From Sphingomonas sp. AX6 (GTDB taxonomy: Bacteria > Pseudomonadota > Alphaproteobacteria > Sphingomonadales > Sphingomonadaceae), in contig NZ_LR733979.1 in NCBI RefSeq assembly GCF_902506605.1, forward strand, positions 2,154,008 to 2,218,007: a stretch of 64,000 nt of DNA, written 5' to 3'. The notes below the pieces were generated by a model that was given only the letters and a program-made list of their open reading frames with translations, had not been told where the DNA came from and searched no databases. Made by a program: the position numbers and the translations under genes. Position 1 is the stretch's first letter, and each line of letters begins with the position of its first letter. This document shows, piece by piece, positions 1 to 64,000 of this stretch.

Positions 1-186
1 CGCGGCAGGGGGCGGCTGGATCGGCGTGGGCGCGACCGCAGCGGTCTGCGGCGGGCCGCCCGGCGCGCTGACGCACCCCGGAATGGCCAGCGCACCACCC
101 GCAACCAGTGCGGTTTTGACGAATGCCCGGCGGGAATGCGATACATTCGCCAGCCGTCCTCTTTGTTCCCCAACGCTCTCTACCAT
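1..186 (-). CDS. Lipoprotein, N-terminal part only (runs off window start)
   Basis: The minus-strand reading frame opens with ATG at 186 and is uninterrupted to base 1, giving 62 residues. It carries a twin-arginine-like N-region (SRRAFVKTAL), a hydrophobic stretch and a lipobox-like ALAIPGC, with Cys38 as the probable lipidated residue. A Pro/Ala-rich linker follows. This indicates an exported lipoprotein, possibly sent through Tat. The catalytic or functional domain lies outside the window, so no function can be given. It is divergent from an L,D-transpeptidase. A second envelope enzyme would fit, but that is only a guess from context. Confidence 0.6.
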   Translation of the reverse strand, partial: MVESVGEQRGRLANVSHSRRAFVKTALVAGGALAIPGCVSAPGGPPQTAAVAPTPIQPPPAA

Positions 187-393
187 GCCGTCCTTATAAC
201 ATGACGAGGGTTATCGGTCGGTAACCTAAAGCGAATTGGGTCCACCAGCGACCGCACGACATGCCCGGTTGGCCGCGCAACCATGGCGATTTCGTGGCAT
301 TCCCAAATCGGGACGGCAGTGGCATCCAATTGCATCGCGACGCGTTTTGCGTTCAGTATCGGGACGATAGCCCGTTGTCCTAGGGGATTCGCC

Positions 394-1074
394 ATGAACT
401 GGCCTCGGCCCTTCGCCGTCGCATTGCTGATGTCCGCAAGCGTGATCGCCGCACAGCCTGCGGAGGCGCAGATGGTGCGCATTGCCGACGATCCGCGCAG
501 CGTCGATCTGAAGAACGGCCAGTTCGGTTGGGACGACCGCGCGCTGGCCGCAACGCAAGGCGGCGAGGTCGAGATGGTGATCTCGGTCCCTGCGCAAATG
601 GCGTATATCTTTCGCGACGGACGGATGATCGGCGCGACGACGATTTCGACCGGCAAGAAGGGCAAGGCGACGCCGCTCGGCCTGTTCGAGATCCTGCAAA
701 AGCGCGAGTTCCATCGCTCCAACCTCTATTCCAACGCGCCGATGCCGTTCATGCAACGGCTGACCTGGGACGGGATCGCGCTGCACGGCGGTGACTTGCC
801 CGGCTATCCGGCGTCGCACGGTTGCATCCGGATGCCCAATGCGTTCGCCAAACGACTGTTCGCCCTGACGGCGATGGGAGGACGCGTTCTGGTGACCGAC
901 CAACGGATGCCCCAGGACTCCGCGCCGCCCACACCGCCGCCGGTGCTGACCGTGTCTGCCGACCATTACGAAAGCGAACGATACGCGTTCGTGACCGCAG
1001 ACAAGCGGCTCGCGCCCAGTCCCGGACAGCCGCTCTATGCGCCGAACGAAGTGGTCGCTCAGCCGCTTCGGTGA
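394..1074 (+). CDS. L,D-transpeptidase (YkuD domain), secreted
   Basis: 226 residues. The Sec signal peptide covers residues 1-25 and ends in AEA-Q. The YkuD domain spans roughly residues 58-195. The family signature HGGD at 131 and SHGCIRMP at 141-148 supplies catalytic Cys144 and the two histidines 131 and 142. Such enzymes form 3-3 peptidoglycan cross-links or attach proteins to peptidoglycan in the periplasm. An in-frame ATG exists at 283, but the ATG at 394 is preferred because it places a proper signal peptide at the N-terminus and follows a purine-rich AGGGGA. The Pro-rich C-terminus has no recognisable domain. Confidence 0.9.
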   Translation: MNWPRPFAVALLMSASVIAAQPAEAQMVRIADDPRSVDLKNGQFGWDDRALAATQGGEVEMVISVPAQMAYIFRDGRMIGATTISTGKKGKATPLGLFEILQKREFHRSNLYSNAPMPFMQRLTWDGIALHGGDLPGYPASHGCIRMPNAFAKRLFALTAMGGRVLVTDQRMPQDSAPPTPPPVLTVSADHYESERYAFVTADKRLAPSPGQPLYAPNEVVAQPLR

Positions 1075-1282
1075 ATAGCCGCTTCGTTGACGCAAATCGA
1101 TGCTCCATCGAAGCGCATTTGCGATCCGGCAAGCATTTCTCCGGTGAATTACCAACCATGCGCTTGCCCGCGCGCACGCCGCGTGTGCGCTGATCGGCGT
1201 ACTTCTGCTCCTGCCTCCATTTGGGGGGGCTCGAAGCCGATCGCATCGTCCGATGCATCGGCCTAGCTAACAGGAGAAGATC

Positions 1283-1822
1283 ATGCGTGTGAAATCCGTA
1301 TTCCTGGCCGCCGCATCTGCAGCCGGCCTTTTCATCGCCGGCCCCGCGCTGGCGCAAACGACGACCGGTGGCGCGACCAACATTGACACGAACAGCGACG
1401 ACAACATTCAGGTGAATGATGTCCTCGACCTGTTTGTCGTCGATAATGCGCCCGACAGCTATTCGTCGACCTCGACTTCGAGCTGGAGCCTGTCGAAGAG
1501 CTACAGCAGCTCGGATACGGCATATCTCGTGTCGGCCAACCAATCGCTGAAGGCGATCAACATCAACAAGGAACTCGACGAAGTCGCCGACTTCGACGGA
1601 GTCGATGAGGATCAAAGCAGCGTTGGCTACAACAGCGGCAACAATTCGGTGAACGACAATGCGTTCGCCGCGTTCGCCGGCATCTCGAACAATGCCTGGA
1701 ACACCGGCTTGAATGCCAACACCCAGGCAGCAACCAACATCGCGGCAATGGGCACCGTCAACTTCGGTGTTTCGGGATGCTGCGTCGATGACGGCACCGG
1801 TGGTGGCGATACGGGCGATTGA
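1283..1822 (+). CDS. Secreted Asn/Ser/Gly-rich protein, candidate functional-amyloid subunit 1
   Basis: 179 residues with a clear Sec signal peptide (residues 1-24, ALA-Q). The mature part is low-complexity, rich in Ser, Asn, Asp and Gly, and almost free of Lys/Arg. Residues about 86-92 (NQSLKAI) and 122-151 (NSVNDNAFAAFAGI ... NTGLNANTQAA) match segments of the product of the gene starting at 1894, so the two are paralogous. A Cys pair (166-167) sits near the C-terminus; Fap fibril subunits of Pseudomonas also carry a C-terminal Cys motif (family knowledge). A strong AGGAGA ribosome site precedes the ATG. It is first in a tight operon with an exported C39 peptidase. A fibril or adhesin role is inferred from composition and neighbours, not shown. 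Confidence 0.6.
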   Translation: MRVKSVFLAAASAAGLFIAGPALAQTTTGGATNIDTNSDDNIQVNDVLDLFVVDNAPDSYSSTSTSSWSLSKSYSSSDTAYLVSANQSLKAININKELDEVADFDGVDEDQSSVGYNSGNNSVNDNAFAAFAGISNNAWNTGLNANTQAATNIAAMGTVNFGVSGCCVDDGTGGGDTGD

Positions 1823-1833
1823 TCGTTTCCCGA

Positions 1834-1861
1834 GGGACCGGATCGTTCGAGATCCGGTCCC
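1834..1861 (+). promoter_or_regulatory. Intercistronic hairpin between the two subunit-like genes
   Basis: A perfect 11-bp inverted repeat (1834-1844 with 1851-1861) with a 6-nt loop lies 12 bases after the stop of the first subunit gene and 33 bases before the next ATG. No T-run follows, so it is not a classical terminator. A partial attenuator or an mRNA 3'-end stabiliser would give more of the upstream product than of the downstream genes. The structure is directly visible; the role is inferred. Confidence 0.5.
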
Positions 1862-1893
1862 GATGTCGGCTAATTCTTTAGGGGAGTGGGATC

Positions 1894-2253
1894 ATGAAAC
1901 GGATAATCGCGACCGCAATGACGGTGGCCATGTTCACGATATCGGCAACAGCGTCCGCGCAGCAAAGCGCGCCTGATTCCGCACCGATCACGCCCGATGC
2001 CTCGTTGCCGATCTTGCTGTCGGAAACCGAACTGGCGACGACGCGCGGTGGACAGACGTTGATCATCAACAACCAGACGTTGAAGGCGATCACGTCGGGG
2101 AACGTCATCGGCGGCGATTACGTCGCAGGCGACATCAGTTTCAGCGACAATGCCTTCGCCAATTTCGCGGGAATCGGAAATTTTACCATCAACACGGGCG
2201 CACAGAACAATCTGCAAACCGCGATGATCCTGACGGTCAACGTCACCAACTGA
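1894..2253 (+). CDS. Small secreted protein with double-glycine motif, candidate amyloid subunit/nucleator
   Basis: 119 residues. Signal peptide 1-22 (ASA-Q). A 30-residue acidic segment follows, ending in SETELATTRGG (43-53), which resembles the double-glycine leader cut by C39 peptidases. The remainder (54-119) is Asn/Thr/Ile-rich with NNQTLKAI and SDNAFANFAGI, closely matching parts of the upstream 179-residue protein. Cleavage after Gly53 would release a mature protein of about 66 residues. It sits directly upstream of an exported C39 peptidase, the obvious candidate processing enzyme. The start is fixed by AGGGGAG ahead of the ATG. The function is inferred; a Fap-like minor subunit or nucleator fits best. 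Confidence 0.55.
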   Translation: MKRIIATAMTVAMFTISATASAQQSAPDSAPITPDASLPILLSETELATTRGGQTLIINNQTLKAITSGNVIGGDYVAGDISFSDNAFANFAGIGNFTINTGAQNNLQTAMILTVNVTN

Positions 2254-2265
2254 TGGGGAAGAACG

Positions 2266-3006
2266 ATGTCGCGGCGGGGATGGTTGTGTCGGGCGGCTTG
2301 CGTCGCCTTATGCGGATGGTCGGTGACGGCGCAGGCGCAGGTTCGCCTTGGCCCCGATGCCGGGGGGCATTCCGAAGTCACGGTGATGAGCTGGTGGCAG
2401 ATCCCGTTCCGATCGGTGATCCGCCAGCAATATGATTTTAGCTGCGGCTCCGCGGCGCTCGCGACGCTCCTCAACTATCATTATCACCATCCGATCAACG
2501 AGCAGCAAAGCTTTGCCGCGATGTGGCGGGTCGGCGACCGGGAGGCGATCAAGAAGGTGGGGTTTTCGCTCGCGGACATGCGCAGCTTCCTTATCTCCGA
2601 AGGCTATCGCTCCGAAGGCTTCAAGCTGACCATGACGCAGCTCGGCCAGTTGCGCCGCCCGGTGATCGTGCTGATGGACCTGGAAGGTTTCAAGCATTTC
2701 GTGGTGGTCAAAGGCATGCAGGATGGCCAGGTGCTGACCGGCGACCCCATGCTCGGCATCGTCAAATATGACGCCAAGGATTTCGAGCGTTACTGGAACG
2801 GCATCGTGCTGGCGATCATGTCCGGGCCGATCCGGGAACGCCCGATTTATAACCTAATCACCGACTGGAACCCCTGGGCGCGCGCGCCGCTGGGCGACGA
2901 GGCTTCGAACCAATTTTCCATCGGCGACCTGACCACGTTTCTGCCGCCGGAATATCAGATTTCACCGACCCTGTTGCTCGACGTGCGCGTCGGCACGGTC
3001 AATTGA
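2266..3006 (+). CDS. Exported C39-family cysteine peptidase (FapD-like)
   Basis: 246 residues with an N-terminal signal sequence ending near AQA-Q25. The peptidase C39 triad is visible: Gln54/55 and Cys60 in RQQYDFSCGSAAL, His144 in FKHFVVVKG, and Asp160 in LTGDPMLG. Unlike bacteriocin-exporter C39 domains, there is no ABC transporter or transmembrane part, so it acts as a stand-alone enzyme outside the cytoplasm. FapD of the Pseudomonas Fap amyloid system has the same design (established). It starts 12 bases after the upstream secreted protein and is followed 11 bases later by another. Two neighbours carry RGG double-glycine motifs that it could cleave. Residues 165-246 are specific to this group and unassigned. 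Confidence 0.8.
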   Translation: MSRRGWLCRAACVALCGWSVTAQAQVRLGPDAGGHSEVTVMSWWQIPFRSVIRQQYDFSCGSAALATLLNYHYHHPINEQQSFAAMWRVGDREAIKKVGFSLADMRSFLISEGYRSEGFKLTMTQLGQLRRPVIVLMDLEGFKHFVVVKGMQDGQVLTGDPMLGIVKYDAKDFERYWNGIVLAIMSGPIRERPIYNLITDWNPWARAPLGDEASNQFSIGDLTTFLPPEYQISPTLLLDVRVGTVN

Positions 3007-3017
3007 GGGAGGTCGTG

Positions 3018-3605
3018 ATGCGACCCATCGTCCACACGCTGATCCTGTTGCCCGCCGCGCTGCTGCTGGCGGCGAATGACCGGGTGGTGCCCACGACCAG
3101 CGACGAACTCGACCTGACCGCGCTCGAGGCGCTGGATGAAAGCCTGCTCGCCGAAGAGCGCGGCGGTTTTACCATGAACGGCATGACCATCTCGCTCGGC
3201 GCGGAATTCCGCACCTATATCAAGGACGAACTCGTCCTGCGTACGACCGTCAGTTGGCGGCCGGAAGGCATGACGCGCGACGAATGGGCGTCCGCTGCGA
3301 TCAGCCAGGCCACCGCCGAACAACTGCGCGATGGCGTGTTGTCGGGCAACGGCATCACGATGCGAGTCGGCGACCAGAGCGTATATCTGGCCAATGCCGG
3401 CCAGACCGCGCTTATTCACCGTACCGATGGCGGGCTGCAGAATGTCCTGCTCAACACCGCCAGCAATACCGACATCCGGCAGGAAGCCGATATCGCGCTC
3501 GACATTGCGGGTTATGCGGCGTTCGGCGGGGCGATTACCGATGCGATGCGGATATCGGGTTTGAACGACGCGATCGATCATTCGGCGATCGGCACCTTGC
3601 CCTGA
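3018..3605 (+). CDS. Secreted protein with double-glycine motif, candidate accessory Fap-like component
   Basis: 195 residues from the ATG at 3018; an upstream in-frame TTG at 3003 is disfavoured because GGGAGG sits just before the ATG. Signal peptide about 1-19. An acidic propeptide-like segment then ends in DESLLAEERGG (40-50), sharing the E-x-x-L-A-x-x-R-G-G pattern with the protein encoded at 1894. The rest has alternating polar and hydrophobic residues with N/G/T/S-rich stretches (about 118-165), consistent with beta structure. No named family was recognised. Its position after the C39 gene resembles fapE in Fap operons. It is the last gene before a strong terminator. Confidence 0.5.
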   Translation: MRPIVHTLILLPAALLLAANDRVVPTTSDELDLTALEALDESLLAEERGGFTMNGMTISLGAEFRTYIKDELVLRTTVSWRPEGMTRDEWASAAISQATAEQLRDGVLSGNGITMRVGDQSVYLANAGQTALIHRTDGGLQNVLLNTASNTDIRQEADIALDIAGYAAFGGAITDAMRISGLNDAIDHSAIGTLP

Positions 3606-3638
3606 TCGCCCCGACCCCGTCTTCGACGTTGCCCGGGC

Positions 3639-3679
3639 GCCCGCGGACTCACCCCCCTGAGTCCGCGGGCTTTTTCTTT
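3639..3679 (+). terminator. Rho-independent terminator of the Fap-like operon
   Basis: A perfect 13-bp GC-rich stem (3639-3651 with 3658-3670) with a 6-C loop is followed directly by TTTTTCTTT (3671-3679). It lies 33 bases after the last plus-strand stop and just short of the convergent outer membrane protein gene. No T-run follows on the minus strand, so it should terminate only plus-strand transcription. Confidence 0.9.
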
Positions 3680-3683
3680 AGCT

Positions 3684-4952
3684 TCAGAATGTCCAGGGCG
3701 CGCGGACGGTGATCCCGATGTCGGGCGCGTCCTGCGTCACGCCGATTTCGAACGCCACGTTGAGCGCCGATTTGGGATTGAGCCGGTACGACATGCCGAA
3801 CGTCAGCGATCCGACCTGAAGCGGCCTAGATTGCTCCACGGTCCCCCCGATTTCGGTGCTGGTCGCGAAGATGTAGCTGTGACGATAGCCCATCGAATAG
3901 GAAAAGCGCGGGTTGAGCGCGAAGCCGAACCCGAGGCTGCCACTGATCGCATCGCCGGGATCGACACGACCGACGGCGGCGCCGCCGACATTCCGATCGA
4001 CGTTGCGCGGAAGATGCGCGAGATAGCCTGCACTGCCGAAGATCACCACCGGGTCGGACGGCAGCAGCATATTGATCGACGGCTGGATGCCCCAGAACCC
4101 CGAGCCCGTCGACAGGCCGGTGGCGACGCCGAATTCGTCGTATCCGATCGAGAACGGCCCGCGTCCGGTATCGCTCTTCACCCGCAATCCGGCGATGAAG
4201 ATGGGGTTCATCCCCTTTTGGCCGTTGAGCTGATAGCGCGCACCGAATTCAACGTCGCCGATATCGTTTCCTTCGAGGCTGATCGATCGGACGATTCCTT
4301 CGTCGCGTTGCTGGGCGACCTCGATCCGGTCGTAACGGTGAACGAACGGCACCCGCACTTCGAACTCGAGCCGCGAGGTAAGGCCATAGCGCGCGCCGAG
4401 CGTACTGACGAACGAGTCGCGCCGGGCCTTGCTCGCTTCAATCAGCCCGACCTGGATGCCGGGGATCAATTCGAAGCCGCGGAATACCAGGCGATCGGTC
4501 GCCGACTGGTTATATTCCAGACTGGGGTCGAACACCAATCGACCGCGCGGCGTCAGCACCCCTTGTTCCTGAGGGACGGCAGCGGCCTGGATCCGGGTGT
4601 CGGCCTCGACCGCCTGGCGTTCGCCCACCGGCGCATCGGGCATCGGCACATCCTGTCCGGGCGCGGGCGGCGGCGGGGGGGTGTTCTGGATGCCGGAAAA
4701 GCGGTTGCCGCCCGGATAGCCCATGCCGCGATAGGTGACGAGTTCGTCGGCGCTGACGATCTTGCGAAGCGCCTCGATCTCGGCCTGTTGTTCGTCGATC
4801 TGCGTCTGCTGGGCACGGATCAGCGCTTCCAGCCGGCGGATATCATTTGCGACATTCGCGTCCTGCGCCAGTACGGGCGGCGCCGCGGTACACAGGAGCA
4901 TTGTCGCAAAGGCCAAGGTCGAAACTGTCGAACGACGGGTACGAGCACGCAT
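3684..4952 (-). CDS. Outer membrane beta-barrel with N-terminal coiled coil (FapF-like pore candidate)
   Basis: 422 residues from the ATG at 4952, placed 5 bases after a perfect AGGAGG; a GTG at 4958 overlaps that site and is disfavoured. Domain order: signal peptide (1-27, VLA-Q); a short heptad-rich coiled coil (about 32-64, rich in Q/E/L/I); a Pro-rich linker with PPPPPAP (about 88-100); then about 280 residues of amphipathic beta strands ending in a terminal Phe (APWTF), the usual outer membrane barrel signature. FapF, the trimeric Fap secretion pore, has the same coiled-coil, linker and barrel plan (established). The barrel may also be scored as a phenol/MetA-type transporter domain. It is convergent with the C39 operon rather than inside it. 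Assignment rests on architecture and context. Confidence 0.6.
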   Translation of the reverse strand: MRARTRRSTVSTLAFATMLLCTAAPPVLAQDANVANDIRRLEALIRAQQTQIDEQQAEIEALRKIVSADELVTYRGMGYPGGNRFSGIQNTPPPPPAPGQDVPMPDAPVGERQAVEADTRIQAAAVPQEQGVLTPRGRLVFDPSLEYNQSATDRLVFRGFELIPGIQVGLIEASKARRDSFVSTLGARYGLTSRLEFEVRVPFVHRYDRIEVAQQRDEGIVRSISLEGNDIGDVEFGARYQLNGQKGMNPIFIAGLRVKSDTGRGPFSIGYDEFGVATGLSTGSGFWGIQPSINMLLPSDPVVIFGSAGYLAHLPRNVDRNVGGAAVGRVDPGDAISGSLGFGFALNPRFSYSMGYRHSYIFATSTEIGGTVEQSRPLQVGSLTFGMSYRLNPKSALNVAFEIGVTQDAPDIGITVRAPWTF

Positions 4953-4975
4953 GTCCACCTCCTGTCATTTGTCGT

Positions 4976-5608
4976 TTACGCCACGAGTTGCTGGGGTTGC
5001 GGGGGATCGAATTCGCGTGGATCGATGCCCGAGATCTCCGCAAGCCGGTCGGGGGCGACCACCTGAAAATGATGGTGGGCGACGATGCGGATCAGCCCGC
5101 GCCGCGCCAGATCGCAAAGCGTGCGGCTGACCGTGTGCATGGTCAGGCCCAGATGATCGGCGATATCGACGCGTGGCATCGGCAGGTCGAATGCGGCGCG
5201 GTTCCCAAGCCGCTTGCTCATGCACAGAATGAATCCCGCGAGCCGCTCCGTCGCAGTCGGCAGGCCCATCAGGGCCAGACACTGATGGGTGTCGCGCACG
5301 ACGCGTCCCCAGGGCGCGGACGCATGGGCATGCTCGCCCCCGAATGCGTGATAGGAAAGGATCATCGGGGTGAGCGACTCGGCACAGGCATCGCGGTTGC
5401 CATATTCGAGCCCAATGACGTCGCCCGGCACCGCAAAGGCCAGCACCTGCCGTCGCCCATCGCACCGGAATTGGCAGACGCGGGCAATGCCCTCGACCAC
5501 TTCGTACCAGCCTCGGGCGACATCACCCTGCCGGAATATCGTGGCGTCACGCGTGAAATGGCGTCGCGTAGCCGCGGGCTGACAGCCCTCTTGCCGGTCG
5601 AAATCCAT
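4976..5608 (-). CDS. Crp/Fnr-family transcriptional regulator (FixK-like)
   Basis: 210 residues from the ATG at 5608, which has AGGGG upstream; the frame is open further upstream but without family similarity. The N-terminal cyclic-nucleotide-binding-type fold is seen from FRQGDVARGWYEVVEG through DGRRQVLAFAVPGDVIGLE. The C-terminal winged helix holds DIADHLGLTMHTVSRTL followed by L-x-R-x-GLI, the Fnr/FixK recognition helix pattern. There is no N-terminal Cys cluster, so an oxygen-sensing iron-sulfur centre is unlikely. It is divergent from a FixJ-like gene. No convincing TTGAT-N4-ATCAA box was found between them. Confidence 0.85.
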   Translation of the reverse strand: MDFDRQEGCQPAATRRHFTRDATIFRQGDVARGWYEVVEGIARVCQFRCDGRRQVLAFAVPGDVIGLEYGNRDACAESLTPMILSYHAFGGEHAHASAPWGRVVRDTHQCLALMGLPTATERLAGFILCMSKRLGNRAAFDLPMPRVDIADHLGLTMHTVSRTLCDLARRGLIRIVAHHHFQVVAPDRLAEISGIDPREFDPPQPQQLVA

Positions 5609-5932
5609 GCTTTGCCCCTGTTCGTCTAAAACGACGCTCGAGTGGCATCCGGCTAATGCCGGTTGAAGGATCACGGCCCGAAAAGACCCCCTGCCTGGCA
5701 CTGGCATACTAAGGGCGAGACATGATATACATCCGTAATGATCCCGATTGCGCGGCTCCGTGATTCTACGGCAGCGCATCGGAGGAAGGCCGGCTGTATC
5801 GCCGGACAAGGCCGAAAGCGGTCGACGAATGCCGAGAGTCGCGTGTCGTTTTTTCGATACCTCTTTGCGATCGCGCAATCGTAAACCGGCAGTTTTGCGT
5901 CATTGCGTGAGCATCCCGATGGGAGGGCGAGC
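5609..5932. promoter_or_regulatory. Divergent intergenic region between the Crp-like and FixJ-like genes
   Basis: These 324 bases hold no convincing gene. They must contain the start signals of both divergent regulators. The right end has GGGAGGGCGAGC, the ribosome site of the FixJ-like gene; the left end has the AGGGG of the Crp-like gene. No clear palindromic operator or sigma factor box could be assigned by eye. Confidence 0.4.
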
Positions 5933-6751
5933 ATGACTGGCACCACCAACGTTTTGGACGAAAAGCGCCGCACCGCGGCGCGGGGCGCGGGGCGCGCCGT
6001 CATGAATTTCGACCGGATGACGCCGCCCCGACCGCGCGTGCGCGGCGTCGTTGGTCGCACGCCCGCGAATGACGGGCACGCGCCGGCGATCGAAATCCTG
6101 CCGCCCGGCAATGCGATGGGCGCGTCCGACGCGCAGCTCGCGATCGACGCGGGACAGCCGAACGTCGATGTCATCGTCGGCGCGGATATGCGCAGTATGG
6201 TCATGACGATTTTGGTCGAAGCCGGTTTCCTCGCGCGGTTCTGGCAACAGGGGGTGGCGTTCGTTCGCGCTGCGCCCAAGCTTGCACCGGGTTGCGTGCT
6301 GATCGACGTGCGCAAGCCCGATCGGTTCGGCATGGACGTGCAAGAGGCGATCCAGGCTTCGGGACTTGCCTGGCCGATCATCGCGATCACCAGCCAGGGC
6401 GATGTGCCGACGACGGTGGCCGTGTTGAAGGCAGGGGCGGAGACCGTGATCGAGGCACCGGTCGATAGCGAAGCGCTGCGATCCGCGATCCGCGATGCGG
6501 CGCGACGGTTGAGCGAAACCGACGCCAACGACGAAGTGCGCCACGCCTATCGCTGCCTGTCGCTGCTGACTCGCCGCGAGACCGAGGTGTTGCGCGGGCT
6601 GGTCGCGGGACTTCCCAACAAGACGATCGCCTACGACCTGGGGATCAGTCCGCGCACGGTCGAGGTGTACCGCGCCAACATCATGCATAAATTCGAGGCG
6701 CGAAGTCTGTCCGATGTGCTGCGCTACGCGTTCGCCGCGAAATTTGGCTGA
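5933..6751 (+). CDS. FixJ/LuxR-type regulator with degenerate receiver domain
   Basis: 272 residues from the ATG at 5933 (GGGAGGG upstream). Order: a 75-residue basic, unassigned N-terminus; a receiver-like domain (about 78-193); and a LuxR/FixJ helix-turn-helix (about 208-268: LTRRETEVLRGL, NKTIAYDLGISPRTVEVYRANIMHKF). The phospho-acceptor-equivalent Asp125 (LIDVRKP) remains and GDVP at 157-160 matches FixJ. However, the acidic pair at the receiver N-terminus is replaced by VGAD, and the conserved Lys of the EKP motif is Ala175 (EAP). Classical phosphorylation is therefore doubtful. No partner histidine kinase is adjacent. A tRNA gene on the opposite strand ends one base from its stop codon. 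Confidence 0.85.
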   Translation: MTGTTNVLDEKRRTAARGAGRAVMNFDRMTPPRPRVRGVVGRTPANDGHAPAIEILPPGNAMGASDAQLAIDAGQPNVDVIVGADMRSMVMTILVEAGFLARFWQQGVAFVRAAPKLAPGCVLIDVRKPDRFGMDVQEAIQASGLAWPIIAITSQGDVPTTVAVLKAGAETVIEAPVDSEALRSAIRDAARRLSETDANDEVRHAYRCLSLLTRRETEVLRGLVAGLPNKTIAYDLGISPRTVEVYRANIMHKFEARSLSDVLRYAFAAKFG

Positions 6752-6752
6752 A

Positions 6753-6829
6753 TGGCGCGCCCGGAGGGAGTCGAACCCCCGACCGAGGAGGTAGAAGCTC
6801 CTTGCTCTATCCAGCTGAGCTACGGGCGC
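6753..6829 (-). tRNA. tRNA-Arg (anticodon UCU), CCA encoded
   Basis: The minus strand folds as a full cloverleaf. The 7-bp acceptor stem is GCGCCCG with CGGGCGC, the D arm is AGCTCAGCTGGATAGAGC, and the anticodon stem AGGAG/CTCCT carries the loop CTTCTAC, giving anticodon TCT. The T arm contains GGTTCGACTCC. The 3' CCA is genomically encoded (6753-6755). It reads AGA and, by wobble, AGG codons, which are rare in this GC-rich genome. Confidence 0.95.
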
Positions 6830-6916
6830 GCACGCACGCCTCGATAGCGGCAATTGCACGGGTGCGAAACCGGGTTCATAGCCTTGCGCGTGAAGGATGT
6901 TTGCCGGGGGTGGGCG

Positions 6917-7651
6917 ATGGCGCAGCAGGAACGGGCGCAGAGTGTGAACGCGACCGAAATCGGTGCGGGCGGCTTTCGCTATGTCGATTTCGTCATGGCG
7001 GCATTCGTCGCCGTCCTGTTGCTGTCGAATGTGATCGGCGCGGGCAAGGTCGCGGCGGTCGATGTCGGCGGCTGGCCGTTCGTGTTCGGGGCGGGCATCC
7101 TGTTCTTTCCGCTTTCCTATGTCCTCGGCGATGTGATGACCGAAGTGTACGGCTATGCCCGCGCGCGGCGGATCATCTGGGCGGGGTTCGCGGCGATGCT
7201 CTTCATGGCGGCGATGAGCTGGGTGGTGGTCGCGATGCCCCCCGCCGACGATTGGCAAGGGCAGGCAGCATACGAAGCGGTGTTCGGCGCTGTGCCGCGC
7301 ATCGTCGCGGCGTCGATCGTCGCCTTCTGGGCGGGCGAGTTCGTCAATTCCTACGTGCTGGCGCGGATGAAGCTGTGGACGAAGGGGCGGATGCTGTGGA
7401 CCCGCACGATCGGATCGACGGTGGTCGGGCAGGGGGTCGACAGCCTGATCTTCTATCCGCTGGCGTTCCTCGGCGTGTGGTCGACCAGTCAGGTGCTCAC
7501 CGTCATGGCGACCAACTGGGCGCTGAAAGTGCTGTGGGAAGTGGTGCTGACGCCCGTCACCTATGCGGTGGTCGGTTGGCTCAAGCAGCGCGAAGGCGTG
7601 GACGTGTTCGATGCGGGGACCGATTTCACGCCGTTCCGGACGCGGGTGTGA
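6917..7651 (+). CDS. Queuosine precursor transporter (YhhQ/VUT family)
   Basis: 244 residues with six predicted membrane segments. Family signatures include LLLSNVIGAGKV near the N-terminus, LSYVLGDVMTEVYGYARARRIIW, and the conserved GQGVDSLIFYPLAF and NWALKVLWEVVLTP in the last two helices. The family imports 7-cyano- or 7-aminomethyl-7-deazaguanine for queuosine tRNA modification (established for YhhQ). The ATG at 6917 is chosen because the upstream in-frame extension overlaps the leader of the divergent tRNA and adds no membrane segment. The stop overlaps the GTG start of the next gene, suggesting co-translation. Confidence 0.85.
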   Translation: MAQQERAQSVNATEIGAGGFRYVDFVMAAFVAVLLLSNVIGAGKVAAVDVGGWPFVFGAGILFFPLSYVLGDVMTEVYGYARARRIIWAGFAAMLFMAAMSWVVVAMPPADDWQGQAAYEAVFGAVPRIVAASIVAFWAGEFVNSYVLARMKLWTKGRMLWTRTIGSTVVGQGVDSLIFYPLAFLGVWSTSQVLTVMATNWALKVLWEVVLTPVTYAVVGWLKQREGVDVFDAGTDFTPFRTRV

Positions 7652-7971
7652 CGGGTCTGTTGCCGGACGCCAAGGCGTGGCTGATCGACCTGCTTGGGAT
7701 GTCGAAGGACGCGTTGCACGTCCATATCGGGCTTGCCGTCTTTTTCGGAGCGATGTTGTTATTCCGCCGACGCATCGGTGACGGCTTGCCGTGGATGATC
7801 GTGCTGGCGGTGGCCCTGATCGGAGAAGCATGGGACATTCGCGACCGGTGGGCGGCGGGGGTGAGTGCCTATCCTGCCGGGCATATACACGACGTTATCA
7901 ATACACTGTTCTGGCCGACGCTGATCACGATATTCGGGTTGATGCGGGGACGCCTCAAGCGACGACGCTGA
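7648..7971 (+). CDS. Small membrane protein of unknown function
   Basis: 107 residues starting with GTG at 7648, overlapping the transporter stop as GTGA. It has two clear hydrophobic helices (about 23-40 and 46-62) and a third C-terminal one (about 84-100), then a basic RGRLKRRR tail that should face the cytoplasm. No family was recognised. Tight coupling to the queuosine precursor transporter suggests co-expression. Its 3' end overlaps the convergent purQ gene by 17 bases. Confidence 0.65.
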
Positions 7972-8620
7972 GCAACCCTTCGAATAATCGCCGTCCGTCA
8001 TCATTGCCGTGTGCGGCTTCGATCGCGCGTTCGGGGTGGGGCATCATGCCGAGCACATTGCCCTTGGCGTTCAGCACGCCGGCGATGTGCCGCGCCGCGC
8101 CGTTGACGTGCTCGTTGTAGCGGAACGCCACGCGGTCATCGTCTTCGAGTCTGTCGAGCGTGTCTTCGTCGGCGAAATAATTGCCGTCGTGATGCGCGAC
8201 CGGCACCGTGATGACCTCGCCATGTTCATAGCCGCGGGTGAACGTCGCGCGTGCATTGGCGACCGACAGCTTCACGTCGCGACACACGAAGTTCAGGTCA
8301 GAATTTCGCATCAGCGCGCCGGGCAGCAGGCCGATTTCGGTCAGCACCTGAAACCCGTTGCAGACGCCTAGCACCGGCACACCGCGTGTCGCCGCATCGG
8401 CCACCGCGCGGACGATCGGAGAGCGGGCAGCGATCGCACCACAGCGCAAATAATCGCCGTAGGAGAAACCGCCGGGGAGCGCGATGAGATCGACGCCTGC
8501 GGGCAGGTCGTTGTCACCGTGCCAGACCATCGCGGGTTTCACGCCGGTAACCGCTTCCAGCGCCACCGCCATGTCGCGGTCGCAGTTCGATCCGGGAAAG
8601 ACGATGACCGCGGTCTTCAT
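7955..8620 (-). CDS. purQ: Phosphoribosylformylglycinamidine synthase, glutaminase subunit PurQ
   Basis: 221 residues, normal for stand-alone PurQ. The class I glutamine amidotransferase nucleophile lies in [10 protein letters not shown], with C-terminal HPERAIE supplying the catalytic His-x-Glu. It frees ammonia from glutamine for conversion of FGAR to FGAM, step 4 of purine synthesis, in complex with PurS and PurL. PurL is not in the window. Its ATG overlaps the stop of purS (ATGA), so the two are translationally coupled. The 3' end overlaps the convergent small membrane protein gene. Confidence 0.95.
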
Positions 8621-8847
8621 GCGCGCTCAATCCGGTAATTCTCGATCACGGTATTGGCGAGCAGTTTGCGGCACATTGCGTCGATATCCTCGTCGCTGGT
8701 GCCATCGGCGAGTTCGAGGTCGATGGTCTTGCCCATGCGGACATCGCCGACCCCTTCGAAGCCCAGCGATCCCAGCGCATGTTCGATCGCCTTACCTTGC
8801 GGGTCGAGCACGCCGTTCTTGAGAGAGACGAGGACGCGGACTTTCAT
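8617..8847 (-). CDS. purS: Phosphoribosylformylglycinamidine synthase subunit PurS
   Basis: 76 residues, the usual size for PurS. Typical features are the N-terminal [21 protein letters not shown] and [18 protein letters not shown]. PurS is the small scaffold joining PurQ glutaminase to small-type PurL in the FGAM synthase complex. It is directly followed by purQ with an ATGA overlap. A long dispersed palindrome lies about 90 bases upstream of its start. Confidence 0.95.
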
Positions 8848-8933
8848 GGGATGCGGCTTCCGGTTGGGTGATCGGGTTGGCTCGGCCTATGGCCCCGTGG
8901 GCCGCGAATCGCAACCTGCTACACCCCAAACCC

Positions 8934-9007
8934 CGTTTGTTTCGAGCGAAGTCGAGAAACGCCCACGAACGCCCAGCCACGTTTCTCGACTTTGCTCGAA
9001 ACAAACG
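8934..9007. repeat. Dispersed palindrome, family A copy 1
   Basis: Two 28-base arms (8934-8961 and 8980-9007) are complementary with a single mismatch around an 18-base spacer. The core TTTCGAGCGAAGTCGAGAAAC recurs almost unchanged at 45578-45652, between purM and purN. The element lies in the gap between purS and the esterase gene. It behaves like a REP-type intergenic repeat; a role as bidirectional transcription end or mRNA stabiliser is possible. Confidence 0.8.
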
Positions 9008-9026
9008 GAGGGCGGGCGGGATGGTA

Positions 9027-9965
9027 TCAAACGTGCGTCGCGCTCCACGCCGCGAAGCGATCGGCCCAGCCACGGGCGGGGTGGTTTTCGCCATTGCCGA
9101 CGCCGAAGCCGTGGCCACCCTTTTCATAGAGATGCGCCTCTACCGGCACGCCTGCCGCACGCGCGACGGCGATCAGCATCAGACTCATGTCCACGGGTAC
9201 GACGGGATCGTCCATCGCGTGGACCAGGAACAGCGGGGGCGTGTCGGGATTGACGCGAACGTCGGGGGACAATCGCGCCACATCCGCGCGGTCCGGTTTC
9301 GGGCCGAGCAGGTTTTCCGCCGAAACGCTGTGCGTCGCGCGCGCCGCGAGCGTCGACACAGGATAGATCAGGCCTGCGAAATCGGGGCGCGCGGGCAATT
9401 CATCTACGCGGTCGATGGGGGCATAGACGCGGTCGTTATAGGCGGTGGCGAGCACGCCGCCGAGATGACCGCCCGCGGAAAAGCCTGCGATCCCGACCTT
9501 GTTCGGGTCGATGCCGAAGCTCTGCGCGTTCGATCGAATCATGCGGATTGCGCGCTGCGCGTCCTGTACCGGTGCGTTGGCGCGGTCGGTCCATCCATCG
9601 ATCGGCAGGCGGTAATTGAGAACGAACACGCTGATGCCATGTGGCGTCAGCGCACGGGCGATGTTCGAGCCCTCATTCTCGACCGAGACGCCCGAATAGC
9701 CACCGCCGGGAATCGACAGCACTGCGCGTCCATCGGGCTTCGCCGCGCGATAGACCGACAGGGTGGGCATATCGACGCCCTTGCGATCCGCGGGCCGCGT
9801 CGCGGGTGCGCCAGGAGGGGCTTTCGGCCACAGATTCAGCGTCTGGCGAGCGGGCCAGGTGAGCGGGTCGGGGCTGGTCGGGGCCGCGGTCTGCGCACGG
9901 GAGGCACCGGCGGCGGCAGTCAAAGCGAGCCCGGACCCGATGAGCGTGCGGCGGTCGATCGTCAT
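9027..9965 (-). CDS. Exported alpha/beta-hydrolase, probable esterase (BD-FAE-like)
   Basis: 312 residues from the ATG at 9965. A Tat-type signal (MTIDRRTLIGSGLALTAAAGASRAQ) occupies residues 1-25. The fold shows an oxyanion-type IPGGGYSG (in place of HGGG), nucleophile Ser163 in GFSAGGHLGG, an acid in HAMDDPVVP and the catalytic His in GGHGFG. This is the acetyl-xylan or feruloyl-type esterase/lipase group; the substrate is unknown. An in-frame upstream extension is rejected because it would bury the signal peptide. Confidence 0.8.
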   Translation of the reverse strand: MTIDRRTLIGSGLALTAAAGASRAQTAAPTSPDPLTWPARQTLNLWPKAPPGAPATRPADRKGVDMPTLSVYRAAKPDGRAVLSIPGGGYSGVSVENEGSNIARALTPHGISVFVLNYRLPIDGWTDRANAPVQDAQRAIRMIRSNAQSFGIDPNKVGIAGFSAGGHLGGVLATAYNDRVYAPIDRVDELPARPDFAGLIYPVSTLAARATHSVSAENLLGPKPDRADVARLSPDVRVNPDTPPLFLVHAMDDPVVPVDMSLMLIAVARAAGVPVEAHLYEKGGHGFGVGNGENHPARGWADRFAAWSATHV

Positions 9966-10011
9966 GATACGCGGATACTCCATGAATTCGGTAAGCGGAT
10001 GCGGTTTTCCC

Positions 10012-10443
10012 TCAGTGGAACAGCGCGATGCCCGCGTGCAAGACCAAACCAACCAAAGCTGCCGACGACAGCACGAAGAACAGGAACCGCACCGACACCT
10101 TGTTCCAGACCGCCTGAACGATGCTGTGCAGGATGCGAAACCCGACATAGGCCCAGGCGAGGATGGCGTTGAAGCCTTCTCCTTGGCCAATCATCGCCAG
10201 CACCAGGGCGACGGCGTAGAAGAGCGTCGGCTGTTCCATCAGGTGGTTGTAGTTGTGCGCCTTCCACTGAATGGCGGGCGGCAGCGCCAGATCGGCGTCG
10301 GAGGCCTTCGTGCCGCGCAACTTGCTGAGATCAATTCCGCTTTTTCGCATCGCGGGAAGGCGAGTGGCCATCATCCAGAACATCATGACCAGCGTCCAGC
10401 CGAGCAGGACGACGACGGGTTGCAGGATCGATGCGTGTGCCAT
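10012..10443 (-). CDS. MAPEG-family membrane protein
   Basis: 143 residues with four hydrophobic helices. MAPEG features include a polar loop with NYNHLMEQPTLFYA between helices 1 and 2, and the R-x-x-HS motif (FRILHSIVQ). The family includes microsomal glutathione transferases and leukotriene synthases; bacterial members are mostly uncharacterised. The ATG is preceded by GGGGGAGG eight bases upstream, but that sequence lies in the 3' arm of a hairpin (see 10447-10479). Confidence 0.8.
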   Translation of the reverse strand: MAHASILQPVVVLLGWTLVMMFWMMATRLPAMRKSGIDLSKLRGTKASDADLALPPAIQWKAHNYNHLMEQPTLFYAVALVLAMIGQGEGFNAILAWAYVGFRILHSIVQAVWNKVSVRFLFFVLSSAALVGLVLHAGIALFH

Positions 10444-10446
10444 GTG

Positions 10447-10479
10447 AAAAGCCTCCCCCGAGCATGTGTCGGGGGAGGC
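10447..10479 (-). terminator. Hairpin plus T-run overlapping the MAPEG ribosome binding site
   Basis: On the minus strand an 11-bp stem (10479-10469 with 10461-10451, 7-nt loop) is followed by TTTT (10450-10447). The MAPEG ATG lies only a few bases further on. The 3' arm contains the sole good Shine-Dalgarno sequence for that gene. It could end transcription from the upstream deoxyhypusine synthase-like gene, or shield the ribosome site, or both. Confidence 0.5.
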
Positions 10480-10525
10480 TGCATCAATGGGTTGTGAAGC
10501 GCAACGGATTTGGTTGGCAGGTCGT

Positions 10526-10615
10526 CACCCTTGTTGGTCGTTACGAGCGAAGCGAAGCAATCCAGCCGAGCAAGCGAACACTTTGGATTGCTTCGCTGAC
10601 GCTCGCAATGACGGG
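10526..10615. repeat. Dispersed imperfect palindrome, family D
   Basis: Arms GAGCGAAGCGAAGCAATCC and GGATTGCTTCGCTGACGCTCG, bordered by GTCA/TGAC-type ends, form a long imperfect inverted repeat. It lies between the MAPEG gene and the end of the deoxyhypusine synthase-like gene. The outer CGTCA-type ends resemble those of family B repeats elsewhere in the window. Confidence 0.6.
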
Positions 10616-10620
10616 CAAGC

Positions 10621-11685
10621 TTACGAGAAAAGCTTAGCCCAGCCGCGCTTCGCACGATCCTTCCAATGCCCGCGATGATAGGCGTCCGACGCCAGCAGCG
10701 GCATCACCGAACCGGCCTCCGCGAAGACCATCTGTTCGATGCCGGTATTCACCTTGCCCCAGCTTGCCGCTTCCTGAAGCGTCGAGGAGGAACAAGCGCC
10801 GTCGCGAACGTCGGCGACAGTGATCTGGACGGCGTATTTGTGGACCTCGACATCGTCATGGCCCAGGATTTCTGCGCAGACCACGGTGTCCTGAATGAAG
10901 TTCTTGGGCACGCCGCCACCGATCATGAGCAAACCGGTGGTGCCCGCCGCGATCTTGATTTCGGTCAGCTCGCGGAAGTCGGCGATCGCGTCGAGGACCA
11001 TGTACGGCTTGCCTGCCTTCGCCGCATCGACCTGATGCTTCACCAGGCCGAAGCCCGCCGACGAATCGACGAATGCCGGGCAGAAGATCGGCACGTCATG
11101 CTCATAGGCGAGCTTGACCAAGCTGTTGTCCTTCTTGCCGTGCTCGACCAGATATTTGCCCATCTCGCGGATGAAGGCGCGGCTCGAATAGGGCTTGGCT
11201 TCCAGCGTCTCGGCGATTTCGAAGATCGTGTGATCGACGTGCTGAAGCGCTTCCTCGTCGATGTACGTATCGTAGATACGGTCGATGTAGAGCGAACGCA
11301 ACGTGTCGTCATCGGGCACTTCCAACGCCTGATAATGTTTGTGGCCCAGCCCTTCGAAGAAATCCATGTCGACGATGGTCGCGCCCGTGGCGACGATCAC
11401 GTCGACCATGTTGTTGCGCACCAGCTCGGCGTAGAGGTCCATGCACCCGCCCGCGCTGGTCGAACCGGCGATCACAAGGACGACGGTGCAATCCTTGTCG
11501 GCGAGCATGTCGTTGTAGATCTTGGTCGCACGGCCCAGGTCGCGGCTGGTGAAGCTCATATCGGCCATCGCATCGACGATCGGACGCGCGTCGAAGCTGG
11601 TGATGTCGATGTGTTTGACCTGCTTGGAGAGCAGCTCTGCCTTGCGCTGGTCATTCGGGCGGGCGTCGTTGATGGTGTCGGTCAT
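10621..11685 (-). CDS. Deoxyhypusine synthase-like protein
   Basis: 354 residues from the ATG at 11685 (GAGGA upstream). The whole chain matches the deoxyhypusine synthase fold: VIAGSTSAGGCMDLYAELV, VATGATIVDMDFFE, LMIGGGVPKNFIQ, and ASWGKV holding the catalytic-type Lys. Bacteria have no eIF5A, so hypusine synthesis on a protein is not expected. Homospermidine synthase evolved from this family, and the gene beside ornithine decarboxylase here points to a polyamine reaction using NAD, spermidine or putrescine. The exact product is unknown. The gene follows odc in the same direction, separated by a palindromic repeat. Confidence 0.8.
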   Translation of the reverse strand: MTDTINDARPNDQRKAELLSKQVKHIDITSFDARPIVDAMADMSFTSRDLGRATKIYNDMLADKDCTVVLVIAGSTSAGGCMDLYAELVRNNMVDVIVATGATIVDMDFFEGLGHKHYQALEVPDDDTLRSLYIDRIYDTYIDEEALQHVDHTIFEIAETLEAKPYSSRAFIREMGKYLVEHGKKDNSLVKLAYEHDVPIFCPAFVDSSAGFGLVKHQVDAAKAGKPYMVLDAIADFRELTEIKIAAGTTGLLMIGGGVPKNFIQDTVVCAEILGHDDVEVHKYAVQITVADVRDGACSSSTLQEAASWGKVNTGIEQMVFAEAGSVMPLLASDAYHRGHWKDRAKRGWAKLFS

Positions 11686-11747
11686 GGTTCCTCCAAGACA
11701 ATAAGCGGCGTCGTTCAGGGGACGGGTAAACCCTAGTAAAAATAGGC

Positions 11748-11811
11748 CGTCGCCCCGGCGCAAGCCGGGGTCTCATGCGGCATGAGATGCCAGCTTTCGC
11801 TGGCATGACGG
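11748..11811. repeat. Dispersed palindrome, family B copy
   Basis: Each end is itself a small hairpin: CCCCGGCGCAAGCCGGGG near 11753-11770 and TGCCAGCTTTCGCTGGCA near 11788-11805. The outer CGTC/GACG-type ends and the inner TCTCATG/CATGAGA also pair. The whole can fold as a cruciform. The same plan recurs at 26039, 52398, 54032 and 55983. It sits between odc and the deoxyhypusine synthase-like gene. Confidence 0.75.
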
Positions 11812-11828
11812 TTATGGGTGGTAGCCTG

Positions 11829-13019
11829 TTACAGCGTGAAGACGTTCGACGCGACCCGCGTGTCGGCTTCGTCGTCGAGATAGAGCGACGCCATCGGTTC
11901 GTCGGTCACTTCGACGATTTCGTCCGATCCGAAGCCGTTGAACGCGGTCCGCATCGCCGATCCGTATGCGCCGAGCATCCCGATCTCGATATAGTCGCCC
12001 GCGCGGATATCGGCGGGAAGCTCGAACGGACCGGCCATGTGATCGAGGTCGTCACAGGTCGGGCCGTAAAAGCTGAACGGCATATCCTTGGCGTTCGAAT
12101 CGGGTTCGCGCAGCAAGCGGACGGGAAAGCGCCAGCCGATATGCGCAGCATCGAACAGTGCGCCATAGGCGCCGTCGTTGATGTAGAGTTCATCGCCGCG
12201 CCGTTTTTCGACACGGACGATCAGCGACGAATATTCCGCGCAAAGTGCTCGGCCCGGTTCCGCCCACAGTTCCGCCGAATAGCTGATCGGCAAGCTTTCG
12301 AACGCCCGGTGGATCGTCTCGAAATATGCCTCGAGCGCAGGGGGCTCCATGCCCGGATAGGTGGAGGGGAATCCGCCGCCGACATCGATCACGTCCACCG
12401 TCACCGCTGCTTCGACGATGGCGGCGCGAACGCGCTCCATCGCTTCGGCATAGGCGTCAGGCGACATCGCCTGCGAGCCGACGTGGAAACAGATGCCGAG
12501 CGCGTCCGCCGCCTGGCGTGCCGCGAACAGCAATTCCTTCGCCTCGCCCGGCAAGACGCCGAACTTTGAGGCAAGCGACAGCTTCGAGTGATCAGACGAT
12601 ACGCGCAGCCGGACGCACAGCGTCAGGTCGGTCGCATTGCCCGTGGCGCGAAGAACCTTTTCCAGTTCTTCCATCGTGTCGAGCGAGAAGGTGCGGACGC
12701 CGTGCGTGTGATACGCCTCTGCAATCGCTTCCTCGGCCTTGACCGGGTGCATGAAGCAGAGCGTCGCGTCCGGCAGCGTGCGGGCGACCATGCGGACTTC
12801 GCCGATCGAGGCGACGTCGTAATGCGTCACACCCGCATCCCACAGGATACGAACGAGTTCGGGCGAGGGATTCGCCTTCACCGCGTAAAGCGTCTTGCCG
12901 GGAAATTTCTCGACAAAGAATCGTGCGGCCCGGCTTGCGGCATGGGGACGGACGAGCGTGACCGGGTTAATCGGTCGGAGGGCTGTGGCTAGCCCGAGCG
13001 CGCTATGATGGTTGTGCAA
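11829..13019 (-). CDS. Ornithine decarboxylase (fold III PLP enzyme)
   Basis: 396 residues. The PLP-binding Lys is in YAVKANPSPE near residue 48. HVGSQ, DVGGGFPS and WAEPGRALCAE are the phosphate- and cofactor-binding motifs. GPTCDDLDH near the C-terminus carries the active-site Cys-Asp of eukaryote-type ornithine/lysine decarboxylases. It converts ornithine to putrescine, and some relatives also accept lysine. It lies upstream of the deoxyhypusine synthase-like gene, which suggests a polyamine pair. It is divergent from a dehydratase gene. Confidence 0.9.
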   Translation of the reverse strand: MHNHHSALGLATALRPINPVTLVRPHAASRAARFFVEKFPGKTLYAVKANPSPELVRILWDAGVTHYDVASIGEVRMVARTLPDATLCFMHPVKAEEAIAEAYHTHGVRTFSLDTMEELEKVLRATGNATDLTLCVRLRVSSDHSKLSLASKFGVLPGEAKELLFAARQAADALGICFHVGSQAMSPDAYAEAMERVRAAIVEAAVTVDVIDVGGGFPSTYPGMEPPALEAYFETIHRAFESLPISYSAELWAEPGRALCAEYSSLIVRVEKRRGDELYINDGAYGALFDAAHIGWRFPVRLLREPDSNAKDMPFSFYGPTCDDLDHMAGPFELPADIRAGDYIEIGMLGAYGSAMRTAFNGFGSDEIVEVTDEPMASLYLDDEADTRVASNVFTL

Positions 13020-13177
13020 TTCAAGGGACCTCCGATGCCAGGGCAGGCCCTGGTCTTACGATTGAAATTCACTGCCTTGCGGTGGAAGTCCCATGGGGCA
13101 GCGGACGGCTCACATAGGAGGGGTGTACCCCCATGTAAAGTCTTGTCGGCACGCAAGTTCCGCGCGAGGGTCCACCC

Positions 13178-14146
13178 GTGACCATCGTAAGACAGCCCAC
13201 CCGCGCCGGCGTGCGCGATGCCGCAGCCAAAATTGCAGACATCCTGCCCGAAACGCCGCTTTTCATACGCGACATTCGCGGGGTGCCGATCGCGTTCAAA
13301 GCCGAATCGCTGCAACCAATGGGCGCGTTCAAACTGCGCGGTGCATGGCACCGGCTGACCGTGCTGGACGATGACACGCGGCAAAAGGGCGTGGTCGCTT
13401 TCTCGTCCGGCAATCATGCGCAGGGGATCGCCTGGGCAGCGCAGCGGCTGGGCATGCCCGCGACCATCGTGATGCCGTTGGACGCGCCCCGGGTGAAGCG
13501 CGACGCGACGCTGGCCATGGGGGCCGAAGTCGTCAGTTACGACCGCAAAACAGAGAATCGCGAAAAGATCGCCGCGCACCTGGCGCATTCGCGCGGTGCG
13601 GTGCTCGTCCCCAGCTTCGACGACCCCTGGGTGATCGAGGGGCAGGGCAGCGCCGCGCTGGAGGCGGCGATGCAGATGGAGGATCTGGGGCTGGACGAAC
13701 CCATCCATGTCGTCGTGCCGTGCGGCGGCGGTGGGCTGGCGGCGGGATCGGCGCTGGCGCTGCCCGATTCCCGGATCACCGTGGTCGAGCCCGAAGGCTG
13801 GGACGATATGCGCCGCAGCCTGGAGGCCGGCTGGATCGAACCGGTCGGACCCGATGCGCCGCCGACCGCCTGCGATTCGCTTCAGACGATGGAAGTGTCC
13901 CCGCGGACGTTCGAGGTGCTGGCGCGGCGCGGTGCGACGGGGGTGGCGGTCAGCGAGCGTGAAATCCGCGATGCGCAACGCTGGGCGGTGCGGCACCTGA
14001 ACCTCATCATCGAACCCGGCGGTGCGGTGGCGCTCGCTGCATTGCTGTCGGGCAAGGTCGAGGTGGAGGAGGGGATGCTGGTCATCCTCTCGGGTGGCAA
14101 TGTCGATCCGGAAGCCTTTGCCAAGGTTTTGGCCAGCGTGGATTGA
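13178..14146 (+). CDS. Threonine/serine dehydratase-like PLP enzyme
   Basis: 322 residues starting at GTG 13178 with GAGGG upstream. The fold-type II signature has PLP Lys in MGAFKLRGAWHRL (near residue 53), SSGNHAQGIAWAA for substrate carboxylate binding, and PCGGGGLAAGSALAL for cofactor phosphate. It lacks the C-terminal ACT regulatory domain of biosynthetic IlvA, so it belongs to the short catabolic threonine dehydratase/serine racemase group. The likely reaction is deamination of L-threonine or L-serine to a 2-oxo acid. The stop abuts the end of the convergent psp-associated operon. Confidence 0.85.
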   Translation: MTIVRQPTRAGVRDAAAKIADILPETPLFIRDIRGVPIAFKAESLQPMGAFKLRGAWHRLTVLDDDTRQKGVVAFSSGNHAQGIAWAAQRLGMPATIVMPLDAPRVKRDATLAMGAEVVSYDRKTENREKIAAHLAHSRGAVLVPSFDDPWVIEGQGSAALEAAMQMEDLGLDEPIHVVVPCGGGGLAAGSALALPDSRITVVEPEGWDDMRRSLEAGWIEPVGPDAPPTACDSLQTMEVSPRTFEVLARRGATGVAVSEREIRDAQRWAVRHLNLIIEPGGAVALAALLSGKVEVEEGMLVILSGGNVDPEAFAKVLASVD

Positions 14147-14404
14147 TTAAAGGTCCACGCCCGCGGCAATCGCTTCGAGCTTGCGGATGCGTTCCTTCAG
14201 GTCGGCGATTTCGATCCGGGCGCTGGCGTTGCCGGTCGGGACCGGGTCGGCATGGCCGTCGTGATGGTGGCCGACGAACGACATTTCCTGACGTTTGAGG
14301 GCGAGCCATCCGCGCCATCCGGCGAGGCTGGCGGCGATCACCATGCCCAGCGCCGCCAATCCGGCCGCTGCCATGATCATGTAGAAATCGGGGCTGTTCA
14401 TCAT
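14147..14404 (-). CDS. Small psp-operon membrane protein 6 (last gene)
   Basis: 85 residues if translation starts at the ATGATG at 14404, which has GGGAG before it; an alternative ATG at 14419 overlaps the previous stop as TGATG and adds 5 residues. One membrane helix (about 9-30) precedes a WRGWLALKRQE basic segment, a His-rich HHHDGH stretch, and a C-terminal amphipathic helix (DLKERIRKLEAI). It has the same helix-plus-coil plan as its upstream neighbours but lacks their final TD...EIERLR tail. No family was recognised. It is last in the long operon begun by pspA. Confidence 0.65.
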   Translation of the reverse strand: MMNSPDFYMIMAAAGLAALGMVIAASLAGWRGWLALKRQEMSFVGHHHDGHADPVPTGNASARIEIADLKERIRKLEAIAAGVDL

Positions 14405-14418
14405 CTCTACTCCCGTCA

Positions 14419-14691
14419 TCAGCTGCGGTTCTTGTCGCGCAGCCGCTCGATTTCGTGGTCGAGGCGCAGGCTGCCTTCATTGTCGGTCACGACGCGTTCG
14501 AGCACGGCGACACGGTCCTTCAGCGTGCGGACTTCGTCGGTCAGCCGCTTGTTGTCGGCGGCGGTGGCGGCGTCGTTACGGTCGAAAAATTCGTTGCCGT
14601 GCTTGTCCTTCCGCATCCCGTATTTGGCGCGCAGCACGCTGCCGATGGTGACGAGGAAGACGATCGCGACGACCATTTCGAAGGGGTTCAT
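14419..14691 (-). CDS. Small psp-operon PspB-like membrane protein 5
   Basis: 90 residues. The N-terminal membrane helix (about 4-20) is followed by a basic stretch, then a coiled coil from residue 45 with LKDRVAVLERVVTD and the closing HEIERLRDKN. That tail is shared with the proteins at 14858, 15137 and 15481 and with PspC. The plan (membrane helix, linker, coiled coil) is that of PspB, although sequence identity to classical PspB is low. It overlaps the following gene at TGATG. Confidence 0.7.
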   Translation of the reverse strand: MNPFEMVVAIVFLVTIGSVLRAKYGMRKDKHGNEFFDRNDAATAADNKRLTDEVRTLKDRVAVLERVVTDNEGSLRLDHEIERLRDKNRS

Positions 14692-14720
14692 GGGGCGGCT
14701 CCCTGGTTACGGTGGGCGGT

Positions 14721-14846
14721 TCAGGCGGCGGTTTCGACTTCGCGGGCCAGGCGTTCGGCGCGGCGCAGCGGGCGATCGCGCTTTTCCGCGATGAACACGC
14801 CGCCGGCGGTCAGCAGGGTCATGACGACGATAAATCCGATAAACAT
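14721..14846 (-). CDS. 41-residue psp-operon single-span membrane protein
   Basis: ATG at 14846, stop at 14721-14723. One membrane helix (residues 2-19, FIGFIVVMTLLTAGGVFI) is followed by a strongly basic amphipathic segment rich in Arg (EKRDRPLRRAERLAREVE). It fits exactly between two psp-like small genes on the same strand, with short gaps on both sides. That arrangement supports it as a real gene. Function unknown; it resembles a PspB truncated before the long coiled coil. Confidence 0.6.
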   Translation of the reverse strand: MFIGFIVVMTLLTAGGVFIAEKRDRPLRRAERLAREVETAA

Positions 14847-14857
14847 TGTGTTGGTCC

Positions 14858-15124
14858 TTAGTTGAGCGGGCGGTCGCGCAGCCGTTCGATCTCGTCGGAG
14901 AGTTCGAGGCCGCGGTCGGTGATGATGCGTTCCAGCACCTGCATGCGTTGTTCTAGGCGTTCGGTGTGCGCCGCATATTGCGCGGCCTTCTCGGCGGTCT
15001 GGGCGCTCATCAATTCAAGCTGCTTTTCCTTGAACTTGATATGGCGCTTGTAGACGTCGCCCAAGACACCGGCGATGACTGGGATTCCGACGACGATTAG
15101 AAAAAACCAGATGTAACCGGGCAT
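14858..15124 (-). CDS. Small psp-operon PspB-like membrane protein 3
   Basis: 88 residues. N-terminal membrane helix (4-22) and a KRHIKFKEKQLELM basic/amphipathic segment precede a coiled coil with ERLEQRMQVLERIITD. The closing DEIERLRDRPLN gives the operon's shared tail. It starts 12 bases after the stop of the preceding gene. It probably sits in the inner membrane with the coil in the cytoplasm, available to bind PspA-type or PspC-type partners. That interaction is inferred. Confidence 0.7.
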   Translation of the reverse strand: MPGYIWFFLIVVGIPVIAGVLGDVYKRHIKFKEKQLELMSAQTAEKAAQYAAHTERLEQRMQVLERIITDRGLELSDEIERLRDRPLN

Positions 15125-15136
15125 GGCGGGCGCTCC

Positions 15137-15457
15137 TCAGTTGGCCGGGCCGCGCAGCTGTTCGATCTCGCGATCGAGCAGATGGCTGCTGTCGGTGACG
15201 ATGCGTTCGACATTGGCGAGGCGATCCTTGACCGAACCGAGTTCGGCGCGGAGCTGGGCGTTTTCCTGGCTGAGCAGTTTGACCCGCTCCAGCGTTTCGC
15301 CGCTGTTCTTCGGATAGACTGCCTGACCCCAGGCACCGTCGAGCGGATAGCCGTTCTTGATCCGCATCCAGGTGGTGAGCACCCAGCCGACCATCCCGGC
15401 CACGCCGACGATCGCGACCATCGGTCCGATCACCTGCAGAATTGCGACTTTTTCCAT
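15137..15457 (-). CDS. Small psp-operon PspB-like membrane protein 2
   Basis: 106 residues. Membrane helix at about 7-30, then WMRIKNGYPLDGAWG, which closely parallels WIRAKHGYPIENEW of the next upstream gene product at 15481. These two are therefore clear paralogs. A coiled coil from residue 52 includes LSQENAQLRAELGSVKDRL and ends in VERIVTD...REIEQLR. Good purine-rich ribosome site (GGAACCGAGACG) before the ATG. Function not recognised beyond psp context. Confidence 0.7.
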   Translation of the reverse strand: MEKVAILQVIGPMVAIVGVAGMVGWVLTTWMRIKNGYPLDGAWGQAVYPKNSGETLERVKLLSQENAQLRAELGSVKDRLANVERIVTDSSHLLDREIEQLRGPAN

Positions 15458-15480
15458 CGTCTCGGTTCCTTACTTGCGGC

Positions 15481-15771
15481 TCAGCGCAGTTCGTCGATTT
15501 CGCGCGCGGTGCGGGCTGCCGGATCGGTGGCGATGCGCTCCAGCACTGCGATGCGTTCTTCGAGGCGCGTCACCTTACCGTGTAGTTTCTCGTTCTCGCT
15601 GGTCAGCAGACCCACTTTGCGTTCGGCCTCCGGATCGTTGCGGGTGACGCTGCCAACCCATTCGTTTTCGATCGGATACCCGTGCTTGGCGCGGATCCAG
15701 GTGCTGATCAGCCAGCCACCCGTGCAGACCGCAATGATGGCGATGACGAAGGCGGGTCCACCGAAACTCAT
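15481..15771 (-). CDS. Small psp-operon PspB-like membrane protein 1
   Basis: 96 residues. Membrane helix about 5-25, then WIRAKHGYPIENEW (paralogous to the product at 15137), then a coiled coil with LTSENEKLHGKVTRLEERIAVLERIATD and the tail AREIDELR. It directly follows pspC. Duplication from a pspB-like ancestor, with retention of the coil register, is the simplest reading. Confidence 0.7.
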   Translation of the reverse strand: MSFGGPAFVIAIIAVCTGGWLISTWIRAKHGYPIENEWVGSVTRNDPEAERKVGLLTSENEKLHGKVTRLEERIAVLERIATDPAARTAREIDELR

Positions 15772-15803
15772 CTCAAACTCCTCCCTTTATGCTTCCGTGC
15801 TTT

Positions 15804-16181
15804 TCAGCGCAGGCGCTCGATCTCGTCGGCGAGCTGGGTGTTGCGGCTGGTGTAGAAGGTTTCCATGTTCGCCAGCCGACGGTCGATGTCGCGTAGTTTC
15901 GAGCGTACTTCCGCGGTGGTGCGCTTCGGGTTCGACCGGGTGCGCTGCCAGAACTTCTCGTCCTCTTCGTTCTCATAGAGGCCGATCGGCTTTTTTGGCG
16001 CGATCAATCCGGTGGCGACATAGGCGATCAGCATGGCGCCCTGGGTGAAGACAGTCAGCATGACCATGCCGACGCGAACCAGCGTCAGGTCGACACCCGT
16101 GTAATCGGCAATCCCGGCGCAGACGCCCATCCACTTGGCATTCTGTTTGTCGAGGTAGAATTTGGTGCGGGTCGCGGACAT
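15804..16181 (-). CDS. pspC: Phage shock protein C (PspC)
   Basis: 125 residues from the ATG at 16181 (GGAGGAG upstream). The PspC domain is evident in FYLDKQNAKWMGVCAGIADYTGVDLTLVRV, followed by a membrane helix (about 38-60). The C-terminus is a coiled coil ending in LADEIERLR, the same tail as the downstream small proteins. PspC is an inner membrane stress sensor that, with PspB, releases PspF from PspA when the membrane is damaged (established in enterobacteria). It lies one base after pspB. Confidence 0.9.
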   Translation of the reverse strand: MSATRTKFYLDKQNAKWMGVCAGIADYTGVDLTLVRVGMVMLTVFTQGAMLIAYVATGLIAPKKPIGLYENEEDEKFWQRTRSNPKRTTAEVRSKLRDIDRRLANMETFYTSRNTQLADEIERLR

Positions 16182-16182
16182 G

Positions 16183-16455
16183 TCAGCTCCTCCGGGTATA
16201 GTCGAGTTCGGGGCGGGTCGGCGTCGATCCGACCTGGGCACGGAAATCGGGGTTGTCGGCAGCAACGATGCGTTCGATCGTGTCGAGGCGGTCGTCGAGG
16301 CGGCGGGCCATCTGGTGCAGCTCGTCGAGCAACTGCTCGTCCTCGCCGGTCATCGAGGGTGCCTGCTTCCACTTGGTGATGTAGTGGAAGATCACCCAGG
16401 GGAGGCCGATGAACAGCATCCCGACGATGACGATGGGAAGAAAAACGTCTTCCAT
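16183..16455 (-). CDS. pspB: Phage shock protein B (PspB)
   Basis: 90 residues. Membrane helix 5-24, then HYITKWKQAP, and an amphipathic helix with LLDELHQMARRLDDRLDTIERIV. That is the standard PspB form, with the usual order pspA-pspB-pspC. PspB works with PspC at the inner membrane to signal envelope stress. It begins 4 bases after the pspA stop. Confidence 0.9.
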   Translation of the reverse strand: MEDVFLPIVIVGMLFIGLPWVIFHYITKWKQAPSMTGEDEQLLDELHQMARRLDDRLDTIERIVAADNPDFRAQVGSTPTRPELDYTRRS

Positions 16456-16459
16456 GCGC

Positions 16460-17128
16460 TCAGCCCTCCTTGTTCATGCGCGCCTTGAGCGCCTGAAGTT
16501 CGGCATCGACCTTTTCAGACGCGTTCAGCTCGGCGATTTCCTCTTCGAGCGTCTTGGGCGGAGCGCCCAGCGATAGCGCGTCGGCGCGGCCTTCGGCGAA
16601 ATCGACGCGGCGTTCGAGGACATCGAAACGGCTGAACGCATCCTCGGTCTTCGCGCCGCCCAATACTTCGCGCATCCGGAAGCGGTTGTTCGCCGATTCC
16701 AGTCGGGTATTGATCGAATTCTGGCGAGTGCGCGCTTCCGACAACTTCTTTTGAAGCTTGGCGATGTCGCCTTCGGATGCACGCAGCGCATCGTCGAGCA
16801 CCAGAATTTCGGCGGTAAGCTGATCGGCCATGTCGGCGGCTTTCTGACGCTCGATCAAGGCAGCCTTGGCCAGATCCTCGCGGTCCTTCGACAGCGCCAG
16901 TTCGGCCTTTTCGGTCCAGCTTTCCTGAAGTTTTTCGAGCTTCGCGATGTGGCGACGCATTTCCTTCTGGTCGGCGATAGTGCGCGCAGCGGATGCGCGG
17001 ACCTCGACCAGGGTTTCCTCCATTTCGAGGATGATCATGCGGATCATCTTTGCCGGATCTTCCGCCTTGTCGAGCAAGTCGGTCATGTTGGCGGCGATGA
17101 TGTCGCGGGTTCGCGAGAAAATGCCCAT
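16460..17128 (-). CDS. pspA: Phage shock protein A (PspA/ESCRT-III-like)
   Basis: 222 residues, nearly all predicted long coiled-coil helix. The N-terminus MGIFSRTRDIIAANMTDLLDKAEDPAKMIRMIILEME is the canonical PspA amphipathic membrane-binding start. PspA binds and blocks PspF in unstressed cells and polymerises on damaged inner membrane (established). It is the first gene of a nine-gene run ending at 14147, transcribed from a sigma-54 promoter at 17307-17323. The leader of about 170 bases is strongly structured. Confidence 0.95.
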   Translation of the reverse strand: MGIFSRTRDIIAANMTDLLDKAEDPAKMIRMIILEMEETLVEVRASAARTIADQKEMRRHIAKLEKLQESWTEKAELALSKDREDLAKAALIERQKAADMADQLTAEILVLDDALRASEGDIAKLQKKLSEARTRQNSINTRLESANNRFRMREVLGGAKTEDAFSRFDVLERRVDFAEGRADALSLGAPPKTLEEEIAELNASEKVDAELQALKARMNKEG

Positions 17129-17167
17129 TTGAAGTCAACTCCTTCGTGCGAAACGCATTTTTACAAA

Positions 17168-17228
17168 ATGGCCGGGGTGGGATGGGGCGTCCTGCCCCGG
17201 CCATGTCGCCATTCCATCCGGCGGATGG
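17168..17228 (-). promoter_or_regulatory. Structured 5' leader of the psp operon
   Basis: Two inverted repeats lie between the sigma-54 promoter and pspA: a 10-bp stem (17168-17177 with 17195-17204) and a 7-bp near-palindrome (17214-17220 with 17222-17228). Both would be in the 5' untranslated mRNA. Neither has a T-run in the minus direction. They could affect mRNA stability or early elongation. Confidence 0.4.
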
Positions 17229-17306
17229 TCAAGCTGTCTTTCCCTGAACGTCAGGTTCTCCCTGAACCCTTGTTTCCACCGCTGATCGGGTGGTTGCGCT
17301 TAGCAT

Positions 17307-17323
17307 TGCAGGGGGCGTGCCAA
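17307..17323 (-). promoter_or_regulatory. Sigma-54 promoter of the psp operon
   Basis: Minus strand TTGGCACGCCCCCTGCA contains the -24 GG (17321-17320) and -12 GC (17309-17308) separated by exactly 10 bases, matching the TGGCACG-N4-TTGC consensus closely. It points toward pspA, and the PspF gene, a sigma-54 activator, diverges from 17412. About 90 bases upstream of the promoter remain for PspF binding sites. Confidence 0.85.
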
Positions 17324-17411
17324 TTTGCGGTTTGCCCATTTCGCGGGGGTTTCATTCATCGCAGTGAAATGTGGCTTGCCAAGTGTTGGGAAAATACGCC
17401 AACCCTTACGC

Positions 17412-18458
17412 ATGGAACGCACGACCCAGGTTATCGGCCAATCCTCGGCCTTTCTCGACACGCTGGAACGCGCCAGCCGTGCCGCCGCGCTCGACCGCCC
17501 TGTGCTGGTCATCGGCGAGCGTGGGACGGGCAAGGAGTTGGTGGCGGAACGCCTGCACCGACTGTCCCCGCGCTGGGACCAGCCGTTGGTCATCATGAAC
17601 TGCGCGGCCTTGCCCGAAACACTGATCGAAGCCGAATTGTTCGGGCATGAGGCAGGCGCGTTCACCGGCGCGACGCGGGCGCGGGCAGGGCGGTTCGAGG
17701 AGGCGGACAAGGGGACGTTGTTCCTTGACGAACTCGGCACCTTGTCGATGGCGGCGCAGGACCGGTTGCTGCGCGCGGTCGAATATGGAGAGATTACGCG
17801 GATCGGCTCGTCGCGGCCGATACGGGTCGATGTGCGGATCGTGGCGGCGACCAACGAGCATTTGCCCGACAAGGTCGACCGGCACCAGTTTCGCGCCGAT
17901 CTGCTCGACCGGTTGAGTTTCGAGGTGGTGACGATCCCGCCGCTGCGCGCGCGACCCGGCGACGTGATGGTGCTGGCCGAACATTTCGGGCGGCGGATGG
18001 CATCCGAGATCGGCTGGGACGACTGGCCGGGGTTCGGCCCGGAGGCGACCGACGCGCTGACCCAATATCGCTGGCCGGGCAATGTGCGCGAACTGCGCAA
18101 CGTGGTCGAGCGCGCAGTCTATCGCTGGGAACGCGATGGGCCGATCGAGCAGATCGAGATCGACCCGTTCGATTCACCCTATCGCCCGCGGGGCAGGGGG
18201 GCGGGGTCGATGAACGCGCAGCGTCGGGATCAGGCGGCGGCGGAACCGGTCGAGGCCGAAGCGCCGGTGGCGGTGGACGCTGTGCCCGTGCTCGACGGCG
18301 CCGATTTCAAAACGCGGGTATCGCAATTCGAAAAGACGCTGCTCCAGCGCGCAATGGCGGAGCACCGCTTCAACCAGCGCGCGACCGCGGACGGGCTGGG
18401 CCTAACCTATGACCAGTTGCGCCATGCGCTGAGGCGGCACGGAATGCTGGGAAACTGA
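17412..18458 (+). CDS. pspF: Sigma-54-dependent activator PspF
   Basis: 348 residues from the ATG at 17412. The AAA+ domain starts almost at the N-terminus with no sensory domain, typical of PspF. Walker A is GERGTGKELVAERL, GAFTGA is the sigma-54 contact loop, and the sensor region RWPGNVRELRNVVERA follows. A Fis-type helix-turn-helix (NQRATADGLGLTYDQLRHALRR) closes the protein. A longer Ala/Glu/Pro linker (about 255-300) separates the domains. It should drive the divergent psp operon and be inhibited by PspA. The upstream in-frame extension is rejected because it crosses the operator region. Confidence 0.95.
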   Translation: MERTTQVIGQSSAFLDTLERASRAAALDRPVLVIGERGTGKELVAERLHRLSPRWDQPLVIMNCAALPETLIEAELFGHEAGAFTGATRARAGRFEEADKGTLFLDELGTLSMAAQDRLLRAVEYGEITRIGSSRPIRVDVRIVAATNEHLPDKVDRHQFRADLLDRLSFEVVTIPPLRARPGDVMVLAEHFGRRMASEIGWDDWPGFGPEATDALTQYRWPGNVRELRNVVERAVYRWERDGPIEQIEIDPFDSPYRPRGRGAGSMNAQRRDQAAAEPVEAEAPVAVDAVPVLDGADFKTRVSQFEKTLLQRAMAEHRFNQRATADGLGLTYDQLRHALRRHGMLGN

Positions 18459-18539
18459 ACATGGGGCAGGCTGGCTCGCAGTAAACCCGGCCTTAACCCT
18501 TGATCGCCATGGTCCGCAGCCGGGGAGCCGCGGGACCAG

Positions 18540-20858
18540 ATGGACGATCTGCTACAGGAATTCATTGCCGAGACGCGCGAGACGCTAGAGGCGTTGTCGG
18601 GCGAGATCGTCGCGTGGGAAGCCACGCCCGACGACCGCGGGCGGCTCGATGCGATTTTTCGCTTCGTCCATACGGTGAAGGGAAGCTGCGGCTTCCTGGA
18701 CCTGCCGCGGCTCGCAAAACTCTCCCATGCTGCCGAAGACGTACTGGCGCAGGTGCGCGACGGCGAACGTCGCCCGGACAAGGCGCTGGTCAACGCGGTG
18801 CTCGCGATCGTCGATCGCATCGGCGAAATCGTCGAGGCCATCGACACTGGAACGGCGCTGGCCGATTCGGGCGAAGAATTGCTGATCGCGGCGCTCGCCG
18901 AGGGCGCTGCCGGTCCGACGCCCGCGCCGCACGCCATGGCGGTCGCCCAGCGCGCACCATCGCGCAGCGTGCGCCTGTCGGTCGATCTGCTCGACCGGAT
19001 GATGGGCGGCATGTCGGACATGGTGCTGGCGCGCAACGAACTCTCCCGGCGCTTGCGAGAACATGATGTCGACCCTGCGGTCGAAGCCGCGCTGGAACGC
19101 ATGTCGGCGACCGTCTCCGACCTCCGCGACACCGTAACCCGCACGCGGATGCAGAAACTCGATGCGTTGTTTTCCGCGTTGCCCCGTATGGTGCGCGATA
19201 CCGCCGCCGAACTCGGCAAGTCGGTAACGCTGGCGGTCGAGGGCGCCGATGTCGAACTCGATCGCGAAATGATCGAGGTGATGCGCGATCCGTTGGTCCA
19301 CATCATCCGCAACGCGATCGACCACGGGCTTGAGGCACCTGAAGAGCGTGTGAAGGCCGGCAAGCGTCCCAACGGGCGGCTGGTCGTCTCGGCGCGCCAG
19401 TCGGGCAATCAGATCATCATTGAAATCGCCGACGACGGACGCGGGATCGACGTCGAGCGCGTGATTGCCAAGCTCGCGGGCCAGGGCCGCGACGCCAAGG
19501 AGCTGCGCGCGCTGCCCGACAAGGCCAAGCTGGGCCTGATCTTCGAACCCGGGCTGACCACCAAGGATGCGGTCACCGCGATCTCCGGGCGCGGGGTCGG
19601 CATGGACGTGGTGCGATCGTCGATCGACCAGATCGGTGGGCGGCTCGACATGGACAACCGGCCCGGACAAGGCCTGTCGATCGCGATCCACGTGCCGCTG
19701 ACCCTGTCGATCATGCCGACCATCGTCGTCGAAGTGCGTGGCCATCACTTCGCGATCGCGCGCCAGGCGATCGAGGAGATCGTCTCGTCGGGCGGAGACG
19801 CCATTCGCATCGACCGGCTGGGCAGTGCTACTGTCGCAACGGTGCGCGACCGGCGTCTGCCACTGATCGATCTGGCCGGATTGCTGGACCTTTCCGACGG
19901 TGCGGCCAGCCATGGCTCCCAGATGCTGGTGATCGTCAATCTGGGCAATGGAAGCTGCGCCATCGCGGTCGACGGGGTCATCGACAACGAGGAACTGGTT
20001 ATCAAGCCTGCCGCGCCTGCGGTGATGGCGGCGGGCATCTATGCCGGGCAAACCTTGCCCGACAGCGGATTGCCGATGCTGCTGCTCGATTGCGCGGGCG
20101 TGGCGAGCGCGGCAGGGCTGCGGTTCGACCGTGACATCTTCGTCGGCGAGGACGAAGCGGAGGCGATCGACGAGGAACCGGCGGTCCCTATGCTGTTGTT
20201 CGATGATCTCGACCGCAGGCGGCGCGCCGTGCCGCTGGCCGCGATCGACCGGATCGAACAGGCGTTGCCCGAACAGATTCAACGATCGGGCGGGCGGCTT
20301 CGCCTCTCGATCGACGGCGAACTCGTGCCGCTGTTCGCGACCGGCGACACGGTGCCCAGCGGCAGCCTGTCGGTGCTTCGCCTGTCGGACGGCGCGATCG
20401 ATTGCGCCTATGCCGTCATCGAGGCGATCGACATCGTCGATTATCGCGGTCGCATCGTCGCGGCCGAATCGGATGGCGCAATCGCCGGCGTCGCGCTGAT
20501 CGGGGAGGATCCGGTTGAGGTGATCGACACCCACTGGATATTGTCCGAACTCAGCCACGCCCAACGCGATGCCGATGCATCGCCGCTATGCCTGATCGCA
20601 GGCGGTGACGAGGCTTGGGCGCGGACGTTCCTGCGTCCGATGCTGGAGCGTGCGGGTTACCGCGTCGCGACCGAAGCCCGAACGGGCGAGCGTCCCGCGC
20701 TGGTGCTGGCCACCGACGATACGATCGAATTGCCCGACATGGGCGTGCCGGTGATCCGGCTGGCGTCCGCGCCGGGCGCCGCGGGCAGCATCTATCGCTA
20801 CGACCGGGCGGGTCTCGCCGCTGCGCTCAAGGCCCATGCCGTCAAGGGAGCCGCGTAA
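18540..20858 (+). CDS. cheA: Chemotaxis histidine kinase CheA with extra CheW-like and receiver-like C-terminus
   Basis: 772 residues. The HPt domain comes first, with phospho-acceptor His44 (FVHTVKGSCGF), and no P2 CheY-binding domain is evident. Then come the dimerisation helices (about 140-200), the HATPase with HIIRNAIDHGLE, DDGRGID and GRGVGMDVV boxes, and a CheW domain (about 390-520). After these lies a second CheW-like segment (about 540-670, LLFDDLDRRRRAVPLAAIDRIE). The final 85 residues resemble a receiver (LCLIAGGDEAWARTFLRPMLERAGY) but the phospho-acceptor site reads LVLATDD and the conserved Lys is missing. It heads cheAWYBR, with the cheW ATG overlapping its stop. Confidence 0.9.
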   Translation: MDDLLQEFIAETRETLEALSGEIVAWEATPDDRGRLDAIFRFVHTVKGSCGFLDLPRLAKLSHAAEDVLAQVRDGERRPDKALVNAVLAIVDRIGEIVEAIDTGTALADSGEELLIAALAEGAAGPTPAPHAMAVAQRAPSRSVRLSVDLLDRMMGGMSDMVLARNELSRRLREHDVDPAVEAALERMSATVSDLRDTVTRTRMQKLDALFSALPRMVRDTAAELGKSVTLAVEGADVELDREMIEVMRDPLVHIIRNAIDHGLEAPEERVKAGKRPNGRLVVSARQSGNQIIIEIADDGRGIDVERVIAKLAGQGRDAKELRALPDKAKLGLIFEPGLTTKDAVTAISGRGVGMDVVRSSIDQIGGRLDMDNRPGQGLSIAIHVPLTLSIMPTIVVEVRGHHFAIARQAIEEIVSSGGDAIRIDRLGSATVATVRDRRLPLIDLAGLLDLSDGAASHGSQMLVIVNLGNGSCAIAVDGVIDNEELVIKPAAPAVMAAGIYAGQTLPDSGLPMLLLDCAGVASAAGLRFDRDIFVGEDEAEAIDEEPAVPMLLFDDLDRRRRAVPLAAIDRIEQALPEQIQRSGGRLRLSIDGELVPLFATGDTVPSGSLSVLRLSDGAIDCAYAVIEAIDIVDYRGRIVAAESDGAIAGVALIGEDPVEVIDTHWILSELSHAQRDADASPLCLIAGGDEAWARTFLRPMLERAGYRVATEARTGERPALVLATDDTIELPDMGVPVIRLASAPGAAGSIYRYDRAGLAAALKAHAVKGAA

Positions 20859-21289
20859 TGGCCGAACTGTTCCTGATTGCCGAGCTGGCGGGTCGTCGCG
20901 TCGCGTTCCCGTCTGCCGATGTCGAATCGGTGGTCGATGTGGGGCAAGTGGTGCCGGTCCCGCGTGTCGCGCCCGAAGTGGCGGGTGTCGCGGCACTCCG
21001 CAGTCGCGTCGTCACGGTGATCGACAGCCGCGTCGCACTGGGGATGCCCGCCGACGGACGCACCCGCAAACGCGCAGTCGTCGCGGGGGTGGACGGCCAC
21101 AGCTATGCCCTGCTGGTCGATGCGCTGGACGACGTCACCCCGCTCGAATGTTTGAGCATGGGCAGCGGCGTTGCGCTGGAGCCGAAATGGCGCCGCGCGG
21201 TGTGCGGCCTGGTCGAGCGCGACGGCGAACCGATCCCGGTGCTGCGTCCCGCCGCGCTGGTGCCGGGTTCTGCGCCTGCGCTGGATTAA
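20858..21289 (+). CDS. cheW: Chemotaxis coupling protein CheW
   Basis: 143 residues; TAATG overlap with cheA. CheW fold features include an N-terminal LFLIAELAGRRVAFPSADVESVVDVGQVVPVPR, then GVAALRSRVVTVIDSRVALG, and a C-terminal domain with YALLVDALDDVTPLE. It couples receptors to CheA. An in-frame upstream extension in another frame of cheA is not a plausible start. Slightly shorter than enterobacterial CheW. Confidence 0.9.
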   Translation: MAELFLIAELAGRRVAFPSADVESVVDVGQVVPVPRVAPEVAGVAALRSRVVTVIDSRVALGMPADGRTRKRAVVAGVDGHSYALLVDALDDVTPLECLSMGSGVALEPKWRRAVCGLVERDGEPIPVLRPAALVPGSAPALD

Positions 21290-21356
21290 CGGGACGCTTA
21301 CGAAATTCTGTCAGGCATGGGCCTGGGTCCAATGCCTTAATGGGGGCGAGTAGTTC

Positions 21357-21722
21357 ATGAAATCCTGTCTGGTGGTCGATGATTCGAAAGTCATCCGCAA
21401 GGTCGCGCGACATATTCTTGAGACGCTCGATTATTCGGTGCGCGAAGCAGGCGACGGTCGCGAGGCGCTGGATGCGTGCATCGCAGAGACGCCCGACATC
21501 ATCCTGCTCGACTGGAACATGCCGGTAATGAACGGGATGGATTTCCTGCGCGCGCTGCGGGAGACCGATCTGCCGAAGCGACCCAAGGTCGTATTCTGCA
21601 CCACCGAAAACGGCATGGCCTACATCCGCGCCGCGATCGAAGCGGGTGCGGACGAATATGTCATGAAGCCGTTCGACCGCGAAACCATTGAGAGCAAGCT
21701 CCAGATCGTCGGGATGGCGTAA
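21357..21722 (+). CDS. cheY: Response regulator CheY
   Basis: 121 residues, a single receiver domain. Acidic pocket VVDDSKVIRKV, phospho-acceptor Asp in LLDWNMPVMNG, switch Thr in FCTTENG and the conserved Lys in YVMKPFD are all present. It should carry the output of the upstream CheA to a motor or another effector. Ribosome site GGGGGCGAG precedes the ATG. Confidence 0.95.
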   Translation: MKSCLVVDDSKVIRKVARHILETLDYSVREAGDGREALDACIAETPDIILLDWNMPVMNGMDFLRALRETDLPKRPKVVFCTTENGMAYIRAAIEAGADEYVMKPFDRETIESKLQIVGMA

Positions 21723-21728
21723 CCAGCC

Positions 21729-22793
21729 ATGTCCGCGGTTGCCCTGAAATCCGGCGAGCCCGTGACATCGCAGCGGCGTCCACGGGTGCTGATCGTCGAT
21801 GACAGCTCGGTCGCTCGCGCTGTGATCGAACGCATCGTCGGCGAATCGGGTCGGTTCGATGTGGCAGCCGCATTGCCCGATGCAGCGACCGCATTATCCT
21901 GGCTGACGAATGAGCGCGTCGATGTGATGCTGCTAGATATCGACATGCCGGGAATCGATGGGCTGACCGCGTTACCCGACCTGATCGAAGCGGGCGGGAA
22001 TGCGCGCGTAATCGTCGTCTCGTCATCAGCGCATGATGGCCAGGCGGCAAGCATTCAGGCGCTGGCGCTGGGTGCCGCCGACACGATGGTAAAACCCGTC
22101 GCAGGCAGCCTTGCGGGCCATTTTTCGCGCACGTTGATCGAGCGACTGACGCGGTTGGTCGACATGTCCGAACGCAGCGACGCCATGGTGGTCGAACCGC
22201 TGCCGTCCAAGCCGTTCGGAAAGGTCGATCTGCTGGCGATCGGCGCATCGACGGGCGGCATTCACGCGCTGGGCCAATTGCTTCGCGCGTTGCCGCGCAG
22301 TTTCGACGCGCCGATCCTGATCACCCAGCATCTGCCCGCGACCTTCATGCCCTATTTTGCGGCACAGGTGGCGGTGCTTGCCGGACGACCCTGCGACGTC
22401 GCCGCCGAACATATGCGTATCCGCCCCGGTCGCGCGATCATTGCGCCGGGCGACGCGCATATCCGGGTGGTCAAGACCAGCGACGGCGCGGCGATCCGGC
22501 TCGACCGGGACAAGGCGGTCAGCGGCTGTATGCCGTCGGTCGATCCGATGTTCGATTCGATCGCGCGCGTATTCGGCGACCGGGCGTGCGGCGTGGTGCT
22601 GAGCGGGATGGGACGCGACGGACTGGACGGCGCACGTGCGCTGTCGAAAGCAGGGGGACTGGTCGTGGCGCAGGACAAGGCGACATCGGTCGTATGGGGC
22701 ATGCCCGGCGCCGTCGCGCAGGCTGGCGTCGCTCGTGCGGTGCTGCCGCCCGAAGTGATCGGGCGACTATTGGCGGCGGGGGCGAGCGCATGA
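21729..22793 (+). CDS. cheB: Protein-glutamate methylesterase/deamidase CheB
   Basis: 354 residues. N-terminal receiver (LIVDDSSVARAV; Asp in LLDIDMPGIDG; KPV), then the methylesterase domain with its Ser-His-Asp triad in IGASTGGIHAL, ITQHLPATFM and GMGRDGLDGA. It removes methyl groups from, and deamidates, chemoreceptors for adaptation. It starts 6 bases after cheY, and its stop overlaps the cheR ATG. Confidence 0.95.
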   Translation: MSAVALKSGEPVTSQRRPRVLIVDDSSVARAVIERIVGESGRFDVAAALPDAATALSWLTNERVDVMLLDIDMPGIDGLTALPDLIEAGGNARVIVVSSSAHDGQAASIQALALGAADTMVKPVAGSLAGHFSRTLIERLTRLVDMSERSDAMVVEPLPSKPFGKVDLLAIGASTGGIHALGQLLRALPRSFDAPILITQHLPATFMPYFAAQVAVLAGRPCDVAAEHMRIRPGRAIIAPGDAHIRVVKTSDGAAIRLDRDKAVSGCMPSVDPMFDSIARVFGDRACGVVLSGMGRDGLDGARALSKAGGLVVAQDKATSVVWGMPGAVAQAGVARAVLPPEVIGRLLAAGASA

Positions 22794-23632
22794 GCTATCA
22801 GGCACCGATGTCACAGGCCGCCGGTCCCGCGTCGCGATCGATCGAGGTGATCGCGACGACGCTGGAGGCGCATACCGGCCAGCGTATCGCGCAGAACCGG
22901 ATGTGGCGCGTCGAAACATCGCTGAAACCGTTGCTTCGCGATCATGGATTATGCTCGCTCGACGCGCTGGCCAATCGGCTGGCGGAGGGGCGCGACACGC
23001 GGCTGATCGGCCAGGTGATCGACGCGCTGCTCAATCAGGAAACCAGTTTTTTTCGCGATGGCGGCGTGCTGGAAGAAGCGGTGGACGCGGTGTTGGCGAT
23101 GGAGTTCGGCACCGTGCGCAGGCGCGCGCGCATCTGGTCGGCAGGTTGTTCGACGGGGCAGGAGCCATTGTCGCTCGCGATTCTGTTGTCGGAACGGCTG
23201 TCGCAGAAATCGGGCATATTTCCCGAAATCAGCGCCACCGACGTGTCCGAATCGGCAATCGCCCGCGCACAGGCAGGCCGCTATTCGCAGTTCGAGATCC
23301 AGCGCGGAATGCCGATCCGGCGCATGATCACCTGGTTCGACAGCGCCGACGAGGTGTGGAGCGCGAAGGCGGAACTGATCCGGCGCATCACGTATCGCCG
23401 CGCCAGCCTGCTGGATGCGCCCGCGCCGATTGGCCAGTTCGACCTGATCCTGTGCCGCAACGTGCTGTTCTATTTCTCCGCCGAAGTGCGCGCGCGTGCC
23501 TTTGCCCGAATCGCCGAGGCACTGCGGCCCGGCGGGTTGCTGGTGCTGGGGGCGGGAGAGACGGTGATCGGGCAGACCAAGCTGCTCAAGCCATCGGTCG
23601 CACATCGCGGCTTTTACGAGCGCGCCGACTGA
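22790..23632 (+). CDS. cheR: Chemoreceptor methyltransferase CheR
   Basis: 280 residues from the ATG overlapping the cheB stop (ATGA). Family motifs are NQETSFFRD in the N-terminal domain, AGCSTGQEPLSLAI for S-adenosylmethionine binding, SATDVSESAIARA, and LCRNVLFYF. It methylates receptor glutamates, opposing CheB. No methyl-accepting receptor gene occurs in the window, so receptors must be encoded elsewhere. Confidence 0.95.
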   Translation: MSYQAPMSQAAGPASRSIEVIATTLEAHTGQRIAQNRMWRVETSLKPLLRDHGLCSLDALANRLAEGRDTRLIGQVIDALLNQETSFFRDGGVLEEAVDAVLAMEFGTVRRRARIWSAGCSTGQEPLSLAILLSERLSQKSGIFPEISATDVSESAIARAQAGRYSQFEIQRGMPIRRMITWFDSADEVWSAKAELIRRITYRRASLLDAPAPIGQFDLILCRNVLFYFSAEVRARAFARIAEALRPGGLLVLGAGETVIGQTKLLKPSVAHRGFYERAD

Positions 23633-23690
23633 TTGAAATCGCGGGCCAAAACTCGCAAGGATAAGCGCGACCTGTTGTACGGGACCGCTT

Positions 23691-24380
23691 ATGCAAGTGA
23701 TCGACGCGCCTTCGCCCAATTTCGACGATCGGTCGCTGCCGATCACGATGATCGTGCTGCACTATACCGGCATGGAAACGGGCGAGGCGGCGATCGAACG
23801 GCTGCGCGATCCCGCGGCCAAGGTATCGTCGCATTATCTCGTCGCCGAGGACGGCACCATCCTGCGCATGGTCGATGAGGACAAGCGCGCCTGGCACGCG
23901 GGCCGGTCGCACTGGCGCGGCGTGAAGGATATCAATTCGGCCAGCGTCGGGATCGAGATCGTCAATCCCGGCCACGAATGGGGCTATCGCCCGTTCCCCG
24001 AAGAACAGGTCGCGGCGGTGATCCGTCTGGTCCATGAGATCAAGGACCGGCATGAGATTACGCGCGGCAATATCGTCGGCCATTCCGACATCGCGCCCGC
24101 GCGCAAACAGGATCCGGGCGAACTGTTCCCGTGGGGAAAACTGGCGCGCCTGAGGTTAGCGCTCCCGCGTCCGACGAAAAATCTGATGGACCCGGGATGG
24201 ACCGATGGAGGGTTCCTGCTGGCGCTGGAACGCTTCGGTTACGACGTGGAAGATGGTCCTGCGGCAGTCACTGCGTTTCAGCGGCGGTTCCGGCCGGAAA
24301 TGGTGGACGGCATCATCGACGCGGAATGCCGGATGCTTTTGCTGGCACTTTTGCTGCCGAAGCCGCAGGGCGACGGTTGA
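23691..24380 (+). CDS. N-acetylmuramoyl-L-alanine amidase (AmpD-like, amidase_2)
   Basis: 229 residues without a signal peptide, so probably cytoplasmic and involved in muropeptide recycling. Zn ligands and catalytic residues appear in MIVLHYTGM (His), ASVGIEIVNPGHEW (Glu) and GHSDIAPARKQDPGELFPW (His, Lys and Asp of AmpD). A C-terminal peptidoglycan-binding-like domain (about 160-225) follows, as in the longer AmiD/AmpD relatives. It is 58 bases after cheR on the same strand but is not a chemotaxis gene. Confidence 0.85.
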   Translation: MQVIDAPSPNFDDRSLPITMIVLHYTGMETGEAAIERLRDPAAKVSSHYLVAEDGTILRMVDEDKRAWHAGRSHWRGVKDINSASVGIEIVNPGHEWGYRPFPEEQVAAVIRLVHEIKDRHEITRGNIVGHSDIAPARKQDPGELFPWGKLARLRLALPRPTKNLMDPGWTDGGFLLALERFGYDVEDGPAAVTAFQRRFRPEMVDGIIDAECRMLLLALLLPKPQGDG

Positions 24381-24390
24381 TTCGTTGATC

Positions 24391-24468
24391 CGCACCGGCC
24401 CGCTCCCCCACCCGACCTCCCACAGAATATCCTGGATGGGAGGTCGGGTGGGGGAGCGGGCCGGTGCG
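24391..24468. repeat. Perfect 32-bp inverted repeat (family C) upstream of rnpB
   Basis: Arms 24391-24422 and 24437-24468 are exactly complementary over 32 bases with a 14-base spacer. This is the longest perfect palindrome in the window. It lies 10 bases after the amidase stop and 38 bases before the start of the RNase P RNA. It could terminate the amidase transcript, although no T-run follows, or be a miniature mobile or REP-type element. Confidence 0.8.
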
Positions 24469-24506
24469 GGCTATCGCGCGGCTTGTCCGCGCGCTAAGAC
24501 GGCTGT

Positions 24507-24869
24507 GCCAGAGGGTTGGGCGACCGCGTTGCAAGCTTGCTTGTACCGAGGAAAGTCCGGGCTCCACGAAACGACGGTGCCGGGTAACGCCCGGCGAGGG
24601 TGACCTCAGGGAAAGTGCCACAGAGAGCAGACGGCCTGGCTTCATGCCCGGTTACGGTGAAAGGGTGCGGTAAGAGCGCACCGCGCGGCTGGTAACAGTC
24701 GCGGCATGGCAAACCCCACCGGGAGCAAGACCGAATAGGGACGGCGCATGGGCTTTGTTTCGGCCCGTCGTCCGGGTTGGTTGCTAGAGGCGGTGCGCGA
24801 GCGTCGTCCTAGAGGAATGGTCGCACAGCTCTTCGGGGCGGACAGAACCCGGCTTACAGACCCTCTGGC
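24507..24869 (+). ncRNA. rnpB: RNase P RNA, bacterial class A
   Basis: The invariant 5' core GAGGAAAGTCCGGGCTCCA and the 3' core AGAGGAATGGTCGCAC...CAGAACCCGGCTTACAG are both present and correctly spaced. The P1 helix pairs GCCAGAGGGT (24507-24516) with ACCCTCTGGC (ending 24869). ATTTTTG follows as the transcript end signal. Length about 363 bases fits alphaproteobacterial RNase P RNA. It is the ribozyme that matures tRNA 5' ends with the protein RnpA. Confidence 0.95.
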
Positions 24870-25039
24870 ATTTTTGTCCCGTAACCGGCCCGTAACCGGA
24901 TCGCCGCGCAAGGCGAAACAGGGGCGGGCCAAGAATCGCTTGGCTCCCGATCCTCGCGTCACGCCCCATGTTGCAAGCGGCGGTGCCGTTCCCCTAGATG
25001 CGGCATCGCCAATTCATTTCGACGAGAAGTTTCCCGCCC

Positions 25040-26011
25040 ATGACCGCCACCCATTCGACCCGCATGCTGATCCTCGGTTCCGGCCCCGCCGGGCTGTCCG
25101 CCGCCATTTATGGCGCGCGCGCCGGAATGGCGCCGATCGTCGTGCAGGGCATCCAGCCCGGCGGACAGCTAACGACGACCACCGATGTCGAAAATTATCC
25201 CGGCTTCCGCGATGTCATCCAGGGGCCGTGGTTGATGGAGGAAATGACCGCGCAGGCCGAGCATGTCGGGACGACGATGATGTACGACACCATCGTCGAC
25301 GTCGATCTGTCGCAGCGCCCGTTCAAGCTGACCGGCGATGGCGGTACGATCTATTATGGCGACGTATTGGTGATCGCGACCGGTGCCCAGGCCAAGTGGC
25401 TGGGGATGGATTCGGAAGAGGCGCTGAAAGGAAAAGGTGTATCCGCGTGCGCCACTTGCGACGGTTTCTTCTATCGGGGAAAGAAGGTTGCGGTGATCGG
25501 CGGCGGCAATACCGCGGTCGAGGAAGCACTGTACCTGACCAACCACAGCCATGACGTGACGCTGATCCACCGCCGCGACTCGTTGCGCGCCGAAAAGATT
25601 CTGCAGGACCGTCTGTTCGCCAACGAACGCATTACCGTGCTCTGGAACAAGGCAGTCGACAAGTTCGTCGGCGGCGGTCAGCCCGAGGGTCTGGTCGCGC
25701 TTGAATTGCGCGACACGGTGACCGGTGAGACATCGACGCTGGACGTCGAAGGCGGCTTCGTGGCGATCGGCCATCACCCCGCTACCGAACTGTTCCGCGG
25801 CCATGTCGAACTTGACGATGATCATTATATCAAGGTCGAACCGGGCACGACGCGAACTAACATCCCCGGCGTGTTCGCGTGCGGCGATGTGATGGACAAG
25901 ATTTATCGCCAGGCAGTGACCGCCGCCGGCACCGGCTGCATGGCAGCACTCGACGCCGAACGATTTCTGGCGGAGGTCGATTTCGAGCAGGTTGCCGAAG
26001 CGGCGGAATAA
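25040..26011 (+). CDS. trxB: Thioredoxin reductase TrxB
   Basis: 323 residues from the ATG at 25040. FAD-binding GSGPAGLSAAIYGARAG, redox-active CATC in SACATCDGFFY, NADPH-binding GGGNTAVEEALYL, and the C-terminal GVFACGDVMDKIYRQAVTAAGTGCMAA are all standard. It passes electrons from NADPH to thioredoxin in the cytoplasm. An upstream in-frame ATG at 24998 would add 14 residues not seen in the family and is disfavoured. Confidence 0.95.
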   Translation: MTATHSTRMLILGSGPAGLSAAIYGARAGMAPIVVQGIQPGGQLTTTTDVENYPGFRDVIQGPWLMEEMTAQAEHVGTTMMYDTIVDVDLSQRPFKLTGDGGTIYYGDVLVIATGAQAKWLGMDSEEALKGKGVSACATCDGFFYRGKKVAVIGGGNTAVEEALYLTNHSHDVTLIHRRDSLRAEKILQDRLFANERITVLWNKAVDKFVGGGQPEGLVALELRDTVTGETSTLDVEGGFVAIGHHPATELFRGHVELDDDHYIKVEPGTTRTNIPGVFACGDVMDKIYRQAVTAAGTGCMAALDAERFLAEVDFEQVAEAAE

Positions 26012-26038
26012 GTCTGGGGCTCGGTTCGCCCCACAGGT

Positions 26039-26112
26039 CGTCACCCCAGCGGAAGCTGGGGTATCAAGCAGTTGAAATGCGGCCGGATATTCCAGCTTGC
26101 GCTGGGATGACG
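26039..26112. repeat. Dispersed palindrome, family B copy
   Basis: It begins CGTCACCCCAGC and ends GCTGGGATGACG, and each end folds on itself (CCCAGCGGAAGCTGGG; CCAGCTTGCGCTGG). It fills the gap between the convergent trxB and exosortase-associated hydrolase genes, where it may serve as a two-way transcription end. Confidence 0.8.
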
Positions 26113-26910
26113 TTATTGGGCAGCTTCGAGCGCCTCGATTACTTTCGCAAACAGCCAATCGGCATCGCCTTCGCGCGCGAAGCTGTGGCTGGCGGTTTCG
26201 CGGATCGCGATGCTTGCGCGCGCGCACACTGACGCAAATGCCGGTCGTTGGAACGCCTCTCGAAAAGCGATGGCGGTGTTGTCGCGGTCGGCAAGCAGGA
26301 TCGTCGCTGGGGCGTCGGATGATGCCAGCGCGGCGGCCATGTCTATGGCGAGCGAATTGCCCTTGCTGGGTGAGTTAGCCGATCTTGCCAAGCCTTTGAC
26401 AAGTTTTCTGATATTCACACCGCCTCGGGCAAGTCGTATCCATTGTCTCGGATCGCGGAGGCGCTCGGCATAGCGGGCGCGGATGGCGGCCGGTGGGGGG
26501 AGGTCGCTTTCGGTTTCGATCACCCAGGGGTTTGCGAGGAGCAGCGCGTCGATCCCCGCGCGCTGGTGGAATAGCGCCAGCGCCGTTGCCGCGTCGCAAT
26601 TGCCGAGGGCAACGATGCGTTCGACCGGCAAGGCCTGGCGGAATGTCTGGGTGACGGCGGCGAGTTCGTCTGCACTCTCCAGGAAGCCGCGATTCTCGCC
26701 TTCGGAATCGCCGATCCCTCTTCGGTCGTAGCGGAGGACCGGATAGCCCGCCGCGGCGACTCGCTGGGCAAGGAACGCCATCCCGCGATGCGCGCCGATG
26801 CGGATTTCGTTGCCGCCAGACACGATCAGCAGCCCTGTTCGACCCTCGGCATGATCGAGCGTCGCGGCGATCCGATCGCCTTCACAGTCGAAACCGATCA
26901 CCTCGCGCAT
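26113..26910 (-). CDS. Exosortase A system-associated hydrolase 1
   Basis: 265 residues, alpha/beta-hydrolase fold. Oxyanion-region SGGNEIRIGAHRG and RYDRRGIGDSEG follow the family; the nucleophile elbow reads GNCDAAT with Cys/Asp in place of Ser, and a late His lies in ASHSFARE. Such hydrolases occur only in XrtA (exosortase A) exopolysaccharide loci; their substrate is unknown. It overlaps the upstream hydrolase 2 gene by 13 bases and is the last gene of the minus-strand trio. Confidence 0.8.
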   Translation of the reverse strand: MREVIGFDCEGDRIAATLDHAEGRTGLLIVSGGNEIRIGAHRGMAFLAQRVAAAGYPVLRYDRRGIGDSEGENRGFLESADELAAVTQTFRQALPVERIVALGNCDAATALALFHQRAGIDALLLANPWVIETESDLPPPAAIRARYAERLRDPRQWIRLARGGVNIRKLVKGLARSANSPSKGNSLAIDMAAALASSDAPATILLADRDNTAIAFREAFQRPAFASVCARASIAIRETASHSFAREGDADWLFAKVIEALEAAQ

Positions 26911-27596
26911 TGGGCGATCCAGTCGGCGATGTCATCGGCCAGCGCATCGGCGAGATCGAGATCCTGGTCGGGCTCGGCGCGACGCCAAAGCGGCGCGCCA
27001 TCGACATGGCGATCGGCCGGCGCTGGGTCTCCGGTTAGCCGGACGACGCGGATGGGGTCAGCTAATGGTGAGGAGTCCGCCTGAAGTTCGACGAGCAAGT
27101 CATTGGAGATAAAATTCCCGGCGACCTCGACACGATCACTTTGCGACGGCCATTCGACCGTATCGCCGTCCTCGATCGCCGCCGCTTTTGCGATGCGGCC
27201 AAGGTCGCGATGAAGCGATAGGCCGTCCTGCGGGCTGAGGTGCCAGCGGCTGGCGACAGTGGCTTGCGCGTCGATCAGCGCACCCGCGCGGATCGCGATG
27301 CTGTGAATTCCGGGATGGTCTCGTCGGGCTTCTTCGACCGCGGCGGCATAAGCGGCCTGCCAATCGGACAGTCGCGCATCCTGCGTCGCCACCAAGCTTT
27401 CGCCAGTGCCGGGAAGGTCGGGCAGCGCCACCGAGATGCCGTGGACGGTCAATTGCATCAGCACGCGCATCATCAGCGCGCGGGTTCGGTTGGCTTCCTC
27501 GAACGGCGGAAGCGCGGCGATCACCAGCGGTTGCCCGGCCTTGCCATGTTTCCACCACGCCTCGGTCCCACCGGCCCAGGCATAATGGTCGATCAA
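26898..27596 (-). CDS. Exosortase A system-associated hydrolase 2 (possible pseudo-enzyme)
   Basis: 232 residues, shorter than most relatives. The alpha/beta-hydrolase fold is seen in PLVIAALPPFEEANRTRALM and GISVALPDLPGTGESL. The position of the nucleophile elbow reads IAIRAGALIDA with no Ser, Cys or Asp, so classical hydrolysis is questionable. It sits between the acyl carrier protein gene and hydrolase 1 in XrtA loci. A role in handling the acyl or polysaccharide intermediate is inferred from context only. Confidence 0.75.
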   Translation of the reverse strand: MIDHYAWAGGTEAWWKHGKAGQPLVIAALPPFEEANRTRALMMRVLMQLTVHGISVALPDLPGTGESLVATQDARLSDWQAAYAAAVEEARRDHPGIHSIAIRAGALIDAQATVASRWHLSPQDGLSLHRDLGRIAKAAAIEDGDTVEWPSQSDRVEVAGNFISNDLLVELQADSSPLADPIRVVRLTGDPAPADRHVDGAPLWRRAEPDQDLDLADALADDIADWIAQCAR

Positions 27597-27889
27597 CGCA
27601 GCGCCTTGTCGCTGGCGAAGCGGACCAGCGCGCCGAACGTCTCCAGCGTCTCGCCGTCGATATCGTCGTCTTCGATCAGGATACCCAGCCGGTCCTCGAG
27701 TTCGGTCAGCAGTCCCGCGACCGCCATCGAATCGAGTTCGGGTAGCGATCCGAACAGCGGCGTCGTCGCATCGAACGCCGCGACACGCTCGGCGCTGATC
27801 CCCAGCACGTCGCGCAACACACCGCGGACTGCATTTTCGACAACCTCAACGCGTTCCGGAACCAATGCGACCCCCAATGACCGGCCCAT
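27593..27889 (-). CDS. Exosortase A-associated acyl carrier protein
   Basis: 98 residues from the ATG at 27889. A four-helix carrier fold is predicted, with phosphopantetheine attachment Ser in PELDSMAVAGLL, then LEDRLGILIEDDDID. It probably carries the acyl group activated by the divergently encoded ligase. Its stop overlaps the start of hydrolase 2. The divergent ligase starts 84 bases away, so the gap holds both promoters. Confidence 0.85.
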   Translation of the reverse strand: MGRSLGVALVPERVEVVENAVRGVLRDVLGISAERVAAFDATTPLFGSLPELDSMAVAGLLTELEDRLGILIEDDDIDGETLETFGALVRFASDKALR

Positions 27890-27973
27890 GACAGGATGCG
27901 GCGTTAGCCGCCGGGACAGCCGCTGCCAAGTGCGGCTTTGTGCGGCGCGACAAGCGCGGCTATCACCGCGGAC

Positions 27974-29479
27974 ATGGTTCCGCTCGATCCCGTCCCCCGT
28001 CCGCTCGACCATCTGACCGGGTTCGGCGCGCCCGACGCGGTCGCGTGGGGCGACCGGCATGGCGTCATGACCTATGCCGAGCTGGAGGCTGAAGTCGCGC
28101 GTCTGGCTGGCGCGCTCGCTGCGCGCGGGCTGACGCCGGGCGCGCGGGTTGCGAGCTGGCTACCGAAGACGCGCATCGCCTGCTTGATGCCGCTCGCTGC
28201 CGCGCGTGCCGGACTGGTGCATGTACCCGTCAACCCCGCGCTAAAACGCGCGCAGGTCGCGCATATTCTTGCCGATAGCCGCGCGACGCTGCTCATCAGC
28301 CAGGCGGGCCGCGTCGCGTCGCTGGAGGCGGGCGACGTCCCGCAATCCTGTGAGGTAATTGAGGAGGATGCAGTCGTCGTCGGCAATCCGCTGCGCCCGT
28401 CCGATAGCGATCCCAATGACTTGGTGGCCATTCTTTACACATCGGGTTCGACTGGGCGACCCAAGGGCGTGATGCTCAGCCACGCCAATCTGTGGCTCGG
28501 CGCGATCAGCGTCGCGCATTACTTGGAGATCAAGCCTGCCGATCGCGTGCTGGGCGTCCTGCCGCTGAGTTTCGATTATGGGCAGAACCAGCTCTTCTCC
28601 ACCTGGGCGGCGGGGGCGAGCGTTTGGCCGCTCGATTATCTGACGGCAAAGGACGTCGTTCGCGCGGTCGAATGGCATGACATCACCACGGTGGCTGGCG
28701 TCCCGCCGCTTTGGACGCAGTTGCTTGAGGCGACGTGGCCCGACGAAGTCGCTTCAACGTTGCGACGGCTAACCAATTCCGGCGGTGCGCTGACGCCGCG
28801 CATGGTTCGGGCGTTGCGCGAACGGTTCCCGAACGCCGATCTCTATCCAATGTACGGCCTGACCGAGGCGTTCCGATCGACCTACCTGTCGCCCGAATTG
28901 GTCGATGCCCATCCCGATTCGATGGGACGTGCGATTCCCTTTGCCGAAATCATGATCGTGCGCGCCGATGGCAGCCGCGCGGCGGCAGGCGAGGCGGGCG
29001 AACTCGTTCATGCCGGGCCGCTGGTCGCGCAGGGATATTGGCAGGATGCCGAGCGGACCGCCGAGCGGTTTCGGCCTGCGCCCGGTTTCTCGACCAGCGG
29101 CGGCTTGGCGGTCTGGTCGGGCGATACAGTGATCGAGAGCGAGGACGGCCTGCTCCGCTTCGTCGGGCGCGACGACGAGATGATAAAATCCTCGGGCAAC
29201 CGCATCAGTCCGACCGAGATCGAGGATGCGGTTCTGGCGGGCGGCGAGGTGCGTGAGGCGGCGGCGTTCGGCGTTCCGGACGAGCGGCTGGGGCAGGCGA
29301 TCCTTGTGGTGGCGCGTGCTGCCGATCCAATTGCGGTGGAAGCCGCGCTGCGTGCCCGCTTGCGCCGCGACTTGCCCGTCTTCATGCAACCGCGGGATTA
29401 TGTCTGGCGCGACGAATTGCCGCGAAATGCCAACGGAAAGCTCGATCGTGCGCGGTTAAAGGGGGAAGTGACGCCATGA
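27974..29479 (+). CDS. Acyl-CoA ligase (AMP-forming), exosortase A system-associated
   Basis: 501 residues from the ATG at 27974. Adenylation motifs include the P-loop-like LYTSGSTGRPKGVMLSH, YGLTEAF, the hinge RDDEMIKSSGNRISPTEIED, and the C-terminal Lys in NANGKLDRARL. It activates a carboxylic acid as acyl-adenylate for CoA or the adjacent carrier protein. It begins the 12-gene plus-strand XrtA operon and overlaps the next gene by ATGA. Confidence 0.9.
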   Translation: MVPLDPVPRPLDHLTGFGAPDAVAWGDRHGVMTYAELEAEVARLAGALAARGLTPGARVASWLPKTRIACLMPLAAARAGLVHVPVNPALKRAQVAHILADSRATLLISQAGRVASLEAGDVPQSCEVIEEDAVVVGNPLRPSDSDPNDLVAILYTSGSTGRPKGVMLSHANLWLGAISVAHYLEIKPADRVLGVLPLSFDYGQNQLFSTWAAGASVWPLDYLTAKDVVRAVEWHDITTVAGVPPLWTQLLEATWPDEVASTLRRLTNSGGALTPRMVRALRERFPNADLYPMYGLTEAFRSTYLSPELVDAHPDSMGRAIPFAEIMIVRADGSRAAAGEAGELVHAGPLVAQGYWQDAERTAERFRPAPGFSTSGGLAVWSGDTVIESEDGLLRFVGRDDEMIKSSGNRISPTEIEDAVLAGGEVREAAAFGVPDERLGQAILVVARAADPIAVEAALRARLRRDLPVFMQPRDYVWRDELPRNANGKLDRARLKGEVTP

Positions 29480-30714
29480 AGCCGATGGGGCCAATCCCAC
29501 CCGATTTCGCCGGACAAACGTCGCTGGCAATCGGCGGGCGGGATGTCGAGGCGTTGATTGCAAAGGCGGGGGATACGCCTGCGTTCGTCTACGACTTCAG
29601 CGTGGTTCGCAGCCGAGTTCAGCGGTTTCGCGATGCGTTCGGCCCCGAAATCGGTTTGCATTACGCGATCAAGGCCAACCCGCTGCCTGCGCTGATCGCG
29701 GCGATCGCACCGCTGGTCGATGGGCTCGATGTCGCGTCGGCGGGCGAGTTGGCGAAGGCGCGCGACGCAATGGACGCCGACCACATCAGCTTTGCCGGGC
29801 CGGGCAAGCGCGACGCCGAACTCGAACTCGCCATCCGCGAAGGCGTGACGATCAACCTCGAATCGGACGGCGAGGCGAGCCGTGCGTTCGCGATCGGCCA
29901 TGGGATCGGTTTTACCCCGCGGCTGGCGGTGCGGGTGAACCCCGATTTCGAGCTGCGTGGATCGGGGATGAAGATGGGCGGGCGCGCAAGTCCCTTCGGG
30001 GTCGAGGCGAGCCAAGCGGCGGCGTTGGTCGGACGTATCCTGAGCGAAGGAGCGGACTGGCGCGGATTCCATATCTTTGCCGGGTCGCAGTCGCTGGACA
30101 ACGATGCGATCATCGAGACCCATGCCGCGACGCTGGCGCTGGCGGAACGACTGGCGGATGAGGCAGGGGCGTCGCCATCGTTGGTCAATCTGGGAGGTGG
30201 CTTCGGTATTCCCTATTTTGTCAATGATCTACAGATCGATGTTGCTTGCATTGGCGAAGCGCTTTCCCACGCCGTGATCCGCCGTCCCGACAGCTTGAGC
30301 GACAGCCGGTTCGCGATCGAACTCGGACGCTGGTTGGTCGGCGAGAGCGGCGTGTATCTGACGCGGGTCGTCGATCGGAAGATCAGCCAGGGAGAGGTGT
30401 TCGTGATCGTCGATGGCGGGTTGCATCATCAGCTCGCGGCAAGCGGCAATTTCGGCACCGTAGTCCGCCGCAACTATCCGATCGCGGTGGCAAGCAAGCT
30501 GGGCGAATCGGCGAGCGAGACCGTCAATGTCGTCGGTTGCCTTTGCACGCCGCTCGACCGGCTGGGTGACAAGGTGGCGTTGCCGCACGCCGAGGTCGGT
30601 GACGTCATCGCGGTGTTTCTGGCCGGAGCTTACGGCCGAACTGCCAGTCCCGAAGCATTTCTCGGCCATCCACCATCGCGTGAATTGCTGATCGATCCGG
30701 ACGATCCTGCCTAA
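29476..30714 (+). CDS. PLP-dependent decarboxylase, exosortase A system-associated
   Basis: 412 residues. Alanine racemase-like barrel with PLP Lys in LHYAIKANPLPALI (near residue 60), FAGSQSLD, NLGGGFGIP for phosphate, and ELGRWLVGESGVYLTRVV. The C-terminal GCLCTPLDRLGDK carries the substrate-side Cys. It resembles diaminopimelate/ornithine decarboxylases. In XrtA loci it is thought to make an amine-bearing building block; the true substrate is unknown. Confidence 0.9.
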   Translation: MKPMGPIPPDFAGQTSLAIGGRDVEALIAKAGDTPAFVYDFSVVRSRVQRFRDAFGPEIGLHYAIKANPLPALIAAIAPLVDGLDVASAGELAKARDAMDADHISFAGPGKRDAELELAIREGVTINLESDGEASRAFAIGHGIGFTPRLAVRVNPDFELRGSGMKMGGRASPFGVEASQAAALVGRILSEGADWRGFHIFAGSQSLDNDAIIETHAATLALAERLADEAGASPSLVNLGGGFGIPYFVNDLQIDVACIGEALSHAVIRRPDSLSDSRFAIELGRWLVGESGVYLTRVVDRKISQGEVFVIVDGGLHHQLAASGNFGTVVRRNYPIAVASKLGESASETVNVVGCLCTPLDRLGDKVALPHAEVGDVIAVFLAGAYGRTASPEAFLGHPPSRELLIDPDDPA

Positions 30715-30813
30715 CCCTAACTTAACCTCTGATCGGCATAGTTTACCCCAATCTGCGCGAGAAGCGTGGCGTCACGCCGCGTAAAAACCGCGTGGATCGG
30801 GAGGTTCGAAGCA

Positions 30814-31458
30814 ATGCGCGTGGTCAAGTCCGGTATCCGAATCCTATTGCCGCTGGGGCTGGGAATCGCGCTCGCATCCTGCGCATCGAGCGGGGGGCGG
30901 CCCGAATTGCCGCCCGCGTCGATGACTTCGACCAAGGATTCGCCGACCGAACAATATTTGATCGGTCCGCTCGATTCGCTTCAGATCTTCGTGTGGCGCA
31001 ATCCCGAATTGTCGGCGAAGGTTCAGGTGCGCCCCGATGGCCGCATCACCACGCCGCTGATCAGCGACATGCCCGCGGTCGGCAAGACGCCTGCGATGCT
31101 GGCCGACGACATCAAGATTGCGCTGACCGAATATATTCAGAACCCGCTGGTGTCGGTAATCGTTGAGAATTTCTCGGGCACGTTCAATCAGCAGGTGCGG
31201 ATCGTGGGGGCCACCGAAAAACCCGCCGCGATCCCGTTTCGCGCGAACATGACTCTGCTCGATGCGATGATTTCTGTCGGTGGCCTCAACGAATATGCAG
31301 CGGGCAACCGTGCGCGGCTGGTCCGCTTCGACCGCGAAAGCGGCAAGCAGGTCGAATATTCGCTGCGCCTGTCGAGCCTGCTGAAGGACGGCGACACGCG
31401 CGCCAATGTCCGGCTGGAACCGGGCGACGTCATCATCATCCCGACCAGCATGTTCTGA
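30814..31458 (+). CDS. XrtA polysaccharide export lipoprotein (Wza-like)
   Basis: 214 residues from the ATG at 30814. Lipoprotein signal ending in ALASCASS puts the lipidated Cys at about residue 25. The polysaccharide export domain has YLIGPLDSLQIFVWRNPELSAKVQVRPDGRITTPLI, followed by an SLBB-type segment. It should form part of the periplasmic/outer membrane exit channel for the exopolysaccharide. Short gap to the chain-length gene. Confidence 0.9.
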   Translation: MRVVKSGIRILLPLGLGIALASCASSGGRPELPPASMTSTKDSPTEQYLIGPLDSLQIFVWRNPELSAKVQVRPDGRITTPLISDMPAVGKTPAMLADDIKIALTEYIQNPLVSVIVENFSGTFNQQVRIVGATEKPAAIPFRANMTLLDAMISVGGLNEYAAGNRARLVRFDRESGKQVEYSLRLSSLLKDGDTRANVRLEPGDVIIIPTSMF

Positions 31459-31471
31459 GGAGCGCGCTTAG

Positions 31472-32989
31472 ATGGGTAGTCTTTACGCAGAAGCGCGCGG
31501 GATCGCGCATCAGGTGTGGCAGCGGCGCTGGATTGCGCTTGCCGTCGCATGGGGCGTGTGCGTGCTCGGCTGGCTGGTCGTGTCGCTGATTCCGAACCAG
31601 TATGTATCGACCGCGCGGGTGTTCGTTCAGTTGCGTACGATCCTGCCGAGCCAGGATTCGAGCTTTCAGCAGATGGAACGCGCCAAGGACATCGACCGGG
31701 TGCGCCAGACGCTGACCAGTCAGGTCAATCTGCAAAAGGTGGTGCGCGGCACCGACCTGGCGCAAACCGCGACCACCGATGCTCAGGTGGCGGCGCGTGC
31801 CGCTGGCCTCGCGACCAAGATCACCGTCGTTGCGACGCAGGAAAATCTGTTCGAGATTTCGGCGACCACCGACAGTCCGCGCCAGTCGCAGCAGATCGTG
31901 CAAAAGCTGATCGACATCTTCGTCGAGGACAACATCGCCAACCAGCGCGACGAGTCGGGCCAATCGCTCCGTTTCCTCGACCAGCAGATCGAGGCGCGTC
32001 AGCGCGCGTTGCAGGAAGCCGAAGCCAAGAGCGCCGCATTCTATGCCCGCTTCCTGGGGTCGCTGCCGGGCACCGGTTCGCTCGACGAGCGGGTGGGTAA
32101 CGCACGCACGCAGTTGAGCCAGATCGAAGCAGATTTGATCGGCGCGCAAAGCAGCCTGACTGCGGTGAATGCCCAGATGGCGGGCACCCCCGCGACGGTC
32201 CCCGGCATTGCCGGTGCGCCCATCGCAGGACCGGCGCGCGCTCGCGTTTCCACCATCGAAGGCCAATTGGCCGAAGCGCGCGGGCGCGGCTGGACCGATT
32301 CGCACCCCGATGTCCGCGCGCTGCAAAGCCAGTTGTCTCAGGCGCGTGTGGCTGCGCAGGGCGAGCCGAGCTATGGCGGCGGGGGCGGGGCGAACAACCC
32401 GCTCTATCTCCAGCTGCGATCCATGCAGGCCGAACGATCGGCGCGGGTATCCGAACTCAATCAGCGGCGCGCGCAGTTGCAGGCCGATCTCGGCACGCTT
32501 CAGGCGCAGATCAACGCCGATCCGGCCGCTGCGGCCGAACAGGCGCGGATCGACCGCGACCTTCAGGTGATGAAGGACGAATATGCCAAGCTTCTGACCA
32601 GCCGCGAAGGCGCGCGCCTGCAATCGCAGGTTCAGACCGAAACCGATGCGGTGAAATTCAGCGTCATCGATCCGCCTGCGCAGCCGACCGCACCCGCTGC
32701 GCCCAGCCGTCCGCTGCTGCTGTCGGGCGTGCTGTTCGTTGGGCTGGCGGCAGGGATCGGCGCGGCATTCGCGCTCAGCCAGTTGCAATCGACCTTCGCC
32801 AGCGCGGCCAAGCTCGAAAAGGCAGCGGGCATTCCGGTGATCGGGTCGATCGGAGAGATCGTCAGCGACGCGACGCGCGGGCTTCGCCGCCAGCGATTGA
32901 AGCAATTCGCCGGCGCTGCCGGGGCATTGGGCGGGGCGTGGATCATCCTGCTGGCCGTCGAAATGGTTCAGCGCGGCATGGTGGCGTGA
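31472..32989 (+). CDS. XrtA polysaccharide chain-length determinant (Wzz/GNVR type)
   Basis: 505 residues. A membrane helix near 24-42 and another near 415-435 bracket a long periplasmic coiled-coil domain (about 160-370, Gln/Ala/Glu-rich). PP-x-x-P-x-x-P before the second helix (IDPPAQPTAPAAPSRP) is the Wzz signature. An extra C-terminal helix follows (about 470-495). It sets polysaccharide length with the tyrosine kinase encoded next. Confidence 0.9.
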   Translation: MGSLYAEARGIAHQVWQRRWIALAVAWGVCVLGWLVVSLIPNQYVSTARVFVQLRTILPSQDSSFQQMERAKDIDRVRQTLTSQVNLQKVVRGTDLAQTATTDAQVAARAAGLATKITVVATQENLFEISATTDSPRQSQQIVQKLIDIFVEDNIANQRDESGQSLRFLDQQIEARQRALQEAEAKSAAFYARFLGSLPGTGSLDERVGNARTQLSQIEADLIGAQSSLTAVNAQMAGTPATVPGIAGAPIAGPARARVSTIEGQLAEARGRGWTDSHPDVRALQSQLSQARVAAQGEPSYGGGGGANNPLYLQLRSMQAERSARVSELNQRRAQLQADLGTLQAQINADPAAAAEQARIDRDLQVMKDEYAKLLTSREGARLQSQVQTETDAVKFSVIDPPAQPTAPAAPSRPLLLSGVLFVGLAAGIGAAFALSQLQSTFASAAKLEKAAGIPVIGSIGEIVSDATRGLRRQRLKQFAGAAGALGGAWIILLAVEMVQRGMVA

Positions 32990-32999
32990 GGAAGAGACG

Positions 33000-33920
33000 A
33001 TGAACGATCACACGCCCCGTAAATTCTCAGGCTCGCTGCTCGAACGAGCAGTCGATTTCTACGCTTATGCCCCGTCTCCGCCGCGTGCAGCGGCGACCGC
33101 GCCGACACCGGTCGTCGAAACGTCGGTACCGGACGTCATGCCCGTTGCCGACGCCGTGCCTGCGCGCCGCTTCGTTCCCGTCCGCCGTCGTGCGGTCGTG
33201 GACCGCGAGGCGCTAGCCGAACGCGGCATGATCCTGCCGGGTGGCGCGATCACGATCCTGGCGGAGGAATTCCGGCTGGTGAAGCGAGCGTTGCTGGGTA
33301 CCATGCGCGACATCGCCAGCGACGACGCCGACCGTGCGCGCACGATCCTGGTCGGGTCCGCGCGGCCCAATGACGGCAAGACGTTCTGCGCGATCAATCT
33401 GGCGCTGTCGCTGGCGGCCGAACGCGATCTCGAAATCCTGTTGGTCGATGCCGATTTTGCCAAGCCCGACGTGCTGGCGACGCTGGGGATCGAGGATAGC
33501 GCGGGGCTGCTCGACGCGCTGGCCGATCCGACGATCGATGTCGAAGCCTTGGTGGTCGAAACCGACGTGCCGCATCTGACCCTGCTCCCCGCGGGCGGGC
33601 GGACGATTGCCGATACCGAACTCCTGGGCAGCCAGCGTGCGCGCGATGTGATCGCGGGGCTGGTCGCGGACAACCCCAATCGCGTCGTCATTTTCGATAC
33701 GCCGCCCGCGCTCGCCGCATCGCCCGCTTCGGTGCTTGCCGGGCTGGTCGGGCAAGTGTTGATGGTGGTGCGCGCAGACAAGACGACCGAAGGCGACCTT
33801 CGCGGTGCAGTCGCGCTGCTCGACGGGTGCGAGCATCTGCAACTGATGCTCAACGCGGTTTCGCTCGACACCGGCAAGGACCGGTTCGGCAGCTATTATC
33901 AGGAAGGCATGGCGGAATGA
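33000..33920 (+). CDS. XrtA-associated tyrosine autokinase (BY-kinase)
   Basis: 306 residues, cytoplasmic. Walker A is GSARPNDGKTFCAINLALSLA, Walker A' LLVDADFAKPDV, and Walker B VVIFDTPPALA. The N-terminal 85 residues are Pro/Ala-rich and disordered. The C-terminal Tyr cluster is short (GSYYQEGMAE). It regulates polymer export through cycles of autophosphorylation with the chain-length protein. The next gene overlaps its stop. Confidence 0.9.
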   Translation: MNDHTPRKFSGSLLERAVDFYAYAPSPPRAAATAPTPVVETSVPDVMPVADAVPARRFVPVRRRAVVDREALAERGMILPGGAITILAEEFRLVKRALLGTMRDIASDDADRARTILVGSARPNDGKTFCAINLALSLAAERDLEILLVDADFAKPDVLATLGIEDSAGLLDALADPTIDVEALVVETDVPHLTLLPAGGRTIADTELLGSQRARDVIAGLVADNPNRVVIFDTPPALAASPASVLAGLVGQVLMVVRADKTTEGDLRGAVALLDGCEHLQLMLNAVSLDTGKDRFGSYYQEGMAE

Positions 33921-35515
33921 TGCGCCTATCGTTTATCGCGCTCGCTAGCGTTGCGATGGCGGCAACGCCTGCGCACGCGCAGCGGGTGCAGGTGTCGCCC
34001 TATATCGAGCTCGGCCAGGTGCTTACCGTCGATCTGAACGACGGCGACACGCTGACCTATTCGAGCGTTGCGGCGGGGGTAGATGCGAGCGTTTCGACGC
34101 GCCGCGTGACCGTCAGCGCCAGCGTCGAATATGAACGCCGCATCGCCTGGAACGACGATCTGTCGGACAGCGATGTGGTGAGCGGCATCGTGCGCGGCAC
34201 GGCGCTGGTCGCGCCCGGACTGTCGGTCGAAGGCGGGGCACTCGCCACGCGCACGCGGCAGGACATTCGTGGGGAAGCGCCTGGGTTGCTGGGCGGCAAT
34301 GCGCCGAACGTCAGCCAGCTTTACGCCGCCTATGTCGGCCCCAGCTATGCGCGCCGCTTCGGCGATCTGGACGTGAAGGCCAGCTATGGTCTGGGCTATG
34401 TGAAGGTCGAGGTGCCGGACGTGCCCGCGTTCCTGCCCGGCCAGGCGCCGCTCGATTATTACGACGACGCGACCTCGCATCTGGCGACTGCCAGTGTGGG
34501 GACGCGCGCCGGGACTTACGCCCCGTTCGGGATGACGCTGTCGGGTGCAATCACGCGCGAATATGCGGGGCAGCTCGACCAGCGCTACGAAGGCCAATTC
34601 CTGCGCTTCGATATCGTCCAGCCGATCAGCCGCGAACTCGCGGCGGTGGCGGGCGTGGGGTATGAGCGGATCGAGATTTCGCAACGGGACGCGTTGGTCG
34701 ATGGCGCGGGTAATATCGTGCTCGACGGCAATGGCCGTTTCGTCACCGATCCCGCCTCGCCGCGGCGGAGTGCGTTCGAAACCGACGGAATTTTCTGGGA
34801 CGCCGGGCTGTTGTGGCGGCCTTCGTCGCGCACCACGGTCGAGGCGCGGGTCGGGCGCCGGTACGATAGCTGGACCTATATCGGGTCGGCGAGCCACCAG
34901 ACCGGCCCAGGCTCCGGCGTTCAGGTCGGCGTGTACGACGCGGTGCAGACCTATGGCCGATCGCTGCTCAACGGGCTGCGCCAAGTTCCGCTCGAATTCG
35001 ACGGCGGGTCGAGCGATCCGTTCAGCGACAATTTCAATGGCTGCGTGTTTTCGAGCGGATCGACCGGGGTGGGCGGTTGCCTGAACGGTGTGCTGCAAGC
35101 CGCGACCACCAGCAGCTTCCGCGCACGCGGCGTCGATGCGGTCTATGCGATCAGCTATGGCCCGACGCGGGTGGGGGTCGGCGCAGGCTATGCCAATCGC
35201 AGCTTCTACGCCCCCGACAACATCCCCGGCATCGTCGTGACCGGCCTGGATGACGAGGCATTCTATGCTCAGGCATTCGGTTCGTACCAGATCGATCGCG
35301 TGTCGGCGGTCAACGGCACGCTGTTCCTCAACCGTTATTCGACCAGCCTGCCGCTGTCGCCCGATGTGTGGAACTGGGGCGCGCAGGGAAGCTATTACCG
35401 CAGCTTCGGGCGCCTGCGCGCTCAGGCTTCGGCGGGCATTTACGGCTCTGAGGTCGAAAATATCGCCAACGACGCTTCGTTCCAGGCCTTTCTGGGCCTG
35501 GGATACCGCTTCTGA
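33917..35515 (+). CDS. XrtA/PEP-CTERM system outer membrane protein (TIGR03016-like)
   Basis: 532 residues from ATG 33917 (an ATGATG pair). Signal peptide 1-22 (AHA-Q). The remainder is a beta-rich barrel with many aromatic-alternating strands and a terminal Phe (GLGYRF). This family is found between the tyrosine kinase and the ATPase in XrtA loci, where it is a likely outer membrane export component. It is one of the largest barrels in the locus. Confidence 0.85.
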   Translation: MMRLSFIALASVAMAATPAHAQRVQVSPYIELGQVLTVDLNDGDTLTYSSVAAGVDASVSTRRVTVSASVEYERRIAWNDDLSDSDVVSGIVRGTALVAPGLSVEGGALATRTRQDIRGEAPGLLGGNAPNVSQLYAAYVGPSYARRFGDLDVKASYGLGYVKVEVPDVPAFLPGQAPLDYYDDATSHLATASVGTRAGTYAPFGMTLSGAITREYAGQLDQRYEGQFLRFDIVQPISRELAAVAGVGYERIEISQRDALVDGAGNIVLDGNGRFVTDPASPRRSAFETDGIFWDAGLLWRPSSRTTVEARVGRRYDSWTYIGSASHQTGPGSGVQVGVYDAVQTYGRSLLNGLRQVPLEFDGGSSDPFSDNFNGCVFSSGSTGVGGCLNGVLQAATTSSFRARGVDAVYAISYGPTRVGVGAGYANRSFYAPDNIPGIVVTGLDDEAFYAQAFGSYQIDRVSAVNGTLFLNRYSTSLPLSPDVWNWGAQGSYYRSFGRLRAQASAGIYGSEVENIANDASFQAFLGLGYRF

Positions 35516-35548
35516 ACCGGATCATGAGAGTCCGCGTGGAGACGATGA

Positions 35549-36601
35549 ATGTATGACAGCCATTACGGGCTGACGGGTCGCCCGTTCCAGCTAACCCCCG
35601 ACCCCGAATTCTGGTTCGAGACGGCCACGCACCGCAAGGCGATGGCCTATCTGGGCTATGGATTGAGCCAGGGCGAAGGCTTCATCGTCATCACCGGCGA
35701 ACCCGGCGCGGGCAAGACGACTTTGGTCGGGCATGTCATGGGCCAGATCGATGCCGAGCGGCTGCACGTCATCAAGATCGTGACCACGCAGGTTGCCGCG
35801 GACGATTTGATTCGCATGGTCGCGCAGGGGTTGGGCGTGAATGCCACCGGGCTGGCCAAGGCCGATCTGCTTGCCGCGATCGAACGCGGGCTGCACGCCA
35901 TCGCGCGGACGGGAAAGCGGACGCTGCTGATCGTGGATGAGGCACAGTCGCTGCTGGTCGGCAGCCTGGAAGAGCTGCGGATGCTGTCGAACTTCCAGCT
36001 TGGCGGGCATCCGTTGTTGCAGATTTTTCTGCTTGGACAGCCGGAGTTTCGCGTGCTGTTGCAAGGGAGTGACAAGCTGGAGCAGTTGCGCCAGCGCGTG
36101 ATCGCCATGCATCACCTCGACCCGATGGGCGTCGAGGAGGTCGAAGCGTATCTGGCGCACCGACTGAGCGTCGTCGGCTGGAACGGTCGCCCGAGTTTCG
36201 GTGCCGACGCGATTGCGGAGATGCACCGCTGGTCGGACGGTATCCCGCGCAAACTGAACCAGATCGCCAATCGCGTCATGCTGTTCGGTGCGATTGAAGG
36301 CGTCGAGGAATTTACCGGCGAGGATGTCGCCCAGGTCGTCTCCGACATCGACGGCGACATGCACAGCGCCGAGCGTGACGGGACCATGCCGAGTTGGGTC
36401 GATGACAGCGCGCCGGTTGCGGCTGCAGAACCCGCGCAGATCGAACCGACACTCGATCACGCCGCCTTTGCCGCGCAGCTTGCGGGAATCGAGGCGCGGC
36501 TGACCGAACAGGACCGCGCGCTGCGCCGCGTGCTGACCCTGCTAGTCGATTGGGTGGAAAACGACCAGCGTCGCCACGATTACCAATCCGACGCAGCCTG
36601 A
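35549..36601 (+). CDS. XrtA-associated AAA ATPase (ExeA-like)
   Basis: 350 residues. N-terminal MYDSHYGLTGRPFQLTPDPEFWFETATH is the standard start of this family, then Walker A TGEPGAGKTTLVGHV, Walker B TLLIVDEAQSLL, and sensor GQPEFRVLL. The C-terminus forms a coil (EARLTEQDRALRRVL). Related to ExeA/GspA general secretion ATPases; in XrtA loci it may energise envelope assembly. Confidence 0.9.
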   Translation: MYDSHYGLTGRPFQLTPDPEFWFETATHRKAMAYLGYGLSQGEGFIVITGEPGAGKTTLVGHVMGQIDAERLHVIKIVTTQVAADDLIRMVAQGLGVNATGLAKADLLAAIERGLHAIARTGKRTLLIVDEAQSLLVGSLEELRMLSNFQLGGHPLLQIFLLGQPEFRVLLQGSDKLEQLRQRVIAMHHLDPMGVEEVEAYLAHRLSVVGWNGRPSFGADAIAEMHRWSDGIPRKLNQIANRVMLFGAIEGVEEFTGEDVAQVVSDIDGDMHSAERDGTMPSWVDDSAPVAAAEPAQIEPTLDHAAFAAQLAGIEARLTEQDRALRRVLTLLVDWVENDQRRHDYQSDAA

Positions 36602-36623
36602 CGCGGCGGGCAGGGGGCACGCC

Positions 36624-37514
36624 ATGTTTCATTCGCGCATCGCGCCGCAAGGCGAAGCCTCTACGGAAGCCCCGATTCTCAACGCCATGTCGGTCGATAT
36701 CGAGGACTGGTTTCAGGTTGGTGCGTTCGAGAATACCATCCGCCGCGCCGACTGGGACGGTCTGGAACACCGGGTCGAGGCCAATACCGACGCGGTCATC
36801 GCGCTGTTCGATGCGTGCGGGGTGCAGGCGACGTTTTTCACGCTTGGCTGGGTCGGCGAACGATACCCCAAGCTGATGCAGCGTATTACCGATGCCGGGC
36901 ACGAACTGGCGAGCCACGGCTACGACCATCGACGCGTCTTCACCATGACGCCGGACGAATTTCGCGCCGACACCGCCCGGACGCGGGCGATCCTGGAGGA
37001 TGCGGGCGGGCAGCCGGTGACGGGATACCGCGCGCCGAGCTTTTCGATCGACCAGCGCACGCCCTGGGCACACGAGATATTGGCGGAGCAGGGCTATGCC
37101 TATTCCTCCAGCGTCGCGCCGCTGGTCCACGACCACTATGGCTGGCCGGATAGTTCGCGCTTTGCATGGCGTCCGGTGGCGGGCGCGGGGATGATCGAAT
37201 TGCCGGTGACGGTAGCGGAGATCGGGCGCAAGCGCGTGGCGACCGGCGGTGGCTTCTTCCGTCTGCTGCCCGGTGCGCTGACGAGCTATGCGGTGCGGCA
37301 AGTGAACGACGCGACGCACCCGGCGGTGTTCTATTTCCATCCCTGGGAAATCGACCCCGGCCAGCCGCGAGTCGCGAATGCCCCGGTGAAGTCCAAACTT
37401 CGGCATTACACCCGGCTGGAAGCGATGGCGGGGAAGTTGCGTACGTTGATGGGCAAGCATGCTTGGGGCCGCACCGACCGGGTTGCAGCGCAAGCGTCGC
37501 TCCGGTTGCCATGA
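36624..37514 (+). CDS. XrtA system polysaccharide deacetylase
   Basis: 296 residues. NodB-type deacetylase with MSVDIEDWFQVGAF, ATFFTLGWVGERYP, the metal-binding ELASHGYDHRRV (His pair) and GYRAPSFSI. A C-terminal extension (about 210-290) with FYFHPWEIDPGQPR matches the DUF3473 tail typical of exosortase loci. It should remove acetyl groups from sugar residues of the polymer. The stop overlaps the FemAB gene start. Confidence 0.9.
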   Translation: MFHSRIAPQGEASTEAPILNAMSVDIEDWFQVGAFENTIRRADWDGLEHRVEANTDAVIALFDACGVQATFFTLGWVGERYPKLMQRITDAGHELASHGYDHRRVFTMTPDEFRADTARTRAILEDAGGQPVTGYRAPSFSIDQRTPWAHEILAEQGYAYSSSVAPLVHDHYGWPDSSRFAWRPVAGAGMIELPVTVAEIGRKRVATGGGFFRLLPGALTSYAVRQVNDATHPAVFYFHPWEIDPGQPRVANAPVKSKLRHYTRLEAMAGKLRTLMGKHAWGRTDRVAAQASLRLP

Positions 37515-38587
37515 ACGCACCGCTGATGCTGTCGACCGTCACGGTTCGCGACGCCGATCTGGCCGATGCAAACGAGTTCGCGCGGATTGCGGCGTTCGTC
37601 ACGGCGCACATCGACGGCACGCCGTTCCATTTGCCCGAATGGGTCGTCGCAGTGGCGCGAGGGTGCGATCAGGTCGCGCATTATCTGATTGCCGAACGCG
37701 CCGATGGCGAGCTTGCAGGCGTGCTGCCGTTGACCGAGGTGCATTCCCCGCTGTTCGGGCGCGCCTTGGTGTCGAGCGGTTTTGCGGTCGGCGGCGGGGT
37801 GCTGGCGTCCGATCCGGGTGCGGTCGCTCCGCTGGTCGATGCGGCATGGGCTTTGGCCGAGCGGCTGTCCTGCCCGACGCTGGAATTGCGGGGCGGGGCT
37901 TTGCCTCAGGGCGACGGGTGGCATCGCGACCAAACGAGCTATCTGGGCTTCGCACGCGATCTGGCAGCCGACGACGATACCGAATTGCTGGAAATCCCGC
38001 GCAAGCAACGCGCAGAAGTGCGCCGTTCGTTAGGGTTTGAACTAACCGTCGAGACTGGCAGCGGCCCGCACCAGCGCGACGATAATTATGCCGTCTATGC
38101 CGAGTCCGTGCGCAATCTGGGCACGCCAGTGTTTCCGAAACGCCTGTTCGCCGAGGTGCTGAACGCATTTGGCGACTGCGCCGATATATTGACCGTGCGC
38201 CGTGAAGGTCGCGCGATCGCCAGCGTGCTCAGCCTTTACTGGCGTGGCACGGTCTACCCCTATTGGGGTGGAGGCACCGCACAGGCACGAGCGCTGCGGG
38301 CCAATGACCGCATGTATTATGCGCTGATGTGCGACGCCCGCGGGCGCGGCTGCACACGATTCGACTTCGGGCGTTCCAAGGTCGGCACGGGGGCCGCCGC
38401 TTTCAAACGCAATTGGGGGTTCACCGGCGAACCGCTCGCCTATGCCAAGCGCGCCGCCGACGGCGAGCAACCGCGCGAGATCAATCCGTTGAGCCCGAAA
38501 TACCGGTTGAAGGTCGCAGCCTGGCAGAAACTGCCGCTGGGACTCGCCAACCGCATCGGCCCCTGGATTGCGAAGGGGCTCGGCTGA
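37511..38587 (+). CDS. FemAB-family XrtA/PEP-CTERM-associated protein
   Basis: 358 residues from the ATG at 37511. GNAT/FemAB fold with TPFHLPEWVVAVARG at the N-terminus, ELLEIPRKQRAEVRRSL and GCTRFDFGRSKVGTGAAAFKRNWGF in the second domain. FemAB proteins transfer amino acids from aminoacyl-tRNA; in XrtA loci the acceptor is unknown. Both ends overlap neighbours, so translation is coupled. Confidence 0.9.
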   Translation: MNAPLMLSTVTVRDADLADANEFARIAAFVTAHIDGTPFHLPEWVVAVARGCDQVAHYLIAERADGELAGVLPLTEVHSPLFGRALVSSGFAVGGGVLASDPGAVAPLVDAAWALAERLSCPTLELRGGALPQGDGWHRDQTSYLGFARDLAADDDTELLEIPRKQRAEVRRSLGFELTVETGSGPHQRDDNYAVYAESVRNLGTPVFPKRLFAEVLNAFGDCADILTVRREGRAIASVLSLYWRGTVYPYWGGGTAQARALRANDRMYYALMCDARGRGCTRFDFGRSKVGTGAAAFKRNWGFTGEPLAYAKRAADGEQPREINPLSPKYRLKVAAWQKLPLGLANRIGPWIAKGLG

Positions 38588-39798
38588 TGGGCGATATTCT
38601 GTTTCTCTGCCACCGCGTGCCTTATCCGCCCAATCGCGGCGACAAAATCCGCGCATTCAACATCCTGAAATATCTGTCGAAAAAGCGCCGCGTCCACCTC
38701 GTCACCTTTGCCGACGAATGCCGCGACATGGAGCATAAGGCGGCGCTCGCCCGCTACACCGCCAGCCAGTCGATCGTCTGGCGCGGCAAGAGCGACGAGG
38801 CTGCGGCGCTGGAGGCGCTCGTGCGCCGCAAGCCGGTGTCACTGACCGCATTCGAGAATCGCGCGCTGCAATCGGCGGTCGATCGTTTGTTCGAGCATTC
38901 CGATATCGACACGATCTACTGTTTCTCCGGTCAGATGGCGCAATATGTGCCGTTCAAGCCGCGTGCCCGCTTCATCATGGATTTCTGCGACGTCGATTCG
39001 GCCAAGTTTGCCGATTACGCCAAGGCGGAGGCGCTACCCAAAAAGCTGATGATGAAGCGTGAGGCGCGGCTGCTGGGGGCGTACGAACGCGGAATCGCCA
39101 GCCGCGCGCGCGCCAGCCTGTTCGTCAGCGAGGCGGAGGCCGAACTGTTCCGGCGTCGGAGCGGCGCGGAGCGGGTGATGGCGGTCGAAAACGGCATCGA
39201 CACCGGCCATTTCGATCCACGCGCCGCGTTTCGCCCCGTCGATGAGGCGGGGCCGCTGATCGTCTTCACCGGCCAGATGGATTACCCGCCCAATGTGGAG
39301 GCGGTGCGCTGGTTCGCGAACGACATCCTGCCCCGCATCCGCGCGCAGCATAAGAAGGCGCGCTTCGCGATCGTCGGGCGCAACCCGACCGAGACGGTCA
39401 AGGCGCTGGCGTCGGACAGCGTGATCGTCACCGGCGAGGTCGAGGATGTCCGCGACTGGCTGGCGACGGCAAGCGTCGCGGTCGCGCCATTGAAACTGGC
39501 GCGCGGCATCCAGAACAAGGTGCTGGAGGCGATGGCGATGGGATTGCCCGTCGTCGCGACGCCGTCGGCAGCGGAAGGGATCGACCATGACGGTACGATC
39601 CTGGTCGGCGGCGACGCAGGCGACTTTGCCGAACAGGTCGCTGGGCTGCTGTCGGACCGCAAGGGCTCGCGGGCACGGGGCAAGGCCGCGCGGGAGCGCG
39701 TGATTGCCCGCTATGGCTGGGATGCCCGGCTGGCGGCGCTCGACGATCTGGTGGGGCAGGGGCGACCACAGGCAGCGAAGCTGCGCGACGCCGCGTGA
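38587..39798 (+). CDS. XrtA system glycosyltransferase (TIGR03087 type, GT4 fold)
   Basis: 403 residues. It begins ILFLCHRVPYPPNRGDKIRAFN, the family hallmark. The GT-B C-terminal domain has FTGQMDYPPNVEAVRWFA and the sugar-nucleotide-binding KLARGIQNKVLEAMAMGLPVVATPSAAEGI. It adds a sugar during repeat-unit assembly at the inner membrane. It is encoded immediately before the exosortase gene. Confidence 0.9.
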   Translation: MGDILFLCHRVPYPPNRGDKIRAFNILKYLSKKRRVHLVTFADECRDMEHKAALARYTASQSIVWRGKSDEAAALEALVRRKPVSLTAFENRALQSAVDRLFEHSDIDTIYCFSGQMAQYVPFKPRARFIMDFCDVDSAKFADYAKAEALPKKLMMKREARLLGAYERGIASRARASLFVSEAEAELFRRRSGAERVMAVENGIDTGHFDPRAAFRPVDEAGPLIVFTGQMDYPPNVEAVRWFANDILPRIRAQHKKARFAIVGRNPTETVKALASDSVIVTGEVEDVRDWLATASVAVAPLKLARGIQNKVLEAMAMGLPVVATPSAAEGIDHDGTILVGGDAGDFAEQVAGLLSDRKGSRARGKAARERVIARYGWDARLAALDDLVGQGRPQAAKLRDAA

Positions 39799-41330
39799 CG
39801 ACCACGACGATTCTCAATGTTCCGGACATGCCGGACGCGCACGCGCTGCGCTGGCGGCGACACCTGATCCTGCTGGCGGGAAGCTGGGCGGCGTTGCTCG
39901 CGATCTTTCACCGGGACGTTGCCGATCTGGCGGGGATTTACTGGAACAGCACGACGTACGGCCACTGCCTGTTCGTGCTGCCGGTGGTCGGCTGGCTGGT
40001 GTGGCAGCGCAAGGACGATCTGGCGAAACTGACACCGACGGCGTGGTGGCCGGGGCTGGCGCTGGTCGCCGCGGGCGGGTTCGGTTGGCTGATCGGCGAT
40101 GCAGCGGCGGTTGGGCTGTTCCGTCACGCCGGATTGGTGTTGATGCTGCAAGGCGCGGTGGTGACGCTGCTGGGGCCGCAAGTCGCGCGGGGCATGTTGT
40201 TTCCGCTGTTCTACCTAAGCTTCCTGGTCCCGTTTGGCGACTTCCTCGAAAAGCCGCTGCAGGACCTGACCGTCGCGATGATCATGCCGCTGCTCCATGC
40301 GTTCGGCGTCCCCGCCACGGTGGACGGGGTGTTGATTCATACCCCAAGCGGCGTGTTCGAGGTGGCGGAGGCGTGTTCGGGATCGAAGTTCGTGATCGCG
40401 ATGGTCGCCTACGGTGCGCTCGTCGCCAATGTCTGTTTCGTGTCTTGGAAGCGTCGCGCGGCGTTTCTGACGATGGCGTTCGTCGTGCCGATGATCGCCA
40501 ATGGCTTGCGGGCGTGGGGCACGATCTACGCCGCGTGGTGGACATCGATCGAACGGGCCACGGGGCTCGACCATATCGTCTATGGCTGGGTTTTCTTCGC
40601 CGTCGTGATGGCGGCGGTGCTGGCGATCGGCTGGCGCTGGTTCGACCGCGATCCCGATGCCGCCTGGTTCGACGTGGCGGCGCTCGACCGGCCGGTATCG
40701 CGGCGGATCGATGCCGTGACCGCGACCGGCATCGTGCTGGGCATTCCCGTGCTGTTCGCGATCTGGGCGAGCGTGATTGCCGCGCGCGCAGATACGCTCC
40801 CGGCTCAGATCGCGCTTCCCGATGTGCCGGGGTGGCAGCGTATGCCGATGAACGCGCATGCGCCCTGGACGCCATACTATCCGAATGCAGACCATTTCCT
40901 GATCGGACGTTATGGCGACCGGCAGGGCAGGGCAGTCGACCTGGCCATCGCGGTGTATGACAGTCAGCGCGAGGGCAAGGAACTGATCGCGTTCGGCCAG
41001 GGCGCGATCCGCGAAGAGGGTGAGTGGATCCGGGTTCAGGACCTGCCGTCGATCGCGGGCGGATCGGTGGTGCGGATGACGCGACCGGGACCGGTGGAGC
41101 GCGACGCGGTGACGTGGTATCGCGTCGGCGATGTCCTATCCAGCAGTGCGAACGCCGTGAAGCTCGAAACCCTGAAGAACCGCATGCTGGGCGGCCCGCA
41201 ATCGGGCGTCGCGATCCTCGTCTCCGCCGAGCGGACCGACGGGAGCGCGCGTGACGAGATCGAGGCGTTTCTGGACGCGCTTGGTCCGTTGGACACACTA
41301 GCGGATACCGCGAGCGGGCGAGCGCGCTGA
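39795..41330 (+). CDS. xrtA: Exosortase A fused to an EpsI domain
   Basis: 511 residues starting with GTG 39795, overlapping the previous stop. Eight or more membrane helices occupy residues 25-330. The transpeptidase-type triad is Cys194 (AEACSGSKF), Arg239 (ANGLRAW) and His260 (GLDHIVYGW). The C-terminal 180 residues form the EpsI domain, often found fused in XrtA. The enzyme cleaves PEP-CTERM proteins at their C-terminal sorting signal in the inner membrane, coupling them to export with polysaccharide (established/inferred for the family). Confidence 0.95.
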   Translation: MTTTTILNVPDMPDAHALRWRRHLILLAGSWAALLAIFHRDVADLAGIYWNSTTYGHCLFVLPVVGWLVWQRKDDLAKLTPTAWWPGLALVAAGGFGWLIGDAAAVGLFRHAGLVLMLQGAVVTLLGPQVARGMLFPLFYLSFLVPFGDFLEKPLQDLTVAMIMPLLHAFGVPATVDGVLIHTPSGVFEVAEACSGSKFVIAMVAYGALVANVCFVSWKRRAAFLTMAFVVPMIANGLRAWGTIYAAWWTSIERATGLDHIVYGWVFFAVVMAAVLAIGWRWFDRDPDAAWFDVAALDRPVSRRIDAVTATGIVLGIPVLFAIWASVIAARADTLPAQIALPDVPGWQRMPMNAHAPWTPYYPNADHFLIGRYGDRQGRAVDLAIAVYDSQREGKELIAFGQGAIREEGEWIRVQDLPSIAGGSVVRMTRPGPVERDAVTWYRVGDVLSSSANAVKLETLKNRMLGGPQSGVAILVSAERTDGSARDEIEAFLDALGPLDTLADTASGRAR

Positions 41331-43210
41331 TGTGCGGCATCGCGGGGATTTTCTACCCCGCTACTCCCAAGCCGGTCGATCCTGCGCGCATCGCCAAGAT
41401 GACCGATGCGATGGAGCATCGCGGTCCAGATGGGTCGGGCGTGTGGACCGCGCCGGGCATCGGCCTGGGTCATCGCCGCTTGTCGATCATCGATCTGGGC
41501 GGCGGTGCGCAGCCGATGATCGATGGCGCGCTGGCGGTCAGCTACAACGGCGAAATCTACAATTTCATGGAGGTGCGTGCCGAGCTTGGGGCCAAGGGCG
41601 CGCGGTTCCGTACCGACAGCGATACCGAAGTGCTGCTGCATGGCTGGCGCGCCTGGGGGCCGGATTTGCTGGCGCGGTTGAACGGCATGTTCGCGTTCGC
41701 GCTCTACGACGGCGAGCGCCAGACGCTGTTCCTCGCACGCGATCGGATGGGGGTGAAGCCGCTACACCTCGTCACGCTGTCGGACGGTGGCGTAGCCTTT
41801 GCGTCCGAGCTTAAGGGCTTGCTCGCGCACCCGCTGGTGCGGCGCTCGCCCGACATCAGCGCGATCGAGGATTATCTGATGCTCGGCTATGTCCCCGATG
41901 ATGCGTGCATCGTCGCGGGTGTAGAGAAACTGCCCGCCGGGCATTTCCTGATGATCGAACGCGGCAAGCCGGTGCCGCGCCCGACCCAGTGGTGGGATAT
42001 CGATTTTTCCAGCCGTGCGAAGGGATCGACTGCCGATCTGATGGCGGAATTGACCGAGCATCTGCGCGCAGGCGTGCGGTCGCGGATGGTCGCCGACGTT
42101 CCGCTCGGCGCGTTCCTGTCGGGCGGTGTGGACAGCTCGGCCGTGGTTGCGCTGATGGCGGAGGCGAGCCGGTCGCCAGTCAAGACCTGCACCATAGGGT
42201 TCGACGAAGCGGGGCACGACGAGCGCGCGCACGCCGCGGTGGTCGCCGAGCGCTTTGCCACCGATCACCGCACCCGCACCGTGGACGCCGACGACTTCGG
42301 GCTGATCGATACGCTGACCAGCGCCTTCGACGAGCCCTTTGCCGATGCCTCCGCACTCGCCACCTACCGCGTCTGCCAATTGGCGCGCGAGCAGGTGACG
42401 GTGGCGCTGTCCGGCGACGGCGCGGACGAGGCGATGGCCGGGTATCGCCGCCACAAATTCTTTGCCGCGGAGGAGCGTCTTCGCGGGCTGATCCCCGACG
42501 CTCAGCGCGCGCGGTGGTTCGGCAAGCTGGGCGCGCTCTATCCCAAGGCCGACTGGGCACCACGCCCGCTCAGGGCCAAATCGACGTTGCTGGCGCTCGC
42601 GACGACCAGTGGTCAGGCCTATGCCGACGCGGTCGGCGTGACGACTCATGCGAACCGCCAGCTTCTCTACTCCGATGCCATGCGCCGCGCATTGGGGGAT
42701 CATCGCGGCGAGACGCGGATCGTCGACACGATGCGCGATGCGCCAGCGCGCGATGCATTGGACCGCGCGCAATATGCTGATTTCAAACACTGGCTGCCGG
42801 GCGATATCCTGACCAAGGTCGATCGTACCAGTATGGCTGTCAGCCTGGAAGCGCGCGAGCCGCTGCTCGACCACCGGCTGATCGAATTCGCAGCAACGCT
42901 GCCGCCGTCGATGCGGATCAGCGGTGGCGAAGGCAAATGGCTGATGAAGAAGGCGATGGAGCCTTATCTGCCGAAATCCATTCTTTACCGCCCAAAGATG
43001 GGCTTCGTGACCCCGATCAGTGCATGGTTCCGGGGGAGCCTTGCGGGCGAGGCGATGGCGCTCGCCAAATCGCCGGTGCTGGGCGCCTGGTTCGACCCTT
43101 CCGCGATTCAGGCGATGGTCGCCGATCACCAATCGGGCCGCGCCGAACATGGCCGGACGCTGTGGCAATTGCTGATGCTCGAACGCTCCGCCAAACGGCT
43201 GTTCGGCTGA
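41330..43210 (+). CDS. XrtA-associated asparagine synthetase-like amidotransferase
   Basis: 626 residues. Cys2 follows Met1 (MCGIAGIF) as glutaminase nucleophile, with EHRGPDGSGVW and YNGEIYNF. The synthetase domain has the PP-loop SGGVDSSAVVALM and GDGADEAMAGYRRHK. This exosortase-locus clade likely amidates a sugar carboxylate, such as a uronic acid, rather than aspartate; that is inferred. Its ATG overlaps the xrtA stop. It closes the XrtA operon. Confidence 0.9.
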   Translation: MCGIAGIFYPATPKPVDPARIAKMTDAMEHRGPDGSGVWTAPGIGLGHRRLSIIDLGGGAQPMIDGALAVSYNGEIYNFMEVRAELGAKGARFRTDSDTEVLLHGWRAWGPDLLARLNGMFAFALYDGERQTLFLARDRMGVKPLHLVTLSDGGVAFASELKGLLAHPLVRRSPDISAIEDYLMLGYVPDDACIVAGVEKLPAGHFLMIERGKPVPRPTQWWDIDFSSRAKGSTADLMAELTEHLRAGVRSRMVADVPLGAFLSGGVDSSAVVALMAEASRSPVKTCTIGFDEAGHDERAHAAVVAERFATDHRTRTVDADDFGLIDTLTSAFDEPFADASALATYRVCQLAREQVTVALSGDGADEAMAGYRRHKFFAAEERLRGLIPDAQRARWFGKLGALYPKADWAPRPLRAKSTLLALATTSGQAYADAVGVTTHANRQLLYSDAMRRALGDHRGETRIVDTMRDAPARDALDRAQYADFKHWLPGDILTKVDRTSMAVSLEAREPLLDHRLIEFAATLPPSMRISGGEGKWLMKKAMEPYLPKSILYRPKMGFVTPISAWFRGSLAGEAMALAKSPVLGAWFDPSAIQAMVADHQSGRAEHGRTLWQLLMLERSAKRLFG

Positions 43211-43288
43211 CCGCGCTTGCCTTTCGGCGGGCCGCCGACTAGGGGAGCGCCACTTTCCCAACCCCTATTTTCAGGAGCAGCGACCACC

Positions 43289-43711
43289 ATGGCCGCCACC
43301 CGTACCTTTTCGATCATCAAGCCCGATGCCACCCGCCGCAACCTGACCGGTGCGGTCACCAAGATGCTCGAGGAAGCCGGCCTGCGCGTCGTCGCGTCCA
43401 AGCGCATTCAGATGACCAAGGAACAGGCCGAAGGCTTTTACGGCGTGCACCGCGAGCGTCCGTTCTTCAACGACCTCGTCTCGTTCATGATTTCCGGTCC
43501 TGTCGTCGTACAGGTGCTGGAAGGCGAAAATGCTGTCCAGGCCAACCGCGACATCATGGGCGCGACCAACCCCGAAAACGCCGATGCCGGCACGATCCGC
43601 AAGGAACTGGCCGAATCGATCGAAGCCAATTCGGTCCATGGTTCGGATTCGGAAGAGAATGCGAAGATCGAGATCGATTATTTCTTCAAGCCCGAAGAAA
43701 TCGTCGGCTGA
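43289..43711 (+). CDS. ndk: Nucleoside diphosphate kinase
   Basis: 140 residues, standard length. Start ATG 43289 after AGGAG. Family motif [17 protein letters not shown], active-site His near residue 117 in [14 protein letters not shown], and [17 protein letters not shown]. It balances NTP pools by phosphate transfer through the phospho-His. It stands alone, with its own terminator downstream. Confidence 0.95.
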
Positions 43712-43735
43712 TCGGTTCGCGACCGGAACAACGGG

Positions 43736-43759
43736 AATGGGGGCTGCGGCCCCCATTTT
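43736..43759 (+). terminator. Rho-independent terminator of ndk
   Basis: A 9-bp stem (43736-43744 with 43749-43757: AATGGGGGC/GCCCCCATT) with a 4-base loop TGCG. The two T's of the stem base run into TTC. It lies 25 bases after the ndk stop. Confidence 0.75.
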
Positions 43760-43823
43760 CATATGTAACGCCCGAGCATGTGCGCGCGAACTCCGATCCG
43801 ACAGGGCAATCGGAGGACTGGCG

Positions 43824-44597
43824 ATGCGTGGATCGATCTTTTTGCCGCTGGCGCTCGCAAGCGCTGCTGGCGCGGTGGCCTGGGCCAGCCAACCCGAACC
43901 ATCGTCCGATCAAAAGCCATCCAACCAAAAGGGAGCGAGGCCGATAGCGGCGGCTCCGGTCGCGCAACCGGTTGCGGTCGAACTGTTCACCAGCCAGGGC
44001 TGTTCGTCGTGCCCGCCTGCCGATGCGGTGATGGAGAGACTGGCGCGCGATCCCCGTGTCGTCGCGATCACGCGGCCCGTCACCTATTGGGACCGGCTGG
44101 GGTGGAAAGACACGCTGGCCCGCCCCGCCAATACCGAGTTGCAACGCGACTATACCCGGCGCGGGATCAGCGGCGCGGGCAATTACACGCCGCAGACGGT
44201 GGTGCAGGGCAGGCACGGATTGGTCGGCGGGCGCGAAGCCGCGATCCGCGCGACAATCGCGCAGGAATTGAGAACGCCGCGTCCGCGCATCGCGATCGCG
44301 GGCACGCCGGGACAGGCGCGCACGATCGTCGTCCAGGGCGAAACGCGCCCGGCGCGGATCAGCGTCGTCGCACTGCGCCGGATGGTCGATGTCAGAATCG
44401 GATCGGGCGAGAATGGCGGGCGGCGGGTGCGCTATGCCAACGTGCTGGTGGATGAGACGCCGGTCGGTGCTTGGGGCGGTGGCCCGATGCGAATGGCAAT
44501 TCCGGCGGCGGCACTGCGCGTGGCGGGTGCGGACCGGTATGCGGTAATCGTGCGCGAAGGAGATGCCGGGCCGATCCTGGCCGCGCGTTACCTGTGA
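43824..44597 (+). CDS. DUF1223 secreted thioredoxin-like protein
   Basis: 257 residues from ATG 43824 (CGGAGGA upstream). A signal peptide covers about 1-23. The DUF1223 core reads AVELFTSQGCSSCPPADAVMERLA, with a thioredoxin-like CSSC motif, then TYWDRLGWKDTLARP and GNYTPQTVVQG. Function is unknown; the CxxC motif suggests a redox role in the periplasm. It is followed by convergent genes. Confidence 0.85.
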   Translation: MRGSIFLPLALASAAGAVAWASQPEPSSDQKPSNQKGARPIAAAPVAQPVAVELFTSQGCSSCPPADAVMERLARDPRVVAITRPVTYWDRLGWKDTLARPANTELQRDYTRRGISGAGNYTPQTVVQGRHGLVGGREAAIRATIAQELRTPRPRIAIAGTPGQARTIVVQGETRPARISVVALRRMVDVRIGSGENGGRRVRYANVLVDETPVGAWGGGPMRMAIPAAALRVAGADRYAVIVREGDAGPILAARYL

Positions 44598-44600
44598 CGT

Positions 44601-44978
44601 CTAGCGCCCGCCAGCCTCAAGCAACCTGCGCGGCGCGACCAATTCCCAGCTGATCGCCACGCGGTCGCCGACATGGTCCCAATCGGTATCCGCCCCGCCC
44701 ACCCGGATCGCGACCCAGCCCGATGGGCCGAGATAGGGCGGCTTGTAATACAGATCGGGGTCGTGCTCGATCAGCATCGCCTGTTCCTCAGCGCCGCTGG
44801 TTTTGACCAGCACCGCAGTCTCGCCGTTCGTGTGATGATCGTGGCTGAAATAGGCGAAGGCCTTGCCCTTATCGATGTAGAACATCGGCGCGCCGTGCGA
44901 GACCTTCTCTGCCGTCTCGGGCAGGGCGAGTGCGATGGCGCGTAGCTTTGACAGGTCGGCTTCGGGATCGGGGCTCAT
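44601..44978 (-). CDS. MmcQ/YjbR-family DNA-binding-like protein
   Basis: 125 residues. The family is recognised from LPETAEKVSHGAPMFYIDKGKAFAYFS, the central YYKPPYLGPSGWVAIRV and ELVAPRRLLEA. The fold resembles CyaY-like DNA-binding proteins; no biochemical role is known. The start overlaps the purN stop as ATGA. Confidence 0.8.
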   Translation of the reverse strand: MSPDPEADLSKLRAIALALPETAEKVSHGAPMFYIDKGKAFAYFSHDHHTNGETAVLVKTSGAEEQAMLIEHDPDLYYKPPYLGPSGWVAIRVGGADTDWDHVGDRVAISWELVAPRRLLEAGGR

Positions 44979-45547
44979 CGCTGCACAAACTCCGCGAGGG
45001 TTTTGGGATAGAGGCGATGTTCCTCCACCAGCACCCGCGCGGCAAGGCTTTCCGGCGTGTCGCTCGGAAGGATGGGAACGCGTGCTTGACCTAGCACTTC
45101 ACCCGCATCGAGTTCCTCGGTCACGACATGGACCGAACAGCCTGCCTCCGCGTCGCCTGCTTCGATCGCGCGCGCGTGCGTGTCGAGGCCCTTATAGTTG
45201 GGCAGCAGCGAGGGGTGGATGTTGACGATCCGCCCGCGCCATTTCGCGACGAAATCGTCCGACAGCAGCCGCATATATCCTGCGAGTGCGATCACCTCGA
45301 CCCCTGCGGCGCGCAGGGCGCGGTCGATTTCGGCTTCATAGGCAGGTTTGCCGATGCCTTTGGGGGAAAGCGCAAGGGTCGGGATGTTGTGTTCGGTGGC
45401 AAATTTCAGGCCAGGGGCATTGGGCTTGTCGGAGGCGACGAGGGCGATTTCATAAGGGCAGACCGGATCGCGCGTGGCTTCCACCAGCGCCATCATGTTG
45501 GAGCCCCTGCCTGAGATCAGGACGCCGACTTTTACGCGATCAGCCAC
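44975..45547 (-). CDS. purN: Phosphoribosylglycinamide formyltransferase PurN
   Basis: 190 residues if the in-frame GTG at 45547 is the start; a longer frame runs upstream into the palindromic repeat and is not favoured. GVLISGRGSNMMAL, NIHPSLLPNYKGLDTHARAIE with the active Asn/His, and TEELDAGEVLGQ are canonical. It formylates GAR using 10-formyl-THF, step 3 of purine synthesis. It lies downstream of purM, separated by a palindromic repeat. Confidence 0.95.
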   Translation of the reverse strand: MADRVKVGVLISGRGSNMMALVEATRDPVCPYEIALVASDKPNAPGLKFATEHNIPTLALSPKGIGKPAYEAEIDRALRAAGVEVIALAGYMRLLSDDFVAKWRGRIVNIHPSLLPNYKGLDTHARAIEAGDAEAGCSVHVVTEELDAGEVLGQARVPILPSDTPESLAARVLVEEHRLYPKTLAEFVQR

Positions 45548-45577
45548 ATCGCACCCCTTTGTTTGCCCAACCCTTTC

Positions 45578-45652
45578 CGCTTGTTTCGAGCGAAGTCGAG
45601 AAACGCTCACGAGCGCCTAGTTCACGTTTCTCGACTTCGCTCGAAACAATCG
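45578..45652. repeat. Dispersed palindrome, family A copy 2
   Basis: The arms (45578-45605 and 45625-45652) contain the same TTTCGAGCGAAGTCGAGAAAC core and complement as the copy at 8934-9007. They pair with few mismatches around a 19-base spacer. It lies between purM and purN, so a purMN transcript would carry it as an intercistronic hairpin. Confidence 0.8.
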
Positions 45653-45660
45653 GGCGGGGG

Positions 45661-46779
45661 TTAGCCATGATGGGTGGCGGTCCAGTTGCCAGCACTCGCG
45701 AACGTACCGGCAGGCCCCGCCACCGTGCAGCCCTTCTCGCCCGCATAGACCCGACCGATGCGGAACACCTGTTCGCCCGCAGCCTCTAACGCTTCGGTTA
45801 CGCCTGCCACCTCGTCCTCCGCCAGCACGACCACCATCCCGATCCCGCAGTTGAAGGTTCGCGCCATTTCCTCTGGCACGATCGCGCCTTCGGATTGGAG
45901 AAACGCGATCAATGCGGGCAATTCCCACGTCCCGGCATCGACCACCGCATGGCATCCGGCAGGCATCACCCGCGGGATATTCTCCAGCAACCCCCCGCCG
46001 GTGATGTGCGCCAGTGCATGGATTCGGCCTGCCTGGACCAGCGGCAGCAGCGATCTCACATAAATCCGCGTCGGCGCCATCAGCGTGTCGAGCAGGGTGC
46101 GTGAGCCATCGAACGGGGCGGGGGCGTCCAGCGTCCAACCCTTGTCCGTCGCCAGACGCCGTACCAGCGAGAATCCGTTCGAATGCACGCCGTTGGACGC
46201 GAGGCCAAGGATCACGTCGCCGCTTGCAACCTTGTCCCCGGTCAGCAGCCGCTCGCGTTCTACCGCACCGACGCAGAAGCCCGCCAGGTCGTAATCGCCG
46301 TCCGCATACATGCCCGGCATTTCCGCCGTCTCGCCGCCGATCAGCGCGCATCCCGCTTGGCGGCATCCTTCCGCGATCCCGGCGATTACGCGCGTCGCAA
46401 CGGTGTTGTCGAGCTTTCCACTGGCGTAATAATCGAGGAAGAATAATGGCTCAGCCGCCTGGACGATCAGGTCGTTGACGCACATGGCGACCAGATCGAT
46501 CCCGACCCCGTCATGCGCGTCATGTTCGATCGCGAGCTTCAGTTTGGTGCCGACGCCGTCATTCGCTGCGACCAGCAATGGATCGCTGTATCCGGCCGCC
46601 TTCGGATCGAACACGCCGCCGAACCCGCCCAGGTCCGCATCCGCACCGGGACGCCTTGTAGAGCGCGCCAACGGGCCGATCGCGCGGACCAATGCGTTGC
46701 CCGCATCGATCGAAACGCCCGCCTGCGCATAGGTATAGGGGCTGGCCTGGCTGCCTGTTGGCTTCGCTTCGTCGCTCAT
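45661..46779 (-). CDS. purM: Phosphoribosylformylglycinamidine cyclo-ligase PurM
   Basis: 372 residues from ATG 46779 (an ATG two codons upstream is possible). [60 protein letters not shown] and [13 protein letters not shown] are the ATP and substrate motifs. It closes FGAM to AIR, step 5 of purine synthesis. It is divergent from the DUF2066 operon. Confidence 0.95.
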
Positions 46780-46844
46780 GGCCATGCGCGTTAGCCACAT
46801 CGTGCTTGGATTTCCACTTGAAGGTCGCCAAAAGGGCGCTTCAC

Positions 46845-48095
46845 ATGGCCAGTCGTTCCTTTTTCCGCATCGCCGCTTCCCTGTCCGCACTCGCGCTGGT
46901 CGCGACCGGCACTGCCGTCGTCGCGCAAATCGACGACGCGGGCGACCGAGTCGATTCGTCGGGCAGTTTCGAGGTCACCGGCATCGTCGTCGATGTGCGC
47001 GGCGAAACCGCCGAACAGGCGCGGCAGAATGGCTGGCGGCTGGCGCAGCGCAAGGGCTGGCAGCAATTGTCGCAGCGGTTGCGCGGCAGTCCGTCCTCGC
47101 TGCCCGATTCGGCATTGAACGGGCTGGTTACCGGCATCGTCGTCGAGAATGAACAGATCGGTCCCAACCGCTATGTTGCGCGGCTCGGCGTCAATTTCGG
47201 TCGCGCGCGTGCGGGCCAGTTGCTGGGGGTCGCGGTCACCGTTCCGCGCTCGCCGCCGATGCTGGTGGTGCCGCTCCAGATTTCGGGCGGAGTCGCAACG
47301 GTGTTCGAACAGGAAACGCCGTGGGTCGATGCCTGGAACCGGTATCGCACTTCGGGTTCGACGATCGATTATGTCCGGCTGACCGGCACCGGTCCCGATC
47401 CGCTGTTGCTCAATCAGGGGCAGGTGGGTCGACGCGGGCGCGGTTGGTGGCGTCAGATCCTCAACCAGTACGGCGCGCGCGACATGGTGATCCCGCAGGT
47501 CGAACTGTATCGCCAATGGCCTGGCGGCCCGGTGGTCGGCGTGTTCACCGCCGGATATGGCCCCGACAATATCGAGCTGGAGCGCTTCTCGCTGCGCGTC
47601 CGCGATGCCGACGGCGTCCCGGCGCTGCTCGACGAAGGCATTCGCCGGCTTGATGCGGCTTATCAGCGCGGGTTGGCCAACGGCATCCTGCGCCCCGATC
47701 CGCTGCTCAGCTTCGTGCCCCCCTCGGAACAGCCCGAGGAAGTCGTGCCGGTCGAATTGCCGGTCGAAGAATTGCCGACCGGCGTCACCCCAAGCCCGAC
47801 CGATGCGGGTCAAAGCTATGCCATCCAGTATGACAGCCCCGGGGTCGGCGCGGTGTCGTCGTCGGAAGCGGCGCTTCGGGCGATCCCCGGCGTGTCGTCG
47901 GCCAATACCAGCAGCCTGGCATTGGGCGGTGTGTCGGTGATGAGCGTGACCTATTCGGGATCGCTGTCGGCGCTTCGCCAGCAACTCGAGTCGCGCGGCT
48001 GGCAGGTTCAGGAAGGGCCGGGGACGCTGCGCATCCGCCGTGCCGCGTCGACCCCCGCCGCGCAGCCGGAGGGCACGGAGCCCGACGGCGAATGA
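46845..48095 (+). CDS. DUF2066 secreted protein
   Basis: 416 residues from ATG 46845. Signal peptide 1-26 (VVA-Q). The DUF2066 region is about 35-230 ([36 protein letters not shown]). A C-terminal ferredoxin-like domain (about 370-410) follows a Pro/Glu-rich linker. Function is unknown; in many Proteobacteria the gene precedes hda, as here, where its stop overlaps hdaA. Periplasmic location is expected. Confidence 0.8.
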
Positions 48096-48706
48096 CCCAA
48101 TTCGACCTGCCACTCGGCTGGCCGGAAGAATTGGGCGACGACGATTTCCTGGTGTCGCCCGCCAATGCGCAGGCGGTCCAGCAGTTGGAGCGTTGGGCGA
48201 CTTGGCCGGTCATGGCGGCGCTGATCGTCGGCCCCCGCAAATCGGGACGCACGCTGCTGGCGCGGGTATTCTCCGCAAAGACCGGCGCGGCGATCATCGA
48301 CAATGCCGAAAGCGTCGCCGAGGCCGACATCTTCCACGCGTGGAACCAGGCGCAGGCGCTGCACAAGCCGTTGGTGATCGTAGCGGACGCAGCCCCACCC
48401 GAATGGCCGGTGCGGCTGCCCGATCTGCGGTCGCGGCTGGGGGCGACGCCGGTGCTCCGTATCGACCTTCCCGACGATGCGCTGGTCCATGATCTGCTCG
48501 CGCATTTGCTCGAGCGTCGCCGACTGGACGCGCGACCAGAGGTCATTCGCTGGCTCGCGCGGCGAATCGAGCGCAGCTATGTTGCAATCCTGATGGTGGT
48601 CGAGGCGCTGGAACAGGAAAGCTGGCGCAGGGGTTCGGGTCGATTGTCGATTCCCGTCGCAAAGGCCACATTAATGGCACACAAGCTGCTTATCGAGGTT
48701 CCATGA
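48092..48706 (+). CDS. hdaA: DnaA regulatory inactivator Hda/HdaA
   Basis: 204 residues. N-terminal [10 protein letters not shown] carries a clamp-binding-type QFDLPL motif. The AAA+ core matches DnaA domain III: LIVGPRKSGRTLLARVF Walker A, IIDNAES, and LPDLRSRLGATPVLRIDLPDD. It promotes ATP hydrolysis by DnaA with the sliding clamp to stop re-initiation of replication (established for Hda). ATG overlaps the DUF2066 stop, and its stop overlaps ppk1. Confidence 0.9.
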   Translation: MTQFDLPLGWPEELGDDDFLVSPANAQAVQQLERWATWPVMAALIVGPRKSGRTLLARVFSAKTGAAIIDNAESVAEADIFHAWNQAQALHKPLVIVADAAPPEWPVRLPDLRSRLGATPVLRIDLPDDALVHDLLAHLLERRRLDARPEVIRWLARRIERSYVAILMVVEALEQESWRRGSGRLSIPVAKATLMAHKLLIEVP

Positions 48707-50889
48707 CCACCCGACCCGCCGCCAATCTGAACGACGAAGACGACGATCCGTTCGTATCGAACAGCGGTTCGGTGCGGCTGTTCAATCGCGAATTGTCGTG
48801 GCTGGCCTTCAACCGCCGGGTGCTGGAAGAGGCGTGCAACGCCGCACACCCGCTGTTGGAGCGCGTGCGGTTCCTGTCGATTTCGGCAGCCAATCTCGAT
48901 GAGTTTTTCATGGTGCGCGTGGCCGGATTGAAGGGCCAGCAGCTTCAGAATGTCGAGCAACGATCCTCCGACGGGCTGACGCCGGGACAGCAACTGGCAG
49001 CGATCGTGCGGGAAGCGGCGGCGCTGGTCGACGATCAGCAGGCGGTATGGATCGATTTGCGCCGCGAACTCGCCGCCGAACGCATCGAGGTGCTGGTCGA
49101 AAGCGACATCACCGGTGAGGTCGAGGACTGGCTGGCGCAATATTTCCGCGAGCAGCTTTACCCCGTGCTGACGCCGCAGGCGCTCGACCCTGCGCATCCC
49201 TTCCCGTTCATTCCCAATCGGGGGCTGAGCGTCATCTTCGATCTGGTGCGCGAATCGGACGACGAGCGCATTCGCGAACTGGTGCTGTTGCCGCCGTCGC
49301 TGCCACGGTTCGTCCGGATGCCGGGTGAGCCCGCTCGCTATGTCGCGGTCGAACGATTGATCGAGCGGTTTTCGGCGATCCTGTTCCCCGGTTACCGCGT
49401 GCGTGGTGCCTCCGCCTTCCGGGTGCTGCGCGACAGCGATATCGAGATCGAGGAAGAGGCCGAGGATCTGGTCCTCTACTTCCGCTCGGCGATCAAACGT
49501 CGACGACGCGGGCGGGTGATCCGCATGGAGGTCGAGGACGATATCTTCGCCGAACTTGAAGAAGTGCTGCAAGAGGAACTGGGCGGCGGCGACGCCGTGC
49601 TGTCCGAGCGCGGCGGGCTGATCGGGATCGCGGACCTGGCATTCATGGTCGAGGAGGACCGGCCCGACCTGAAATTCCCCTCCTATTCCCCTCGCTTCCC
49701 CGAACGCATCCGCGAATATGGCGGCGATTGCTTCGCGGCGATCCGCGCCAAGGACATCGTCGTCCATCACCCCTATGAGACGTTCGACGTGGTGCTCGCT
49801 TTCCTGAAGCAAGCTGCCGCCGACCCGGATGTCGTCGCGATCAAACAAACGCTGTACCGTGCGGGCAAACAGTCAGCAGTGGTCAACGCGCTGATCGCCG
49901 CCGCCGAAGCGGGCAAGTCGGTGACCGCGGTGGTCGAGTTGAAGGCGCGCTTCGACGAGGAGCAGAATTTGCTCTGGGCCTCCGCGCTGGAGCGTGCGGG
50001 TGTGCAGGTCGTCTATGGTTTCATCGACTGGAAGACGCACGCCAAGGTGTCGATGGTGGTCCGGCGCGAGGGTGGGCAGTTCCGCAGTTACTGCCATTTC
50101 GGCACCGGCAATTATCATCCCCAGACCGCGCGCATCTATACCGATCTCAGCTTCTTTACCGCCGATCCGCGGCTGGGACGCGATGCGGCGCAACTGTTCA
50201 ACTACATCACCGGCTATGTTCAGCCCGAAGCGATGGAATTGCTGACGCTTTCCCCCCGCGATCTGCGCGACGACATCCTGCGGCTGGTCGATGCCGAAAT
50301 TGCCCATGCCCGCGAAGGGCGCACGGGCGCGGTATGGGCCAAGATGAATTCGCTGGTCGACCCGGCGCTGATCGAGAAACTCTATGAAGCGAGCGAAGCC
50401 GGGGTCGAGGTCGAACTGATCGTGCGCGGCATTTGCTGTCTGCGCCCCGGCGTCCCCGGCATGTCGGAGCATATTCGCGTGAAATCGGTGGTCGGACGGT
50501 TCCTCGAACACAGCCGCATCTGGTGTTTCGGCAACGGCAAGGCGCTGCCCAATGACGGCGCGCGCGTCTATATTTCGTCCGCCGACTGGATGCCGCGCAA
50601 TCTCGACCGCCGTGTCGAATATATGCTGCCGATCCTGAATCCGACGGTGCACGATCAGATCCTGGATCAGGTGATGGTCGCCAATTTGATCGACAGCGAA
50701 CAAAGCTGGGAATTGCAGCCCGACGGCAGCTACACCCGGATCGAGCCGGGATCGAACCCGTTCAACCTGCACCGTTATTTCATGACCAATCCGTCGCTGT
50801 CGGGACGCGGTGCGGCGCTCGAATCGAGCGAATCGATGCCGCAGAAATTGTCGCTGCGCAGGCGACGCGCGATCCACCGCGAGCATTGA
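48703..50889 (+). CDS. ppk1: Polyphosphate kinase PPK1
   Basis: 728 residues, standard length. N-terminal RLFNRELSWLAFNRRVLEEA, catalytic phospholipase D-like His in FIDWKTHAKVSMVVRREG, and second His motif in GICCLRPG plus CHFGTGNYHPQTARIYTDLS. It makes polyphosphate reversibly from ATP. ATGA overlap with hdaA and followed by ppx 5 bases later, so one operon makes and degrades polyphosphate. Confidence 0.95.
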   Translation: MTTRPAANLNDEDDDPFVSNSGSVRLFNRELSWLAFNRRVLEEACNAAHPLLERVRFLSISAANLDEFFMVRVAGLKGQQLQNVEQRSSDGLTPGQQLAAIVREAAALVDDQQAVWIDLRRELAAERIEVLVESDITGEVEDWLAQYFREQLYPVLTPQALDPAHPFPFIPNRGLSVIFDLVRESDDERIRELVLLPPSLPRFVRMPGEPARYVAVERLIERFSAILFPGYRVRGASAFRVLRDSDIEIEEEAEDLVLYFRSAIKRRRRGRVIRMEVEDDIFAELEEVLQEELGGGDAVLSERGGLIGIADLAFMVEEDRPDLKFPSYSPRFPERIREYGGDCFAAIRAKDIVVHHPYETFDVVLAFLKQAAADPDVVAIKQTLYRAGKQSAVVNALIAAAEAGKSVTAVVELKARFDEEQNLLWASALERAGVQVVYGFIDWKTHAKVSMVVRREGGQFRSYCHFGTGNYHPQTARIYTDLSFFTADPRLGRDAAQLFNYITGYVQPEAMELLTLSPRDLRDDILRLVDAEIAHAREGRTGAVWAKMNSLVDPALIEKLYEASEAGVEVELIVRGICCLRPGVPGMSEHIRVKSVVGRFLEHSRIWCFGNGKALPNDGARVYISSADWMPRNLDRRVEYMLPILNPTVHDQILDQVMVANLIDSEQSWELQPDGSYTRIEPGSNPFNLHRYFMTNPSLSGRGAALESSESMPQKLSLRRRRAIHREH

Positions 50890-50894
50890 CCAGG

Positions 50895-52391
50895 ATGGCG
50901 ACCAGCCTGTTCAAACGCCGCCCCGTCGCGACGCCATCGGGAGCGAGCCGGAGCGCGATCATCGACATCGGTTCGAATTCGATTCGCCTGGTGGTCTATG
51001 CCGGGCCGCGCCGGTTGCCCGCACCGCTGTTCAACGAAAAGGTGCTGGCCGGGCTGGGCAAGTCGCTGGCCGCGACCGGCGCCATCGAGCCCGGTGCGCT
51101 GGCGGTCGCGCGGACTGCGCTGGCGCGGTTCGCATTGTTGACGCGCGAGATGGAAGTCGGTGAGCTTCGTACTGTGGCGACTGCGGCGGTGCGCGATGCG
51201 TCGAACGGTCATGAACTGATCGAAACCGCACGGCTGCTGGGGTTGAACGTCGAACTGCTGTCGGGCGAGGATGAGGCGATCGGGGCGGGGCTGGGCGTGC
51301 TGTCTGCCATCCCCGATGCCGACGGCATCGTCGGCGACCTGGGCGGGGGCAGCCTGGAACTGGTGCGGGTAAAGGATGGCGAAGTGCTGGATCGCATGTC
51401 CTTTCCGTTGGGCGTGCTGCGCATCCCCACCTTGCGCGGCGCGGGCAAGGCGACGTTCGAGCGGCGCGTGGCCAAGATGATCCGCGACGCCGGCTGGAGC
51501 GGAAGCGGCGCAGGCCTGCCGCTCTATCTCGTCGGGGGATCGTGGCGTGCGCTGGCGCGGCTGGAAATGCATCTGGCTGGTTATCCGCTGCCCGTGATCC
51601 ACGGTTATTGCATGGACGCCGCCGCGGTCAGCCGGATCGCGCGCAGCGTCGGCCGAATGTCGCGCGGGCGGTTGAAAGCGGTGCCCAATTTGTCGGGCGG
51701 ACGCATTCCGACCCTAGTCGATGCGTCCGCGTTATTGTCGATCCTGCTGCGCCAATTGGGATGTTCGACGACCATCGCCTCCGCCTACGGATTGCGTGAG
51801 GGGTTGCTGTACGAGCGGCTGTCGCCCGAGGAACGTGCCCTGGATCCGCTGATCGAGGCGGCGCGTGACGAAGGCGCGCGGCTGGGGCGGTTTACCGAGC
51901 ATGGCGATCTGGTCGCGCGTTGGATCGCGCCCTTGTTTGCCGACGACGCGGCCGAGGACGAACGGTTGCGCCATGCCGCGTGCCTGCTGGGCGATGTCGG
52001 CTGGCAAGCGAACCCCGAGTTTCGCGACGAACGCGGACGCGAGATTGCGCTCCACGGCAATTGGGTGGCGATCGACGCGCGCGGACGCGCGATGGTCGCA
52101 CAGGCGCTGCACACCGCGTTAGGCGGCGGCATGGATGCGCCCGAACCGCTCACCAGCCTGGCCGATTGGGGCGATCTGGCGCGTGCGGCGCAATGGGGTC
52201 TGGCGATCCGGCTGGCTCAGCGGTTGAGCGGCGGGGTTGCCGGGCCGCTCAAGCGGTCGAGCGTTGCGGTCGATGGCGAGGGGCTGATCCTGAGTCTGGA
52301 GCCGCGCGACGCCGCGCTTTATGGCGAGGCGGTGGCCAAGCGGCACAAGACGCTGGCGACCGCAATGGGATTGAAATCGGGGCGGGTCTGA
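50895..52391 (+). CDS. ppx: Exopolyphosphatase/guanosine pentaphosphate phosphohydrolase
   Basis: 498 residues from ATG 50895 (TTG 50886 is an alternative). ASKHA fold: AIIDIGSNSIRLVVYAG, LSGEDEAIGAGLGVLS and GDLGGGSLELVRV, with catalytic Glu in the second motif. It removes terminal phosphates from polyphosphate and may hydrolyse pppGpp. The C-terminal helical domain (about 310-490) is of HD-like type. It follows ppk1 directly. Confidence 0.95.
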   Translation: MATSLFKRRPVATPSGASRSAIIDIGSNSIRLVVYAGPRRLPAPLFNEKVLAGLGKSLAATGAIEPGALAVARTALARFALLTREMEVGELRTVATAAVRDASNGHELIETARLLGLNVELLSGEDEAIGAGLGVLSAIPDADGIVGDLGGGSLELVRVKDGEVLDRMSFPLGVLRIPTLRGAGKATFERRVAKMIRDAGWSGSGAGLPLYLVGGSWRALARLEMHLAGYPLPVIHGYCMDAAAVSRIARSVGRMSRGRLKAVPNLSGGRIPTLVDASALLSILLRQLGCSTTIASAYGLREGLLYERLSPEERALDPLIEAARDEGARLGRFTEHGDLVARWIAPLFADDAAEDERLRHAACLLGDVGWQANPEFRDERGREIALHGNWVAIDARGRAMVAQALHTALGGGMDAPEPLTSLADWGDLARAAQWGLAIRLAQRLSGGVAGPLKRSSVAVDGEGLILSLEPRDAALYGEAVAKRHKTLATAMGLKSGRV

Positions 52392-52397
52392 CAGCAA

Positions 52398-52470
52398 CAT
52401 CATCCCAGCGAAAGCTGGGATACCGAGCGGGTTAATACGGCTTGATATCCCAGCTTTCGCTGGGATGACG
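52398..52470. repeat. Dispersed palindrome, family B copy
   Basis: CATCATCCCAGCGAAAGCTGGGATACC at the left and TATCCCAGCTTTCGCTGGGATGACG at the right are mutual complements and are also internally self-complementary. It separates the convergent ppx and I78 inhibitor genes and may act as a two-way transcription end. Confidence 0.8.
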
Positions 52471-52479
52471 TAGCAGGGA

Positions 52480-52782
52480 TCAGCCGCAGCGCGCGGCGGT
52501 CACCACGTTACGCTCCGTGACATCGATGTTCAGCCGGTCGGTGCGATAATCCATCGTGACCGCCATGCCCGGCTTGATGACCCGAACCGTCCGCGACATC
52601 GATCGTGTTCGGGCGTCGGCTACCAGGGCCGACGTCGCGGTCTTGCCGATCAGGTCGCCGAGCTTCGACGCGTCGCACTGGCCCGCGCCCATTGCGGGGG
52701 TGTCATCGACTGGCGGCACCTGCGCACAGGCGGCAAGCGGAACCGCGACGATTGCGGCGAAGGCGCGGGTAAAGCGGATCAT
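52480..52782 (-). CDS. I78-family peptidase inhibitor-like lipoprotein
   Basis: 100 residues from ATG 52782 (CGGAGGA upstream). A lipoprotein signal ends in PLAACAQV (Cys19). The I78 core is in GQCDASKLGDLIGKTAT and MDYRTDRLNIDVTERNVVTAARCG, with the two Cys likely forming a disulfide. I78 proteins inhibit serine proteases in the envelope. It overlaps the rnd stop by 4 bases, so it is co-transcribed with rnd. Confidence 0.85.
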   Translation of the reverse strand: MIRFTRAFAAIVAVPLAACAQVPPVDDTPAMGAGQCDASKLGDLIGKTATSALVADARTRSMSRTVRVIKPGMAVTMDYRTDRLNIDVTERNVVTAARCG

Positions 52783-53954
52783 AGATTTTCCTCCGTACGG
52801 GTCATCTTCAACTTGCCGTTCTTGACTGCGAACGCCATGCGCCCTTCGACCAGCGCCAGCGCATCGCGTCCGAATTGTTCGAACCTCCAACCCTCGAGTA
52901 TGGCCAATTGATCCCGCTGGCCCGCCGCCAGCGCTTCGAGATCATCGGTGCGCGCCAGCAGTTTCGACGCGACGTTGATCTCTTTCGACCGAATCTTGAG
53001 CAGCAATTTGAGCAGGTCGGCGACCAATGCCCCATCCTTGCCCACCGAAGGCCGACGTTCGTCGCGGCCGGGCATCTCGTCCGCAGGCATCGGACCGCTA
53101 TTTTCCAGCGCCGCCATCATCCTGCCGCCGATATCGTTCCCGGCCCAGGCCGCCGACAAGCCGCGCACCTTTGACAGTTCGCTTTGCTTGCGCGGGGGAT
53201 TGGCGGCGATGTCGGCGAGCGTCTCGTCCTTGACGATGCGGCCGCGCGGCAAGTCCTTGCCCTGCGCCTCGACCTCGCGCCAGCGCGCGAGCGCCTTCAG
53301 TCGTCCGAGCACCTCCGCCTTGCGGCTGTTGATCCGGATGCGCTGCCACACCTGGTCCAGATCGACGCGGTAGTTGTCGGGATTGCCGATCCGCTCCATT
53401 TCCTCGTTCAGCCACAGCCCGCGCCCGGTCTTACGCAGCTTTTCCAGCATCTTGGGGAAGATGGTGGACAAATGGGTGACGTCGGCGATGGCGTAATCGA
53501 TCTGGCGTTCGTCGAGCGGACGCCTGGACCAGTCGGTAAAGCGCGCGCCCTTGTCGACGGTGATGCCCAGATAGCTGTCGACCAGATTGGAATATCCGAC
53601 CTGTTCGCCCTGACCCAGCGCCATCGCCGCGATCTGGGTATCGAACAGCGGGAAGGGGGTCTTTCCAGTCAGGTTATAGACGATTTCCAGGTCCTGGCCG
53701 CCCGCGTGGAAGACCTTCAGCACGTCTTCATTCTCGGTCATCAGGTCGAGCAGGGGTTTCAGGTCGATGCCGGGTGCCATCGGATCGATCGCGGCGGCTT
53801 CCTTGTCGTCGGCGATCTGGATCAGGCACAGCTCGGGGTAATAGCTGTTTTCGCGCATGAATTCGGTGTCGACCGTGACATAGTCGGCGGTGGACAGGCG
53901 GGCACAGAGTTCGGCGAGGCTCTTTGAGTCCTCGATCGGGGGATGAATCTTCAT
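52779..53954 (-). CDS. rnd: Ribonuclease D
   Basis: 391 residues. DEDD exonuclease motifs: [23 protein letters not shown] (Asp, Glu), [15 protein letters not shown] (Asp), and the last with [12 protein letters not shown] (Tyr, Asp). One HRDC domain (about 210-290) follows, with a second shorter region after it. It trims the 3' end of tRNA precursors. It is divergent from aspS, with a palindromic element in the gap. Confidence 0.95.
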
Positions 53955-54031
53955 CGCGACCCCATAACGCGCCCGCGCGCCTTGACAAAGCGCTCCGTGA
54001 CGCGGATTCGCGCGGGCCTGTTATTTATCAC

Positions 54032-54116
54032 CCGTCATTTCGGCGAAAGCCGGAATCTCGTGCCACTCAGCGCATCCCCATGAGGCCTGAGATCCCTGCT
54101 TTCGCAGGGATGACGG
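54032..54116. repeat. Dispersed palindrome, family B copy
   Basis: CCGTCATTTCGGCGAAAGCCGGAATCTC at the left and GAGATCCCTGCTTTCGCAGGGATGACGG at the right form a near palindrome, each arm self-folding. It ends 20 bases before the aspS ATG, so unlike the other copies it would be in an aspS leader. Confidence 0.75.
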
Positions 54117-54136
54117 ACGAAAAAATGGATCGACAT

Positions 54137-55963
54137 ATGCACGCCTATCGCACCCACAATTGCGCCGCACTTCGCGAAAGCGATGTCGGCAACACCGTCC
54201 GCGTATCGGGCTGGGTGCACAAAAAGCGCGATCATGGCGACCTGGTCTTCATCGATCTGCGCGACCATTACGGCATCACCCAGATCGTCACCGAAGTCGA
54301 CGGCCCGGTGTTCAAGGTCATCGAATCGCTGCGCAACGAATCAGTCGTGACGATCACCGGCAAGGTGGTGGCGCGATCCGCAGAAGCGAAGAACGCCAAT
54401 CTGCCGACCGGCGATATCGAAATCCGCGCGCTGGAGGCGACCGTGCAGAGCATGGCGGGCGACCTGCCGCTGCCGGTTGCGGCCGAGGCCGATTATCCCG
54501 AGGACGTGCGTTTGCGTTACCGCTTCGTCGACCTGCGGCGCGAACGCATCCACCAGAATATCATGTTGCGATCGAACGTCATCGCGAGCTTGCGTCGCCG
54601 GATGAACGATCAGGGGTTCACCGAATTCCAGACCCCGATCCTGACCGCGTCATCGCCCGAAGGCGCGCGCGACTATCTGGTCCCCAGCCGCGTCCATCCG
54701 GGCAAATTCTACGCACTGCCGCAGGCGCCGCAGATGTTTAAGCAGCTCTTGATGGTCGCGGGCTTCGACAAGTATTTTCAGATCGCGCCGTGTTTCCGTG
54801 ACGAGGATGCACGCGCGGATCGTTCTCCGGGCGAATTCTACCAGCTCGATTTCGAGATGAGCTTCGTCACGCAGGAGGACGTGTTCCAGGCGATTGAGCC
54901 GGTTCTTCACGGCGTGTTCGAGGAATATGCCGACTGGCAGGGCAAGGGGCGTCAGGTGTCGCCGTTGCCGTTCGAGCGTATCCCGTACCGCGAATCGATG
55001 CTGAAATACGGCAGCGACAAGCCCGACCTGCGCAATCCGATCCTGATTTCGGACGTGACCGATCACTTCCGCGGCTCGGGCTTCGGCCTGTTCGACCGCA
55101 TCGTCGAGGGCGGCGGCGTGGTCCGCGCGATCCCCGCGCCCAAGACCGCGGAGAAGAGCCGCAAATTCTTTGACGAGATGAACGACTGGGCACGCGGGGA
55201 AGGGCATGCGGGGCTGGGTTATATCACCCAGAAGGGCGGCGAACTGGGCGGTCCGATCGCCAAGAACCATGGCGAGGAAGCGACCCGCAAGCTGATCGCC
55301 GAACTCGGCCTCGGTCCCGACGACGGCATCTTCTTTGCCGCGGGCAAGGAACTGGCGGCGGCGAAACTCGCCGGCGCGGCGCGCACCCGCGTCGGCGAGC
55401 AGCTCGGCCTGATCGACGAAAACCGCTTCGAATTCTGCTGGATCGTCGATTTCCCGATGTTCGAATATGACGAGGACGCGAAGAAGGTCGATTTCAGCCA
55501 CAACCCCTTCTCGATGCCGCAGGGCGAGATGGACGCGCTGGAGACGAAAGACCCGCTCGATATCCTCGCCTATCAATACGATATCGTCTGCAACGGTGTG
55601 GAGCTGTCGAGCGGAGCCATCCGGAACCACAAGCCCGAGATCATGTACAAGGCGTTTGAAATCGCGGGCTATTCTCAAGCCGATGTCGACGAGAATTTCG
55701 CCGGTATGATCAACGCGTTCAAATGTGGTGCGCCCCCGCATGGCGGTTCGGCACCCGGCATCGACCGGATGGTCATGCTGCTGGCGGGCGAACCCAATAT
55801 CCGGGAAGTCGTGCTGTTCCCGATGAACCAGAAGGCCGAAGACCTGATGATGGGCGCGCCCTCGACCGTGTCGATGAAGCAGCTTCGCGAATTGTCGATC
55901 CGGATCATCGACGGGCCGGGGATGAAGAAGGACGCACCCGCAGCGGTGGTGGCGCCGGAGTAA
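54137..55963 (+). CDS. aspS: Aspartyl-tRNA synthetase
   Basis: 608 residues from ATG 54137 (in-frame ATG at 54125 is possible; the frame is open back to 53924 across the repeat). OB-fold anticodon-binding domain with [22 protein letters not shown]; class II motif 2 [22 protein letters not shown]; the GAD insertion; and motif 3 [11 protein letters not shown]. It charges tRNA-Asp, and alphaproteobacterial forms are often non-discriminating. Confidence 0.95.
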
Positions 55964-55982
55964 GGCCGCTCTCATCCCCACG

Positions 55983-56079
55983 CGTCACCCCGGACTTGTT
56001 CCGGGGTCCACCGTGCCGCACACTCTGCACCTGCGGCGCCTGACGCCCGGTGGACCCCGGCACTCCGGCCGGGGTGACG
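55983..56079. repeat. Dispersed palindrome, family B-like (long form)
   Basis: CGTCACCCCGG...GGGGTCCACCG at the left and CGGTGGACCCCGG...CCGGGGTGACG at the right pair over about 30 bases, again with self-folding arms. It lies between aspS and the PPK2 gene, 15 bases before the PPK2 GTG. Confidence 0.75.
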
Positions 56080-56094
56080 AGTGAGAGTGATGCG

Positions 56095-56868
56095 GTGACG
56101 ATTAACCTCAGCGACTATGAATCCGGCAAGCCCTTCGACGGCGACTACCGTAAGGCCATCGACAAGCTTCAGTCGCGGCTGGACTGTATCCAGGTCGCGC
56201 ATATCGTTCACAAACGTCCCGCCATTCTTGTCTTCGAGGGCTGGGACGCGGCGGGGAAGGGCGGGATTATCAAGCGGCTGACCGCCGATTGGGATCCGCG
56301 TTGGTTCAACGTCCATCCGATCGCTGCCCCGAGTGCAGAGGAAAAGGCGCGGCATTATCTGTGGCGGTTCTGGACGCGCCTGCCCGCGGCGGGTGAGATC
56401 GCGATCTTCGACCGTAGCTGGTATGGGCGCGTGCTGGTCGAGCGGGTCGAGGGGTACGCGACCAAGCCTGAATGGCGGCGCGCCTATGATGAGATCAATG
56501 CCTTCGAAGCCGAGCAGACGGCAAACGGCGTGACGATGCTAAAGCTGTTCGTCCATGTGACGCAGGAAACGCAAGACCGCGAATTGCTGGAGCGCGTCGA
56601 GACGCCGCACAAGCGTTGGAAATTTGCCGCCGATGATCTGCGCAACCGCGCGCGGCGGGCCGAGTATCTGGACGCGATGCACGACATGTTTGCGCGAACG
56701 GACACGCGCCATGCGCCCTGGATCGCGATCGACGGCAACGACCGCAAGGCTGCACGGATCGCCGCGCTGACTGCGGTCGCCGACGCGCTCGAAGCACAGG
56801 TCGATATGACGATGCCCGAATTGGACCCTGCGCTGGAGGCGGAAGCGCGGGCGATCCTGCGCGGCTGA
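56095..56868 (+). CDS. Polyphosphate kinase 2 family protein (PPK2)
   Basis: 257 residues if started at GTG 56095; an earlier in-frame start would lie inside the palindrome. Walker A FEGWDAAGKGGIIKRL, Walker B IFDRSWYGRVLVERV, and the lid region DLRNRARR are all standard for single-domain PPK2. PPK2 uses polyphosphate to phosphorylate nucleotides or runs the reverse reaction; the donor/acceptor class cannot be fixed here. The main ppk1-ppx operon is about 4 kb away. Confidence 0.9.
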   Translation: MTINLSDYESGKPFDGDYRKAIDKLQSRLDCIQVAHIVHKRPAILVFEGWDAAGKGGIIKRLTADWDPRWFNVHPIAAPSAEEKARHYLWRFWTRLPAAGEIAIFDRSWYGRVLVERVEGYATKPEWRRAYDEINAFEAEQTANGVTMLKLFVHVTQETQDRELLERVETPHKRWKFAADDLRNRARRAEYLDAMHDMFARTDTRHAPWIAIDGNDRKAARIAALTAVADALEAQVDMTMPELDPALEAEARAILRG

Positions 56869-56934
56869 TCGTCGTATCTGGCGCTGGGTCGCGCGGCGTG
56901 CCAGCGTCCGCCCAACATGAGTCGGGGAGAGAAG

Positions 56935-58461
56935 ATGGTCGGTCGCGAACACGAACCCTTGCGCGATATCGTCATCGTCGGCGGCGGGACCGCGGGGTGG
57001 ATGACGGCGGCGTTGCTGTCGCGGCTGTTCATCAACGGATATCGTATCCGGCTGATCGAATCGGATGCCATCGGCACCATCGGGGTGGGCGAGGCGACGA
57101 TCCCTGCGATCCGCACCTTCAACCAGCTAGCGGGTATCGACGAGTTCAAGTTCCTGAAGGCGACCCAAGGCACTTACAAACTCGGCATCGAATTCGTCGA
57201 TTGGCGCGCGAAGGGCAGCAGCTACATTCACGGGTTCGGCAAGATCGGCCAGGATCTGATGTGGCTGCACCCGCACCAATTCTGGCTGCATCAGGCAGCG
57301 CGCGGGCAGGCGAAGCATTTCGACCATTATGCGCTGAATTGCGTAATGGCGCGCACCGCTAAGTTCGCGCCGCCCGATCCGCGCAATCCGGAATCGCCGA
57401 TGGCGGACATCGATTACGCCTATCATTTCGATGCCAATCTCTACGCGCGGTTCCTGCGCGGCCGGTCGGAAAAGCAAGGCGTCGAGCGGATCGAGGGGCG
57501 TATCGTCGGTGTCCGTCAGCATCCCGAAACCGGCTTCGTCGAGGGCGTGACGCTAGAGGACGGGCGCGAGGTCGCGGGCGACATCTTCGTCGATTGTTCG
57601 GGAATGCGCGCGCTGCTGATCGGCGAGACGTTGGGCGTGGGGTATGAGGACTGGCGGCACTGGCTGCCCTGCGACCGCGCGCTGGCGGTGCCGTGCGAGA
57701 ACGCGCCGACGCTGCTTCCTTATACTCGCTCGACCGCGCGCGATGCGGGCTGGCAATGGCGCATCCCGCTTCAGCACCGCATCGGCAACGGCCATGTCTA
57801 TTCGAGCGCGCACGCATACGACGACACGATTGCGGACATCCTGCTAGACAATCTCGACGGCGCGCCACTGGCCGATCCGCGCCCGGTGCGCTTCGTACCG
57901 GGGAAGCGTCACCGCGTTTGGGAGAAGAACGTCGTCGCGATCGGGCTGGCGAGTGGGTTTCTGGAGCCGCTGGAATCGACCAGCATCCACCTGATCCAGA
58001 CCGCGATCTTGCGGCTGATCGCGCTGTTCCCGCATCGCGGTTTCGATGCCGCCGATGTTGCCGAATATAACCGTCAGAGCGATTTCGAATTCCGCGATGT
58101 CCGCGACTTCATCATCGCGCATTACAAGGTCACCGATCGCGAGGACACGCCGTTCTGGGCCTATGTCAAACACATGGATATTCCCGACAGCCTTGCGGAA
58201 CGGCTCGACCTGTTCCGGTCGTCGGCGCGCTTTTTCGTCCACGGCAAGGCAGAGCTGTTCCGCGAGGAAAGCTGGGTTCAGGTGCTGATCGGCCAGGGTC
58301 TGGATATGCGCCACGACCCGATGGTCGATATGATCCCCGAGGGCGATATCGCGTCGTTCATGCACGACATTCAGGACGTGATCGCCGACTGTGCCAACGC
58401 GCTTCCCAGCCACGCCGATTACATTGCGCGCAACTGCCGTGCCGACGGTATTTTGGTTTGA
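56935..58461 (+). CDS. Flavin-dependent tryptophan halogenase-family protein
   Basis: 508 residues from ATG 56935, with GGGGAGA just before it (ATG 56917 is less well placed). FAD-binding VIVGGGTAGWMTAALL, catalytic-type Lys82 in GTYKLGIEF, and GWQWRIPLQ with the WxWxIP halogenase motif are all present. Most TonB-linked members of this family have no proven halogenation substrate. It lies 5' of a TonB receptor on the same strand, separated by a terminator. Confidence 0.85.
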   Translation: MVGREHEPLRDIVIVGGGTAGWMTAALLSRLFINGYRIRLIESDAIGTIGVGEATIPAIRTFNQLAGIDEFKFLKATQGTYKLGIEFVDWRAKGSSYIHGFGKIGQDLMWLHPHQFWLHQAARGQAKHFDHYALNCVMARTAKFAPPDPRNPESPMADIDYAYHFDANLYARFLRGRSEKQGVERIEGRIVGVRQHPETGFVEGVTLEDGREVAGDIFVDCSGMRALLIGETLGVGYEDWRHWLPCDRALAVPCENAPTLLPYTRSTARDAGWQWRIPLQHRIGNGHVYSSAHAYDDTIADILLDNLDGAPLADPRPVRFVPGKRHRVWEKNVVAIGLASGFLEPLESTSIHLIQTAILRLIALFPHRGFDAADVAEYNRQSDFEFRDVRDFIIAHYKVTDREDTPFWAYVKHMDIPDSLAERLDLFRSSARFFVHGKAELFREESWVQVLIGQGLDMRHDPMVDMIPEGDIASFMHDIQDVIADCANALPSHADYIARNCRADGILV

Positions 58462-58473
58462 CCAATATCGCGA

Positions 58474-58497
58474 CGCGTGGTGGCACGCGACTTTTTT
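58474..58497 (+). terminator. Rho-independent terminator after the halogenase gene
   Basis: A 6-bp stem CGCGTG/CACGCG (58474-58479 with 58484-58489), 4-base loop GTGG, then AC and TTTTTT (58492-58497). It lies 13 bases after the halogenase stop, suggesting the TonB receptor has its own promoter in the remaining 170 bases. Confidence 0.7.
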
Positions 58498-58665
58498 GCC
58501 ATAGTCGTCGATAATTTTGGCGAGCACGATTTTCCCTCTGGCATTTCTTCAGAAATCGGCGTCACATCGGCGTTAAGCGGGATCGTCGTCCTGGGGTGTA
58601 TCGACGCGTTTTCGCCAAACAGGAACGGCCTGACCAATAAAGGCCGTCCGCAGGGGAGAAGGTGC

Positions 58666-61600
58666 ATGATTTTCAAAGCGGCAATCCGTCCGTTGTTGAT
58701 CCGTGGTGTATCGTCGTTTGCGATTGCCGCCGGTCTGGCGGTCGCCCCATCCGCCTATGCGCAGACGGTGGGCACGATTCAGGGGCAGGGCGCACAGCCG
58801 GGCGCGACCGTCACCGCGACCGATATTGTTACCGGTCGCAGCGTCACTGCAACGGCGAACGCCGAAGGCAATTTCACCATCGTCGGTTTGCGCCCGTCGC
58901 AATATCGACTCGAATCGGGGGGTACGACCGAAACCGTGACGGTGCCGGTCGGCCAGATCGTGTCGATCGACATCAGCCCCATCGAAGCGGTGCCCGGCGA
59001 AGGCGAAGTCGTGGTAACCGGACGTCGCGGCACGCAGGAGGTGCGCACCGCGACGATCGGCACCAGCGTCAGCCAGGAACAGATCAACAACCTGCCGCAA
59101 ACGCAGCGAAATTTCCTGAACTTCGCGGCGCTCGCGCCCGGCGTGACGGTCAGCAGCGACACCAACAACCAGCGCATTCAGGCGGGCGGCGTTTCATCGA
59201 ACAATGTCAACGTGTTCATCGACGGCACCAGCCAGAAGAACACGGTCGGGTTCGGCGGCGTGGCGGGCCAGAACTTTTCCGGCGGCAATCCTTTTCCGCA
59301 ATCGGCGATCCAGGAATTCCGCGTCGAAACGCAGAACTACAAGGCCGAATATGAGCAGGCCGGTGCTGCGATCATCACCGCGATCACCAAGACTGGCGGC
59401 GACCGGCTGAGCGGGGGAGCGTTCGGCACCTTCATCCCGAAGTCCTTCTACGGACGGCCATTCTTCGACCGGGAGGGCGAGGCGAACAATCAGGGCTTCC
59501 CGTGCGCCGACAATCCGGCGGAGACCTGCTTCAACGAGAAGCCCGATTACAAGCGCTTCGAGTTCGGTGCCGATCTGGGTGGGCCGATCATTCCGGGCGT
59601 GCTGCATTTCTTTGCCGCGTACGAGGGCGCGCGTCGCACCAATCCGTCGATCGTCGTCAACCTCGATCCGCTGATCCCGGACGGGATTCGCCAGGCGCAA
59701 GCGGGCAGCTTTGCCGCGGATTTCAAGCAGAACCTCTATTTCGGCAAGCTGACGCTGTTCGCGTCAGACGCGGACACGTTCAACGCCAGCTATTTCCGGC
59801 GCGAGGAAACCGACCTTCGCGATTATGGCGGCAATCGCGCGTTCGAAAATGGTCGCGACGTCGGCACGCAGAGCGAGAATATCCAGTTCGAATGGACTCA
59901 TCGCGCCGATAACTGGCTCAACGAATTGACGATGAGCTATTTCAAGAACTTCACCGGTACGCCGACCATCACTGTCGGACCCGAATATGTGCTGACCAAC
60001 GGCGCGCCCGGCGTGGACGACGATGGTGACGGTGTCCCTGATCCGACCGATACCGATGATCCCAGCGGCGGTGACCTCTTCTTCTTTGGTGCCAACTCGT
60101 TCCAGCAGGCCAATGACCAGAAGGCGTTCACGTTCAAGAACAACTTTACCTATACCGGCTGGGCAGGCCATGTGCTGAAGGCCGGGGTGCGCGTATCGCA
60201 GACGAAGTTGTCTCGCATCGAAGACGCATTCGCCAATGGCCAATATCGGTACGCTTTCCAGCGCTATAGCGACGTTGCCAGCAGTACGCCGTTCCGCGCG
60301 ACGATTTCGCTCCTGCCCCCTACGGCAGTAGAGGCGGACAATACCCAGATCGGCCTGTTCGTGCAGGACGACTGGACGATCGACGATCATTGGACGATCA
60401 ATGCCGGTCTTCGCTGGGATTATGAATCGAATAATTTCAACAACAATTATGTGACGCCGGATAAGGTCGCGAACGCCCTTCGTAACTATCAACCGTGGCA
60501 GGCCGCGGGGATCAATCCGGAAGATTACATCACCGACGGGAGCAAGCGCGATCCATTCCTCGGCGCGTTCCAGCCGCGCATCGGCGTGTCGTACGACGTG
60601 TTCGGCGACCGCGATCTGGTGCTCTTTGCAGGGGCCGGCCGTTATTACGATCGCAACATCTTCTATCTCGCCTCGCTGGAGACGCTGTTCAACAATGTCC
60701 GTAGCGAAGCGACGGTCGATTTCTGCGGTGCGACCGGCCTGCCTGCATGTACCGGTGGCGCGAACCAGATCGCGTTCACGCCCGCGCTTCGCGATCCTGC
60801 TGCGCTGCGTGCGGCGGTCGCTCAGCAGGGACTGAGCGGCGATATCTGGGTCATTAACAACGATGCCAAGGTGCCCTATACCGATCAATTCAACCTGGGC
60901 GTGCGCAAGCAGTTGGGCAGTATCCAGCTATCGGCGGCGATCGCGCATAACCGGTCGCAGGATGCCTTCATCTTTGTGCGCGGCAACCGGATGCCCGATG
61001 GGCTGTACACCGAGGGTGGCGATGCGTGGGTGCGGGACAATTTCCCCGATGTGGGACGTCCGGCGGGCTACACGGGGCGGCTCAACATCGGATCGAGCAA
61101 CGGGCAGCAGCGTTACACCGCGCTCTATTTGAATGCCGACAAGCCCTATAGCCCGACGTCGGGCTGGGGCGGAACCGCGTCGCTGACCATTTCGGACGCC
61201 AAATCGAACCAGGGTATCGGCTTCGATGAAGGCCAGATGTTCAACGCCGGACGGCAGGATGCCTATGGCTGGCAGCCGACGCGCGGGCTGGAGCGGTGGC
61301 GCTTCGTCAGCACCGCGATCGTCGATATTCCGTGGGATTTCCAGTTTTCCGGCACGCTGACGCTGGGGTCCGGTCCGCGCTTCGGCAACGTCGATTTCAC
61401 GCGTACCCCGCCCCCCAACTGCGGTGGATGTTTCTACTTCAACGATGGCGGTGTGTTCTCACCCAAGCAGAAGATCGGGTACAAGAATCTCGACCTGCGC
61501 TTGTCCAAGACGTTCCGGATGCCCTGGGGTCACGACCTGACCGCCGATTTCCAGGTGTTCAACGTGTTCGATTTCGTCAACCGCAACTATTCGACCTGGG

Positions 61601-61692
61601 GTGCAGGCAGCGGACCTAATCCGACGCGCGAGGAAAACTCGACCACGGGTTATGCCCGCAGCTTCCAGGCGGGTTTGAAGTACCGCTTCTAA
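58666..61692 (+). CDS. TonB-dependent receptor with N-terminal carboxypeptidase-regulatory-like domain
   Basis: 1008 residues from ATG 58666 (AGGGGAGAAGG upstream). Signal peptide 1-33. A CarboxypepD_reg-like beta-sandwich (about 34-105) is followed by a plug with EVVVTGRR at the start, then a large barrel ending in LKYRF. Residues about 449-470 contain DDDGDGVPDPTDTDD, a calcium-binding-type Asp-rich segment in a predicted outer loop. The design is that of oligosaccharide transporters in sphingomonads and xanthomonads. The adjacent GH43-like gene supports sugar uptake. Confidence 0.9.
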   Translation: MIFKAAIRPLLIRGVSSFAIAAGLAVAPSAYAQTVGTIQGQGAQPGATVTATDIVTGRSVTATANAEGNFTIVGLRPSQYRLESGGTTETVTVPVGQIVSIDISPIEAVPGEGEVVVTGRRGTQEVRTATIGTSVSQEQINNLPQTQRNFLNFAALAPGVTVSSDTNNQRIQAGGVSSNNVNVFIDGTSQKNTVGFGGVAGQNFSGGNPFPQSAIQEFRVETQNYKAEYEQAGAAIITAITKTGGDRLSGGAFGTFIPKSFYGRPFFDREGEANNQGFPCADNPAETCFNEKPDYKRFEFGADLGGPIIPGVLHFFAAYEGARRTNPSIVVNLDPLIPDGIRQAQAGSFAADFKQNLYFGKLTLFASDADTFNASYFRREETDLRDYGGNRAFENGRDVGTQSENIQFEWTHRADNWLNELTMSYFKNFTGTPTITVGPEYVLTNGAPGVDDDGDGVPDPTDTDDPSGGDLFFFGANSFQQANDQKAFTFKNNFTYTGWAGHVLKAGVRVSQTKLSRIEDAFANGQYRYAFQRYSDVASSTPFRATISLLPPTAVEADNTQIGLFVQDDWTIDDHWTINAGLRWDYESNNFNNNYVTPDKVANALRNYQPWQAAGINPEDYITDGSKRDPFLGAFQPRIGVSYDVFGDRDLVLFAGAGRYYDRNIFYLASLETLFNNVRSEATVDFCGATGLPACTGGANQIAFTPALRDPAALRAAVAQQGLSGDIWVINNDAKVPYTDQFNLGVRKQLGSIQLSAAIAHNRSQDAFIFVRGNRMPDGLYTEGGDAWVRDNFPDVGRPAGYTGRLNIGSSNGQQRYTALYLNADKPYSPTSGWGGTASLTISDAKSNQGIGFDEGQMFNAGRQDAYGWQPTRGLERWRFVSTAIVDIPWDFQFSGTLTLGSGPRFGNVDFTRTPPPNCGGCFYFNDGGVFSPKQKIGYKNLDLRLSKTFRMPWGHDLTADFQVFNVFDFVNRNYSTWGAGSGPNPTREENSTTGYARSFQAGLKYRF

Positions 61693-61701
61693 GCCAATGC
61701 G

Positions 61702-61730
61702 CTTGCCGGGCGGACCACGCGCCCGGCAAG
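61702..61730 (+). promoter_or_regulatory. Hairpin between the TonB receptor and DUF6445 genes
   Basis: A perfect 11-bp stem (61702-61712 with 61720-61730) with a 7-base loop starts 10 bases after the receptor stop. No T-run follows. It may stabilise the receptor mRNA or reduce read-through into the DUF6445 gene. Confidence 0.5.
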
Positions 61731-61761
61731 CCGATACCGCCGCCAGAGGGGAGGCGCGATC

Positions 61762-62439
61762 TTGAAGCCGCAACTGCTTCGCCTGGGCGAAGGCGCGCAT
61801 CCGGTGGTCGTCGTGGACGACATGACCGGGCGGGCGGAAGCGGTGGTCGATCTCGCCGCGGCGCTGGCACCGTTTCCTCATGCCGCGCGATCCTATTATC
61901 CCGGCTTGCGCCGCGTGATCGACGAGCGCGACACGGACGCCTTTGGCTATGTCCGGAAATTACTGGAGGACGCGGCCCCGTTCATCGCGGGCGCATTCGA
62001 CATCGACCGGTTCGATCTGGTCGAGGCGAGCTTTTCGATGGTGACGGCCGCTGGCCATGCGCTGGCCCCCGCCCAGCGCGCGCCGCATTTCGACAGCACC
62101 GACCCAAACCATATCGCCGCGATCCATTATCTGCGCGGCACAGAGGCAAGCGGCACGGCATTTTTCCGGCACCGCGCGACCGGCATCGAGCGGGTCGAAG
62201 CTGGCAATGTCGATCGCTATGTCGCCACCGCGCGCGGGGAAGCGACGACGCGGCACGGCTATGCCCAGGGTAGCGACGATCATTATGAGGAAATTGGCCG
62301 TGTCGAGGGTGTTCGCGACCGGATCGTCCTCTATCGTGGCGGTTTGCTGCATTCGGGGGTGATTCCGCCCGACCTGCCGCTGAGCGGCGATCCGCGCACC
62401 GGTCGGCTGACCGCCAACTATTTCCTGCAAGGGGCATGA
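61762..62439 (+). CDS. DUF6445 family protein
   Basis: 225 residues without signal peptide. The fold resembles 2-oxoglutarate/Fe-dependent dioxygenases: APHFDSTDPNHIAAIHYL gives a His-x-Asp metal motif, and GGLLHSGVIPPDLP a later His. Family proteins often accompany tryptophan halogenase-like and TonB receptor genes in these bacteria, as seen here. The substrate is unknown. RBS GAGGGGAGG precedes the ATG. Confidence 0.8.
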   Translation: MKPQLLRLGEGAHPVVVVDDMTGRAEAVVDLAAALAPFPHAARSYYPGLRRVIDERDTDAFGYVRKLLEDAAPFIAGAFDIDRFDLVEASFSMVTAAGHALAPAQRAPHFDSTDPNHIAAIHYLRGTEASGTAFFRHRATGIERVEAGNVDRYVATARGEATTRHGYAQGSDDHYEEIGRVEGVRDRIVLYRGGLLHSGVIPPDLPLSGDPRTGRLTANYFLQGA

Positions 62440-62470
62440 GCCCCGTCCGACGAATCCAAGGAGAGTCATC

Positions 62471-64000
62471 GTGCCCCATCCCCTGTTCCGCCCGACCGTC
62501 AGTCTCGCCGCGCTATCGCTCGCGACGCTGCCCGCCGCCGCGCAGGAACGGCCGGTCAAGACCTATGCCAACCCGATCGACATCGATTACCGCTATAATT
62601 TCGAGCAGGAAGACCGCGAGATTTCGTTTCGCACCGGCGCTGATCCGGTGATCGTCCGCTGGAAGGACGAATATTACCTGTTTCAGACGCTGGCCGATGG
62701 TTACTGGCGATCGACCGACCTGGTCGACTGGCAATTCATCAAACCCAGCAACTGGCCGTATGACAGCGTGATTGCGCCCGCCGCCTGGGTCGATGACGAC
62801 AAGCTTTACCTGATGCCGTCGATGACCAGTCCCGAACAGATCTGGGTGACCGAAGATCCGGCGAGCGGCAAGCTGGAATGGTTCGACCGCACACTGCCGC
62901 AACTCCCCGGCGCGGTGCTGCCGTTCGAGGAGGAGGACATCAAGCCCGGCGATGGCCGCGTACCGCCCGGCCCGTGGGATCCGGCGCTGTTCAAGGACGA
63001 TGACGGCAAATGGTATATGTACTGGAATTCGTCGAACGTGTTTCCGCTCTATGGCCTGGAAATCGGCATGGACGGGCGCTTCACCTATAAGGGCAAGCCG
63101 CAGACGATGTTCGGCCTCAATCCCGACAAATATGGCTGGGAACGGTTCGGCCAGGATCACAACGAGCTGAGCAAGACCGGCGCGAAGATCACGCCCTTCA
63201 TGGAAGGCGCGTGGATGACCAAGGTGAACGGCAAATATTACCTGCAGTACGGCGCACCGGGGACCGAATTCAACGCGTACGCCAATGGCACCTATGTCAG
63301 CGACAAGCCGCTGGGGCCGTTCGTTTACGCCCCCTACAACCCGGTCGCGTACAAGCCCGGCGGCTTCGTCGAGGGGGCGGGGCATGGATCGACCGTGCAG
63401 GACAAGTTCGGCAACTGGTGGAATTCGGGGACGCCGTGGATCGGCCATAACTGGGATTTCGAACGCCGCATCAACCTGTTCCCGACCAAATTCTTCGACG
63501 ACGGCCAGATGATGGCATCGTCGCGGTTCGGCGATTTTCCGCACGTCATGCCGACCGAGAAAATCGACGATCTCGACAGCCTGTTCACCGGGTGGATGCT
63601 GCTCTCCTATCGCAAGCCGATGACCGCATCCTCGACGCTGGGCGAGTTCGCGGCGAGCCGCGCGGCGGACGAAGACCCGCGGACCTTCTGGGTCGCGGAA
63701 AACAAGGAGGTCGGCCAGACGCTGACGATCGATTTGGGCGTGGCGAAGACGCTGCGCGCAGTGCAGGTCAATTTCGCCGATTACAAGGCGGGGCGTTATG
63801 CCGACGCGCCCGACATCTATACCGAGTTCCGGCTGGAGCATTCGGTGGACGGCAAGACCTGGGCTCCGCTCGCCGATACGGGGCCGGAGCGGCGCGACCG
63901 AGCCAACGCGTATCTGCAACTGCCCGCACCGGTCGACGCGCGCTATGTCCGCTACGTCCACGGCCATGTCGGCGCGGCGCATCTGGCGATCAGCGACCTG
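62471..64000 (+). CDS. GH43-like glycoside hydrolase with F5/8 (discoidin) domain, partial at window end
   Basis: Open from GTG 62471 to the last base, 510 codons. Signal peptide about 1-25. The five-bladed propeller region shows catalytic-type acids: Asp58 in GADPVIVRW, Asp in WDPALFKDDDGKWYMYW, and Glu in FVEGAGHGSTV. A C-terminal F5/8 type C domain begins near TASSTLGEFAASRAADEDP and contains FWVAENKEVGQTLTIDLG. It should cleave a plant- or algal-type oligosaccharide linked to the TonB receptor. The C-terminus is outside the window. Confidence 0.85.
   Translation, partial: MPHPLFRPTVSLAALSLATLPAAAQERPVKTYANPIDIDYRYNFEQEDREISFRTGADPVIVRWKDEYYLFQTLADGYWRSTDLVDWQFIKPSNWPYDSVIAPAAWVDDDKLYLMPSMTSPEQIWVTEDPASGKLEWFDRTLPQLPGAVLPFEEEDIKPGDGRVPPGPWDPALFKDDDGKWYMYWNSSNVFPLYGLEIGMDGRFTYKGKPQTMFGLNPDKYGWERFGQDHNELSKTGAKITPFMEGAWMTKVNGKYYLQYGAPGTEFNAYANGTYVSDKPLGPFVYAPYNPVAYKPGGFVEGAGHGSTVQDKFGNWWNSGTPWIGHNWDFERRINLFPTKFFDDGQMMASSRFGDFPHVMPTEKIDDLDSLFTGWMLLSYRKPMTASSTLGEFAASRAADEDPRTFWVAENKEVGQTLTIDLGVAKTLRAVQVNFADYKAGRYADAPDIYTEFRLEHSVDGKTWAPLADTGPERRDRANAYLQLPAPVDARYVRYVHGHVGAAHLAISDL

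Follow-up and report, generated by a model that had tools for sequence, protein, structure and literature searches.

The phage-shock protein (psp) operon of Sphingomonas sp. AX6 continues past pspA, pspB and pspC into six extra small genes, here called s1 to s6, and this expanded operon is real, conserved and under-described. Four of the six encode mutually related membrane proteins whose C-terminal tail is linked by profile comparison to that of PspC.

Results

Layout of the expanded psp operon

The window, by which we mean the whole 64,000-nucleotide stretch of DNA analysed, encodes PspF, PspA, PspB and PspC in the standard order of a Proteobacterial Psp system, each above its curated cut-off (Table 1). 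It resembles the canonical E. coli and Yersinia pspF-pspABC(DE) loci in the divergent pspF, the sigma-54 promoter and the order pspA-pspB-pspC, but differs from them in its six extra genes, none of which matches a PspD or PspE family in Pfam or NCBIfam. The initial annotation had described six same-strand small genes of 41-106 residues, and all six are present on the minus strand. Neighboring genes of the operon are separated by 1-32 nt (11-32 nt from pspC through s6), a Shine-Dalgarno-like sequence precedes each of s1-s6, and no terminator-like site was found on the coding strand within the operon. The start of s6 is probably at 14401 rather than 14419, a choice preferred because a Shine-Dalgarno-like sequence sits between these two ATGs. 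The next gene downstream of s6 (13178-14146) is convergent to the operon.

The sigma-54 element upstream of pspA matches TGGCACNNNNNNTGCW with zero mismatches and is one of two exact matches in the window. The site upstream of pspA scored 18/19 in 57 of 69 Sphingomonas loci, compared with 1 of 600 shuffles, where the score expresses the sequence match only.

Table 1. Genes and promoter of the expanded psp operon, with the divergent activator gene (positions in the window)
Feature	Position	Strand	Description
pspF	17412..18458	+	divergent sigma-54 activator; TIGR02974, 480 bits (cut-off 443.55)
sigma-54 -24/-12 type promoter	17307..17322	-	TGGCACGCCCCCTGCA; upstream of pspA, same strand
pspA	16460..17128	-	TIGR02977, 275 bits (cut-off 242.95)
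pspB	16183..16455	-	TIGR02976, 82 bits (cut-off 51.7); PF06667, 88 bits
pspC	15804..16181	-	TIGR02978, 125 bits (cut-off 104); shared tail at C terminus
s1 (96 aa)	15481..15771	-	TM; WIRAKHGYP; shared tail
s2 (106 aa)	15137..15457	-	TM; WMRIKNGYP; shared tail
s3 (88 aa)	14858..15124	-	TM; TAEKAAQYAA linker; shared tail
s4 (41 aa)	14721..14846	-	single TM; E-x-x-DRP-x-RR; no shared tail
s5 (90 aa)	14419..14691	-	NPFEMVV-type TM; shared tail
s6 (84 aa)	14147..14401	-	TM; GWRGWLxLKRxE; shortened tail RIEIADLKERIRKLEAIAAGVDL; ends the operon

A tail shared with PspC

The C-terminal ends of s1, s2, s3 and s5 follow the pattern [LV]ER[IV]-x-TD...EI-[DE]-x-LR, and PspC ends in ...DEIERLR. These are the four extra proteins that, together with PspC, had initially been credited with tail motifs; the shortened version of the motif in s6, DLKERIRKLEAIA, was not counted there. 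The second motif noted at that stage, W-[IM]-R-x-K-x-GYP, is indeed common to s1 and s2.

A tail profile was built from 28 paralog sequences and searched against the whole genome (3.02 Mb) and 177,635 PDB sequences. The best seven matches in the genome were, in order, s1, s2, s5, s3, PspC, s6 and PspB, which sets the tail apart from coiled coils in general. The four paralogs scored 87-108 bits, followed by PspC (30.8 bits, E value 8.5e-7), s6 (18.0 bits, 0.009) and PspB (17.0 bits, 0.018), while unrelated loci reached at most 13.5 bits and the next match had an E value of 0.21. Among the PDB sequences, many of them coiled coils, the top score was 17.8 bits. The initial annotation had named recurrence of the tail in many unrelated coiled coils as the observation that would speak against it; instead, all seven of the best genomic matches are members of the operon. 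The genome search and the PDB scores together led us to reject a generic coiled coil for the tails of s1, s2, s3, s5 and PspC. With this profile alone, PspB and s6 of the window score at the generic coiled-coil level, and each of them, taken alone, could be a generic coiled coil. The solved structures in the PDB (177,635 sequences in the paralog-profile search) included no PspC relative and no paralog match above background.

Comparison by hhalign, using profiles made from relatives, gave probabilities of 98.5-99.9% among s1, s2, s3 and s5, 89-95% for PspC against s1, s2 and s5, and 60-77% for PspC against s3. PspB was matched to s1-s3 at 82-93% and more weakly to s5 (8-61%). On these profile comparisons, the mutual homology of s1, s2, s3 and s5 and the link between their tail and that of PspC stand, and kinship of the tail with PspB is suggested at lower confidence. 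The PspB link is supported by E. coli PspB, which the paralog profile matched across the transmembrane segment and helix at 20.7 bits, against a PDB best of 17.8.

The alignment shows a core common to these proteins, R-[IVLM]-x-x-[LVIM]-E-x-[IFY]. Beyond it, an EIE-x-LR type end occurs in PspC and in each of s1, s2, s3 and s5, and is lacking in PspB; the four paralogs thus appear to combine a PspB-like layout with a PspC-like tail. The initial description of a PspB-type module stood for the layout: like PspB (PF06667 / TIGR02976), the paralogs have one N-terminal transmembrane segment, followed by a helix that in their case is predicted to be cytoplasmic. It did not stand for the PspC-type EIE-LR end of s1, s2, s3 and s5, nor for family membership, since the best scores of s1-s6 (15.0 bits in Pfam and 20.9 bits in NCBIfam) lie far under the PspB cut-offs of 25.6 (PF06667) and 51.7 bits (TIGR02976). 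The paralogs have a PspC-type leucine-zipper tail, both by hhalign with PspC and by the genome profile search, including the final E-I-E-x-L-R of the window PspC; they differ from PspC in having no PspC domain (no match to PF04024 in s1-s6). Over a tail core of 14 residues, identity between subfamilies is 56%, versus 25% for the N-terminal parts, the former figure being inflated by the choice of the core by pattern.

Membrane topology, s4 and s6

Hydropathy analysis gave one transmembrane segment near the N terminus, and no second one, in proteins of the s1, s2, s3, s5 and s6 types, in line with the N-terminal membrane helix originally assigned to each extra protein; s4 has a single transmembrane segment. 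The C-terminal side is more positive than the N-terminal side in 42 of 43 s2, 71 of 71 s3, 52 of 55 s6, 49 of 59 s5 and 22 of 39 s1 sequences. An N-out/C-in orientation is predicted by the positive-inside rule, with a good fit in s2, s3 and s6, a fair one in s5 and a weak one in s1. AlphaFold2 predicted helices for s1 at low confidence (pLDDT 68) and two helices for s6 (pLDDT 81).

Judged by its sequence, s4 stands apart as a short protein that carries a conserved motif of its own, E-x-x-DRP-x-RR, after the transmembrane segment; it occurs in 32 of 80 Sphingomonas loci versus 1 of 60 in the family-wide sample. The s6 gene closes the operon in 79 of the 80 loci fetched by PspA and in 55 of the 60 family-wide loci, never occupying any other place where it occurs, and its tail is near-invariant in the alignment of relatives. 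With an hhalign probability of 84-86% against s3, s6 is probably a distant relative.

Conservation across the family

The PspA of the window has its closest matches in named Sphingomonas species. We compared 140 relatives of the locus, comprising 80 fetched by PspA (nearly all from Sphingomonas) and 60 drawn across the GTDB family. The operon position of the extra genes is kept in nearly all of them. The number of tail paralogs per locus is 0-5, mostly 3 or 4, in the 80-locus set and 0-7 in the 60-locus set; these numbers and the s6 counts are lower bounds, since contig ends cut some loci. In at least one locus (L126, genome G076), no tail paralog was detected beside pspABC and s6; it offers a natural minimal version for comparison.

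For 208 of the 212 paralogs in the 60-locus set the nearest relative lies in another genome, and for 4 in the same locus, indicating that the subfamilies are old and that most of the duplication is older than the genera. Recent tandem duplication was accordingly rejected except for these 4. The repeated duplication originally proposed is thus upheld as paralogy of four of the proteins, but not as a fresh event within one strain. The tree groups the sequences by subfamily, with 8 changes versus 127 in shuffles; s2 forms one clade of 44 with support 99, and many other forks are without resolution. Each subfamily retains juxtamembrane motifs of its own from one genus to another. The dN/dS values against the nearest aligned relatives (approximately 0.24 for s1, 0.23 for s2, 0.16 for s3 and 0.48 for s5) show that the paralogs are under purifying selection.

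The paralogs are also lost together with psp. PspC is absent from 13 of 200 family genomes; PspA is absent from all 13, and the paralogs from 12. The one genome that has paralogs without PspA and PspC is only 66% complete, and its contig breaks off 22 nt past them.

Relatives outside the family

The psp loci of the family hold up to seven paralogs; the sister families mostly have one copy. Elsewhere in the order, a genome with any match has one in most cases, and sometimes two. In the sampled genomes, the single relative of the sister families is often far from psp; in one sister family, a copy of the tail protein also lies inside the psp operon. Outside the order, at least three sampled genomes of the class have a match. 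No sigma-54 site scoring above shuffles was found at the stand-alone relatives of the sister families, and control of these genes by PspF and sigma-54 was rejected on this ground. Since the relative is often away from psp and has no such site, the tail may have psp-independent uses. In a sister-family genome, one stand-alone tail protein (L231:3996-4268) lies away from psp, directly behind an apparent rpoD identified by eye.

Two sister families have other variants of the operon. In one (f165), the psp operon contains a second short PspC-domain protein of approximately 80 aa without the tail (L232:2936-3187, also L234 and L236), encoded directly 5' of a tail protein in its own right, an arrangement that looks like a PspC divided into two proteins. 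In the other (f162), a second PspB follows pspC (L241:2671-2895; 38.9 bits in NCBIfam and 38.2 bits in Pfam, over the Pfam cut-off), a duplication that differs from the one in Sphingomonas.

Discussion

In E. coli, membrane regions mediate the interaction of PspB with PspC, and both the binding of PspA and the induction of psp depend on the C-terminal leucine zipper of PspC (PMC3068692). In Yersinia, PspA is bound in the on state by the C-terminal cytoplasmic domain of PspC (PMC5596341). Against this background, we favor as probable the reading that the extra genes encode accessory PspB/PspC sensor subunits, which tune the PspBC-PspA switch or add docking sites for PspA. Flores-Kim and Darwin (2015, 2016) reportedly found two alternative partners for the PspC tail, the PspB tail in the off state and PspA in the on state. 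In the simplest case, extra single-pass tail proteins would take part in such an exchange or compete in it.

In our proposed mechanism, s1, s2, s3 and s5 would each cross the inner membrane with one helix, with the N terminus outside and the helical PspC-type tail in the cytoplasm. At the membrane, the partners of the extra tails would be PspB, PspC, one another and/or PspA. In the enterobacterial model, the PspC tail binds PspA when on, PspA leaves PspF, and the operon is turned on; on the input side, the differing transmembrane and juxtamembrane parts would change how easily this switch flips, and on the output side, the common tail would set the number of PspA docking sites in the induced cell. 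The tail core is common to the subfamilies (it was picked by pattern), whereas the transmembrane and juxtamembrane parts differ between subfamilies and are kept within them, as expected for one output with several inputs.

The main rival, which we regard as rather unlikely, is that the extra proteins are mainly effectors without any sensing role, serving as stoichiometric anchors or caps for PspA assembly or stabilizing the membrane directly, as is thought for E. coli PspG. PspG, which is an effector and binds PspC directly, provides a precedent (PMC3068692). All of the extra genes lie downstream of pspA in the induced operon and their products should therefore abound mainly after induction; the constancy of s6 as the last gene and its near-invariant tail also fit an effector. 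However, the tail is like that of PspC, a part needed for signal passing in E. coli (PMC3068692), and juxtamembrane motifs that are distinct for each subfamily across genera seem to exceed what a passive anchor needs. PspA docking and the accessory-subunit reading are compatible, and both can be true.

We consider it improbable that the paralogs are negative regulators, that is, decoy PspC or PspB tails that hold PspC off or compete for PspA in a feedback shut-down. PspC-like tails without the PspC domain would suit decoys, and induction alongside pspA would give delayed negative feedback, but up to seven copies are more than simple feedback needs. It is very improbable that these are psp-independent coiled-coil membrane proteins adjoining pspABC by chance: stand-alone relatives do occur away from psp in sister families, but the operon position is kept in nearly all 140 loci, the paralogs are lost together with psp, and the tail is common to PspC.

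The accessory-subunit reading can be carried further, to a version that we hold tentatively, as possible. The PspBC sensor of the Sphingomonadaceae might have been made combinatorial, with differing membrane-facing subunits joined to one PspA/PspBC-binding tail, so that types of damage would be read separately and summed on PspA-PspF, and with s6 as a constant terminal subunit.

Zymomonas is a sphingomonad; when it is stressed, its pspA, pspB, pspC and ZMO1062 rise, and the extra genes are not reported there. Ravi et al. (2024) devoted a single main-text clause to the occurrence of PspB duplicates in psp operons (example AOL22920.1), and also described a divergent PspB fused to PspC (PMC11237479). 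Those duplicates are alike in being extra PspB-like genes within the operon; the clause gives no subfamilies, counts, s6 or function. We found no literature on these genes in Sphingomonas or Novosphingobium. In the literature searched, including the main text of Ravi et al., we also found no description of how large the expansion is, of its four subfamilies, of PspB-type proteins with a PspC-type tail, of s6 as a constant member or of the loss with psp.

The operon likely provides a context for a large set of small proteins that neither Pfam nor NCBIfam models cover. The tail common to the paralogs is a pointer to the output interface, and the transmembrane and juxtamembrane motifs of the subfamilies to possible inputs. 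The 0-7 paralogs that accompany a constant pspFABC in this family form a natural series for studying, by comparison and experiment, how PspB and PspC detect damage and signal to PspA.
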